Positions 1 through 46,243 of a stretch of DNA of 46,243 nt are shown one piece after another (the stretch's first letter is position 1; every line of letters begins with the position of its first letter). The translations under genes were made by a program, and so were the position numbers. The notes below the pieces were generated by a model that searched no databases, had not been told where the DNA came from, and saw only the letters and a list, made by a program, of their open reading frames with translations. Source of the DNA: Granulicella sp. (GTDB lineage: Bacteria; Acidobacteriota; Terriglobia; Terriglobales; Acidobacteriaceae); NCBI GenBank assembly GCA_027335345.1, contig DAHWOF010000010.1, positions 1 to 46,243 on the forward strand. Reading direction: 5' to 3'.

Positions 1-100
1 TCTCCTCCGGCCACGATCGGCGCAACAAAGCAGCGTCCATCTAAGCAGAACGTAAACTCCCGGGTTCTTCCTGGGCGTCTTCATGGGTTCTTGACGGATA

Positions 101-128
101 CCCGCTTGCGGGCCAGCCCGCAGGCGGG
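101..128. other. Strong G+C-rich hairpin downstream of the FG-GAP gene
   Basis: Arms CCCGCTTGCGGGC and GCCCGCAGGCGGG flank a 2-nt loop, giving a 13-bp stem with one G-T pair. It lies about 80 bp past the stop codon of the minus-strand gene that ends at 208. No T-tract follows on either strand, so it is not a classical intrinsic terminator. Nothing coding is convincing in 1-207. Confidence 0.4.
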
Positions 129-207
129 CGCCGTGCGTAACAGCACGTTCCTTGGGACAACGGCCACGAAGGACCCGGCGTCACACTCCATCTGCGCGGA
201 AGATGCC

Positions 208-2052
208 TCAGGGCAGCCTGGGGTGTTCGGTTGGAAGCTGAACGGCGACCACGCCCTGCCCCTCCCGCACGGTATAGAAGCGGTCAGCCGCCAGATCCGT
301 CAGCGTCTCCTTGAATCCATTGGGCCACAGGATCTCAGCCCGATCCAGAGTTCCATGGCTGCCGAGCCCAAAGTGTAGGCGCAGATCGTTCTGCGAGAGG
401 TAGCTTCCGCCGCTGCGCACCTCGCCAAGCTGCGCCAGATCGCCCGCCACCGCACGGACGCGCGCATTCAGCGCCAGGCGATTGCACTTGACGCCCTCCA
501 GTTGAAAGCTGATCCAATGATTCTTGGGTCCACCTACGGGGCGGAGAATCATTGGCTGGCCCACCAGATTCTCCACCACCGCTTCCATCCGGCCGTCGTT
601 GAAGAGATCGCCGAAGGCGACGCCGCGACTCACCTGCGGAACCAGCATCGCCTCTCCGACCCTCCAACTGACGTTCTTGAAGGTTCCGTCGCGTTGATTC
701 AGAAAGAGCCGCTTCGGTTCAAGAAACCTGGAAGTGGTGGGCGCGTGATCGATCTGCGGATACACATGGCCGTTGGCCTGGAAAAAGTCAGCCCAGCCGC
801 TGTTGGCGAAGTCGACAAAGCCGTCTCCCCAGCCCACGTATCCCTGCGTGCCTCTGGCGATGCCGGAGCCGATGGACATGTCGGTAAAGACCATCCCGCC
901 ATCGTTGCGGTAGAGGGAGGTGTACTCAACGTCGAAGTGAGAGACGGCGATCGACATGCGGCCGGTATGCAGATAGTCGCCCAGAGCGACGCCCATGTTC
1001 GCCTGCTCCACACCGTCTTCGTTGGCGGCCACGCCGGCCAGCAGACCCACGTCTTCAAACTTTCCGTTGCCGTCGTTCTGGTAGAGGTAGTTCTCTCCTC
1101 CATCGTTGGCCACAAACAGATCGAGCTTGCCGTCATTATTAAAGTCTGACCACACGGCAGTAAGACCGTGGCGATGGCCCGAGCCCGCCACGCCAGCCTT
1201 TGCGGAGACATCCGTAAAGGTTCCGTCGCCGTTGTTGCGGTAAAGATTGTCGGGCAATCCCGGCAATCCGCGCGGACCGCATTGCACTTCAATTCCAAGG
1301 TATTGGCAGGGCTTGTGCGAAGGGCCCGATGTGGGCAGGTTGTTCAGGTCAAAGTCGACATAATGCGAGACAAACAAGTCCGCCCAGCCGTCGCCGTTAT
1401 AGTCCCCGAACGCCGCGCCCGTGGCCCAGCCGGTATCCGCGCCAAGACCGCTTGCCTTGGTTACATCGGTAAAGGTTCCATCCCCGTTGTTGCGGTAGAG
1501 CACCACGCCGTTCAGGCAGGTTACCAGGATGTCCGGCCAACCGTCGTTGTTATAGTCGCCCACCGCCACGCCCATCGCCCAGCCGGGATAACCCACTCCT
1601 GCCTTGTCAGTGACATCGGTGAACGTCCCATCGCGGTTGTTGTGGAACAGGGCGCTGCGCGCCTTCACACCGTGCCGGGCCATGTCCACGCTCTGGGCGT
1701 TGGTGAAGTAGATGTCCAGCCAGCCGTCGCGGTCGTAGTCGATCAGCGCCACACCTCCGCTCATCGACTCGGAGATGAACTTCGCCTCCGGACTGGAGAG
1801 GTGGTCAAAACGAATGCCGGTCAACTTTGTAATGTCCGCCAACTGCGGATAGTTCGGCACGGGACCGGTCTCCTTGCTCTCCGCCTCCGCTTTTGCGCGC
1901 TCGGCGGGAGACAACGGAGTCGGCGAGCCCATCTGCCCCTCCGCCGCGTCCTGCCGGGGCCACAGCAAGAGAAACCCCGCCAGCTTCAACAGAAACTCCC
2001 GCCGCGATCTCCTTAGCCTCGCGCCTCTGCGCGCTCCAACCCTGGCTATCAT
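208..2052 (-). CDS. Tat-exported FG-GAP/VCBS repeat protein with C-terminal ASPIC/UnbV domain (CRTAC1 family)
   Basis: A 614-residue secreted beta-propeller protein of unknown substrate, common in large families in Acidobacteriota. The open frame runs up to 2220, but I start at the ATG at 2052. This puts a twin-arginine signal (SRREFLLKL, residues 16-24, then a hydrophobic stretch) at the N-terminus. At least five FG-GAP repeats follow, each with an acidic Ca-binding-like loop such as DYDRDGWLDIYF, DYNNDGWPDILV, DYNGDGWADLFV and DFNNDGKLDLFV. The last 80 or so residues (NHWISFQLEG to LHFGLG) match the ASPIC/UnbV domain. Such proteins are predicted to be extracellular or periplasmic and to bind calcium, carbohydrate or protein. 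No enzymatic residues are recognisable. It stands alone: the next gene downstream is outside the window, and upstream is a transposase relic. Confidence 0.85.
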   Translation of the reverse strand: MIARVGARRGARLRRSRREFLLKLAGFLLLWPRQDAAEGQMGSPTPLSPAERAKAEAESKETGPVPNYPQLADITKLTGIRFDHLSSPEAKFISESMSGGVALIDYDRDGWLDIYFTNAQSVDMARHGVKARSALFHNNRDGTFTDVTDKAGVGYPGWAMGVAVGDYNNDGWPDILVTCLNGVVLYRNNGDGTFTDVTKASGLGADTGWATGAAFGDYNGDGWADLFVSHYVDFDLNNLPTSGPSHKPCQYLGIEVQCGPRGLPGLPDNLYRNNGDGTFTDVSAKAGVAGSGHRHGLTAVWSDFNNDGKLDLFVANDGGENYLYQNDGNGKFEDVGLLAGVAANEDGVEQANMGVALGDYLHTGRMSIAVSHFDVEYTSLYRNDGGMVFTDMSIGSGIARGTQGYVGWGDGFVDFANSGWADFFQANGHVYPQIDHAPTTSRFLEPKRLFLNQRDGTFKNVSWRVGEAMLVPQVSRGVAFGDLFNDGRMEAVVENLVGQPMILRPVGGPKNHWISFQLEGVKCNRLALNARVRAVAGDLAQLGEVRSGGSYLSQNDLRLHFGLGSHGTLDRAEILWPNGFKETLTDLAADRFYTVREGQGVVAVQLPTEHPRLP

Positions 2053-2352
2053 CCGGAACGTCCACCTGGATCTTCGGGATAGCCGGGGTAGCCGCAGCGT
2101 AACGCTGCTCGCACAGGCGCCTCTTTGCATTGCGCCGATCGGCCGCGCGTTCCGCTTGCCGGCCCGCACTCGTCCACCAGGCGCAACCTCGCGTCCGGAA
2201 ACAAAGCTAGGCGGGCACATGGGCTCGGGAAGGGACAGAGCATCGCTTGCAAATTATAGAGGACGGAGGAGAAGAAGGTCTCCCCTGCCGCATGGCTGCG
2301 GAGCACAGCCAGTCAGAGATCCCCCGGCAAGCTGGCCGGGGCGACCTGGAGT

Positions 2353-2750
2353 CGCAGTGCGCTCACGGAAAACGGTATCCAGCCCGCCTACGCGCCGAAC
2401 AACCGCCTGGGACTAACCGCTCGCTTCCACGCCCATCCCTTCGAGCGACTCTGCTTTGCTCGTCGAATCGAACATTGACTCACCAAGCCCAACCATCCAT
2501 GAACCAACGGTCAGGTCGAACGCATGAACCAATCCAGCAAACATGCTGACGTTAAGCGCTACTTCTACGACATCCACCAACAACTCTCAGCGCGCCTCAC
2601 CGACTTTCTCAAAGCCTACAACTTCGCCCGAAGACTCAAGACCCCCAAGGGCCTAACGCCCCACAAATGCCTCTGCAAAATCCGGACACAATCCCCGGAC
2701 GGATTTACTCTCAAATCCATCCATCAAATGGCGGGATGATGCACCTGATC
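2353..2750 (+). pseudogene. Decayed C-terminal part of an IS481-family transposase
   Basis: One reading frame (phase of the ATG at 2524) shows the C-terminal signature of IS481/integrase-core transposases in order: LTENGIQ near 2362, TARFHAHPFERLC near 2416, then IEH-stop-LTKPNHP-stop-TNGQVERMN from 2467, and VKRYFYDIHQQL, YNFARRLKTPKGLTP, FTLKSIHQMAG to 2739. Two in-frame TGA codons (2476-2478 and 2500-2502) sit where intact members have Arg and Trp (HRLTK, HPWTNG). The catalytic Asp of TDNG is Glu. A premature TGA replaces the usual GLNT ending. The N-terminal two thirds, including the helix-turn-helix and first catalytic Asp, are missing, and I found no terminal inverted repeat. A dead relic of a past insertion; the reading frame from 2524 is not a gene. 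Confidence 0.75.
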
Positions 2751-3029
2751 CCTTTAACCCGACTGCACAAGGTTAGCTGCGAGTGCAACGTCGGTTGCGT
2801 CACCTGACAATTACAAGCTCTTCGCCGGGCTCCGCGTCTCCCGCCCCTCGCATTCGCCGCCGCGCGTCTCTCGATCGCGCATTGCGGCAAAACGCGCCGC
2901 AGAACCGGCAAGCAGCGCTTCCCACTATACTGGTCGCGCCGGAAGCTCGGTCATTGCGCGTTCCCCACACGGAAGAGTAGCGCCGCAAACCAACCGCAGC
3001 ACGTCAATATAGCGGGACAAGGAGTGTGT

Positions 3030-4595
3030 ATGGAAGAGCCGATTCGCCTGCGTACGGTTCGTTGTGCGGCAACCCTGCCGATTGCTCTGTGGCTGGCCAC
3101 GCTGCCTCTGCAAGCGCAAACGGCTCCCACGCCAACTACGGCAGCCGAGGCCCCAACCCCCACGCCGGCCGCCACACAGCACCCGGCGCCAAGCTCCACT
3201 CCCTCTGCCGCGCATCCCCAGCGCCGCGGCTTCGGCCCACCGATCGGCGTTCCCGTGGCCGGAATGCCCTTTGTCCACGACCCCTCCACAGTCGTCCGCT
3301 TCCACGGCCAGTACTACGTCTTCTCCACTGGGCGCGGAGCTCCGTTCTACTCGTCGCCGGATGGCGTCATCTGGACACGCGACGGCAGCGTCTTTACCCA
3401 GACTCCCGGTGACGTGCACGCCGCAGTGCCCAAGAACGATGGCGCAATCGTCTGGGCGCCGGACGTCATCCGCCTCAACGGCCAGTTCTATCTCTACTAC
3501 GCCGTCTCCAGTTGGGGATCCTTTCAATCCGCGATTGGCCTGGCCACCAACCCCGTGCTCGACCCCAAGGACCCAGCCTACAAGTGGACCGATCGCGGCG
3601 TGGTTGTCAGCTCCAATGGCGCCGAGGATCTTAACGCAATCGATCCCGGCGTCATCCGCGCGCCCGACGGGACCCTCTGGATATGCTACGGCTCCTACCA
3701 CGGCAGCATCCGTGTCACTCAACTCGATCCGAAGACCGGCCTGGCGCTCCAACCCAACGCTCTTGGCGCGTCTATCGCCACGGCGCGCGAGTCCGAGGCC
3801 TCCGACATCATCTTCCACAACGGCTTCTTCTACCTCTTCGTCAACCGCGGAAGCTGCTGCAAAGGGAAAGACAGCGAATACAACATCCGCGTCGGGCGCG
3901 CGCGCGTCATCACCGGGCCCTACCTCGACAAGCACGGTATTGCAATGACTCGCGGCGGCGGTTCGCTCTTCCTCGCCGCCCACGACCATCGCATCGGCCC
4001 GGGACACTTCGGCCGCGTCACCGATTACGACACGCCCGCCGATCCCGATGGCCCCCAGCGCTTCAGCGTCCACTACGAGGCCGACCTTACGCGCGGCGGA
4101 CGCTCCGTGCTCGACATCCGTCCCCTCCTCTGGTCGTCCGACGGATGGCCCATCGCCGGGGACAATCTCCCCGCCGGAACCTATCAGATCGTCTCCCGCC
4201 AGAGCGAAAACACGCTGGAGGAGCGTCTCTCCGTGCCGCCTGCACCAGCCGCACCACCCACGCTCCATCTGGCGCGCTATCTCACCCGCAATACGCAGCA
4301 ATGGACCATCGCGCCCGTCGGGGCTTTCTATAAAATCGTCAACCTCGCAACCGGGGATGCCATCGGCCTCTCCGCATCCGCGCCCGCACCCGCTGCCTCC
4401 ACCATCGAACTTGCCCCTTACACCGGAGCGGACAAGCAACTCTGGGGTCTCGACCAGTTCCCCGACGGCAGCTACCGCATCCGCAACAAGGCCACCGGCC
4501 TCACCCTCGCCGCCTCCGCTACGGACTCCAATGGCCTCATCGCCACCCCTTTCACCCGCGACGACCTCCACCGATGGAAGATCACCACACCGTAG
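3030..4595 (+). CDS. Secreted GH43 arabinan endo-1,5-alpha-L-arabinosidase with ricin-like C-terminal domain
   Basis: 521 residues. The ATG at 3030 is chosen because AAGGAG lies 5 nt upstream; an in-frame GTG at 3024 overlaps that ribosome site. Residues 1-30 are a Sec signal peptide ending LQAQ, then a Thr/Pro/Ala linker to about 66. The five-bladed GH43 propeller follows, with the general base Asp84 (FVHDPS), pKa-modulating Asp205 (NAIDPG) and proton donor Glu256 (SEASDI). WAPD, CYGSYHG and GPGHFG also match arabinanases rather than xylosidases. From about residue 385 a beta-trefoil ricin-B/CBM13-like domain shows QQW, KQLW and HRW motifs, probably for carbohydrate binding. It would act outside the cell or in the periplasm on arabinan. 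The sugar-acid cluster that starts at 5023 could use the released L-arabinose. Exact endo or exo specificity cannot be read. Confidence 0.85.
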   Translation: MEEPIRLRTVRCAATLPIALWLATLPLQAQTAPTPTTAAEAPTPTPAATQHPAPSSTPSAAHPQRRGFGPPIGVPVAGMPFVHDPSTVVRFHGQYYVFSTGRGAPFYSSPDGVIWTRDGSVFTQTPGDVHAAVPKNDGAIVWAPDVIRLNGQFYLYYAVSSWGSFQSAIGLATNPVLDPKDPAYKWTDRGVVVSSNGAEDLNAIDPGVIRAPDGTLWICYGSYHGSIRVTQLDPKTGLALQPNALGASIATARESEASDIIFHNGFFYLFVNRGSCCKGKDSEYNIRVGRARVITGPYLDKHGIAMTRGGGSLFLAAHDHRIGPGHFGRVTDYDTPADPDGPQRFSVHYEADLTRGGRSVLDIRPLLWSSDGWPIAGDNLPAGTYQIVSRQSENTLEERLSVPPAPAAPPTLHLARYLTRNTQQWTIAPVGAFYKIVNLATGDAIGLSASAPAPAASTIELAPYTGADKQLWGLDQFPDGSYRIRNKATGLTLAASATDSNGLIATPFTRDDLHRWKITTP

Positions 4596-4646
4596 AACTC
4601 CCTGGCGGAACCGCCTCCATTCACCACTTCAAACACCCGGATCGCT

Positions 4647-4688
4647 CGCGTTTGCTCGGAAAAGTCACTCGTAATGCGAGCGAACACG
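4647..4688 (+). terminator. Possible 3' hairpin of the GH43 gene
   Basis: CGCGTTTGCTCG (4647-4658) can pair with CGAGCGAACACG (4677-4688), a 12-bp stem with one C-A mismatch, 52 nt after the stop codon. There is no T-tract, so termination is only a guess; it may simply protect the mRNA end. Confidence 0.3.
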
Positions 4689-4754
4689 GTACAATCCACC
4701 TTAAAACACAGGTTCGAGTCCTGCGAGCGCTACCGGCTATCTGACGCTAAACGA

Positions 4755-4952
4755 CTACCGGCTGAAAGCTGGTAGGTTGGGTTGCGACTGAAAGTCGCCG
4801 GCTCGGCTAATGACGCATGGAACGCTTCGCGTTTGGCAGACTGCCATTGCCATTCTCTCGGCCCTCCTTCAATAAGCCTTCCATCAAGCCTCCCAGCCGC
4901 CTCGACATCCTTAGAAAAGGGGATGCTGAAAGCCGACCGCCTGAAAGGCGGT
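4755..4952. repeat. Cluster of short hairpins sharing a CTGAAAG apex
   Basis: Three perfect or near-perfect stems all close on a GAA loop: CTACCGGCT-gaa-AGCTGGTAG (4755-4775, one G-T pair), GCGACT-gaa-AGTCGC (4784-4798) and ACCGCCT-gaa-AGGCGGT (4936-4952). A fourth, shorter one (GCT-gaa-AGC) is at 4925-4933. The first arm CTACCGGCT also recurs as a direct copy at 4730-4738. The stem sequences differ while the apex is constant, as in a family of structured intergenic repeats. The whole spacer 4596-5022 holds no convincing gene. Confidence 0.55.
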
Positions 4953-5022
4953 GGGTTTAGGCCCGGGGATGGAAGCTCAATGTGCTGAATCCTTTTCGGT
5001 ACGGAGGGGCACGGCGCTTTCG

Positions 5023-5811
5023 TCAAATCCATCCGCCATCCACCACATAACTCTGGTTGGTCATTGCGGAACTGTCGTCCGCAGCCAGAAAGAGAGCAAG
5101 CCGCGCAACTTCTTGCGGCGCCAACAGACGTTTCAACGCCTGTCTGCCGAGGATCTCCGCCTTGTACTCTTCTGTGAACCACAACTGTCTTTGGCGTTCC
5201 GTCAGGATGGCGCCAGGCAGGATGCTATTCACTCGTATGTTGTCTGCGCCGAGTTCATGGGCGAGTGTCCGGGTCAACCCTACAATGGCGGCCTTCGCGG
5301 TGACGTATACAGCTAGCTTGGTCGAGGGAATGATCCATCCGATCGAGCTCATATTGATGATGGAGCCCGAACCTCGAAGGCGCATCGAGGGGATGACGCC
5401 CTGGATGGTGAAGAATAGATGTCGCAGGTTCACCGCCATCGTCTTGTCCCAGTATTCGGGAGTGACTTCTTCGATTGTGTGACGGGTATCGTTCCCTGCG
5501 TTGTTTATCAGAACGTCGACTCCGCCAAGATCGGCGATAATCCGATCGATCGTCTCTTTCAAGGCTGCGAGATCGGTGAGGTCACACTTGTAAAACCAGA
5601 CACTTGGATGCCCACTTGCAGCTAGCCGCGACACAAGCCTTTCTCCGGCGGTCTCCTGAACGTCGATGAAGGCCACCTTCGCCTGCTGCATCGCAAAGGC
5701 TTCCACCAGAGCCTCCCCAATGCCACTGGCGCCTCCCGTAACGAGGACGGAACGATCGCGCAGGCTTGGGTAACGGGCAAATGTATCGTTTTGTGACATC
5801 GAACATTCCAT
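5023..5811 (-). CDS. Short-chain dehydrogenase, sugar 1-dehydrogenase of the Caulobacter XylB type
   Basis: A 262-residue classical SDR. It has the NAD(P) motif TGGASGIG (residues 25-32), NNAGND, the catalytic Ser in NMSSIGW, and YVTAKA supplying Tyr and Lys. Beyond the common SDR core it shares stretches I recall from D-xylose 1-dehydrogenase XylB: YPSL near the N-terminus, YWDKTMAVNLRH, PGAILTERQRQLWFT and VVDGGW at the end. It is therefore likely to oxidise an aldose (L-arabinose, D-xylose or a related sugar) to its 1,4- or 1,5-lactone. It is the last gene of a minus-strand operon, 3 nt after the dehydratase stop codon. A second ATG at 5799 is possible. The substrate is inferred from neighbours and is not readable from the sequence. 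Confidence 0.8.
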   Translation of the reverse strand: MECSMSQNDTFARYPSLRDRSVLVTGGASGIGEALVEAFAMQQAKVAFIDVQETAGERLVSRLAASGHPSVWFYKCDLTDLAALKETIDRIIADLGGVDVLINNAGNDTRHTIEEVTPEYWDKTMAVNLRHLFFTIQGVIPSMRLRGSGSIINMSSIGWIIPSTKLAVYVTAKAAIVGLTRTLAHELGADNIRVNSILPGAILTERQRQLWFTEEYKAEILGRQALKRLLAPQEVARLALFLAADDSSAMTNQSYVVDGGWI

Positions 5812-5814
5812 TTC

Positions 5815-7545
5815 TCAATGCGATTCGCGCTCCACCAGAGATCCGCGACACCCGATCAGGAAGTCCAGATCGGCGCCTTCCGATGCCTGAGTGACATGTT
5901 GAACGTACATCTGTTGGTATCCGCCATTTACGACTGGTGGAACAGGTTTCCACGATGCCGCGCGACGTCTTAGTTCCTCGTCGGAGACATCCAGGTGCAG
6001 GCGTCGTTGCTCGACGTCGAGCTCAATGAGGTCTCCGTCTCGAACCAGAGCGAGTGGTCCTCCCGCCGCGGCCTCCGGACACACGTGAAGGACCACGGTC
6101 CCGTATGCCGTTCCGCTCATTCTGGCATCAGAGATGCGAACCATGTCCTTGATGCCGCGCGCCAGAACCTTGGGCGGCAGCCCCATATTCCCAACCTCCG
6201 CCATTCCCGGATACCCCTTTGGTCCGCAGTTTTGCAGAACCATCACGCACGACTCATCTATGTCGAGATCGGGATCGTTGATTCTCTCCCGATATCGCTC
6301 GATGGTCTCGAACACCACGGCGCGCCCCCTGTGCTTCATCAAGGCAGGCGTCGCCGCGGAAGGCTTTAGCACTGCCCCGTCAGGCGCCAGATTGCCACGC
6401 AACACGGCGATGCCACCATGTTCCACAAGTGGATGGCTCATCGGTCGGATCACCTCGGTATTCCAATTGGCAGCGTCGCTACAATTTTCTGCGATCGTTT
6501 TACCTGTGACCGTAAGAGCTGCGCCATGAACCAGCCTGTTTTCCACCAGCATCTTGATGACCACCGGCAACCCGCCCGCGTAGAAGAAATCCTCCATGAG
6601 AAACCTCCCGGACGGCATCAGATCGACCACCGTTGGGGTGTCTCTCCCGAGCCTGTCCCAGTCATCGAGTGAGAGCGGGACTCCGACCCTGCCGGCGATC
6701 GCCAGAAGGTGGATCACCGCGTTCGTCGATCCTCCCAGGGCGCCGTTAACGCGGATGGCATTCTCGAATGCCTCCTTGACCAGGATCTTCGACATGATTA
6801 GCTCTTCCCGCACCATCTCGACGATGCGTCTTCCGGACAAGTGCGCAAGCATGCCGCGGCGCGAGTCCACCGCTGGAATTGCGGAGTTGTTGGGAAGCGC
6901 CAAGCCGAGCGATTCCGCCATGGCGGCCATCGTCGATGCGGTGCCCATCGTCATGCAGTGGCCAGCCGAGCGCGACGTGCAGGACTCCGCTTCGGCAAAC
7001 TCGGCCTGTGACATTGTCCCCGCCTTCACCTCTTCGCTGAACCTCCACACGTCCGTGCCGGATCCGATGTCCTTCCCATGGAATTTGCCGTTCAACATCG
7101 GTCCGCCAGAGACGACGATCGCCGGCAAGTCGCAACTGGCGGCTCCCATGATCAGGGACGGCGTAGTTTTATCGCAGCCGCACATGAGCACCACTCCATC
7201 GATTGGGTTGCCGCGGATACTCTCCTCCACATCCATGCTCACGAGATTGCGGAACAACATGGCCGTGGGCCGGAGATTCGACTCTCCCGTTGACATCACC
7301 GGGAACTCCAACGGCAGCCCTCCGGCTTCCCACACCCCACGCTTCACTCTCTCTGCAAGCTCGCGAAGATGAGCATTGCAAGGGGTAAGCTCGGACCATG
7401 TATTGCAGATACCAATCACCGGCCGCCCCTCAAAGACATCAGCCGGCAGACCTTGATTCTTCATCCAACTGCGATGAATAAACCCGTCTTTGTTGTTTTT
7501 GCCGAACCATGCTGTGGAACGATACTTCCGCTTCTCATTTGGCAT
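5815..7545 (-). CDS. IlvD/Edd-family sugar-acid dehydratase (L-arabinonate/pentonate type)
   Basis: 576 residues, the usual length of L-arabonate and D-xylonate dehydratases, which remove water to give a 2-keto-3-deoxy-aldonate. Three cysteines that bind the [2Fe-2S] cluster are in place: Cys56 (SELTPCNAH), Cys124 (CGCDKTTPS) and Cys197 (SAGHCMTMGTAST). From memory the protein follows rhizobial L-arabinonate dehydratase closely along its whole length (VIGICNTWSEL, NAIRVNGALGGSTNAVIHLL, FFYAGGLPVV, NCGPKGYPGMAEVGNMGLPP, SDARMSGTAYGTVVLH). The pentonate subgroup is thus better supported than dihydroxy-acid or 6-phosphogluconate dehydratase. GAGGA lies 7 nt before the ATG. It sits between the GntR regulator (18-nt gap upstream) and the SDR, clearly one transcript. 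Confidence 0.88.
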   Translation of the reverse strand: MPNEKRKYRSTAWFGKNNKDGFIHRSWMKNQGLPADVFEGRPVIGICNTWSELTPCNAHLRELAERVKRGVWEAGGLPLEFPVMSTGESNLRPTAMLFRNLVSMDVEESIRGNPIDGVVLMCGCDKTTPSLIMGAASCDLPAIVVSGGPMLNGKFHGKDIGSGTDVWRFSEEVKAGTMSQAEFAEAESCTSRSAGHCMTMGTASTMAAMAESLGLALPNNSAIPAVDSRRGMLAHLSGRRIVEMVREELIMSKILVKEAFENAIRVNGALGGSTNAVIHLLAIAGRVGVPLSLDDWDRLGRDTPTVVDLMPSGRFLMEDFFYAGGLPVVIKMLVENRLVHGAALTVTGKTIAENCSDAANWNTEVIRPMSHPLVEHGGIAVLRGNLAPDGAVLKPSAATPALMKHRGRAVVFETIERYRERINDPDLDIDESCVMVLQNCGPKGYPGMAEVGNMGLPPKVLARGIKDMVRISDARMSGTAYGTVVLHVCPEAAAGGPLALVRDGDLIELDVEQRRLHLDVSDEELRRRAASWKPVPPVVNGGYQQMYVQHVTQASEGADLDFLIGCRGSLVERESH

Positions 7546-7563
7546 GACGGATCCTCGCTTGTC

Positions 7564-8337
7564 TTACCTGACAGTGCCCGGCGACGGCTTTTTTGTGGGT
7601 GATGCGCCGGATTGTCGCAAGATGTCCTCCGACGTCCGCGAAAGCATCGTCGTCATGGCGCTTTCTGCCAGCTTTCCCTTTCGGGCAGTCACCGCATCAC
7701 ACACCTTTTTGTGGAGCTTCAGACTCTGTAGATAGAGCTCATGATTGCTGCTGGTGAAGCGAAAACTTGCCCTCAACGCGCTCTGGATGACAGCACCAAA
7801 GGAGCGGAGAAATGGATTGTGGGTGGTATCGAGAAGCGCAAGGTGAAAGCTGAGATCCGCTTCCACAGACGCCGCCACATCGTCTGCCACGGCTTCCATC
7901 TGCAAGTAACAGGCTTGGATTCTCTGCAACTCCTCCGGCGTGCCGAATTCGGCTGCCATTCGCGCCGCGGCGGGTTCGACGAGCCGGCGAAAGTCGAGAA
8001 GATGTGAAAGCATCGAAGGAACTTCCGCACCAGTGAAGAACCATCCCAGGACTTCGGCGTCCAGCATGTTCCAATCGGTCGCCGGCCGCACCCGGGTGCC
8101 TGTCTTTCGCCTTACTTCTACCAACCCCTTTGATCCCAGCACCTTCATGGCTTCCCGCAAGACCGTGCGGCTCACACCAAACTTATTCCCCAGTTCGCTT
8201 TCATTGGGAAGAACCGTGCCGGGCGCCACGCTGCCGTCCGCAATCAGACCGCCAATACGGGCGGCAACCTGATGGTGCAAACTCCGGCGATCCTGCAAGG
8301 GAGAAACTGGGAGCGTCCATTTCGCTCTTCTTTTCAC
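7564..8337 (-). CDS. GntR-family transcriptional regulator, FCD (FadR) subgroup
   Basis: 257 residues. A winged helix at about 15-80 (PNESELGNKFGVSRTVLREAMKVLGSKGLVEVRRKTGTRV) is followed by an all-helical FCD effector domain (LLDFRRLVEPAAARMAAEF, DLSFHLALLDTTHNPF) with the Asp/His pattern that binds a metal and an acid ligand. FCD regulators of sugar-acid operons usually respond to the pathway's aldonate or keto-deoxy acid. The start is GTG at 8337 with no visible ribosome site. A TATACT hexamer on the minus strand (8350-8345) ends only 7 nt before the GTG, so a leaderless message is possible. It is the first gene of the minus-strand operon and faces the plus-strand lactonase operon across 381 bp, which suits control of both from one site. 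Confidence 0.88.
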   Translation of the reverse strand: MKRRAKWTLPVSPLQDRRSLHHQVAARIGGLIADGSVAPGTVLPNESELGNKFGVSRTVLREAMKVLGSKGLVEVRRKTGTRVRPATDWNMLDAEVLGWFFTGAEVPSMLSHLLDFRRLVEPAAARMAAEFGTPEELQRIQACYLQMEAVADDVAASVEADLSFHLALLDTTHNPFLRSFGAVIQSALRASFRFTSSNHELYLQSLKLHKKVCDAVTARKGKLAESAMTTMLSRTSEDILRQSGASPTKKPSPGTVR

Positions 8338-8344
8338 GCATTAG

Positions 8345-8388
8345 AGTATACATATGATGTATGTCTTCGCTATATTGATTGCGAAGAC
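8345..8388. promoter_or_regulatory. Two adjacent palindromes at the start of the GntR gene (probable operator)
   Basis: ATACAT-atg-ATGTAT (8348-8362) is a perfect 6-bp inverted repeat with a 3-nt spacer. It abuts GTCTTCGC-N10-GCGAAGAC (8363-8388), a perfect 8-bp inverted repeat. The first overlaps the TATACT hexamer (8345-8350, minus strand) just before the GntR start codon. A dimeric FCD regulator bound here would block its own operon. Which palindrome is the operator is not known. Confidence 0.5.
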
Positions 8389-8604
8389 GTACCGCCTGGA
8401 GAAGAGCATGAAGTCCGGTCGATCGCCGCCGTCTCACGATGTCCGTCTTTGCCTGCGGCCTCAGGCCTCACGACAGCGCATCCTCATCAAGGCCTTGGGG
8501 CTTCCAATAAGCCTAAGCAGCGGCGTGGAGATCCAGTCCGCGGTGAGGTCCGTGACGACTGCGGCGCTTCTGCGCCCGGCGCAACGGATGCTTCCTGCCA
8601 CCGC

Positions 8605-8697
8605 CAACTGCCGATCTGGCCCGTGCTTCCTCCCGACAAAGAGGAAATCCTCGCTACGGTGACCGCATGCCGGGAGGTTGGCGTTCCATCTTGCTGA
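8605..8697 (+). pseudogene. Possible remnant of a FAD-linked (GlcD-like) oxidase N-terminus
   Basis: The stretch reads LPIWPVLPPDKEEILATVTA followed by CREVGVP and a stop. It resembles the start of the FAD-binding_4 domain of GlcD-type oxidases (pattern: P-x-A-V-x-P-x-S/T-x-E-E-V-x-x-V-V-x-x-C, then x-x-x-G-V-P). Sequence upstream in this frame (from about 8400) does not read as this family and the downstream FAD motif is absent. It ends 21 nt before the lactonase ATG. Glycolate oxidase would be a sensible partner for the pathway, but the match is short and may be chance. The rest of the 8338-8718 spacer holds the palindromes and nothing else I can support. Confidence 0.3.
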
Positions 8698-8718
8698 ACA
8701 CATGTCTGGAGAATTCCA

Positions 8719-9612
8719 ATGATTCCCGAAATGATCGCTGACTATGCCTGCAACATCGGCGAGAATCCGCTGTGGCATCCCACCGAGCAAAGGCTCTACT
8801 GGACGGATATCCCTACCGGGCGGCTCTTCCGCTTCGACCCGGCAACAGGAGAGCACTCCAGAATTTATCAAGGAAGGCAAGTTGGAGGCTTCACGTTTGA
8901 AGACAGCGGGGGGCTCCTCCTCTTCATGGACCGAGGAACCATCGCTCGTTGGAAAGACGGTATTTACTCGGAGATACTGCCTTTCATACCGAGTGAGCTT
9001 TCGTCACGTTTCAACGATGTCTTCGCAGACCCGGCCGGCCGCGTATTCTGCGGAACGATGTCTTCCGAACAGAGCAAAGGCAGGCTCTATCGACTGGATA
9101 CCGATGGATCCCTGCATCTGTTGCTGCAGAATATCGGCTGCTCGAACGGAATGGCAATCAGCCGCGATCACACGGCATTCTTCTACACCGACTCTTTCGC
9201 AAGAGAGATATATCGCTTCGACTACGAACCGCAGTCGGGGAACATATCCAATCAGACTGTCTTCGCCCGCTTCCCTGAAGCAGATGGCTTGCCCGACGGA
9301 GCTACGCTCGACGCGGAAGGCCATCTCTGGTCAGCACTTTGGGATGGCGGTTCCATTGTTCGCCTTGACGAGAACGGGGCGGTTGCAGAGCGATTTCCGC
9401 TGCCTGTGCCGCAGGTAAGCAGCCTCACCTTTGGAGGACCAGACCTGCAGGACATCTATGTCACGACGGCAGGCGGTGAGGATAGGCAGCTTCATGGGTC
9501 TCTTGCCGGCGCACTGTTCCGATTCCGCAACCTCTATCGTGGCCTGCCGGAACATCTTTCACGAATCGGCGACCAGCCCATCGCTTTAACCCAACAACTG
9601 CAAGGAAAATGA
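8719..9612 (+). CDS. SMP-30/gluconolactonase-family sugar lactonase
   Basis: 297 residues, one six-bladed SMP-30/LRE-like propeller. The divalent-metal ligands of the family are visible: Glu15 (NIGENPLW), Asn99 (SRFNDV), Asn143 (GCSNGMAIS) and Asp193 (GLPDGATLD). Blade motifs RLYWTDIPTGRLFRFDP and HLWSALWDGGSIVRLDENG are typical of bacterial aldonolactonases. It should open the lactone made by the 1-dehydrogenase (5023-5811) to the aldonate used by the dehydratase (5815-7545), both on the opposite strand. GGAGA lies 6 nt before the ATG. It is the first gene of a plus-strand trio; the next start codon is 7 nt after its stop. No signal peptide, so cytoplasmic. Confidence 0.87.
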   Translation: MIPEMIADYACNIGENPLWHPTEQRLYWTDIPTGRLFRFDPATGEHSRIYQGRQVGGFTFEDSGGLLLFMDRGTIARWKDGIYSEILPFIPSELSSRFNDVFADPAGRVFCGTMSSEQSKGRLYRLDTDGSLHLLLQNIGCSNGMAISRDHTAFFYTDSFAREIYRFDYEPQSGNISNQTVFARFPEADGLPDGATLDAEGHLWSALWDGGSIVRLDENGAVAERFPLPVPQVSSLTFGGPDLQDIYVTTAGGEDRQLHGSLAGALFRFRNLYRGLPEHLSRIGDQPIALTQQLQGK

Positions 9613-9619
9613 GGTTCCG

Positions 9620-10372
9620 ATGAATCAAATCGATCTGAAGGGACGGCATGCCGTCATCACCGGCGGCGCACAGGGTATCGGCCTGTCAGTCGCCGTCAGG
9701 CTCCTGGCCTCGGGGGCATCCGCAACCCTTTGGGATCGCGACAAAGGCGCGCTTGATATCGCCTTGGCTTCCATCACAGAAAAAGGAAGAGTATCCATCA
9801 GGGTGGTTGATGTCTCCGATCCGAAGAGCGTGGAGGAGGCTACGCTGGCAACGATCGAAGAGAGCGGAAGAATCGACCTCCTCGTGACAAGCGCCGGCAT
9901 CGCTGGTCCCAATCATAAGACGTGGGAGTATCCCATCGACGCATGGAAGCAGATCATCGACATCAATCTCACGGGTGTTTACCTTTGCTGTCGGGCGATC
10001 GTTCCCTACATGTTGCGGCAGAACTATGGACGCATCGTCAACGTCGCCTCAATCGCCGGCAAAGAGGGTAACGCGAACGCGCCGGCATACAGCGCCTCAA
10101 AGGCCGGCGTGATTGCTCTCACAAAATCTCTTGGAAAGGAGACGGCGGATAAGAATATCGCCGTCAACTGCATCACACCGGCAGCGGCGCGAACCCGTAT
10201 CTTTGACCAGATGTCGCAGGAACACATCGACTTCATGCTTTCCCGAATTCCCCGCGGACGCTTTCTTGAGGTTGATGAACTCAGTTCAATGGTCGCGTGG
10301 CTATTGTCCGAAGAGAACTCTTTCACCACCGCAGCAGTCTTTGACCTCAGCGGTGGCCGCGCCACCTATTAG
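9620..10372 (+). CDS. Short-chain dehydrogenase, probable 2-keto-3-deoxy-sugar-acid 4-dehydrogenase
   Basis: A 250-residue classical SDR: TGGAQGIG (14-21), the NVASIAG catalytic Ser, and YSASKAG with Tyr and Lys. GAGG lies 5 nt before the ATG, and the upstream lactonase stop is 7 nt away. It differs from the other SDR of the cluster and is paired directly with an FAH-fold hydrolase. In L-rhamnose and L-fucose diketo-hydrolase pathways, and in a pentose version, this pairing marks the enzyme that oxidises C4 of the 2-keto-3-deoxy acid to a 2,4-diketo acid. That role is inferred from the order of genes. From sequence alone only an NAD(P)-dependent dehydrogenase of an alcohol can be claimed. Confidence 0.78.
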   Translation: MNQIDLKGRHAVITGGAQGIGLSVAVRLLASGASATLWDRDKGALDIALASITEKGRVSIRVVDVSDPKSVEEATLATIEESGRIDLLVTSAGIAGPNHKTWEYPIDAWKQIIDINLTGVYLCCRAIVPYMLRQNYGRIVNVASIAGKEGNANAPAYSASKAGVIALTKSLGKETADKNIAVNCITPAAARTRIFDQMSQEHIDFMLSRIPRGRFLEVDELSSMVAWLLSEENSFTTAAVFDLSGGRATY

Positions 10373-10391
10373 AATTCACTCTGGAGAAGAT

Positions 10392-11240
10392 ATGAAGCTG
10401 CTACGATTCGGGAAGCCCGGGGCAGAGCGCCCCGGGGTGTTGGACCATGAAGGTAGAATCAGGGATCTATCGGGAGTTGTGCCTGATATTTCAGCAAAGG
10501 AATTGACCGCCCCTGCATTTGAGCGCCTCAGCTCGTTGGATCTCGCAACTTTGCCTCTTGTCGAGGGCGATCCTCGGATCGGTCCATGTATTGCTTCCGT
10601 CGGCAAATTCATCTGTATCGGCTTGAACTACTCCGATCATGCTGCAGAATCGGGAATGGCCGTGCCGAAGGAGCCGGTGGTCTTTATGAAGGCGACTTCG
10701 TCGATCATCGGTCCGAACGATAACGTCATGATTCCTCGAGACTCCCTCAAGACAGATTGGGAGGTAGAACTCGGTGTCGTCATCGGCCGAGAGGCCAGAT
10801 ATGTGGACGAGGCAGACGCTCTGTCCTATGTTGCCGGATATTGCGTCGTCAACGATCTTTCTGAGCGCGCCTTCCAACTCGAGGGAACCGGACAGTGGGT
10901 GAAGGGGAAGAGCGCGGATACCTTTGGACCGATCGGCCCATGGCTCGTAACTCCAGATGAAATTCCTGATCCTCAGAATCTTGACTTGTGGCTGGAGGTG
11001 GATTCGCATCGCTATCAGAACGGGTCGACCCGGACCATGGTCTTCTCTGTTGCCTTCCTCATCAGCTATCTCAGCCGGTTCATGAGCCTGCAACCCGGGG
11101 ACATCATTTCGACAGGCACCCCGCCAGGCGTTGGCCTCGGACAAAATCCTCCGGTCTACCTTCGGGCCGGCCAAAAGATGCGTCTTGGAATCTCCGGTCT
11201 TGGCGAACAGAACCAGACCGTCGTTCCCTTCAAACTGTGA
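10392..11240 (+). CDS. FAH-fold hydrolase, probable 2,4-diketo-3-deoxy-aldonate hydrolase
   Basis: 282 residues, starting at the ATG at 10392 with GGAG 5 nt upstream; the longer open frame into the preceding gene is spurious. The fumarylacetoacetase C-terminal fold is complete: CIGLNYSDHAAES, PVVFMKATSSIIGPND, the metal-binding Glu pair in DWEVELGVVIG, the Asp in VVNDLSERAFQ, KSADTFGPIGPWLVT and ISTGTPPGVG. Enzymes of this subgroup cleave the C-C bond of 2,4-diketo acids. For a pentose the products would be pyruvate and glycolate; for L-fucose or L-rhamnose, pyruvate and L-lactate. It is the last gene of the plus-strand trio, 19 nt after the SDR. Confidence 0.85.
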   Translation: MKLLRFGKPGAERPGVLDHEGRIRDLSGVVPDISAKELTAPAFERLSSLDLATLPLVEGDPRIGPCIASVGKFICIGLNYSDHAAESGMAVPKEPVVFMKATSSIIGPNDNVMIPRDSLKTDWEVELGVVIGREARYVDEADALSYVAGYCVVNDLSERAFQLEGTGQWVKGKSADTFGPIGPWLVTPDEIPDPQNLDLWLEVDSHRYQNGSTRTMVFSVAFLISYLSRFMSLQPGDIISTGTPPGVGLGQNPPVYLRAGQKMRLGISGLGEQNQTVVPFKL

Positions 11241-11353
11241 TCGCTCGAACAGCTACGTGGGCTCGTCAAGAGCCGGCACTCCCCTGTAACGAGTCGGCTG
11301 TGTGCCAATGCCGACCGGGGCTACAGCCGGGCCGGGCGTTGTCGCAGTTCCTT

Positions 11354-11370
11354 GCCGCCTTGAGGGCGGC
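11354..11370. terminator. Hairpin between convergent operons
   Basis: GCCGCC-ttgag-GGCGGC is a 6-bp perfect stem in the 194-bp gap between the plus-strand FAH gene and the minus-strand DUF4097 gene. No T-tract is present. Placement between convergent genes suggests a terminator, but the sequence alone does not prove it. Confidence 0.3.
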
Positions 11371-11434
11371 CTGAAGCACGGTTTCCGCACAGAACGGAGA
11401 AGGTCAGCCTGCGCCAAAGCTTCGGTGCACAGCC

Positions 11435-13165
11435 TCAGAAGTCTCTCGGCAAGCCGGCGGGAGCGGCCGGCGGAGCGGGTAGCTTCTTCGCAGCCTGCGC
11501 CGGCGTCGGATTCCCTCCGCCGCGCTGCAGCGTGATGGGCTGCGGCGGCGTCACCGGCGGCAGCGGAGCCACTGAACTCCGCCTTACGGTTACGTCTCCA
11601 TCGGTGGTGGCAATGGTCACCGCCGGGCCACCCCCCGCCACCCGGCCTTGCAGGGTGCTCACGCTGTCCGTCTTCTGCGCGGAGAGGCCAAAGTCGTTCT
11701 CCATATCTCCGTTGCGTGTCCGCGCATCCAGGTCAAATCCGCTATCGCCCGGCAATCCAACATCGACCGAGCCATCATGATTCTCAATGGAGAGCACGTC
11801 CACCGGCGCCGTATGCGTCAACTCCACCGAACCGTTGCGGTCCGACACCGTTACGCTGCCCTGCACGCGATCCAGCGTAATATTCTTATCGACCGCCTTG
11901 ACGACCACCGGTCCCACCAGTTCATTGGCGTCCAGACTATCGTTGTCCACATCGAACTCGTCCTCCAGACGCGCCGCGCTGAACTGCGTTCGGCTGGTCT
12001 CAAAGCGAATGGCTCCATCGATGTGCTCCAGGTCGGTCGAGCCGAAGAAATCGCCCTGCAGCGCCAGATCTCCGCTCACCTCGGAGATGTCGATATCTCC
12101 GCAGTGACCTTCGGCCACCACCGGCCCATGGATGCTATGCAGGGTCAGATTGGCATCATCGTCGTTCAAATGCAGGGTGACGCTGTTGTTCACTCCGCTG
12201 ACATCCACATCCCCGTGATTGGCTGAGATCGTGACCGCTCCAGCCGTCTCGTTCACGGTCACATCGCCATGGTCGGCCACAATGGTCACGGCGGCGGTGT
12301 GGGGCAGCGTGACGGTAAGGTCCGCCTCACCGCCCTCCACATCGTTTCCGTTGAGGCTGAGCACGCCGTTCTTCATGGAAAAGGCCGGTTGCAGCGCGCG
12401 CATCTTTCGCTGCACCAGCACCTGATCCCAGGCGTGCGCCTCAGTGTGTACGCTCACATGCACCTGGCCGTCACTGCTGGATCCGGAGACTGTCACATCT
12501 CCGCGCGGGTTGTGAATCATCAGCGTGGTTCCCTGCGGAAGCACGTTGGCCATCGAACTGTCTGCATCGTAGCGTTCGCCGAACAGGGAGGCGAGTTCGG
12601 AAGAGCCGTCCGCCAGGCCGTCGTTTCGCCAGGCCAGCGCATCCTCCACCGGGCTCCAGAGCAGCCGCGCGCCCAGACCGGCCAGCGCCAGCAGCACCAG
12701 TAGGAAGACGAGGCCGCCGCCCAGCACGCGCCCCTGGCCGCTCGGCGCCGCCCCGCTCACCCCACCCCCGGGAGCCGAAGCGGCCAACCTCCCCGAGGCG
12801 AAGATCCGCTGGTCGGCCATCCATTCCAGCAGCAGAATCACGCCCGCGCCGATCATCACCAGCGGCCACCAGCGGCTGTACCAGCGCAGCGCAACCACCC
12901 AGCGGATCCGTCCCAGCTCCGAGAGGAGAATCGTGACGCCCAGGGCCAGGATCAGCAACGGCGCCACGATCGATCCGCGCTGCAATGCTCGCTGCTGCCG
13001 GCGCTGCCCGTCACGCAGTTGGCGGCGCAGCGCGCGTTGCCTCTGCTGCTCGATCCGAGCCTGGGCCCGCAGCATCTGCCGCTGGGCCCGCAGCGCTGCG
13101 CGGCTGTAACCTGGCGCATAAGGTCCCGGCGGCGATGGGGGCGGCTGCGGCGGATAGGAACTCAT
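11435..13165 (-). CDS. Membrane-anchored DUF4097 beta-repeat envelope protein
   Basis: 576 residues from the ATG at 13165, which overlaps the stop of the upstream gene as ATGA and has AAGG upstream. The N-terminus is proline-rich, then basic and Gln/Arg-rich. Next come three membrane stretches: APLLILALGVTILLSELG, WWPLVMIGAGVILLLEW and LGGGLVFLLVLLALAGLGAR. The first pair resembles the LiaI/LiaF-type transmembrane module. From about 200 to 535 lies a DUF4097-type repetitive beta region with many GDVTV, GDVDVSG and GSVELT turns, probably a right-handed beta structure outside the cytoplasmic membrane. The last 45 residues are Pro/Ala-rich. It is the last gene of the ECF-sigma cluster and a likely regulon member or stress-sensing scaffold. 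The biochemical function is unknown. Confidence 0.75.
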   Translation of the reverse strand: MSSYPPQPPPSPPGPYAPGYSRAALRAQRQMLRAQARIEQQRQRALRRQLRDGQRRQQRALQRGSIVAPLLILALGVTILLSELGRIRWVVALRWYSRWWPLVMIGAGVILLLEWMADQRIFASGRLAASAPGGGVSGAAPSGQGRVLGGGLVFLLVLLALAGLGARLLWSPVEDALAWRNDGLADGSSELASLFGERYDADSSMANVLPQGTTLMIHNPRGDVTVSGSSSDGQVHVSVHTEAHAWDQVLVQRKMRALQPAFSMKNGVLSLNGNDVEGGEADLTVTLPHTAAVTIVADHGDVTVNETAGAVTISANHGDVDVSGVNNSVTLHLNDDDANLTLHSIHGPVVAEGHCGDIDISEVSGDLALQGDFFGSTDLEHIDGAIRFETSRTQFSAARLEDEFDVDNDSLDANELVGPVVVKAVDKNITLDRVQGSVTVSDRNGSVELTHTAPVDVLSIENHDGSVDVGLPGDSGFDLDARTRNGDMENDFGLSAQKTDSVSTLQGRVAGGGPAVTIATTDGDVTVRRSSVAPLPPVTPPQPITLQRGGGNPTPAQAAKKLPAPPAAPAGLPRDF

Positions 13166-14790
13166 CGCCAACCTTGCCCCTCTGACGTTCCGCTCGGCTC
13201 GGCCGGCTGGGTATCTTCCTGCTCGCCGGACGGCGCCGCCGCAGCGCCCTTGGTCCCGCCCAGGTCATCCTGCGCAGCTCGATCCTCGGGCTTGCCCCAC
13301 TCCGCCCGGGCCGGAACAGCCGCTCCTCCGCTCGCGCTCGGCACAGGGGTGGCAGCAGCGCTGCTGCCGGAGTCCCCGCTACAGGAGTTCGCAGGGGCTG
13401 GGGCCCAGGAATCCGGCCCAGCAGAATACGGCCCTGCCGGGCCCGGCCACGCCGGCGCAGAGGTGGCCATGCCCCGGCCCGCGCTCGCCAGCCGCTCCAG
13501 CAGCATCAACGCGCCCAGCAGAATCAGCAGGACCGCGGCCGTGACGCCGCCGCTTACGGCAAAGTTGGCCGCGTGCAGCGCCAGCATTACCGCGAGCGCC
13601 ATCAGCAGGATGGGCAGGCGGATCGCGTTCAGCACCCGGCCCCGGGGGCGCAGACGGCGAACCAACACCCAGACGGAGAGCCCAGCGAAAAACAAAGGCG
13701 CCCACCAGTCGGTCAGCCTCCAGTCCGGCAGAAGGTTGGCGAGCAGGATGAGCGCACCCAGCCCGATCAGCCACAGGGCTCCTGCCGGAACCCGCCGTCC
13801 CGCTGGGGGGAAGCTCTGCGCTCCAGGGGCCGTTGCGCCAGGCGCGCTGCCGGCTCCCGCGCCGATTGCATAGCCCCGCTCCGCGCCGGTAAATGTCTCG
13901 ACGTAGGCCGGCTGTCTCCACCCACCTGCCCCCGGCTGGCCTGTGGCTCCCGGCGGCGTGGCCGGCATGGGAACCGGTGGAACCACGCGGTTGGGCGTGG
14001 CAAAGGCAGACGGAGATACATAACCCGTCCAGCCCGGAGCCGCGCTCATCGGAGCCGTGCTCACCGGAGTTGGGTTCATCGCCGCATAGGCAGCCGGCGG
14101 CGCGGCCGGAGTCTCCTCAGCCGCCCAGCCGGAGATCGGCGGAGTTGCTGCCGCCGCCGAAGCGGGATAGCCTGCTGGGGATGTGGCGCTCTGCGCCGCT
14201 TGGGCCGGCGGCGCGGCCGGCACTCCGCCCCAGTTTCTGCCCAGGTTCATTCGCTCGCCAAGATCGTTGAACCCAAAGGCGTTGGGTAGCGGCAAGCCAT
14301 CGCGGCGAGCCACCGCGGTGTGATAGGCCTCAAAGGCCATATAGAAGATCCATCCCCAGCAGAAGATCCACCCCAGACCGCTCACATTGTTGGCCACAAA
14401 CGTCAGCATCACAAAGATCGCCAGATGCACGATGCCTTTGACGAACTGGCCGTTATACATCGCCCCCACCCCGGGGATGAATCCCAGAACGGCGGCCAGC
14501 GCCGGCCGCGGCTCATCTCCAGGGACTGTGGCCGCCGAAGCCGAGGACGAAGGAGGAACGTTTCTGGAAGCTCCCAGCGGAGAACCGGCCACCACTCGCG
14601 CCGTCAGGCAAGGCTCGCAGAAGACGCCCCCACCCACGCGGCGCACCGTCAGCTCGGTCAGGGGACGTCCGCAGTCCTGGCAGAAACCGGCTCGCGGAGC
14701 CGCCGCATCCGGCGCAGCCGATGCGCTCGCACTGCCGCCCGAACTCTCGGGAGCACTCTCATCCTCGGTTTTGGTAGGGTCCCTGTCCAT
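13162..14790 (-). CDS. Zinc-ribbon multi-pass membrane protein with LiaI/LiaF-like C-terminus
   Basis: 542 residues from the ATG at 14790 (the longer frame would begin with TTG). After an acidic Ser/Ala-rich head, CQDCGRPL and CEPC form a four-cysteine B-box-like zinc ribbon. Then comes a hydrophobic block (LAAVLGFIPGVGAMYNGQF, IVHLAIFVMLTFVANNV, WIFCWGWIFYMAF) typical of small TM2-like domains with GxGxMYNGQ. A long Ala/Pro-rich linker (about 180-330) leads to membrane segments GALWLIGLGALILLANLLP, WWAPLFFAGLSVWVLV, LPILLMALAVMLALHAANF and AAVLLILLGALMLLERLA, which look like the DUF5668/LiaF module also seen in the next gene. The tail is Ser/Gly/Ala-rich. It overlaps the DUF4097 gene by 4 nt. 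Function unknown; envelope-stress context. Confidence 0.7.
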   Translation of the reverse strand: MDRDPTKTEDESAPESSGGSASASAAPDAAAPRAGFCQDCGRPLTELTVRRVGGGVFCEPCLTARVVAGSPLGASRNVPPSSSASAATVPGDEPRPALAAVLGFIPGVGAMYNGQFVKGIVHLAIFVMLTFVANNVSGLGWIFCWGWIFYMAFEAYHTAVARRDGLPLPNAFGFNDLGERMNLGRNWGGVPAAPPAQAAQSATSPAGYPASAAAATPPISGWAAEETPAAPPAAYAAMNPTPVSTAPMSAAPGWTGYVSPSAFATPNRVVPPVPMPATPPGATGQPGAGGWRQPAYVETFTGAERGYAIGAGAGSAPGATAPGAQSFPPAGRRVPAGALWLIGLGALILLANLLPDWRLTDWWAPLFFAGLSVWVLVRRLRPRGRVLNAIRLPILLMALAVMLALHAANFAVSGGVTAAVLLILLGALMLLERLASAGRGMATSAPAWPGPAGPYSAGPDSWAPAPANSCSGDSGSSAAATPVPSASGGAAVPARAEWGKPEDRAAQDDLGGTKGAAAAPSGEQEDTQPAEPSGTSEGQGWR

Positions 14791-14969
14791 GCTCGCCAAA
14801 CTCTCTCTTCTCGCTTGCTTCCCGGGTCTTGATCCCCCTGCCGGCCCGGTCCTTCTCTGCCTCTGCCCTGCTTCCCGCTTGTCTCAATTCGGCGCTGCCC
14901 AGCTCGGATCCCGCCCCGCCTGCGTCTCGCTCTACTGTTCTCTCTTTGCGCTACTGCTCTCTTCTCTCT

Positions 14970-15818
14970 TTATCGGCGCCGGTCCGGGGAGTCGTCATTC
15001 ATCGCGTCTTCACTGCGCAGCTCGTTGAGCCGCGACTCCACTTGATACACCGCGTGATTGTTCTGGAACAATCGGGCCGCGCTCGCATCGGCATCCGCCA
15101 CGGTCCGCTTCAGCGCCGAGAAGCTCAGGTTCGCAGCCCTCAGATCCCGCAGTCGCACCCCAACCAGGTTCAACGTGAGGGCGATGGAGAAGAAGGCCAT
15201 CGCCGCGGTCATCGCCAAGCGTGGTTGCGCAATCATCGCCCACGCCGACGCCCAGCTCGCTCTGGCGCGCAGGGCCAGACTGCGAGTCTCCAAACCCCGC
15301 GTCTCGGAACTCCGCGTCTGGGGGCGCCGGCCGTAGACCTGCCGCTCTGCATCCAGACTTGCATCCAGACTCAGGAAGGAACCCGGCGCAACCGCTCCGG
15401 CCCCGCGCCCAGAACGGCCAGAGCGGCCCGCATCCAGCCCGGGCAGCAGCGTCGTCCCAGCAACGGCCTCCCGCTCCGGCTCCGCAGGGGCTAGCCCGGA
15501 AGCGGCGCTCTCCGCTTCGGCTTGGGCGCCGGCTCCGGTAGTCACGGCCAGAACTCTGGCCAGCAAATCCGCCGGCGGCTCCAGCACCTGGCTCTTCAGC
15601 AGGCTCAACCAGGCCTCGCCGCGCTGGGCCTCCGCCAGTTCGCTCCGGCAGGCCGCGCAACTGGCGATGTGCCCTTCAAAAACCGCTCGTTCGGCCTCCT
15701 GCAGCGTGCCGTCTATGGCCTCCGCTAGCATCGTCCGGCAGACCAGGCAGGCTGCGGGAAGCTTCTCCTCACCCTCGGGATGCGGCATCATCGGCTCGAA
15801 TTGGCTTCTGTTCGCCAC
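14970..15818 (-). CDS. Zinc-finger anti-sigma factor
   Basis: 282 residues. The zf-HC2 anti-sigma domain is at the N-terminus with HIASCAACR giving the HxxxCxxC zinc site, preceded by CLVCRTMLAEAIDGTL. A low-complexity Ala/Gly/Arg linker holds near-repeats (TRSSETRGLETRSL). A single membrane helix (LAMTAAMAFFSIALTLNLVGV) lies near residue 210, followed by about 60 residues predicted outside. It should hold the ECF sigma factor at the membrane and release it on an envelope signal. The start is a GTG directly after the sigma factor's TGA, with no spacing; an ATG at 15791 is an alternative. 179 nt separate it from the next gene of the cluster. Confidence 0.82.
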   Translation of the reverse strand: MANRSQFEPMMPHPEGEEKLPAACLVCRTMLAEAIDGTLQEAERAVFEGHIASCAACRSELAEAQRGEAWLSLLKSQVLEPPADLLARVLAVTTGAGAQAEAESAASGLAPAEPEREAVAGTTLLPGLDAGRSGRSGRGAGAVAPGSFLSLDASLDAERQVYGRRPQTRSSETRGLETRSLALRARASWASAWAMIAQPRLAMTAAMAFFSIALTLNLVGVRLRDLRAANLSFSALKRTVADADASAARLFQNNHAVYQVESRLNELRSEDAMNDDSPDRRR

Positions 15819-16493
15819 TCACATCACCTGCCCTTCCAAACACCGCAGCAGCCTTGCCAGTTCGCTTCTCCCCCGGCTGATCCGGCTCTTCACCGTGCCC
15901 TGCGGAACCCCCAACACCTCGGCAATCTCTTTGTAATCCATATCCTGAAGATCGCGCAAAATCACCGCCTCGCGCAGCTCGGCGGAGAGACACCCCAGCG
16001 CCTTCTGAATCTGGGCGCGCAGCTCGATGCCCGCCAGATGCTGCTCAGGGCTTCTTCCCCCATCGGCCAGCCGGTCCACCTTCCGCGGGCCTTCCTCGCC
16101 ACCCTCCGGGCTCTCGTCCAGCGAGTCGCTGGCGCGATCCATCCGCGATCTGCGGTAGTGGTCCACCAGCATATTCCGGGTCAGAGTGGCCAGCCAGGTG
16201 GTAAAGCCGCCCCGCTCGGCATCGAAGCTTTCCAGGTTGCGATACATCTTGAGAAAGGCCTCCTGGGTCAGATCCTCGGCATCGCTCTGCGACCCGGTAA
16301 AGCGGTAGCAGATGGCATACACTCTGCGCTGCTGCGACCGCGCCAGTTGCTCCCATGCGCCGGCATCTCCCTGCAAGCATAGCCTCACCAGGGCGGCCAG
16401 CGCGCTCTGCTCGGCCTCCAGCGCAGCCCGGTCGGCCTGCGTCTGCGCGGCGCCCTGCGTCTGGGAGCGCAACTTTGGCTCTTCAGGCGGCAT
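15819..16493 (-). CDS. ECF RNA polymerase sigma factor
   Basis: 224 residues from the ATG at 16493, which has a perfect GGAGGAGG 5 nt upstream. The open frame continues to 16736, but that part lacks family similarity. Sigma region 2 (YAICYRFTGSQSDAEDLTQE to FTTWLATLTRNMLVDHYRRS) binds core polymerase and the -10 element. Region 4 (LSAELREAVILRDLQDMDYK, IAEVLGVPQGTVKSRISRGR) has the -35 helix-turn-helix. The pattern fits the RpoE-like ECF group. The adjacent zf-HC2 anti-sigma gene confirms a sigma/anti-sigma pair. The two downstream membrane genes are probably part of the response. Confidence 0.9.
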   Translation of the reverse strand: MPPEEPKLRSQTQGAAQTQADRAALEAEQSALAALVRLCLQGDAGAWEQLARSQQRRVYAICYRFTGSQSDAEDLTQEAFLKMYRNLESFDAERGGFTTWLATLTRNMLVDHYRRSRMDRASDSLDESPEGGEEGPRKVDRLADGGRSPEQHLAGIELRAQIQKALGCLSAELREAVILRDLQDMDYKEIAEVLGVPQGTVKSRISRGRSELARLLRCLEGQVM

Positions 16494-16704
16494 GTACGCC
16501 TCCTCCACAAGGCCCCTTCGGAAAATCCCCTTATCCAGCGGCGGGGCCTGAGGTCTCCTCTCCCCGGCCACCATCCTGCTGCCCGCCCGCACCAATGCGC
16601 TCGCCCGCTCTGCTGCCGGGCCGGGCTGCAGAGTCGCCCGGAACCGTGGGACTCCGCCCCGTCCAGGCACAACCGCCGGAATGGTTGCAGTCGCCATAAA
16701 TTCC

Positions 16705-16732
16705 CATACGCAAGCTTCGCCTCCGCGGTTCC
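16705..16732 (-). promoter_or_regulatory. Possible ECF-type autoregulatory promoter
   Basis: On the minus strand GGAACC (16732-16727) and CGTATG (16710-16705) are 16 nt apart. The GGAAC-type -35 and a CGT-type -10 are the usual shape of ECF-sigma promoters. Transcription would begin about 200 nt upstream of the sigma-factor ATG. The match is short and G+C-rich DNA gives such hits often. Confidence 0.3.
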
Positions 16733-16753
16733 GCAAAGGCTGCCGGGCCCCGG

Positions 16754-17302
16754 CTACGGCTTGATCACGCCGCAGGCGATCCGGTTGCCGGTATCTCCGT
16801 ACGGGTCGGTCTTCTGGTCATCGGGCCGCCGATGGATCACAATCGATGTTCCGCCGTGCAGAAAGAGTGAGTCCGGAGCGTTGGGATCGAGCGAAACCGT
16901 GCGCAAAACGTACGTGGCCTCGCCTTCATGATCTTCATCGATGGAGATGCCTCCGGGAAAGTCTCCATTGTGATGTCCTTTCGGATTGAGAAATCCATGT
17001 TCCTTTCCACTCGGATTGAAGTGCCCGCCGGCGCCCTCGAAGTCGGGCCGGTCGCAGACCGGATTCTCATGGATGATGATGGCGTGCTCGCCAAAGCGCA
17101 CGTTCTGGAGATCGAGGTGAACCTTCACTCCCTTCTTGACGGTCTTGAAGGTGGCATAGCCGGCATCCTGCCCGTAGGAGTTGATCAGCCGCACTTTGAT
17201 CTTCTTCGGCCCGGCCGGCGCCTGCGCGGCAGCGGCAGACAGGGCCGTCGCCAGCAGCAGTGGGGGCAGCAGCCAACTCAGTCGCATCGGGTCCGGTCGC
17301 AT
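16754..17302 (-). CDS. Exported Cu/Zn superoxide dismutase family protein with one copper ligand replaced
   Basis: 182 residues from the ATG at 17302, with GGAGG 7 nt upstream. A Sec signal peptide (LSWLLPPLLLATALSAAAA) sends it to the periplasm. The dismutase core is clear: zinc ligands His94, His102, His111 and Asp114; copper ligands His78 and His157; active-site Arg174; and the disulfide pair Cys83 and Cys177. The conserved GxHGFHIH segment here reads GEHAIIIHENPVC, so the copper-binding His expected at position 76 is Ile; the codons are three successive ATCs. The bridging His94 and the rest are intact. Copper binding, and hence dismutase activity, is likely weakened or lost; a metal-binding or chaperone role is possible. 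It is divergent from tdk across 76 bp. Confidence 0.88.
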   Translation of the reverse strand: MRPDPMRLSWLLPPLLLATALSAAAAQAPAGPKKIKVRLINSYGQDAGYATFKTVKKGVKVHLDLQNVRFGEHAIIIHENPVCDRPDFEGAGGHFNPSGKEHGFLNPKGHHNGDFPGGISIDEDHEGEATYVLRTVSLDPNAPDSLFLHGGTSIVIHRRPDDQKTDPYGDTGNRIACGVIKP

Positions 17303-17378
17303 TGGGAAACCTCCGCCAGGCAAGCCCAGAATACCCCAGTTATCCACCGTTGGCCTGGAAGTTAAGATAGGGCCTGAT

Positions 17379-17984
17379 ATGGCGGATCCACAAATGCCCG
17401 GCGTTCTGGAAGTGATCACCGGCCCCATGTTCTCCGGCAAGAGCGAGGAGTTGATCCGTCGCCTCAAGCGCGCCCGCATCGCCCGCCAGCGGGTCCTCTG
17501 CTTCAAGCCGGACATCGATCTCCGCTACAACCAGACTGCCATTGCCAGCCACAGCTCCCAGACCCACGAAGCCACTCCCGTGGCCAGCCTGGAAGATCTG
17601 CGCGAGGCCCTTTATCCGCAACTGGATCAGGTGGATGTGATTGGCGTCGATGAGGTCCAGTTCTTCTCCGCCGCTATCCTTCCCCTGGCGGTGCAACTCA
17701 TTGCCCTGGGCAAGCGGGTGATCATGGCGGGCCTGGACACCACCTTTGCGGGCGAGCCCTTTGGCCCGGTGCCGAATCTGATGGCCATCGCCGACACGGT
17801 GAGCAAACTCTCCGCGGTTTGCATGGTCTGCGGGGCTGCAGCCATTCACACCCAGCGCCTCAGCCACAGCCGCGAGCTGGTGGTGGTCGGCGCCGCGGGG
17901 CTCTATGAAGCGCGCTGCCGGGCCCACTTCCATCCCTTTGTGGATGAGCAAGCCTCGGAGCAGTTGAAGCTGCCCGCGCTGTAG
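17379..17984 (+). CDS. tdk: Thymidine kinase (TK1 type)
   Basis: 201 residues from the ATG at 17379; an open frame further upstream overlaps the divergent dismutase and is not used. It phosphorylates thymidine with ATP in the dTMP salvage path. Motifs: P-loop GPMFSGKS (15-22), Walker-B-like DEVQFF, the lasso segment LDTTFAGEPFGPVPNLMAIAD, zinc-site cysteines in CMVCGAAA and YEARCRAH, and thymidine-contact residues VGAAGLYEARCR. Length is normal for the bacterial enzyme (about 190-205). It converges with the ArsB-like gene, only 13 nt apart. Confidence 0.93.
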   Translation: MADPQMPGVLEVITGPMFSGKSEELIRRLKRARIARQRVLCFKPDIDLRYNQTAIASHSSQTHEATPVASLEDLREALYPQLDQVDVIGVDEVQFFSAAILPLAVQLIALGKRVIMAGLDTTFAGEPFGPVPNLMAIADTVSKLSAVCMVCGAAAIHTQRLSHSRELVVVGAAGLYEARCRAHFHPFVDEQASEQLKLPAL

Positions 17985-17997
17985 CGGCTCCTCGAAC

Positions 17998-19278
17998 CTA
18001 TCGCGCGGCCATCACCGCGGCGCTGCCCAACGCGGCCGCCAGCGCCAGCGGCATGGCCACCATGCCCACCTTCAAAAACTTCCATCCACTCATATCGATC
18101 CCCTCCTTGCGCAGGGCGGCAAGCCACAGGATCGTCGCCAGCGATCCGGTGACCGAGAGGTTCGGCCCCAGGTCAATGCCCATCATCGCCGCCTGCGCCA
18201 ACAATCCCCGTACGTGCGCCGCCTGAACCGCGCCCCCGGCGATCAGTCCGAGGGGCAGGTTGTTCACCAGATTGTTGAACACGCCCAGCGCCAGCCCTAC
18301 GGCCATGGCCGCCGTGACGGCGGGCAGCCGCTGTGCCTCAACCAGCCAGCTTTGCATCATCTTCAAGGCCCCCTGGGCCTCTACCGCGTTGACCAGCACA
18401 AACAGGCCGGCCACCAGCAGAATCGTGCTCCAGCTTACCTCCCGCAGCAGCGGCCGCGGATCTCTCCGCTCATACAGCGAGGCAGCGGCGGTGATCGCCA
18501 GCCCCGCCAGCAGCGTGGGCAGGCCCAGCTCCATCCGCAGCGCAGAGGCCGCCAGCAGCACCAGGATCACCAGCCCCAACCCCCAAAGAACCAGTCTTCC
18601 TCCCGCGCTCAGCGTCACCCTTTCCACCTGCTCCTGAATGGCGCCGCGCAACTGCCTGCGGAAGATCACCCGCAGCACGGCAAAGGTCATCCCGATGGCC
18701 GCCAGCGATGGCACGGCAAACCACCGCAGCCACATCCACAGCGGGGGCATGCCGGCGTGGAAGACCACCAGATTCGCAGGATTGGAGATGGGCAGAACAA
18801 AGCTGGCCGCGTTGGCCATCAGGGCGCAGAGAAAGAGATACGGCGGAGGAGACAGGCGAGCCTTGCGCACCACCGCCAGGATCGCCGGCGTCAGCACCAC
18901 CGCCGTCGCATCGTTGGAGAGCAGCGCCGTCACCAGAACCCCCACCAGAGTGACCGTGCCGAACAGCCGCGAGCAGGAGCCTTTGGCGTCCTGCATCGCC
19001 AGGGAGGAGAGCCAATCGAAGACCCCGTGCTCGCGCGCCAGCTCGGCGAGCAGCATCATGCCGATCAGGAAAAGGGACACATCGGTTCCCTGGCCAACGG
19101 CGTGCAGCGCAGCCTTCACCGAGGTCCGGCCCAGCGCGACCAGCAGCAGCGCGCCTCCCGCTACCCACCAAGCCTCCGCCACTTGCCACGGACGCAGCAG
19201 CATCAGCAGCAGGCTCAGGGCCACAATGGACGGCAGCAGGATGGCGGACAAAGAGACGTGGGAGATCAGCATGGGCAT
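17998..19278 (-). CDS. ArsB/NhaD-superfamily anion permease (arsenite-efflux-like)
   Basis: 426 residues with about eleven membrane spans, the size of ArsB. Recognisable ArsB/ion-transporter motifs are LSNDATAVVLTPAILAVVRK, NAASFVLPISNPANLVVF (the N-P-A-N loop), NNLVNNLPLGLIAGG and GPNLSVTGSLATILWLAALR near the C-terminus. The last two are especially close to bacterial arsenite permeases. No arsR, arsC or arsA lies nearby; instead it is 27 nt downstream of trpD on the same strand. Arsenite or antimonite export is the best guess, with another anion possible. Two in-frame ATGs (19278 and 19272) are both plausible. Confidence 0.72.
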   Translation of the reverse strand: MPMLISHVSLSAILLPSIVALSLLLMLLRPWQVAEAWWVAGGALLLVALGRTSVKAALHAVGQGTDVSLFLIGMMLLAELAREHGVFDWLSSLAMQDAKGSCSRLFGTVTLVGVLVTALLSNDATAVVLTPAILAVVRKARLSPPPYLFLCALMANAASFVLPISNPANLVVFHAGMPPLWMWLRWFAVPSLAAIGMTFAVLRVIFRRQLRGAIQEQVERVTLSAGGRLVLWGLGLVILVLLAASALRMELGLPTLLAGLAITAAASLYERRDPRPLLREVSWSTILLVAGLFVLVNAVEAQGALKMMQSWLVEAQRLPAVTAAMAVGLALGVFNNLVNNLPLGLIAGGAVQAAHVRGLLAQAAMMGIDLGPNLSVTGSLATILWLAALRKEGIDMSGWKFLKVGMVAMPLALAAALGSAAVMAAR

Positions 19279-19305
19279 GCAGAAGTCATTCTCGCAAACA
19301 GCGCC

Positions 19306-20349
19306 TCACTCCGCTCCGTCCTGGGCCGCAGACGGCGCGCTCCGCAACTCCTCCACCAGGCGGGTGACCGCTCCGGAATCGATAGTATGCGCCGCCAGAC
19401 CGACGCCGCTCGGCATATCCTTGGCAACCCCGGCGACCACCAGCACAGCGGCGGCGTTCAGCACAGCCACATCCCTGGGTGGGCCTTTTTTCCCGGAGAA
19501 GATCTCGGTCAGGATCATCGCATTGTCGGCTGCGTTCCCGCCCTGCAAGGCAGTCCGCGGAGCACGCTGAAGGCCGCAGCTCTCGGGCGTGAGCGTATAC
19601 TGCCGGATCACGCCGCTCCGCACCTCGGCAACTTCGCTGGGACCGGAGATGGCCAGCTCATCCAATCCGCCGTCGCCGTGCACCACCATGGCGTGCCGAA
19701 TCTCCAGCATCGTCATCGCCTGGGCCACCAGAGGAGCCAGCCGCGATTGGTAGACGCCCATCACCTGGCGGCGCGCGCCGGCCGGATTGAGCAGCGGACC
19801 AAGGATGTGCAGAACGGAGCGCACCCCCAGCGCCCTGCGCACGGGAGCCACCACTCTGAGCTGAGGATGATGCGCGGGAGCCAGCAGAAAGACGAAACCC
19901 TGCCGGCGCAGCGCTCGGGCGGCCGCAGCGGAGTCAAGCTCAATTGGAATGCCCAGCGCCTCCAGAACATCGGCCGAACCACAGCGCGAGGTGATGGCCC
20001 GATTCCCATGCTTGGCCACGCGCGCTCCGGCCGCGGCGGCGATCAGCGCCGCAGCCGTGGAGATGTTGAAGCTGCCGCTGGAGTCGCCTCCAGTGCCGCA
20101 CGTGTCCACCAGCTCGTCTCGCTCTTCGTCGCTGAGCGCCAGCATCTTTGCCGAACCGCGCAGCGTAAGGGCAAAGCCGGCGATCTCCCGAGACGTCTCT
20201 CCGCGGCCGGCCAAGGCGCCCAGCAGCGCAGCCATCTCGATCTCGCTCGCCTCTCCGGCAAGAATGGCGCTCATGAGCGCCGATGCATCCTCAAACGAAA
20301 GCTTCTCTTGCTCTTCGAGGATTCGGCGCAGGTGGTGTGTGATGGGCAT
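19306..20349 (-). CDS. trpD: Anthranilate phosphoribosyltransferase
   Basis: 347 residues. It joins anthranilate and PRPP in the second step of tryptophan synthesis. PRPP-binding GTGGD (in DTCGTGGDSSGSFNIST), KHGNRAITSRCGSADVLEAL, the FLLAPAHHPQLR anthranilate-binding segment and LGPLLNPA are all present. The family-typical HGDGGLDE is also there. Length is normal. No other trp gene is in the window. It is co-directional with the ArsB-like gene 27 nt downstream and divergent from sucC. Confidence 0.93.
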   Translation of the reverse strand: MPITHHLRRILEEQEKLSFEDASALMSAILAGEASEIEMAALLGALAGRGETSREIAGFALTLRGSAKMLALSDEERDELVDTCGTGGDSSGSFNISTAAALIAAAAGARVAKHGNRAITSRCGSADVLEALGIPIELDSAAAARALRRQGFVFLLAPAHHPQLRVVAPVRRALGVRSVLHILGPLLNPAGARRQVMGVYQSRLAPLVAQAMTMLEIRHAMVVHGDGGLDELAISGPSEVAEVRSGVIRQYTLTPESCGLQRAPRTALQGGNAADNAMILTEIFSGKKGPPRDVAVLNAAAVLVVAGVAKDMPSGVGLAAHTIDSGAVTRLVEELRSAPSAAQDGAE

Positions 20350-20472
20350 CGCCCCTCCAAGCGTATCATTCAGAGAGAGGGCGATGGCGCCACTCGCGCT
20401 ATCGCCCGCATGAGGCGATGCCCCGCAGCTTCGTTTGCCGGAACTGAATGGGACTCAATAGCATTTGGAGCT

Positions 20473-20498
20473 TGAAGATGTGGTGCCTCGCATCTTCA
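20473..20498 (+). promoter_or_regulatory. Leader hairpin just upstream of sucC
   Basis: TGAAGATG-N10-CATCTTCA is a perfect 8-bp inverted repeat that ends 25 nt before the sucC ATG, just upstream of its GGAG ribosome site (20515-20518). It could be an operator or an mRNA leader structure; no T-tract follows, so it is not an attenuator terminator. The trpD-sucC spacer (20350-20523) holds nothing else clear. Confidence 0.35.
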
Positions 20499-20523
20499 CC
20501 CAACTTGAGACGCTGGAGATGGA

Positions 20524-21714
20524 ATGAAGATCCACGAATACCAGGGGAAAGAGATTCTACGCAACTTTGGGGTAGCCGTTCCCGAGGGTGAGATGGCGAC
20601 CACACTGGAGCAGGCCTACACCGCAGCCGATCAACTTTTTTCCAGCGGCCACAAAGTCGTGGTGGTCAAGGCTCAGATTCACGCCGGGGGACGAGGCAAG
20701 GGGGGTGGGGTCAAGCTGGTCAAGACGTTGGAAGAGGCTGCGGCAGCTTCCAAGGCCATTTTGGGCATGCAACTGGTCACCCACCAGACCGGGCCGCATG
20801 GTCAGCGCGTGCGCCGTCTGCTGATTGAGGCTGGATCGGAGATTGACCGCGAGCTTTATCTGGGGCTCGTGGTGGACAGAGCTTCGGGCCAGGTGGTGTT
20901 CATGGCCTCGCCGGCCGGCGGCATGGAGATTGAGGACGTAGCCCACGAGACGCCCGAGAAGATCTACAAGGAATATGTGGATCCCAGAACCGGATTTCAG
21001 CCCTTCCAGGCGAGGAAGCTGGCCTTCAAGCTGGGCTTGGAGCCCTCCCAGATCGGCGAGGCCGTCAAATGCATGATGGGCATGTACCGCGCCTTCATCG
21101 ACTCCGACTGCACCCTGATGGAGATCAATCCCTTCATCTCCACCAAAGACCACAAGCTGCTGGCGCTGGACTGCAAGATGAACTTCGACGATAACGCGAT
21201 GTTCCGGCACAAGCTGCTGCGGGAGTTGCGGGATATCTCGGAAGAGGATCCCCTAGAGGTGGAGGCCAGCAAGTACGCGCTGAACTACATCAAGCTGGAG
21301 GGCTCCATCGCCTGCATGGTGAACGGCGCCGGCCTGGCCATGGCCACCATGGACATCATCAAGTACGCCGGTGGAGCGCCGGCCAACTTTCTCGATGTAG
21401 GCGGAGGAGCCTCGCAGGAACAGATTGAGAACGCCTTTGGGATTCTGCTCAGCGACTCTAATGTGAAGGCGATCTTCATCAATATCTTTGGCGGAATTCT
21501 GCGTGTGGATGTGTTGGCGCAGGGCGTGGTCAACGCTGCCAAAAACCTCAAGGTCTCTCTGCCCATCGTCTTGCGCCTGGAGGGCACCAACGTGGAAGAA
21601 GGCAGGAAGATCCTGGCGGAGTCCGGCCTGAACTTCCAGGTGGGCGCCACCATGAAGGAGGCTGCGGACCTGGTGGTTGCAGCCGCCAAGAGCGCCTTGC
21701 GGCGGGATGACTAG
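20524..21714 (+). CDS. sucC: Succinyl-CoA synthetase beta subunit (ADP-forming type)
   Basis: 396 residues. With SucD it converts succinyl-CoA to succinate while making ATP or GTP in the TCA cycle. The ATP-grasp N-terminus reads [20 protein letters not shown]. The nucleotide-binding region shows [17 protein letters not shown], and EINPF and [13 protein letters not shown] carry the metal ligands. The C-terminal ligase domain has [20 protein letters not shown] and [14 protein letters not shown] precedes the ATG by 5 nt. Length is normal. sucD follows on the same strand after 202 nt. Confidence 0.95.
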
Positions 21715-21916
21715 CAAGCCCCGCAACGAGCCTTCCGGGCAGCACAGCAGAAATCGTCGTCCGCTCTCGGGCAGCATCCAACAGGAATGACGAAGTGGAA
21801 GAGAGAGCATCCGACAGATAAATTCGAGCCGGCAGACGGGCTCTCGCAAGACGATCTCCCAGTCAGGTCTGCCAGCCGCTCGTTCCAAGACAAGTTTCCA
21901 AGGAGAGAAAAGGTAC

Positions 21917-22789
<873 letters not shown>

Positions 22790-22817
22790 CCCAGCCAGAA
22801 GCCGGGGAGGTCTGCGC

Positions 22818-22858
22818 AAGACGCGCCGAAGCAGCCGGCTTCGGCGTGTCTTGTTTTA
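22818..22858 (+). terminator. Rho-independent terminator of sucCD
   Basis: AAGACGCGCCGAAGC (22818-22832), a 5-nt loop, then GCTTCGGCGTGTCTT (22838-22852) form a 15-bp stem with one G-T pair, followed by GTTTT. It lies 29 nt past the sucD stop, so the fit to an intrinsic terminator is good. Confidence 0.8.
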
Positions 22859-22862
22859 AGCC

Positions 22863-23027
22863 CTACCTTCCCTGCGCGCGGGAGTAATACGCCCACGCGA
22901 TGGCGAACATGATGGCGACCATCAGCGCCAGCTCGGCGTGGGGCCGGTTGTGGTAGTGAAGGTTGACGATGGCGTCGAAGGTCCAAGCTGCGGAACCAAC
23001 CGCCCAAATCCATGCTGTGCGACGCAT
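22863..23027 (-). CDS. Small hydrophobic membrane protein, 54 residues
   Basis: A short frame read directly from the sequence. It starts ATG at 23027 after a strong GGAGAGAGG and ends TAG at 22863. The protein begins MRRTAWIWAVGSAAWTFDAI, has NLHYHNRPHAE in the middle and ends LALMVAIMFAIAWAYYSR-AQGR. Two short hydrophobic stretches flank a His-rich loop (HYHNRPH), and the ends are basic, consistent with a two-span membrane hairpin. Codon third positions are strongly G/C. It converges on sucD, with the terminator between. I do not recognise a family. Confidence 0.62.
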   Translation of the reverse strand: MRRTAWIWAVGSAAWTFDAIVNLHYHNRPHAELALMVAIMFAIAWAYYSRAQGR

Positions 23028-23391
23028 CCTCTCTCCAGGGAAACTTCAGCTAGCACCCGCAGCATCGCTCGGAACCATGCCCCAAGCCTAAAACTCGCTC
23101 TCGGCACAGCATATGACGGTCTTGATTCAATTCCCACTTCGTCCTCAGGCTCATGCATCAGAACAGCCCGGCGGCCAACATAGCCATCCTCCGCACCTTG
23201 CGCATGCCGCTTGAGAGCACACGGGGAGACAGTCGAACAGCCTCTCCGATAGACTTGTCACCGTGCCGATTCACTTCGGCTGGCTCACGCGGCGAGCCTC
23301 GCCTTGCGTTCCCGCTCCAGCGAGCCTGCCGCCGCAGGATTCACCATCGCTTCACAACCATCTGTTCAGTTTGCCCTAGAGGAGATTCAGC
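23028..23391. other. Gene-free spacer upstream of the GDSL hydrolase
   Basis: 364 bp with no frame that looks like a protein family. It must hold the promoters of the divergent 54-residue protein and the GDSL hydrolase, but I see no convincing -35/-10 pair or palindrome. Confidence 0.5.
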
Positions 23392-24642
23392 GTGCGCCGC
23401 TCTCAGCCAATCGCCAACTTCGCCCTTCCGGCCGCCAGCTTCACGCTTCTGGCCGCGATCTTCGCCCTCGCCACCCCCAGGCTCTCCGCGCAGAACAGCG
23501 CACCGCCCCACTGGGTTGCAACCTGGTCCACTGCGCCAGTGGCAGAGGTCAACCGGCATGATGCCTTCACCGTTCCCAGCACGCTTCGCCAGATTGTTCA
23601 CCTCTCCCTGGGCGGAACCGAGATCCGTGTGACGCTCACCAACGAGCTGGGCGTGAACTCCCTGAACATCGCTGGGGCCGCAGTAGCGATCCCGGCGACG
23701 GACTGGAACGGCGGAGCCATTCAGCCTGGGTCCTCCGTCGCGCTCACCTTCAATGGCAAGCCTGCCATCACCATTCCTCCCGGCGCGGTCGCGGTCAGCG
23801 ATCCTGTCAAGATAACCTTGGCTCCGCTCTCCAACCTCGCCATCACTCTCAGCATTCCTGGCCAGAAGATCGCTACCCTTACGCAGCATGATATGGCCCT
23901 CCAGACCAACTACGTCTCGGCAGGCTCGCCGATCGACGCCGTCACTCTCAACGATCCCGGCAAGATGGGCGCCTATGACTTCCTCAAGGATGTTGAGGTG
24001 GCGGCGCCGCACGGAGCAGCGGTAGTCGCCTTCGGCGACAGCATCACCGACGGCTGGCACAGCACCAGCGGCGCCAACTCCACCTGGCCCGATGATCTGG
24101 CCGGCCGCCTGCAGGCAGACCCCGCCACCCGTAATCTGGGCGTCATTAACATGGGCATCAGCGGCAACCGCGTCCTGCACGACGGCTGGGGTCCCAACGC
24201 TCTCTCCCGCTTTGACAGTGAGGTGCTGGCGCCTCCGGGCGTCAAGTACGTCATCATTCTGGAGTCGATCAACGACATCGGCGTGGCCTACGATTCCACC
24301 AATCCCCATGACATCGTCACCGCGCAGAACCTGATCACCGGCATCGCGCAGATGGCCGCCCGCGCCCACGCCCACGGCATCAAGGTCTTCGGCGCCACGC
24401 TGACGCCCTACATGGGGGCCAAGTACGCATCGCCGGCCGGCAACGCGGTCCGCCAGGCCGTCAACCACTGGATACGCACCACCCGGCAACTCGACGGCTT
24501 TGTCGACTTCGCCAAAGCGACGCGCGACCCGTCCAACCCGAGCGCCTTTGCTCCCGCCTACGACTGCGGCGATCACTTGCACCCAAACGACGCAGGCTTC
24601 CGCGCCATGGTCGCCGCCATCCCTCTCAGCCTCTTCCAGTAG
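23392..24642 (+). CDS. Secreted SGNH/GDSL hydrolase (esterase)
   Basis: 416 residues starting with GTG at 23392, GAGGAG 7 nt upstream. A Sec signal peptide (FTLLAAIFALATPRLSAQ) is followed by a beta-rich N-terminal domain (about 40-205), common in secreted GDSL esterases attached to carbohydrate-use loci. The catalytic SGNH core has block I GDSITDGW with the Ser nucleophile, block II GISGNRVLHDGWG with Gly, block III ILESINDIG with Asn, and block V DCGDHLHPND with Asp and His. All four catalytic positions are present. The likely role is to remove acetyl or other acyl groups from plant polysaccharide outside the cytoplasm. It is plus-strand, upstream of GH116 but 436 nt away. Confidence 0.85.
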   Translation: MRRSQPIANFALPAASFTLLAAIFALATPRLSAQNSAPPHWVATWSTAPVAEVNRHDAFTVPSTLRQIVHLSLGGTEIRVTLTNELGVNSLNIAGAAVAIPATDWNGGAIQPGSSVALTFNGKPAITIPPGAVAVSDPVKITLAPLSNLAITLSIPGQKIATLTQHDMALQTNYVSAGSPIDAVTLNDPGKMGAYDFLKDVEVAAPHGAAVVAFGDSITDGWHSTSGANSTWPDDLAGRLQADPATRNLGVINMGISGNRVLHDGWGPNALSRFDSEVLAPPGVKYVIILESINDIGVAYDSTNPHDIVTAQNLITGIAQMAARAHAHGIKVFGATLTPYMGAKYASPAGNAVRQAVNHWIRTTRQLDGFVDFAKATRDPSNPSAFAPAYDCGDHLHPNDAGFRAMVAAIPLSLFQ

Positions 24643-24665
24643 GCTAACTGCATCGTGGAACAAGA

Positions 24666-24696
24666 CCGGCCCTGGCGGCAGAGCCGCCAGGGCCGG
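24666..24696. terminator. Perfect 14-bp hairpin after the GDSL hydrolase
   Basis: CCGGCCCTGGCGGC-aga-GCCGCCAGGGCCGG has no mismatch and a 3-nt loop. It begins 24 nt past the stop. No T-run follows; it may stabilise the mRNA end or act as a weak terminator. Confidence 0.5.
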
Positions 24697-25078
24697 CTAC
24701 GGCTCCGCCGAGATTCGATTCTGGCCGAGATCCGACTTCGGAGGTCCGGCCACGCCGCTCGCCGCACCCTCAAACCATCCATGCTCCCTCGGCTTCCGCC
24801 CTCTTCCAGATCACCGCTTGGAGGCTGCGCTGGAAGATCCCATGCATCAGAAGGTTCAGCTTGCGTTCGCCCAGGCCGATGGAACCTTCCCACGGAGGCG
24901 CAGGCCGAAGCCTGCCCTTCATGGCTTCGGCGCCTCTTGAAACCCAAAGAGCGGCCGCTCCATGTTCGACAACTGCCCAGGCGCCCTCGGACACTGCCGG
25001 ACGGTGCGTGGCAAAGAGTTGCGGCCAGGGGCAATCTTTCGCGTAGATACTGGATACTGAACAAGCACGGAGGCAGCC
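24697..25078. other. Gene-free spacer with a second hairpin
   Basis: No recognisable gene between the hairpin and the GH116 start. At 24895-24936 GAGGCG-cagg-CCGAAGCC can pair with GGCTTCGGCGCCTC across a 10-nt loop (14 paired bases with a 4-nt bulge). Several open frames here on both strands are Arg/Pro/Ser-rich and match nothing I know. Confidence 0.4.
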
Positions 25079-27799
25079 GTGAGCAAAGATCACAAATTGC
25101 CGCGCCGAGAGTTTCTCAAACAGGCGGCGGTGACCCTTGGAGCAGCGGCACAGCCGGGACAATGGCCGCTGCCGGGCCAAGCAGCCGATACAGAGGCGCC
25201 GGACGAAGCGGCTGCGAGTTCCGCCCTTTCGGGAGGGGTTGCGTATCCAAGGGTGTTTACAGGCTCCCATCTGAAGATGATCTCCTTCCCCTTGGGAGGC
25301 GTAGCCGCCGGCAGCCTGGGCCTGGGCGGCCGTGGCCAACTGCGCGACTGGGAGATCTTCAATCGCCCAAATCTGGGATTCTCTCCCGAATATGCCTTTC
25401 CCGCGATCTGGGCGCAGTCCCAGGACGCTCCGCCCATCGCGCATGTGCTGGAATCGCGCATCCTGCCTCCTTATCAGGGAGAAGAGGGTTTGGGTTGGCA
25501 AAACGCGCCGGGGTTGACTCGTCTGGAGGGAGCAACCTTCACCGGTGAGTATCCGCTGGCGCATCTCGATTTCCAGGATGCCAGACTGCCCGTCCAGGTG
25601 AGCCTCGACGCCTTCTCACCGTTTATCCCCCATGATCCGGATGACTCAGGATTGCCCGTCGCCGTTTTGCGTTATCGCGTGCAGAACCCTGGGCTGAAGA
25701 CGGTCAAGGTGGGTATCTGCTTCTCCATCGATAACCCGGTCAACGACGGAACTTCGGAGATGGTGAGCAAGCGGTTGAATGAGTATCGAATGCAAGGACG
25801 GCTCCATGGGCTCGCCATGAGCAATCCCGGGTTGCCGCAGGACGATCCGATGCAGGGTAGTTTCGTCCTGGCGGCAGTACCGGATGCCGGCGCGAAGATG
25901 ACCTTTTGGCGTGGCTGGCCGCAAGGCGCCTGGTGGAGTTCGCCCCTGCTGTTCTGGGATGCCTTTTCGGCCAAGGGACAGCTCGATGGTGAGCCCGAGG
26001 AGCGGAATCGGGTTGGGTCCCTCTGCCAATCCGCTTCGCTGGCCGCAGGCCAGTCCCGCCACTTCACGTTTCTGCTGGCCTGGCACTTTCCGAATCGCAC
26101 GCCGCAGTGGTGCGGATGGCAAGCGCCGGCGGGCAAAGAGAAGACATTGATTGGCAACTTCTACTCTCGGCGCTTCCAGGATGCCTGGGACGCAGCCTTC
26201 TACACGGCTAACCATCTTGAAGATCTGGAGCGCAGAACTCGCCAGTTCTGCCAGACCTTCCGCGAAAGCACCCTACCCGATGCCGTGAAGGAAGCGGCTG
26301 GCGCCAACCTGTCCACGCTGGCTTCCACCACCTGCTTTCGCACCGCGGACGGAGAGTTTCACGGATTCGAAGGCAGCAACAACAGCGCCGGCTGCTGCTT
26401 TGGCAACTGCACCCATGTCTGGAGTTACGAGACGGTTACCGCATTTCTGTTTCCCTCCTTCGCCTTGTCGCTGCGCAAAGCAGCCTTTGGATACTCTGAG
26501 GACGAAACCGGGGCGATCCACTCCCGCCAACTGCTTCCCGATGGCATCGATAGAACCCCGATCATCGCCGCGGACGGCCATATGGGGCAGATCATGCACG
26601 CCTATCTTGACTGGAGGCTCTCGGGAGACAGGGATTGGCTGCGCTCGATGTGGCCGCGAATCCGCGAGGCGGTGTCGTTTGCCTGGGTCCAGGGCGGGTG
26701 GGACCCGGAGCGGCGCGGCGTCGCGATCGGTGTGCAGAACAATACCTATGATGTGGCGTTTTTCGGTCCAAACCCGCTATGCGGCATCTACTACCTCGGC
26801 GCGCTCCGAGCCGCGGAGGAGATGGCGCTGGCCGTGGAAGATCGCTCCATGGCGGCGGAGTACAGACAGCTCTTTGAGCAAGGCCGCCAGTGGATCGATG
26901 CGAACCTGTTCAATTCGGAGTTCTACATTCAGCAGATCAAGGGATTTTCTCTGGAGCAGATCTATCCCAGCCTGCGCATCGGGGCTCACGGCTTGAATCC
27001 GGAACGTCCGCAGTTCCAGTTGGGCGAAGGCTGTCTGGTGGATCAGATGATCGGGCAATATCTGGCCTGTGTGATGAATCTGGGAGACCTGGTTTCTCCC
27101 GAGCATGTGCGGGAGACGCTGAAGTCCATCTACACCTATAACCACAAGCCGACTTTGGTGGACCATAACAGCGTGGAGCGGACCTTCGCCTTGAACGGCG
27201 AAGCAGCGCTTGTGATCTGTGATTACGGCAGCGGATCTCGCCCACGCATCCCATTTCCGTATTTTGCCGAGGTGATGACCGGCTTCGAGTACTCGGCTGC
27301 GACGCTGATGCTGTACTACGGGATGGTCTCCGAGGGCGTGGAGTGCATTCACAACGTTCGCGCCAGATACGACGGCGAAAAACGCAACCCATGGGACGAG
27401 GCGGAGTGTGGACACCACTATGCGAGAGCGATGGCCTCGTGGTCTGCCGTGGTCGCCCTCAGCGGATTCGACTTCGATGGAAACCGGGAAGCGGTGGTTG
27501 CAGTCCCGCGAGTGGCTCACCAGACCTTCCGCTGCTTCTGGGCATCGGGCGCCGGGTGGGGGTCATTCTCTTATGATGAAAACGCGCATGGCCGCCAGTT
27601 TACGCTCCAGGTGCTGGAAGGCAGTCTCGCCTGCCGTTCCTGCGAGATCAGCGGCACGGGTAAGGCAACCAGGGCCCACAACAACGGCGCAATCCAGGCA
27701 CATACGAGCGACGCCGCCGCCGGCCGCACCGTCTTCCGCTTCCATCAGCCCCTGAGATTGACAGCGCGCAGCAATCTTGTGCTGGAGTTGCAGGCTTAA
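25079..27799 (+). CDS. Tat-exported GH116 glycosidase (glucosylceramidase/beta-glucosidase family)
   Basis: 906 residues. The start is GTG at 25079 with GGAGG 6 nt upstream. The N-terminus carries a Tat signal, LPRREFLKQAAVTLGAAA. The GH116 N-terminal beta domain starts at GSHLKMISFPLGGVAAGS (about 60). The (alpha/alpha)6 barrel holds the predicted nucleophile Glu in NCTHVWSYETV and the acid/base Asp in NNTYDVAFFGPNPLCGIYYL. Other family signatures are DGIDRTPIIAADGHMGQIMH and KSIYTYN. Bacterial members hydrolyse beta-glucosides or beta-xylosides. The neighbouring plant-polymer genes favour a plant-derived glucoside over a sphingolipid. Length is normal, and no neighbouring gene shares its transcript for certain. 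Confidence 0.85.
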   Translation: MSKDHKLPRREFLKQAAVTLGAAAQPGQWPLPGQAADTEAPDEAAASSALSGGVAYPRVFTGSHLKMISFPLGGVAAGSLGLGGRGQLRDWEIFNRPNLGFSPEYAFPAIWAQSQDAPPIAHVLESRILPPYQGEEGLGWQNAPGLTRLEGATFTGEYPLAHLDFQDARLPVQVSLDAFSPFIPHDPDDSGLPVAVLRYRVQNPGLKTVKVGICFSIDNPVNDGTSEMVSKRLNEYRMQGRLHGLAMSNPGLPQDDPMQGSFVLAAVPDAGAKMTFWRGWPQGAWWSSPLLFWDAFSAKGQLDGEPEERNRVGSLCQSASLAAGQSRHFTFLLAWHFPNRTPQWCGWQAPAGKEKTLIGNFYSRRFQDAWDAAFYTANHLEDLERRTRQFCQTFRESTLPDAVKEAAGANLSTLASTTCFRTADGEFHGFEGSNNSAGCCFGNCTHVWSYETVTAFLFPSFALSLRKAAFGYSEDETGAIHSRQLLPDGIDRTPIIAADGHMGQIMHAYLDWRLSGDRDWLRSMWPRIREAVSFAWVQGGWDPERRGVAIGVQNNTYDVAFFGPNPLCGIYYLGALRAAEEMALAVEDRSMAAEYRQLFEQGRQWIDANLFNSEFYIQQIKGFSLEQIYPSLRIGAHGLNPERPQFQLGEGCLVDQMIGQYLACVMNLGDLVSPEHVRETLKSIYTYNHKPTLVDHNSVERTFALNGEAALVICDYGSGSRPRIPFPYFAEVMTGFEYSAATLMLYYGMVSEGVECIHNVRARYDGEKRNPWDEAECGHHYARAMASWSAVVALSGFDFDGNREAVVAVPRVAHQTFRCFWASGAGWGSFSYDENAHGRQFTLQVLEGSLACRSCEISGTGKATRAHNNGAIQAHTSDAAAGRTVFRFHQPLRLTARSNLVLELQA

Positions 27800-27828
27800 T
27801 TTCTGCCCTGGCTTGCCGCAAACCGAGG

Positions 27829-27891
27829 CTGGCGATAGCGCCAGAATCGGACCGGCGGCTCGCCACGGCTGGGTGGTGGATTTTTCCACCA
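27829..27891. other. Two small hairpins downstream of GH116
   Basis: CTGGCG-atag-CGCCAG (27829-27844) and TGGTGGA-tttt-TCCACCA (27874-27891) are both perfect and lie 30-92 nt past the GH116 stop. Neither has a following T-tract. They are probably the transcript 3' end structure. Confidence 0.35.
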
Positions 27892-27968
27892 GCATCACGG
27901 AGATTGTTGCGTCAGTTGGGACAGACAGGGCGGAAAGGCGCTGTCACTCCGGGCGGAGGAACATGGAC

Positions 27969-28097
27969 TCATCTGCTCTCGATCGGTAGACGACCGAGCA
28001 AGCCGTCGTAGCCGAGCCTCAAAGCGCCGGCCCGTGGCAGCAGCTGCCGATCGCTCAGACCCGCTATCCCGGCAGCCTGTAGCCATGTGATCTTCTT
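27969..28097 (-). pseudogene. Fragment resembling the helix-turn-helix of an ISNCY-like transposase
   Basis: Read on the minus strand the frame gives ITWLQAAGIAGLSDRQ, about ten drifted residues, then LGYDGLLGR and a stop. This parallels the N-terminal helix-turn-helix of a family of IS transposases (tWlqAAeIlGiSdRqmRRWReR, then YexxGYdGLlDRR). The middle (LLPRAGALR) has lost the Arg/Trp-rich part and is about one codon short. No further transposase sequence is visible on either side. A degraded relic is the best reading; chance similarity remains possible. The rest of 27892-28244 holds nothing I can support. Confidence 0.42.
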
Positions 28098-28244
28098 GTT
28101 CTTAGCAAGTGAAATGTCCGGTTTGGGTCTGGAGGCCCGCTTTCGCTGAAGTTTTTGGAACATCTTTTCAGCCACCTTTTCCTGGGCTGAAGTTTTCCGC
28201 GCATCGCAGGCCGGAGATGCTCTCTGCCAGGCGTCAACAGACGC

Positions 28245-28281
28245 AAAAGCGGCGCGGGAGCTGATATCCTCCCGCGCCGCT
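28245..28281 (-). terminator. Rho-independent terminator of the first TonB receptor gene
   Basis: AGCGGCGCGGGAG and CTCCCGCGCCGCT form a perfect 13-bp stem (28248-28260 with 28269-28281, 8-nt loop). Read on the minus strand it is followed by TTTT. It lies 19 nt past the receptor stop. A textbook intrinsic terminator. Confidence 0.85.
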
Positions 28282-28300
28282 AGCTGAGTTGGGCCGTTGG

Positions 28301-31300
28301 TTAGAAGAGAATGTGGACGCCCAGTTGTAGTTGGCGAGAGCTGTTCAACTGAGAGGTCACGTGGGAGAAGGCAGAGGACGTCGGATTCAGGTTCGCGCCG
28401 CCGAACTGCGGGTGGTTGAGAATGTTGAAGGCATCGATTCGAGGCTGGATCACAAGCCGCCCCAGAGCGAAGTTTTTCAGCAAGGACATATCCAGGTTGT
28501 TGGTGGGATCCGACCGCAGCAGGAACTGCGGGAAGGTGCGGAAGTTGGCGAAGTTCGGCTGATCGGGCCCCGTGTAGAAGTTGGCCGTGTTGAAGGTGTC
28601 GCCAAGATAGTTGTGAGGATTGTTGTTGAAGTCGTGGTAGTTGCCGGTGTAGTACACGTTGCCCCACTGGAGCGGCGTGCCGGAGAGATACTCATAGATG
28701 GTGGAGATGCTGAAGCCGCCGATCAGCTCATCGGCAAGCTTTGAGTTATGGAAGAAGCGCTGTCCTCTGCCGAACGGAAGCATGTAAATTCCCGTCAGAG
28801 ACGCGTTGACCGGAAAGTCCGAGGTCGTCTCTTCATAAGAAAGCGGCCCACCGGGATTGAGCTGCACCGTATTACCCAGATTGCGGGAGTAGATGTAGTT
28901 GAACTCGAACTGGAGTCCATGGGACATGTTCTTACGCACCCTTCCCATGATTGAGTTGAAGTTGTTTCCTACCGCCGGAATCGAGTCTTCCGAAACGCTG
29001 GTGTAATCCGGATAGGTGTTCATCAGGGAGATGGCCGCCAAATTATGCGAGGTGTTGAGTGCGGAGGTAGTGGCCGGCCCGATATTCATCGTGTGGTAGA
29101 AGGGATTGGGTACGGATGCGAACAGCTCATCCTCTACGCCCACATCCAACAGAGGCGATCTGCTGAGATAGGGTAGATAACCGGCGGCGCTCACGTTGTT
29201 GTTATAGCTGTTATGAACCTGGTGCGCTCCCTCAAAGGTCACCTCCACCAGCCACGTGCTCGAGATCTGCTTCTGGATGTCAAGCTCATAGTGCTCCGAG
29301 TAAGGCACTTTCACGTGCGCGAGATAGGTGACGCTGCTTCCGAGCTGGGTGTTGATCCCGTACTCCGATCCATAAGGCTGAACAATGGGATTCGTAGCCG
29401 TCGGAAATGGATCGGAGAGCGTGGTGGCCGGGGTGAGGTCGTCATCATAGCTCCCCACAAAGCCGGTTTGTTGAGAGAAGCCGTACTGCGGCCCCCAGTT
29501 GCTGGGGTAATCCGTGAAGGGATTTACATAGACAGCAAAGCCTCCGCGAATGGCCAGAGTGCCATGGCCGAAGCCCGGCGAGTACGCAAAGCCGATGCGA
29601 GGGCTGATATAGACGGGAGGAAGAGAGTAAGCCGAACGGTTTGACCCGCTGGCGAAGATCTCATTTCCGGTCGAAAGGAAGTCGGCTACCGGAACTTCCG
29701 CAATGGGAGATTGCGCGTAGTTGGCTTCGGCGGCAGTGGTGGAGAAGTTAGGAGCCGTCGGATCAAAGTTCACCCACATGCGGTTGTTGCTCTCAACGTC
29801 CGGCGTCTCATGATCGATTCGAAGGCCGTCGCTGAATGTGAAGTTGCGCGAGACTCTCCAGTCATCCTGAGCAAAGAAGGCGCTGTACCAACTATCGTAC
29901 TGGAACTTGGTGGCGACGTTGTAGGCTCCGGAGCTTGGCAGGCCGAGCTCAAACAAGGCGAAGGCGCCGCCGAACAACTGGTTGGCGCCCGGAGTGGTGG
30001 TGGTGCAGGTCTCGCATCCTGGACCGGAGGTGACGAAGGACTCCGCCCCGGCGTTGAAGCTGTAAGAGCCGTCGGCTGCTCCCGGATTCACCGTGGATTC
30101 CTTATACGACCGGATATCTGCTCCGGCCTTGAAGGTGTGGTTGCCCCACACTTTGGTGAGCACCTCGTACAACTGAATCGTGTCGAAGTCTTCCGTCGAT
30201 CCCGGCGTGCCGCTCAGCGTCTGGATGTTGGACGCATCGCTGAAGCTCATCTGGGGAAGCGCATAGAGCACGGAGTTGGATGCGATATACGAAGGCATGC
30301 CGGTAACAGTCGGATTGATTCCTTGACTGGTCGGTTCTGAATCCGTCGCGTATCGGCTGAAGCCAAGCCGGGACTCAAGGGTGAACGATGGAGAGAACGT
30401 GTGAACATCGTCGATCTGGCCGCCCCAAAGGATGGTGTCCTGAGTAAATCCGGTCAGAGAGTTGTTGAAGGTCTGTTGCGATGTGGAAGTGTAGTTGCTC
30501 CGATGAGCTTCAAACCTCATCTTGTTGGAGGTTGTGATGTTCCAGTCCAGGGTGCCTTCATTCGAACTGTAGTTGTTAGTGGTCGGATCGCTGGAGAAGA
30601 AGTTGTTTTCGCCGTCTGCTTCGGTGGAGGCTCCGGAAAAGTTCGGTAAAGGCATCTTGTTCAGGTAATACTGCGCGATGGGATTGATGGTGAGCGGGTT
30701 GCCGCTGGCGTCGGTTGCGGTGGAGGTGCAGTAGGAGCTGGTGACCAGGCAGTTATTGGGAATGGGGGAACGGCTGACCTCACCGGTAGGCGTAAGGACC
30801 GCGGTAAATGGATTGAAGAGCTGGTTCTTCGGGCTGATATCCAGCAGCGCACCGAAGTCGCCAGCCCGCTCAGCCGCTGTCGGCACGCTCTCAATTACCG
30901 TATGCGGCTCTTTCCCGAAATAGCCTTCATAGGCGTAGAAGAAGAAGAGCTTGTTTCGGCCATTGAACACATGGGGAATCAGGACTGGGCCGCCGATCGT
31001 CCCACCAACTTGATTGAAGTGCACCGAAACCTGCTGGGTTCCCGCCGGCTGAAAGAAGGGATTCGCCGTAAGAGGGCGGGAACCGGCGTAGTACTCCGAA
31101 GCCGTACCGTGGAATTGGTTGGTGCCGCCCTTGGTGGTGATGTTCACGAAACCTCCGACGGTATCGCCCATCGCCGCATTGGCGGAGAAGTCGTCCACGC
31201 GAACCGCATCCACAGAGTCCAACTCAGGGCTGTAACCAGCGGTGCGGCTGCCATCTTCCATATTGGGAACGCCGTTCATCAGCAGCTCATTGGAGGATGA

Positions 31301-31978
31301 GTTTCCGCCGCCCAGGGAGAAGTCATCGGCAACCGAGTTATCGAACGGCGTGGTCTGCGACTGAGAGTGCTTGCCCTTGGCCACCGCGCCATACTCCAGA
31401 TGGGCAAAGCCCAACGGCGCACGACCGTTGCTGGGAAGGTCTTCCGCTTCCTCGGCGGTCAGCGTCTCCCCAACGGTCGCATTGGCGATGTTGATCAAGG
31501 GCGTATTGCCGCTAACGACCACCGACTGGGTGGCGACGCCAATCTCCAGGGGCACGTTGATGGTGAGAACCTGCTCGGTCTTCAGGATCAGACCGGTGTG
31601 CTCATACTTCCGGAATCCCGGCGCCTCCACGGTGATCGAGTAGACTCCGGAGAGAAGATGCGGCACGTCATACACGCCGGCTGAGTTGCTGACGCTGTAA
31701 GACGTGGCTCCGGTCTGGGTGTCCGTGATCGTAATCTTCGCCCCAGGGATCACCGCACCGGAGGGGTCCGTGACTCGGCCCGTCAGCGTGCCTCGGGTGA
31801 TCTGCGCCGAGGCTGCGGTTCCGGCCAGCAGTATGAAGACGAACAGGACGAGGAGAGTAGGGTGGGATGAGTTACGGCGGGATGCATCAGCACTCCCGGC
31901 CGGGGAGAATCGCCCGTGCCGTCCGCCGCGCACACTGGACCCGTGGGAGACTTGCGCTTGCGTGTGAATGACTTTCAT
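28301..31978 (-). CDS. Oar-like TonB-dependent outer-membrane receptor with carboxypeptidase-regulatory-like domain
   Basis: 1225 residues from the ATG at 31978; AGAGGA lies upstream at suitable distance, better than the ATG 21 nt earlier. After a long basic head comes a signal peptide (LLVLFVFILLAGTAASAQ). A carboxypeptidase-regulatory-like domain follows (TLTGRVTDPSGAVIPGAKIT, GVYDVPHLLSGVYSITVEAP-GF). Then a plug (LPSNGRAPLG, NELLMNGVPNMEDG, FVNITTKGGTNQFHGT) and a long beta-barrel ending VHILF with the terminal Phe typical of outer-membrane proteins. Such Acidobacteriota receptors are thought to import oligosaccharides or export proteins; the ligand cannot be read. The pectin genes upstream suggest a plant glycan. 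A strong terminator ends its transcript. Confidence 0.88.
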   Translation of the reverse strand: MKVIHTQAQVSHGSSVRGGRHGRFSPAGSADASRRNSSHPTLLVLFVFILLAGTAASAQITRGTLTGRVTDPSGAVIPGAKITITDTQTGATSYSVSNSAGVYDVPHLLSGVYSITVEAPGFRKYEHTGLILKTEQVLTINVPLEIGVATQSVVVSGNTPLINIANATVGETLTAEEAEDLPSNGRAPLGFAHLEYGAVAKGKHSQSQTTPFDNSVADDFSLGGGNSSSNELLMNGVPNMEDGSRTAGYSPELDSVDAVRVDDFSANAAMGDTVGGFVNITTKGGTNQFHGTASEYYAGSRPLTANPFFQPAGTQQVSVHFNQVGGTIGGPVLIPHVFNGRNKLFFFYAYEGYFGKEPHTVIESVPTAAERAGDFGALLDISPKNQLFNPFTAVLTPTGEVSRSPIPNNCLVTSSYCTSTATDASGNPLTINPIAQYYLNKMPLPNFSGASTEADGENNFFSSDPTTNNYSSNEGTLDWNITTSNKMRFEAHRSNYTSTSQQTFNNSLTGFTQDTILWGGQIDDVHTFSPSFTLESRLGFSRYATDSEPTSQGINPTVTGMPSYIASNSVLYALPQMSFSDASNIQTLSGTPGSTEDFDTIQLYEVLTKVWGNHTFKAGADIRSYKESTVNPGAADGSYSFNAGAESFVTSGPGCETCTTTTPGANQLFGGAFALFELGLPSSGAYNVATKFQYDSWYSAFFAQDDWRVSRNFTFSDGLRIDHETPDVESNNRMWVNFDPTAPNFSTTAAEANYAQSPIAEVPVADFLSTGNEIFASGSNRSAYSLPPVYISPRIGFAYSPGFGHGTLAIRGGFAVYVNPFTDYPSNWGPQYGFSQQTGFVGSYDDDLTPATTLSDPFPTATNPIVQPYGSEYGINTQLGSSVTYLAHVKVPYSEHYELDIQKQISSTWLVEVTFEGAHQVHNSYNNNVSAAGYLPYLSRSPLLDVGVEDELFASVPNPFYHTMNIGPATTSALNTSHNLAAISLMNTYPDYTSVSEDSIPAVGNNFNSIMGRVRKNMSHGLQFEFNYIYSRNLGNTVQLNPGGPLSYEETTSDFPVNASLTGIYMLPFGRGQRFFHNSKLADELIGGFSISTIYEYLSGTPLQWGNVYYTGNYHDFNNNPHNYLGDTFNTANFYTGPDQPNFANFRTFPQFLLRSDPTNNLDMSLLKNFALGRLVIQPRIDAFNILNHPQFGGANLNPTSSAFSHVTSQLNSSRQLQLGVHILF

Positions 31979-31999
31979 CAGATGTTCCTCTCGTTGCAT

Positions 32000-33031
32000 T
32001 GAAGACCTGTCTTGCCTAGCTATGAAGAAACTGGAGTTATGGCGTCATTGTGGTTCAGTGGATCAATAATTTCCAAAAAGGTCTCTGTTCTGGAAAATCT
32101 AAAAGTTGTATGGCGCTCGTGAACGTAGTTTGTTCTTACGCCCGTTGTCAAGATGAAATCGCCTTGTTTCTGTCTTTGGTGAATATTTATGCCGCAGCGC
32201 TGCTGCCTTGGAACCGCCGGGCCACATCGCTCAGCCGTTTCTACAACCCGTCAAGGGCTCAAACCTATGATTTTGTGCTGGATGAAGATGACGCCGACGG
32301 TAAGCCTCAGCGAGCGGCGATGGCGAACCCTTCCTCTCCGGCCCGGTTCTGTCCAGCATTCGCCATGCGGCTCATCTCCTGCTTGAAGTTTCAGGACCGA
32401 GGATGGGCGAGAATCTACCGACGGGAGGAAGCACAGTCAATCCAAATAGCAGATTCTGGCGCTAAAAACGGGCCAGAAACGGTCATTCTGATTTTCTTGA
32501 CCATCCTAGGCTCCTAAATCGCTGGAACAAACGTTAGAGCAGGCCGGAACGGGTCTACCTCAAAGACGACTCACCACCGTCGCATCAGCCGGCATGGAGC
32601 GGCAGCGGTACGGGAAGCTCCAAGAGTCGGAACGGCTTGGGAGTGAGCTGTGGTCTTGCCTTCCCACCAGCCCCGAGATCCCCGGATGGCGAGATCCTCG
32701 GGATCAGGGAGATCTCCAAACCTGCGGAGGTGTGCCGATCGATTCGCCCCCGTTTTGAGGCCGCAGGAAAAACCGCATAGCGGAACGCCCCAGAGGGGCG
32801 CCAGCGCCCGGAAAAGAAAGGCGCGCGCCCATCTCTCCCGCTCTTAGCGGCTCGGAACCCTGCGCCCGGGCGCTGTGTCGCAATCCGGGGCGGATCTTCT
32901 GAACCCTGGACCGGACCCTGGGCCACACCGCGGGCCCGCAAAGGGGCCGTGGCGGAACAGATCGGGATCTGCCGCTCGGAGCTGCCTTGTCTTTGGCGGA
33001 AGCCGAGTTCCGAGCTTTGGAGTTTTGGAGC
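32000..33031. other. 1-kb gene-free spacer between the IclR gene and the TonB receptor
   Basis: I find no protein-like frame. Present are a 6-bp inverted repeat TTTCCA-N15-TGGAAA (32070-32096), about 100 nt upstream of the receptor start and so a candidate operator, and a hairpin TTCTGGC-N11-GCCAGAA (32454-32478). The part from 32600 is G+C-rich with Pro/Arg-rich frames on both strands. It may be decayed coding DNA, but nothing is recognisable. Confidence 0.5.
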
Positions 33032-33979
33032 TTATGCCTTGCGCGCCGGTCTGGACGCCCGTCCGGAAACCGGACCGGACGCTGGATGGGCCATTGGACT
33101 GGAAGCTGGGCCGGACGCCTCCAAGGCAGCGGCCGCCAGGATGCAGCTGGCGATCGCGGAGGCCGACTCCAGCACAGCTTCCCTGATCTCTTCTTCTCTC
33201 TGCGGCGTCATCCGGATCAACGGGGTTGAGACGCTCAGCGCCGCCATCACGCGCTGGTCTTTGGGACGGATAGCGGCCCCGATGCAGCAGCCGCCCAGGA
33301 TGCTCTCCTCGCGATCGTAACCGACTCCGGTTCTGCGAATCTCTTCAAACTCGGCGAAGATGGCGTTGCGATCCACCATCGTCTTCTCCGTGCGCCGCGA
33401 GATTCCATAGATCTCCAGGATCTGGTCGGCGTCGCGACGCTCCTGAAAGGCGGTGATGGCCTTGCCCATGGCGCTGCAATGGGGCGGAAGCACACGTCCC
33501 ACACGGTTCATGATCCGGATCTCGTGAAAGGTCTCCACCGAGTCGATCACGTGGATGCGGTCGCCATACAGATAGGCAAGGCTGACGGTCTCATTGAAGC
33601 GGTACGCCAGGCGCTCGATCTCCGGCCGCGCCAGCTCGCGCAGCCGGTTGGCCCCATCCACCAGCCAGCCAAAGATCAGCTTGGGCGCCAACTGATAGGT
33701 TCCGTCCACATGCTGCTCCAGATACCCGTGCCGTTCCAGCGTCAGCAACACCCGGAAGACCGTGGACTCCGGCAACCTGGTGCGCCGGCTGATCTCCTTG
33801 AGTCCGAGCGGCATCCTGCCGTCAAAGCAGTTCAGGAGATCCAGACTGCGGCCCAAAGAGCGAAGATAATACTGCTCATTGGCCAATGGATCCTTCCCAG
33901 ACTCTATCGCCCATTTGGGAATTCGACGGCGTATCTTCGGAGTCGCCTGTGGGGCGGAGTGGGGAGCGGATTTGGGCAT
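33032..33979 (-). CDS. IclR-family transcriptional regulator
   Basis: 315 residues from the ATG at 33979 (the longer frame would use TTG). The N-terminal winged helix (about 40-105) reads SLDLLNCFDGRMPLGLKEIS, RRTRLPESTVFRVLLTLERH, GYLE. The IclR effector domain follows (SLAYLYGDRIHVIDSVE, LPPHCSAMGKAITAF, GVGYDREESILGGCCIGAAI). The Cys/His pattern is that of regulators binding small acids. The C-terminal 30 residues are a Pro/Ser/Ala-rich extension not part of the family. It lies 3' of the GH42-GH105-PL10 genes on the same strand, separated by 401 nt. IclR proteins such as KdgR control pectin catabolism, so control of this locus is likely but inferred. Confidence 0.88.
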   Translation of the reverse strand: MPKSAPHSAPQATPKIRRRIPKWAIESGKDPLANEQYYLRSLGRSLDLLNCFDGRMPLGLKEISRRTRLPESTVFRVLLTLERHGYLEQHVDGTYQLAPKLIFGWLVDGANRLRELARPEIERLAYRFNETVSLAYLYGDRIHVIDSVETFHEIRIMNRVGRVLPPHCSAMGKAITAFQERRDADQILEIYGISRRTEKTMVDRNAIFAEFEEIRRTGVGYDREESILGGCCIGAAIRPKDQRVMAALSVSTPLIRMTPQREEEIREAVLESASAIASCILAAAALEASGPASSPMAHPASGPVSGRASRPARKA

Positions 33980-34012
33980 TTGGAACTCTTTTGAGCACTC
34001 CTCAGCAAGCAA

Positions 34013-34380
34013 TTGACTCGATTCTACCCGACGGCTGAGAAACAGACCTGTTTATTTTCACTTTTGCCTCCAAACGACGGGCCCGCAGCCGCCAGGCTCT
34101 CCCGAGAGCCAACGAGGTTCCAGGCTTCATTGCGGCCACAGCCCGGTAGCCACAGGCCCAAGAGGCTGGCTTGCGGGGCCCCTGGAGCAACGAGAAAAAG
34201 CCTCAGGAGCGACGGAGGAAGTGGAGACGGCCGGATCTGAGAGGGCCGGATTCCTGCGTCTTTTTTCTGCTGCCTTTCCTATTGCCGGGCGTTCCAAAGG
34301 GGACGTGCGGCGGCGTTTTCATCGAGGGCAGCACCCGTCAACGTCGAGACGCCTCACCGCACCTTTACAGGGAAAATGCC
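34013..34380. other. Gene-free spacer between GH42 and IclR genes
   Basis: No protein-like frame. GGCTCT-cccg-AGAGCC (34095-34110) is a perfect 6-bp hairpin. The spacer should hold the IclR promoter; I cannot point to it. Confidence 0.45.
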
Positions 34381-36798
34381 TTAAGGCCCGGAAGGCTGGG
34401 CAAGCCGGAGCAACAGGGCCACGCCTTGAGCCGGAAGCTCCACGGTCGTGCCCCGCCGGGGCTCGCCTTGCCGGGGCTCGCCTTGCCGGGATGCGGCATG
34501 CTCGGATGCAGCTCCGCTCGGCGCATCTTCCAGCCGCGTTCCTCTTTCCTCGGCGGCGCTGCTCGCCGAGTCATCGGCGAACAGACGCTTGAAGTGGCCC
34601 GGGAGAAACACTCGGCTCGGTTGATGGCTGTGATTGATAAGAATATAGACGCTTGCGCCGGCTGGGTTACCCGGCTGCGAGCGGACGCAGAGTTCCACGT
34701 TGGGCGGCAGCTCCACAGACCCAGCTTCCACGCCGGACCGCCACGCGGCACGGGTAAGAATGGCCTTGAGCAGCGCCGGATCCGGAAGCGTGCCGAGATA
34801 AGATATGCTTCCCTTCCCCAGCCGGCGCGTCAGCATGGCTGGCTGACCGTCCAGCCAGCCGCCCTGCGTCTTGCCATAACGAAGTTCGACCCGAGTATCC
34901 GGCGCGGTTGCCACCAGGTCTTCCGCCCAGATGTCGGCTGTGCCGGAAGACGGCTTGGCCGCCGGTGAAGGAGAGTGCTGCAAGGGTGAAAGTGCGAGCG
35001 GGTGCGTGGCCGCCAGGGGGACGCTCTGCCCCTGCTCCAGCGCGTAGTATTGCACGACGTTTCCGCCCAGAGCCTGCGCCAGAGGGCCGGGCTGCCGCTC
35101 CGGCTGGAGCGCATCGTAGGCGTCCTTCATCCCGGATCGAGGGCCGAGCAGAAGATGACCTCCCTGGCGCACATAGGCCATCAGCTTATTCGCCAGATCC
35201 TGGGGAATCACATTCAGCGACGGAGCCACCAACAGCTTGTAGCGCTCCAGCGGCGCAACGTTAGGGTCCACGATGTCCACCGCTTCTCCGCGCGTCTCCG
35301 CGAGCTGCTCCAGCGGCCGGTAGAAGCGCAGCAGCACCTTCTGCTGATCGTAGAGCCTGCTGTGCCTCTGGAAGTCGATGGCCCAGCGCGAATCGTAGTC
35401 CGTCAGCAGCGCCATCTCGGCGTGCGGAGCCGTGCCGCTCAGCGCCGGGCTGGCCTGTTGAAACTCGGAGCCGGTCTGCTCAATCTCCGCATAGATGGGA
35501 TTCGGCTTACCATCAGCGCCCAGCACCGCCCCGTGATACTGCTCCTGGCCGTTGAGCGCGGACCGCCACTGCCAGTACAGAACGGCATCCGCCCCGTGGC
35601 CGACGGTCTGCCAGGCCAGAGCCCGGGTCTCGCCGCGATCCAGCGCATTGTTGATCGGGGCCCAGTTCACTGAGCCCGGTTCGGTCTCCATCACCCAGAA
35701 GTTCGCCCGCTTCCAGCCGCGGGCAAAGTCGTTCAGCATGGCGTTGCGGTAAGCGTGCAAATGGCCCTCACCCACGTAATCATCCCAGCTCGCCAGGTTG
35801 AGATCCTCCGTGAGCCTGTAGTGATCCCAGTTGGCGGACCATCCCAGGCCCCCGATGTTGGTGGTGATGAACTGCGAGGGCGGAATATAAGTGCGCAGCA
35901 CCGTAATCTGCGCGCCTTGGAAGCTGCGCCAGGTTGCCGTGACAAAGTGCTTGTACTCCAGCAGCAGTCCGGGGTTTCCGTAGTGGTTCTGCATGGGGAT
36001 CTCATCCCAGCGGTCGTAGGTCTGCGACCAGTAGGCGGTCGCCCAGCGCCGGTTCAGGTTGGCCAGGGTCTTGTATCGCTTCTTCAGGAACTGTTGAAAC
36101 TGCGCGCGGGTGGCCGGATCGAAGGACTCGTCGGTGTCTTCGTTGCCAATCTGCCAGCCGATCACATTGGGGTTATGGCCAAAGCGCTGCGCAAGCTGCG
36201 CCACCATCAGCGTGCAAAGCTGACGGTAGCGTGGGCTGGCGTAGTTGAACTGACGCCGGTCGCCATGCTCGCGGGTACGGCCGTCGGCATCGATGCCCAG
36301 CGTCTCCGGATACTTGCGGGTGAGCCAGGCCGGCGGAGCGTCCGTGGGCGTTCCAATCACCACGGCGATGTGGTGTCTGCCTGCGAGGTCGATGGCCCGC
36401 TCCAGCCAGTTGAGATGGTAGTCGCCTTCGCTGGGCTCGAGCGCCGACCAGGCATACTCCCCCACCCGGACAACATCGATGTGAGCCGCTTGCATCAGGG
36501 TGAGATCCGTGTTCCAGCGCGACTCCGGCCACTGCTCCGGATACCAGGCAACACCCAGCAGCGGCGCATGCGGAGTGCTGTAAGGCCGGACCGCCTGCCC
36601 GCGGAGCGCCGTTGCGCCCCCGGAGGGCCGGCAACAGGCGAGCTGCCCTGCCGGCTCCCCCGCGGATTTGCCCAGAGGCTGCCTCGAAGACTGAGGCGCC
36701 GGTGCAGCTATGGCGCCAGCCCGCGGGGCCCAGGCCCAGGCCAGAGCGACAGCCGCGACGACCAGAGCTGGGATGGTGCAGTGCTTGCAGCAAGACAC
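34381..36798 (-). CDS. Secreted GH42 beta-galactosidase
   Basis: 805 residues. GTG start at 36798 with GAGG 7 nt upstream, then a signal peptide (IPALVVAAVALAWAWAPRAGA). The GH42 TIM barrel runs from LLGVAWYPEQWPESRW (about 84). The acid/base Glu sits in VIGWQIGNED and the nucleophile Glu in FWVMETEPGSVNWAP. The trimerisation domain (LLTDYDSRWAIDFQ, YKLLVAPSLNVI, GGHLLLGPRSGMKD) and a C-terminal beta domain follow. The C-terminal domain has a low-complexity insertion with a doubled RQGEP (see the 15-bp repeat at 34456). Unlike most GH42 enzymes it is predicted to be exported. It would take galactose from galactan side chains of rhamnogalacturonan. It follows GH105 on the same strand after a 276-nt gap that shows no gene. 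Confidence 0.88.
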   Translation of the reverse strand: MSCCKHCTIPALVVAAVALAWAWAPRAGAIAAPAPQSSRQPLGKSAGEPAGQLACCRPSGGATALRGQAVRPYSTPHAPLLGVAWYPEQWPESRWNTDLTLMQAAHIDVVRVGEYAWSALEPSEGDYHLNWLERAIDLAGRHHIAVVIGTPTDAPPAWLTRKYPETLGIDADGRTREHGDRRQFNYASPRYRQLCTLMVAQLAQRFGHNPNVIGWQIGNEDTDESFDPATRAQFQQFLKKRYKTLANLNRRWATAYWSQTYDRWDEIPMQNHYGNPGLLLEYKHFVTATWRSFQGAQITVLRTYIPPSQFITTNIGGLGWSANWDHYRLTEDLNLASWDDYVGEGHLHAYRNAMLNDFARGWKRANFWVMETEPGSVNWAPINNALDRGETRALAWQTVGHGADAVLYWQWRSALNGQEQYHGAVLGADGKPNPIYAEIEQTGSEFQQASPALSGTAPHAEMALLTDYDSRWAIDFQRHSRLYDQQKVLLRFYRPLEQLAETRGEAVDIVDPNVAPLERYKLLVAPSLNVIPQDLANKLMAYVRQGGHLLLGPRSGMKDAYDALQPERQPGPLAQALGGNVVQYYALEQGQSVPLAATHPLALSPLQHSPSPAAKPSSGTADIWAEDLVATAPDTRVELRYGKTQGGWLDGQPAMLTRRLGKGSISYLGTLPDPALLKAILTRAAWRSGVEAGSVELPPNVELCVRSQPGNPAGASVYILINHSHQPSRVFLPGHFKRLFADDSASSAAEERGTRLEDAPSGAASEHAASRQGEPRQGEPRRGTTVELPAQGVALLLRLAQPSGP
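34456..34490. repeat. 15-bp in-frame tandem duplication inside the GH42 gene
   Basis: CCGGGGCTCGCCTTG occurs twice without change (34456-34470 and 34471-34485), then a partial third copy (CCGGG). It adds five residues (QGEPR) to a surface-like loop near the C-terminus. It is probably replication slippage and keeps the frame. Confidence 0.75.
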
Positions 36799-37074
36799 GA
36801 CGGAACCTCAATACGTGATCTCGATGCGGGATCTCGATACCGAATCCCGGCGGCTTGTCTTCCGAAGCTGAGCATAGAGACTTTCCAGGAGAATTACCAT
36901 CGAGACCAGCGGCCTGGATGCACGCAGCAGCCACGGCAGCCAGTCACGGAAGAACATCCGAGCCTCACTCCAGCAACGGAGTGAAGCATAAATCGCTCCA
37001 ACAGATGTACCCCTCCCTTTGTGCCGGAGCCGTGATCCTTCGCACGGGCGATGCCTTTGCGCAGTAGACTCCTT

Positions 37075-38361
37075 TTACCGGGTAGCAGCGGTTCCATCGC
37101 CTGACAATCTTGCCAGCTCCGCGCTGGCCAGAAGAAAGGCTCCAATGCCCTTGGGATCGTTCGTGACCACCTTCTCGCTGAGGTAATACCCGTAGCTTCC
37201 GTCACGATAGGGAGTGCCCCCCAGCCCTGCGGCCTTGACCGTACCCGTCAGGTTCATCACGCCATCGGCGCCTGCCTTCACAAAGCGGCGGACGATCCCC
37301 TGATAGCCACGCTCCGCCGCCGCCAGATCCTGCCGGGGCAGATAACCGAGGCGCACCCCCTTCGCAAGCGCATAGACGAACATGCAGCTTGCGGATGACT
37401 CCGGATAATTGCCCGGGGCGCCGGCCTTGTCCATCACCTGATACCACAGGCCGGAGCCGGCGCTCTGGTAGCGAATCACCGCGGCAGCCTCCCGGCGCAG
37501 AATCTTCAGCAGCGTCTCTCGTCCAGCGTCGTTGGCCGGATAGTACGGAAGGGTGTCCGCCAGCGCCATCAGATACCAACCCATGCCCCGGGCCCAGATC
37601 TGAGATGACGTTCCGGTCCTGGGATTGGCCCAGCGCTGCTGCCTGGACTCGTCCCAACCATGGAAGAGGAGGCCGGTTGCGGGGTCGTAGGCGTGCTGCC
37701 GCATGAGCACGAACTGGTGCGTGATATCGGCAAAGGCCCGCGGATGATGAAACATGGAGGCGTATTGCGCATAGAAGGGCTCCGCCATGTACAGGCCGTC
37801 AAGCCACATCTGGTTGGGATACCGCTGCTTGTGCCAGAAACCTCCGGAGCGCGTCCGGGGTTGGCGCTTGAGCTGGCGATAGAGTACGGCAGCCGCCGCA
37901 GCGTAACCAGGATCATGCGTGGTCCGGTACAGCAGCAACAGTTGCCGCCCGGGAAGAATGTTATCGAGCTCCTTATCGTCTTCCTTATAGGTGGAGATCG
38001 TTCCATTCGGGCTCAGGAACGGATCCATCGAGTCGCGGATATAACGGTAATCCCTTGCATCCCCGCTCACGTTCCACGCCGCATCCATCCCCTCGAGCAG
38101 GACACCCAGCTCATAGTTCCATCTCCAGGGAGCGCCCGGAGTAACGAAGCGGCCATCGGGCCAGCGGGTTATGGTTGCCTTCGAAAATGCCAGCATTAGG
38201 GATCTCGGATCTGTCGCCAGACCTGAATGCGTCGCAGACGGTGCAGGGTCCGGAGCAGCCTCCTTCTGGGCGCCTCGCTGCTGCGTCATGGCGGGACGGG
38301 CTGCGCCACCAAGAAGGCTGCCAAGAAGCAGAACTACCGTGGGTTGAAAACCAAGCGTCAC
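37075..38361 (-). CDS. GH105 unsaturated rhamnogalacturonyl/galacturonyl hydrolase
   Basis: 428 residues when started at the GTG at 38361. This overlaps the pectate-lyase stop as GTGA and gives a signal peptide (TLGFQPTVVLLLGSLLGGAARPA). The longer frame would overlap 76 nt. The (alpha/alpha)6 fold of GH88/GH105 is shown by WRWNYELGVLLEGM, PNQMWLDGLYMAEPFYAQYA (with the catalytic Asp), TGLLFHGWDES, WARGMGWYLMALADTLPYYP, LWYQVMDKAGAPGNYPESSA and DGSYGYYLSEKVVTNDPKGI. The enzyme removes the 4,5-unsaturated uronic acid left by polysaccharide lyases, and is translationally coupled to a pectate lyase. It is exported, where many relatives are cytoplasmic. Confidence 0.88.
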   Translation of the reverse strand: MTLGFQPTVVLLLGSLLGGAARPAMTQQRGAQKEAAPDPAPSATHSGLATDPRSLMLAFSKATITRWPDGRFVTPGAPWRWNYELGVLLEGMDAAWNVSGDARDYRYIRDSMDPFLSPNGTISTYKEDDKELDNILPGRQLLLLYRTTHDPGYAAAAAVLYRQLKRQPRTRSGGFWHKQRYPNQMWLDGLYMAEPFYAQYASMFHHPRAFADITHQFVLMRQHAYDPATGLLFHGWDESRQQRWANPRTGTSSQIWARGMGWYLMALADTLPYYPANDAGRETLLKILRREAAAVIRYQSAGSGLWYQVMDKAGAPGNYPESSASCMFVYALAKGVRLGYLPRQDLAAAERGYQGIVRRFVKAGADGVMNLTGTVKAAGLGGTPYRDGSYGYYLSEKVVTNDPKGIGAFLLASAELARLSGDGTAATR

Positions 38362-39668
38362 GGCTGGCTGGCGTGCTCCTTGCTCCACTGCGCATAGCGG
38401 TCGAGCGCTCTCTGCGAGCTTGAACTGTACCACGCATAGCCGTTTCTCCGCTCCAGAGATAGCTCAGCCACGTTGTCGTGGATCGTCTTGTCCCGGTCTA
38501 CGAAGATGGGCCGGTCGCTCCCAATCTGATAGAAGCGCGCCCACAACGGGCCGGCTCCAGGGGTGGGAACCAGCTCTCTACCCTCGGGCGTCCGCTTCCA
38601 CTGCTCCCCGTAGATCGCCGTCTTTTTGAACCAGGCGGCAGCGGCGCGGATCGACTGCTGCTCCGCACGGTCGGGATGGTGAAGGTCATTCATCAACAGA
38701 AGCAAAACATCCGCGCTCTCACTGGCGCTCGCCGCAGGCGGCTCGAAGTTCCTGCCTGACTCCGGCTTCAGAGTGAGGGGATCATCCTGCTGGGGCCACA
38801 CCGTCAACACGCCGCCGGCGCGAATCTGCGTGGCCAGGATGCACTCGATGCCGCGCGCAAAGCTCGCCGCGGCGTGGGCGCGCGTTGCCGGTGGCACAAA
38901 CGCAAAGTCGCCCTGGCCCTCTGCTGTGTCATGCATCACCTCCATGGTCTCGGTCACAGCATCATCGTTGTAGGTGATGGCGTCATGGTAGCCGCCCTCC
39001 AATGGCCATACCTGCGGCCAGCCGCCGTTCGGCTCCTGCGCAGCGAGGAGATATTGAATGCCATGCAGGAAGGACGTTTGATAGGCATGGCTGCGCTGCG
39101 CTCCAACCGCGGTGATGACCCTGGCGAGGAACTGTAGCTCCGTCGTCGTGGCGTCGTTGTCGATGGTCCCGATGTAGTTCCAGTCCGGCTCCAGCGGCGT
39201 GTCATAGTCGCCGGGAGCAAGAAAGCGTGACAGATTATTGGGCGCGAACCTCTCCCCCGGCTGCCGGACCTCGCCGGTCATATCCATATTCTTTCCCCAT
39301 CCGCCCGCAGGAGTCTGAAAAGAGACGATCACCGCGGCGATATGCTGTGCTTCAGCACCCGCATACCAGGAAGGATCCTGGTTCAGGGGAATGCTCCGCG
39401 CCGAAAAGCTGTGGGGCGGCTCCAGTGGGGTCTTGCGTCCGCTGCGTTTCAACTCCGCCTGGAAGAAATCCTTGTCCGCCTGCCGCAATCTCTCGGAGCG
39501 CGCGAGATAGGCAAGCCACGGCCCCTGTTTCCCTGGCGGGAGACGCTGTATATTCTTCCGCGTCACCGACTCCGCGGGAGGATTCCTGCCGATGATGCTC
39601 GCGCCCAGGGGGAGCACCGCAATCAGGACCGTCACAACCGCGGCCAGGGCGCTTCGCTTCTTTGTCAA
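38358..39668 (-). CDS. Secreted PL10 pectate lyase
   Basis: 436 residues. The start is TTG at 39668 with AGGAG 7 nt upstream, then a signal peptide (SALAAVVTVLIAVLPLGAS). The PL10 (alpha/alpha) barrel motifs are clear: FQTPAGGWGKNMDMTG, GTIDNDATTTELQFLARV, QEPNGGWPQVWPLEGGYHDA, ITYNDDAVTETMEV and LWARFYQIGSDRPIFVDRD. These carry the acidic Ca-binding residues and the catalytic Arg region of the family. It cleaves polygalacturonan by beta-elimination outside the cytoplasm, producing the unsaturated ends that GH105 then removes. It is the second gene of the pectin locus, 330 nt after the TonB receptor, with a large hairpin in between. Confidence 0.9.
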   Translation of the reverse strand: MTKKRSALAAVVTVLIAVLPLGASIIGRNPPAESVTRKNIQRLPPGKQGPWLAYLARSERLRQADKDFFQAELKRSGRKTPLEPPHSFSARSIPLNQDPSWYAGAEAQHIAAVIVSFQTPAGGWGKNMDMTGEVRQPGERFAPNNLSRFLAPGDYDTPLEPDWNYIGTIDNDATTTELQFLARVITAVGAQRSHAYQTSFLHGIQYLLAAQEPNGGWPQVWPLEGGYHDAITYNDDAVTETMEVMHDTAEGQGDFAFVPPATRAHAAASFARGIECILATQIRAGGVLTVWPQQDDPLTLKPESGRNFEPPAASASESADVLLLLMNDLHHPDRAEQQSIRAAAAWFKKTAIYGEQWKRTPEGRELVPTPGAGPLWARFYQIGSDRPIFVDRDKTIHDNVAELSLERRNGYAWYSSSSQRALDRYAQWSKEHASQP

Positions 39669-39902
39669 TGCTTCGCTCCTTAATTCATCGAACTCCGAAA
39701 TTCGTTAAGTAGCGCCGTACTTTCTCTTCGGTTCGTTCCGGAAGCCGCTCCGGCCGCGCCACCAGCCCTCGAAGAGGTCCGCCGCCGCGGCAAGCAATGG
39801 AAGCTGGTGCGAGGACTACCTGCACAGTCGGCAATCCTGACCGAAGTAGATCCCGGCGAAACCCGGCATACAACTTTGCCCTGCGGAAACCGAGGAAGAA
39901 TG

Positions 39903-39994
39903 CCACACAGCCGAGCAGCCATAGCGTCGTATGGCTTGCTTGGCTGTGTGGTTATGAGGATGTTTGGCGCGAGGCTTTGAGAGAACAGCCTCGC
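39903..39994 (-). promoter_or_regulatory. Large intercistronic hairpins between TonB receptor and pectate lyase
   Basis: CCACACAGCC (39903-39912) to GCCATA (39918-39923) pairs across GCGTCG with TATGGC to GGCTGTGTGG (39930-39951). This is about 21 base pairs with one G-T pair and one bulge. A second stem GCGAGGCT-N10-AGCCTCGC (39969-39994) lies 5 nt past the receptor stop. Neither has a clear T-tract on the minus strand. They could be partial terminators or RNase barriers setting the receptor-to-lyase ratio. Nothing coding is seen in 39669-39998. Confidence 0.5.
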
Positions 39995-39998
39995 ACGG

Positions 39999-42900
39999 TT
40001 AGAAGTTGATGTGACCAGCAAACTGGAACTGACGGGGGCTGTTCGCCTGAGCCGTGACGGTTCCAAAGTTTGGGTTTCCTACCTGAGTGTTGATCGAGGA
40101 ACCACCCACCGTGTTGGTGCCGGGGCTGCCGAACCACACATGATTCATCAGGTTGAAGGCGCTGGCGGAGAAGACGAACTTCACCCGCCCGTTCCTCCAA
40201 ACGCTGAAGGTGCGGCTGAGCGTGGCGTCGATGTCGTAGTTGCTGGGACCACGCAAGCCATCTGGCGCTGTGCGGGTCACGTTGCCGATCAAATAGCCTC
40301 CGTTTTGATACCCGAAGTTGGCGGAGGTGGTGGTGAGGAACGCAGCCGGGTTGATATATTGCCGGGTGCCCAGATTCTCCGCCGTTGCGCCCTTGCCCCA
40401 CTTTCCATAAGGCATCAGGTTGCCGGCAAAGTTCGGGTTGTAGCTCGGTTCGCACGTGCCGGCTGAGCCCGTGCACTGCGTGCCGGTAAGAGCAAGCGGA
40501 AGGCCGTCAAAGTAGGTGTAGAGCCCGTCCAGCTCCCAGTTCTCGATAAGGGCATTCACGATCGGATTGCTGCCACCGATCTTGCCTTTGCCGAAGGGAA
40601 GATAATACGTGCCCATGGCGGTGATGTCCTGGGGCAGATCGATGACGCTGCGCGACCGGTCGATCACGTCAATCGGGTAAGCCTTGTTGGGCTCGTTGGC
40701 CACCAGGCCGGCCGGAATGGCATATCCGGCGCGGAAGGTTCCATCATCGTCCACCGTCTTGCTGTAGGTGTAGTTGATCAGGAAGTTGAACCCATGGCTC
40801 TCGCGCCCGGTGATGGAGATCTGTAAGGCGTTGTAATGGGAGTTTCCAACGTTGCTGTACATATCGTTGATGCCGCTGTACTGCGGGAACGGCTTCAGCA
40901 TCTGGCCAATGGTTCCGGGAGCCGCCTGGGGAAAGACTGCGTACGGATACTTGACATTGGGATTGACCGCCGCCGCAGCGGCCACGTTGGACGGAGTGGA
41001 TGGCTCCGAGGTGAGCCCCTGCAGGAAAAGGTACTCAACATTCATCTGGTTGTTGTAGATACCACGCGCATTACCGGCATAGAGAAAGTGCGCTTCATTG
41101 CCGACATAGGAGACCGTCGCCGTGATGCTCTGCGAGAGCAGCCTCTGGAAGCCGACAGACCACGATGGGTACTCCGGCTGCCGGGCTCCCAGGATCGGGT
41201 CCAGATAACCCAGCGTCTGGGAGAGCTTCTCCGTCTGCGTGACATTGGTTGCGTAGTACGTTCCATAGAGAGGGTCGATGATGGGAGGGGCTGTGGCGCT
41301 GAATCCCGGCCCACCGAATGCCGAGTTGGAGAGAGTGGCGTTATAACCGCTGCTGTTCAAATAGAACGGCGGGAGCGAGAGGCCAGGGCTGGGGGGATTA
41401 GGCGAATCCGAGAAGCCATTTTGCAGACCTGACTGGGAGAGCCCATTGTCCGTGAGACCGCCCGGGACCATGCCGTAGTAGATTCCAAACGAGCTGCGCA
41501 GCACTGTCAGGCTGTTCAGGGCGTAGGCCAAACCGACCCTTGGGCCAACATCCTTGTAGTAGGTATGCACGGGGGTTCTGCAGTCGCAGCCATCCACTCC
41601 ATAACCCGCGAATTGCATGATGCCGGGAGTTCCGGTCGCGGTATTGATGGCGTTGGGGTTCAGGTACTCGAAGTGATTGTGCTTCTCCTCCAGAGGCGAC
41701 TCGTACTGCCAGCGGAGGCCAAGATTCAATGTGAGCTTGGGGGTGACGCGGTAGTTGTCATTGATATAGATCGCGGCCTCGTGGTTGTCGGTGAACGTCT
41801 CCAGATAGCCAGCGCCATACTGCGTGTAATTGCCCTGGTTCACCGCGCCAACCAGATAGCTGGCCAGCGGAAGTCCGGTGTTTGGATTCAGAGTGGTGCC
41901 ACTGCTGAACTGACCCGTGCTCGAGGAGCTGAAGTTGAGGGAGAGTGGCGTGCTGTCGCCGATCGCCGGAAGTTCATGCAGGCTGAACCACTGGATCTGG
42001 GTTCCGATCGTGATGGAGTGCAGCTTGTGAACCCACTGCACGTTGTCTTTGAAGGACCAGGTGTCTTCGCTGCTGGCGGAGTAGGTGGCGCCGCCGGCCC
42101 ACTGCGCCGGCGTGTTGTTGCCGCTCCATTTGACCGTGGGGAACGACGCCGACGCCTGTCCGACAGGGATGTTGGTAATGCCTGAGCTCGTCGCCGTCCA
42201 GGCCGGAGTTCCCAGAGCCAGGTTGAAGGAGTCGTCGTGGTACTCGGCGAAGCCCAGGTTGACCTGGTTGAGGAGATTCGGCGAAAACACATAGTTGTGC
42301 GTGAGCATCATGACGGCGGTTCGTGGGTTGTAGGCCTTGGAGGCTCGATACGGGAACGGACCGTCATCCGTTGTCTGGCTGGAGTCGTTCACCGTCGACT
42401 GGCGTCCAAAGTTCGCCATCAGGCTGACATACTGCTTCTGCGAGATATCCCAATCCATGCGGTTGGCCGTGGCCCAGTTGGAGAGCCCAAAGGGGAACGT
42501 GCCGATGTAGTTGTCCGTGCTCTTGCTGTTTGCGTAGTTGATCCCCTGCCAGAACTGCTGCATGTACTTGGCCTGCGGAGAGATCTCGTTCTGCGGGATG
42601 ACGTTGGCTGTAATAGGACCGCTGCCGCATCCGCCCGTGGGCGTGTAGCTGGCTCCGAAGAACTGCGAGCGCGTGGGAGCCGTGGTGCTGGAGGTCTGCG
42701 TGGTGGGATCGTAGATGGGATAGAGGCCTCCCGCATCCGGAGCCGAGAAGTCTCCGCACAGCTCGGCCGGAGTGGGAATCGTCTCATAGTTCGGTGGAGT
42801 GACCGAGGAGTACCGGTAGTTCGTATAGGAGCCGAACAGAAACAGCTTGTTCTTCAGGATCGGAAAACCGGCGTTCATTCCGTTCTCCCACTGATGCTCG

Positions 42901-43832
42901 GGCGTCTTCATGATGGCGCCGGTGATCCGGTTCCGAACAGGGATGAAGCCTGATGCGTCGAACGCCGTGTTGCGAACGATGGTATACAGCGTTCCGTGCA
43001 GGTCATTGGTGCCGGACTTGATGGTAAAGTTTTCCGCCGCAAGACCGCCGTACTCCGCGGAGAAGCCTGTGGTGTCCACCTGGAACTGATTGACGGACTC
43101 GGCCGGGATCGAGGTCCACACAAAACGCGGATCACCCATGGCCGTGGCCGTGTCAAAGGGAACGCCGTCAATGTTCATCTCGGTCGCGCTGGGATTGCCG
43201 TTGACGATCATGGGCTCATCCGTCGCATTGTTGCCGGAGATCTCGGGATCGACACCGACAACGAGAAAGGCAACGTCGGTGGCGCGCCGCTGGGAGCTTT
43301 GACCAAACTCGCCCATCTCCAGCGGGGTTTTGGAGTAGGTCTGATTATTGATCGCTCCGCCCAGGGTTGCGTTAGTGGTATCCAAGGGCGGCGGCGCGGT
43401 GGTGACGGTCACCGTCGAACTCGTGGCGCCCACCGTCAGCTTGAGGTTAAGGCCCAGCACCTGCAATCCGTTCAGGGTCACGTTGTCGCGAACCAGCTTC
43501 TCAAACCCGGGCGCCTCGACCGTGATCTGGTACTTGGCCACGGGCAGGGAGGAGAGCGCATAAAAACCGCTAGAATCGGTGGGCATCACCGTCTTCACCC
43601 CGGTGAGCGTATTCAATGCCGTCACCTTGGCGTGCGGAATCACCGCGCCGGTAGCATCGGTGACCGTGCCCTGGATGGATCCGGTTCCGCCAATCTGCGC
43701 CTGCAGACAAGCTGGAACCAGTAGGAACACGGCCAGGAACAGCAGCCATCCGCCGCGAGAGCCGGATTGCCGGCCACGCGAAAGCTTGAAGAAAGGCGGC
43801 GCCCATTGCGACCACCTGTTTGCTATTTGCAT
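39999..43832 (-). CDS. Oar-like TonB-dependent outer-membrane receptor heading the pectin locus
   Basis: 1277 residues. ATG at 43832 with GGAGG 6 nt upstream. Signal peptide WLLFLAVFLLVPACLQAQ, then a carboxypeptidase-regulatory-like domain (SIQGTVTDATGAVIPHAKVT, GFYALSSLPVAKYQITVEAP). The plug follows (MIVNGNPSATEMNIDGVPF, AENFTIKSGTNDLHGTLY), then a long beta-barrel closing FQFAGHINF with the terminal Phe. It has the same architecture as the receptor at 28301-31978, but the plug and barrel sequences differ clearly, so the two are old paralogues. It is the first gene of the series PL10, GH105, GH42, which argues for a pectic or rhamnogalacturonan oligosaccharide as ligand. It has repeated sites in its upstream region. 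Confidence 0.88.
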   Translation of the reverse strand: MQIANRWSQWAPPFFKLSRGRQSGSRGGWLLFLAVFLLVPACLQAQIGGTGSIQGTVTDATGAVIPHAKVTALNTLTGVKTVMPTDSSGFYALSSLPVAKYQITVEAPGFEKLVRDNVTLNGLQVLGLNLKLTVGATSSTVTVTTAPPPLDTTNATLGGAINNQTYSKTPLEMGEFGQSSQRRATDVAFLVVGVDPEISGNNATDEPMIVNGNPSATEMNIDGVPFDTATAMGDPRFVWTSIPAESVNQFQVDTTGFSAEYGGLAAENFTIKSGTNDLHGTLYTIVRNTAFDASGFIPVRNRITGAIMKTPEHQWENGMNAGFPILKNKLFLFGSYTNYRYSSVTPPNYETIPTPAELCGDFSAPDAGGLYPIYDPTTQTSSTTAPTRSQFFGASYTPTGGCGSGPITANVIPQNEISPQAKYMQQFWQGINYANSKSTDNYIGTFPFGLSNWATANRMDWDISQKQYVSLMANFGRQSTVNDSSQTTDDGPFPYRASKAYNPRTAVMMLTHNYVFSPNLLNQVNLGFAEYHDDSFNLALGTPAWTATSSGITNIPVGQASASFPTVKWSGNNTPAQWAGGATYSASSEDTWSFKDNVQWVHKLHSITIGTQIQWFSLHELPAIGDSTPLSLNFSSSSTGQFSSGTTLNPNTGLPLASYLVGAVNQGNYTQYGAGYLETFTDNHEAAIYINDNYRVTPKLTLNLGLRWQYESPLEEKHNHFEYLNPNAINTATGTPGIMQFAGYGVDGCDCRTPVHTYYKDVGPRVGLAYALNSLTVLRSSFGIYYGMVPGGLTDNGLSQSGLQNGFSDSPNPPSPGLSLPPFYLNSSGYNATLSNSAFGGPGFSATAPPIIDPLYGTYYATNVTQTEKLSQTLGYLDPILGARQPEYPSWSVGFQRLLSQSITATVSYVGNEAHFLYAGNARGIYNNQMNVEYLFLQGLTSEPSTPSNVAAAAAVNPNVKYPYAVFPQAAPGTIGQMLKPFPQYSGINDMYSNVGNSHYNALQISITGRESHGFNFLINYTYSKTVDDDGTFRAGYAIPAGLVANEPNKAYPIDVIDRSRSVIDLPQDITAMGTYYLPFGKGKIGGSNPIVNALIENWELDGLYTYFDGLPLALTGTQCTGSAGTCEPSYNPNFAGNLMPYGKWGKGATAENLGTRQYINPAAFLTTTSANFGYQNGGYLIGNVTRTAPDGLRGPSNYDIDATLSRTFSVWRNGRVKFVFSASAFNLMNHVWFGSPGTNTVGGSSINTQVGNPNFGTVTAQANSPRQFQFAGHINF

Positions 43833-43875
43833 TTCGGTCCTCCAAAAGGGAAGTTACGTTCTTGCGCGGCTCATT

Positions 43876-43913
43876 AGAGCCAGTGGGATCACAAGGAGCC
43901 AGTGGAATCACAA
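43876..43913. repeat. Two 19-bp tandem repeats in the receptor leader
   Basis: AGAGCCAGTGGGATCACAA (43876-43894) is followed without gap by GGAGCCAGTGGAATCACAA (43895-43913), two differences in 19. They lie 44-81 bp upstream of the receptor ATG, the place for activator or repressor half-sites. Two helical turns (19-21 bp) of spacing suits a protein binding direct repeats. Confidence 0.65.
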
Positions 43914-44059
43914 GCGAAAAACAACGGGAAAAGGCGATGGCAGCTCCGGAAAGGGGTCGGGTGGGAACCCAGCGGCCGCCGAGCCGCTAGCTGTGGACAG
44001 ACCACTTGGCACGACGAGGCTATGGGAGCAAAAGCTGAAAAAATTGAAAAAGTCTCGGA

Positions 44060-44152
44060 TGGGACTCGCCTCTTCAGATGATTTGGCAACGTTGCCTAAG
44101 GATGAATGGAATCCTAGAACAACGAAGATTCGATCGTCAACCGAAAACCGCC
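44060..44152. repeat. First copy of a 139-bp-spaced duplication with a LacI-type operator
   Basis: Contains the palindrome GGCAACGTTGCC (44085-44096; 18-bp context TTTGGCAACGTTGCCTAA) and, further right, GAAGATTCGATCGTCAACC (44124-44142). Every element recurs 139 bp downstream without a gap. The palindrome with a central CG is the usual shape of LacI-family operators. It is about 260 bp upstream of the receptor start. Confidence 0.7.
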
Positions 44153-44198
44153 TTTTCGATGACAGCCGAACCTGGAGAGCAAATGACACAAGCTTGAA

Positions 44199-44291
44199 GC
44201 GGTTGCGCCTTTTCAAGCATTTTGGCAACGTTGCCGAATAATCTCAAAAATGTTAGAGCAAGGAAGATTCGATCGTCAACCAAAAAAAATC
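44199..44291. repeat. Second copy of the 139-bp-spaced duplication with a LacI-type operator
   Basis: GGCAACGTTGCC at 44224-44235 (context TTTGGCAACGTTGCCGAA) and GAAGATTCGATCGTCAACC at 44263-44281. Between the two elements the copies have diverged (about half of the bases), while both elements are identical in the two copies, which suggests selection. The rest of the 43833-44741 spacer holds no gene I can support. Confidence 0.7.
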
Positions 44292-44741
44292 TTCCGCGGG
44301 CGGATCAACCTGCCGGCAAAGTGAGATTCCCCGGGTTCGGGCTCGTCGGCGTGGCTCGACCTCTGGCTTCCTACAGGTCGAACCACGTATCTCAAGATGA
44401 AAAGGAGCTGGATTCTCCACGCTGAAGCGTTGGGCGGAGGCGAAAGCTCCGACCAGGTCACTCCACAGGCGCAGTACGGCGCTCCATGCTCGCTGGTTCC
44501 TCTTCGCCCGGCAGCAAAAGAGCCAGCTACAATCCCTGAGCGAGCCATGCCTCGGTTCCGGCGGACCCTCTCCGGCCCGGCGCTGCCCGGGCTCAAAACC
44601 CCGAGGCGCCCTGTCTTGCCGAGTGCGCTTTTCGATTATCCTTAATTAGCAGGAGCTGAAACGGCGAACCATCGTGCCGCGATGCAAGCTCGATGGCTCT
44701 CATCCAAACCCTTCGCCCCAACCCCCAGTGAGGCAGACCCT

Positions 44742-45110
44742 ATGCACTCCAGCTACACGCTTCTCCTTGTTGCCCTGCTCGTCGCCATCTTCTACTTCTG
44801 GCGGCGCTCCGGGCAGGCCGCAGCAGAGAACATTCCCCAGTACCTCCGCGACGGCGCCTTGATCATCGACGTGCGCACTCCGGCTGAGTACAGCTCTGGC
44901 CATCTGCCCAAGGCCATCAACATTCCCTTGCACCAGATCGAAACCGCCATCTCCCATCGCTGCCCGGACCGCTCCCGAATCCTTCTGCTGCACTGCCACA
45001 GCGGGGCTCGCAGCGGTGTGGCCGCCAGACGCCTGAAGGCCAAGGGATACCACAACACCTTCAACCTCGGCTCTTACCATCGCGCCGGCCGCCTGATCAA
45101 AGGCGACTGA
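44742..45110 (+). CDS. Membrane-anchored rhodanese-like sulfurtransferase
   Basis: 122 residues from the ATG at 44742 with GAGG about 9 nt upstream. One N-terminal membrane helix (TLLLVALLVAIFYFW) is followed by a single rhodanese domain: ALIIDVRTPAEYSSGHLPKA, INIPL, and the active-site loop LHCHSGARSGVAA with the catalytic Cys and CxxGxR-like pattern, then LKAKGYHNTFNLGS. It probably transfers sulfur at the membrane; partner unknown. It lies 61 nt upstream of the RNA methyltransferase on the same strand. Confidence 0.85.
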   Translation: MHSSYTLLLVALLVAIFYFWRRSGQAAAENIPQYLRDGALIIDVRTPAEYSSGHLPKAINIPLHQIETAISHRCPDRSRILLLHCHSGARSGVAARRLKAKGYHNTFNLGSYHRAGRLIKGD

Positions 45111-45171
45111 GCGCCCCTCGGCCGGGCCACGCTCCCAGCCTCTGCCGAGGCCCAACGGGTAAACTGAGTGG

Positions 45172-45990
45172 ATGGAAGTTCTCTACGGCCTGCACCCTGT
45201 CGAGGAGGCCCTCCGCTCCGGCTCTCGCCCTCTGGATCACATCAGCGTGGCTCGGGAGCGGGAGTCCCGCCGTGATCCTCGCTTGGAGGCCGTCCTTGAG
45301 CTTGCCCGGGCGGCAGGCATCCGCATCGCCGCCGAGCCCCGCGAGCAGCTTGCCCGCCACTGCCGCAGCGACGCGCATCAGGGCATCGTTGCCTTCCTGC
45401 GCGAACGCAAACTGCTCAGTCTGGAGGATCTGCTCACGCTTCCACCCCCCGCCGACAGGGAGCACAGGTTTTTCCTCGCCCTGGATGGCATCGAGGATCC
45501 GCACAACCTGGGGGCGCTGCTGCGCTGCGCCGACGGGGCCGGCATCGACGGCGTCCTGCTCCCGGAGCGCCGCGCCGCTCCTCTCACAGCCGTGGCCTGC
45601 AAAGCTTCGGCGGGCGCCAGCGAGCACATCCGCATCGCCCAGGTGGTCAACATCACCCGCTCCCTGGAGACCATGAAGAGGCACAACATCTGGATCGTCG
45701 GCCTGGAGGAACGCGGAGCCACCGAGTACACCGCCTTCGACTTCCGCCAGGACATCTGCCTGGTGCTGGGCCGGGAGGGTTCCGGCCTGCATGACCTAGT
45801 GAAGCGCACCTGCGACCATCTTCTGCGCATCCCCATGGCGGGCAGCGTCAGCTCTCTCAACGTCTCCGTCGCCGGCGCCGTGGTGATGTATGAGGCCATG
45901 CGCCAGCGTCGCGGGGGCCAACCCGCAGCCGCTCCGGCCGCTCCACCGCAGCCGAAAGGGGCAAAGTCCCGCAAAGGGCTGGGTTCTTGA
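45172..45990 (+). CDS. rlmB: SpoU/TrmH-family RNA 2'-O-methyltransferase (RlmB-like)
   Basis: 272 residues. The N-terminal substrate-binding domain reads MEVLYGLHPVEEALRSGSRP and HQGIVAFL, as in RlmB, which methylates G2251 of 23S rRNA. The SPOUT knot has motif 1 LALDGIEDPHNLGALLRCAD, motif 2 CLVLGREGSGL and motif 3 IPMAGSVSSLNVSVAGAVVM. All SAM-binding and catalytic residues (Asn, Arg, Glu, Ser, Asn) appear present. The C-terminus has an unusual Ala/Pro/Lys-rich tail of about 30 residues. RlmB is likely; another 2'-O-methyltransferase of the family is possible. Confidence 0.85.
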   Translation: MEVLYGLHPVEEALRSGSRPLDHISVARERESRRDPRLEAVLELARAAGIRIAAEPREQLARHCRSDAHQGIVAFLRERKLLSLEDLLTLPPPADREHRFFLALDGIEDPHNLGALLRCADGAGIDGVLLPERRAAPLTAVACKASAGASEHIRIAQVVNITRSLETMKRHNIWIVGLEERGATEYTAFDFRQDICLVLGREGSGLHDLVKRTCDHLLRIPMAGSVSSLNVSVAGAVVMYEAMRQRRGGQPAAAPAAPPQPKGAKSRKGLGS

Positions 45991-46243
45991 TCTCACGGTT
46001 GAGCTCGGCCACGGCATCCTCTGCCGGAGAGTCTGTTGCCGATGCACCGAAGCAGCGAGCTGGGCGCAGCCGAGCGCCGGAGCGGCAGCAGAGCCGAGCC
46101 ATGGGAGCCTCTTGCAAAATTCCGTGACGGAGATGGCAAGATGGTTCGCGATTGAGCCGTGAGCCGTGCAGGCAGCCAGATATTTTCGAGGGGTTGGGCG
46201 ACGGAGCCGGTTTTGCGTTCGCTATCGGCACTTTCAGCCACGC
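45991..46243. other. Right edge of the window without a recognisable gene
   Basis: Frames on both strands here are Arg/Ser/Ala-rich and match nothing I know. A gene may start or end just outside the window. Confidence 0.35.

Follow-up and report, generated by a model that had tools for sequence, protein, structure and literature searches.

As predicted from the sequence, a promoter-operator unit very probably stands duplicated in tandem upstream of an outer-membrane receptor gene in Granulicella sp., where it drives the receptor under the control of a LacI-family repressor whose own gene lies on another contig. The unit probably also drives the pectin genes that lie behind the receptor, in a presumed operon. 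The window, that is, the whole stretch of DNA analysed here, is 46,243 nucleotides long and corresponds to contig C212 of a genome (G000) of 3.65 Mb that is 84.9% complete.

The receptor gene (39999-43832, minus strand, 1277 aa) is the first gene downstream of both units. Its product combines an N-terminal CarboxypepD_reg domain (PF13620, 3.7e-19) with a C-terminal OMP_b-brl_4 beta barrel (PF25183, 3.8e-150). The protein gives no Plug match at 0.001 and, in NCBIfam, only TonB_dep_CU, far below the cut-off; its counterpart in G254, a genome of another genus, gives a Plug match of 0.00039, below the cut-off. OMP_b-brl_4-type receptors form a large family, with 25-45 matches per genome in the genus, and a second such gene (28301-31999, minus strand, 1232 aa) is found in the window, with no exact operator nearby. 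Downstream of the receptor and on the same strand come genes for a pectate lyase (Pec_lyase, TIGR02474; 38358-39668), which is the next gene, a GH88 family protein (37075-38433), a GH42 beta-galactosidase family protein (34381-36798) and an IclR-family regulator (33032-34012; PF01614 and PF09339, with NCBIfam matches below cut-off that include BhcR and KdgR). The receptor probably imports pectin fragments, and the IclR-family protein inside this pectin locus is a possible second regulator sharing control of these genes.

A preliminary description of the region had pointed to two identical palindromes and to a second repeated element at the same spacing. Both are real. The exact palindrome GGCAACGTTGCC occurs at 44085-44096 and at 44224-44235, with a spacing of exactly 139 bp, and the 19-nt element GAAGATTCGATCGTCAACC is doubled at 44124-44142 and 44263-44281, again 139 bp apart. 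Over 44041-44170, 80 of 130 bases match at shift 139, as compared with 29-45 of 130 at the 19 other shifts tested. Sliding identity at this shift delimits a stretch of high similarity of about 110 bp, with a proximal repeat unit at 44040-44150 and a distal one at 44179-44289 (approximate ends, both on the minus strand). Twelve exact 12-mers recur at one spacing, the maximum in 1000 dinucleotide shuffles of the intergenic region being 6; a chance origin of the repeat was rejected on the basis of the shuffles and of reversed controls. Between the two units, identity is just 61% over about 130 columns, and 63% in the related genome G003, so the duplication does not look recent. Closer to the gene, the receptor leader carries another, 19-nt tandem duplication at 43877-43914 (GAGCCAGTGGGATCACAAG / GAGCCAGTGGAATCACAAG), about 45 nt before the ATG and present as a single copy in G003. 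A structured RNA leader was also considered and rejected, the sole Rfam match in the region (E 0.71) scoring 19.7 bits where the gathering score is 120.

The second element had been described as having no known meaning, and this has to be corrected. In the direction of the receptor, on the minus strand, it is GGTTGACGATCGAATCTTC and holds TTGACG, the -35 hexamer of a predicted minus-strand promoter. In both copies the minus strand reads TTGACG, 18 nt, TAnnAT, 14 nt and GGCAACGTTGCC. A promoter scan of 43800-44700 returned four sigma70-like sites where 0.2 were expected; on the minus strand, TTGACG-18-TAACAT and TTGACG-18-TAGGAT account for two of these, and an operator follows each of them. 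With hexamers required to be 16-18 nt apart, both copies are predicted sigma70-type promoters with 9 of the 12 consensus bases and a spacer of 18 nt. The distal unit comprises the -35 hexamer at 44274-44279, within the 19-nt element, the -10 hexamer TAACAT at 44250-44255 and the operator at 44224-44235; in the proximal unit, the -35 hexamer lies at 44135-44140, likewise within its 19-nt element, the -10 hexamer TAGGAT at 44111-44116 and the operator at 44085-44096. What has been duplicated in tandem is thus, by prediction, the whole promoter-operator unit and not the operator alone. From the ATG of the ORF, the upstream distance is 252 nt for the proximal operator and 391 nt for the distal one; in G004 and G008, two relatives with a single unit, the operator lies about as far from the receptor as the proximal one does here. 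Assuming a transcription start some 7 nt beyond the -10 hexamer, each operator would cover approximately positions +8 to +19 of the predicted transcript. The assignment of the palindrome as a LacI-type operator holds up well at the level of prediction: it is an even palindrome with a central CG, it lies before target genes, and it is tied to one regulator.

The operator taken alone is a poor marker. In G000, the exact palindrome has 4 copies, 2 of them in the receptor region, and its reversed control none; with up to one mismatch the counts become 25 and 12, which makes near matches of little value by themselves. Of 41 genomes (G000 included), 24 have one or more exact copies of the 12-mer, and some also have control matches; the 12-mer by itself is not specific. 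By hand count over the genus genomes among these 41, 8 of the 10 exact copies in genomes that lack the LacI ortholog described below are located inside ORFs of at least 380 aa, as are 9 of the 24 copies in genomes that have it; 4 of these 9 lie within 100 nt of the first possible start of the ORF and may precede the true start. The complete unit, searched as TTGACN-N17/18-TANNAT-N9..17-GGCNACGTTGCC, gave 23 units in 11 of the 28 genus genomes (reversed control, 0 of 28). In a sample of 398 genomes of the family, which includes the 28, the pattern is present in 12 and its control in none; the one genome added by this sample is G254.

The preliminary description had also stated that the window holds no lacI-type gene and that the regulator acts in trans. 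Indeed, contig C212 has no PF00356 (LacI) match, and the 11 LacI-domain genes of G000 are all on other contigs. The candidate repressor is encoded on C101 (9950-11062, 370 aa), about 5 kb from a pectinesterase gene equipped with the unit. It consists of a LacI helix-turn-helix and a sugar-binding domain (PF00356, 1.1e-13; PF00532, 1.8e-18; PF13377, 2.2e-17, all above cut-off), its solved relatives being RbsR, CcpA, PurR and LacI; in NCBIfam, it reaches no model cut-off. A contig search gave four close relatives, three from records titled Acidobacteria bacterium and one from Granulicella sp., and one 24% match in Phycicoccus. C101 carries another of the four exact operators, 142 bp upstream of the pectinesterase gene and with its own TTGACG-18-TACCAT; the pectinesterase gene is followed by a tagaturonate epimerase gene.

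Control in trans by this protein is favoured by the distribution of the unit. Counting the candidate itself, the LacI ortholog (64-91% identity) is present in 11 of the 28 genus genomes, nine of the orthologs having been typed as LacI family with Pfam. The unit is found in all 11 of these genomes and in none of the 17 others (Fisher p = 4.7e-8, a value that ignores relatedness and concerns one genus). By itself, the operator (TGGCNACGTTGCCA) is present in 14 of the 28, namely the same 11 and G012, G018 and G021, where it sits inside ORFs. LacI matches at E <= 1e-50 exist in 20 of the 28 genomes, with identities of at most 45% beyond the 11; the next best ones, in G042 and G018 (42-45%), come with no unit, and neither do those of G155, G163, G202 and G322, from other genera (37-46%). 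The LacI proteins of the unit-less genomes may be paralogs with other sites. Overall, distant homologs (32-46%) are found without the unit, except for that of G254, which is 46% identical and whose genome has a unit before a one-strand run of receptor, GH28, pectinesterase, lacI and GH88 genes.

Beyond the receptors, units or operators precede pectinesterase, GH28, tagaturonate epimerase or lacI genes. This company of pectin genes points to galacturonan breakdown and to an inducer derived from galacturonate. The -35 and -10 hexamers were scored, and not required, at sites picked by their operator, and the 22 receptor and pectinesterase/GH28-side sites all score 9 of 12. At the site beside lacI in G013, no -35/-10 was seen on the strand tried, and the unit pattern was found on the other strand. 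An operator also lies at the start of a GH28 gene in G000 (C115; L216 1502), with one mismatch, and in G003 (C135; L082 3073) and G008 (C69; L095 3039), where it is exact; these sites have no recognised -35/-10, and the gene is probably another member of the regulon. A further exact GGCAACGTTGCC stands beside an NAD-binding dehydrogenase gene in G000 (C64 5912-5923; L047) and in G003 (C285:27306; L083 9307-9318). In G000, the other neighbour of this site is a three-gene RND-type efflux set; no promoter unit was recognised there, and the neighbours typed include no pectin gene. G011, which is 67% complete and has no LacI ortholog, shows exact palindromes outside large ORFs (L099 2594 and L100 1026), one of which lies at 104 nt from an AcrB-type gene and in this resembles the C64 site of G000.

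Homologs of the window receptor in the genus are 98% (G003), 86% (G004), 85% (G008), 51% (G001) and 43% (G014, C54) identical, and all five are preceded by TTGACG-18-TAnnAT and GGCNACGTTGCC, the last gap, from -10 to operator, being 14 nt in G003, G004, G001 and G014 and 17 nt in G008. In G005, G013, G020 and G022, the unit stands before a receptor locus beside their lacI gene; the receptors of G020 and G022 match that of the window at 30-31% identity, and that of G013 is split into two ORFs in the assembly, both of which were typed. Placement relied solely on position and length for the 330-aa ORFs of G004 and G008, for the truncated ORF of G003 on C75 and for the 1242-aa ORF of G005. The total amounts to 12 receptor units in 10 genus genomes. 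The double unit is seen only in G000 and in G003, its closest genome by receptor identity; the 8 others have a single unit. Relative to the point where the protein match begins, single units lie at -243 (G004), -251 (G008), -252 (G001) and -365 (G014), and the double ones at -264 (proximal) and -403 (distal) in G000 and at -250 and -389 in G003, these distances being rough, as the matches begin at different residues. They weakly suggest that the distal copy is the likely newcomer.

That selection acts on both elements, as first proposed from their identity amid drifted DNA, is supported by the comparison of G000 with G003: none of the 44 unit positions differs, against 78 of 297 positions elsewhere (Fisher p 4e-6). 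The 44 positions are those of the -35 hexamer, of TA..AT in the -10 hexamer and of the operator in both units; the two middle bases of the -10 hexamer are excluded, one of which differs between the two genomes in the distal copy (TAACAT, TAAGAT). These figures bear on the idea of a neutral duplication without functional consequence, in which the second promoter would be idle. The double unit is confined to two closely related genomes, and single-unit relatives evidently manage, as this idea would have it; yet the copies have drifted to 61% and 63% identity while the -35 hexamer, TA..AT of the -10 hexamer and the operator stay unchanged in both copies and in both species. We consider an idle second promoter unlikely and prefer a functional duplication of the unit.

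The operators of the units differ with the genes that they precede. In the 11 non-receptor units, the operator is always a perfect palindrome, with A as the fourth base in 11 of 11. Among the 12 receptor units, the fourth base is A in 5, which are the four duplicated units of G000 and G003 and the unit of G013; 7 of the 8 units other than the duplicated ones have the imperfect form GGC(T/C/G)ACGTTGCC, with T, C or G at the fourth base of the operator half nearer to the promoter (G001, G004, G005, G008, G014, G020 and G022). As the search pattern let only the fourth base vary, this asymmetry between receptor and non-receptor units is partly built in. Imperfect operators possibly confer weaker, leaky repression on the receptor. 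One may also imagine, with rather more doubt than confidence, that in one lineage the unit was duplicated and both operators were perfected, giving two tightly repressed starts with higher induced output and lower leak; this would be a regulatory gain through the copying of a promoter unit and not of a gene.

Since the identity within the window spans 19 nt and is thus longer than a -35 hexamer, the element could instead be the binding site of another regulator, such as the IclR-family protein whose gene lies in the pectin locus, and not a part of a promoter. Receptor units also keep the bases that follow TTGACG (A, then T or C), and the 14-mer core GATTCGATCGTCAA is in excess at up to 2 mismatches (36 genome matches, 34 of them outside the receptor region, against 5 in the reversed control). 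However, in the 11 receptor units counted (that of G008, with its last gap of 17 nt, does not align and was left out), only TTGACGA is invariant within the element, TTGAC being preset by the pattern, and the rest drifts. Moreover, the pectinesterase/GH28-side sites keep TTGAC 17-18 nt from TAnnAT although the bases after TTGACG differ. A new regulatory element was rejected as the main reading on the count of invariant bases, and we judge a second regulator's site at this position to be quite improbable, marginally more so than the idle promoter. With only TTGACGA invariant, the 19-nt identity is explained by the -35 hexamer of the predicted promoter and by bases shared by descent.

The pair of operators had been taken as a sign of DNA looping by a tetrameric LacI-family repressor. 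Two perfect operators do stand 139 bp apart, and the candidate has a C-terminal tail beyond its core domain in G000, G003, G004 and G008. In E. coli, LacI tetramerises and loops DNA by means of a C-terminal amphipathic helix, residues 339-360, according to the available text of PMC5983854. By contrast, the tail of the candidate is basic, rich in proline, glycine and serine, disordered-looking and, as judged by eye, free of leucine heptads; the six other orthologs of the alignment, which took in 10 of the 11 and left out G043, are 339 aa long and have no tail. GalR-type tetramers would still be conceivable, as GalR is described in the available text of PMC3877293 as tetramerising through a surface of its C-subdomain with no special helix. 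Yet paired operators are not kept across loci: the unit occurs twice in 2 and once in 8 of the 10 genus genomes that have it at a receptor. In addition, 139 bp make 13.24 turns at 10.5 bp per turn, which is out of phase, and the promoters were copied along with the operators, a feature that looping does not require. Looping by a lac-type tetramer is thus not supported, and we regard a loop as an unlikely explanation; with each operator just downstream of its own promoter, the pair is explained without it by the duplicated promoter-operator unit.

With this arrangement, the LacI protein of C101 would sit as a dimer on each operator and shut off the promoter belonging to that operator. The repressor would be released by a sugar of pectin origin, probably galacturonate or an intermediate related to it. 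With a second unit, the receptor would gain another start site and thereby a higher induced expression, and the proximal operator would also stand in the way of transcripts coming from the distal promoter. In the lac operon of E. coli, the operator O1 lies over the start of the transcript made from a sigma70 promoter and acts by steric block; the predicted placement of the operators at the transcript start is alike and suited to the same effect. The lac system has one promoter, three operators and a tetrameric repressor, whereas two promoters are predicted here, each with its own operator, and the candidate repressor lacks the tetramerisation helix.

The system may be viewed as a LacI-family pectin regulon, known in kind, to which a lineage-specific promoter duplication would have been added. 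Local galacturonate/glucuronate regulons under LacI-family regulators (ExuR, KdgR, UxaR and UxuR) figure in the available text of Ravcheev et al. (2014; PMC4052901). According to the same text, 1173 of the 1303 LacI regulators studied have an even palindrome with a central CG, and about 20% of operons are preceded by more than one site, with peaks of intersite distance at 13, 22 and 32 bp, the last two being read as cooperative binding. As far as that text goes, the present case has in common with these regulons a central-CG palindrome, a local sugar-acid regulon, a lacI gene near its targets and multiple sites. It departs from them by the distance of 139 bp and by the copying of the promoter, the likeness being one of site form and gene context. 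The word Acidobacteria is absent from the main text of PMC4052901, to which an acidobacterial regulon would now be added. A second parallel is SuxR-suxA of Xanthomonas campestris, in which a LacI/GalR repressor controls a TonB-dependent sucrose receptor (PMC1790865). Both cases associate a repressor of this family with a plant-carbohydrate locus and its outer-membrane receptor; SuxR represses in a substrate-dependent manner, as is predicted here. SuxR-suxA differs in that it concerns sucrose and not pectin, belongs to another phylum and, in the available text of that article, shows no duplicated unit. A literature search with most subscription papers outside its scope returned nothing on LacI control of pectin genes in Granulicella or on LacI sites at TonB-dependent receptors in Acidobacteria, and for the string GGCAACGTTGCC only an unrelated Giardia paper.

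For one acidobacterial outer-membrane receptor, these results put forward a regulator together with its operator and a class of substrate, and the footprint formed by the unit and its LacI protein could help to type other receptors. The duplicated unit is a small example of how copying a promoter together with its operator might raise induced output.
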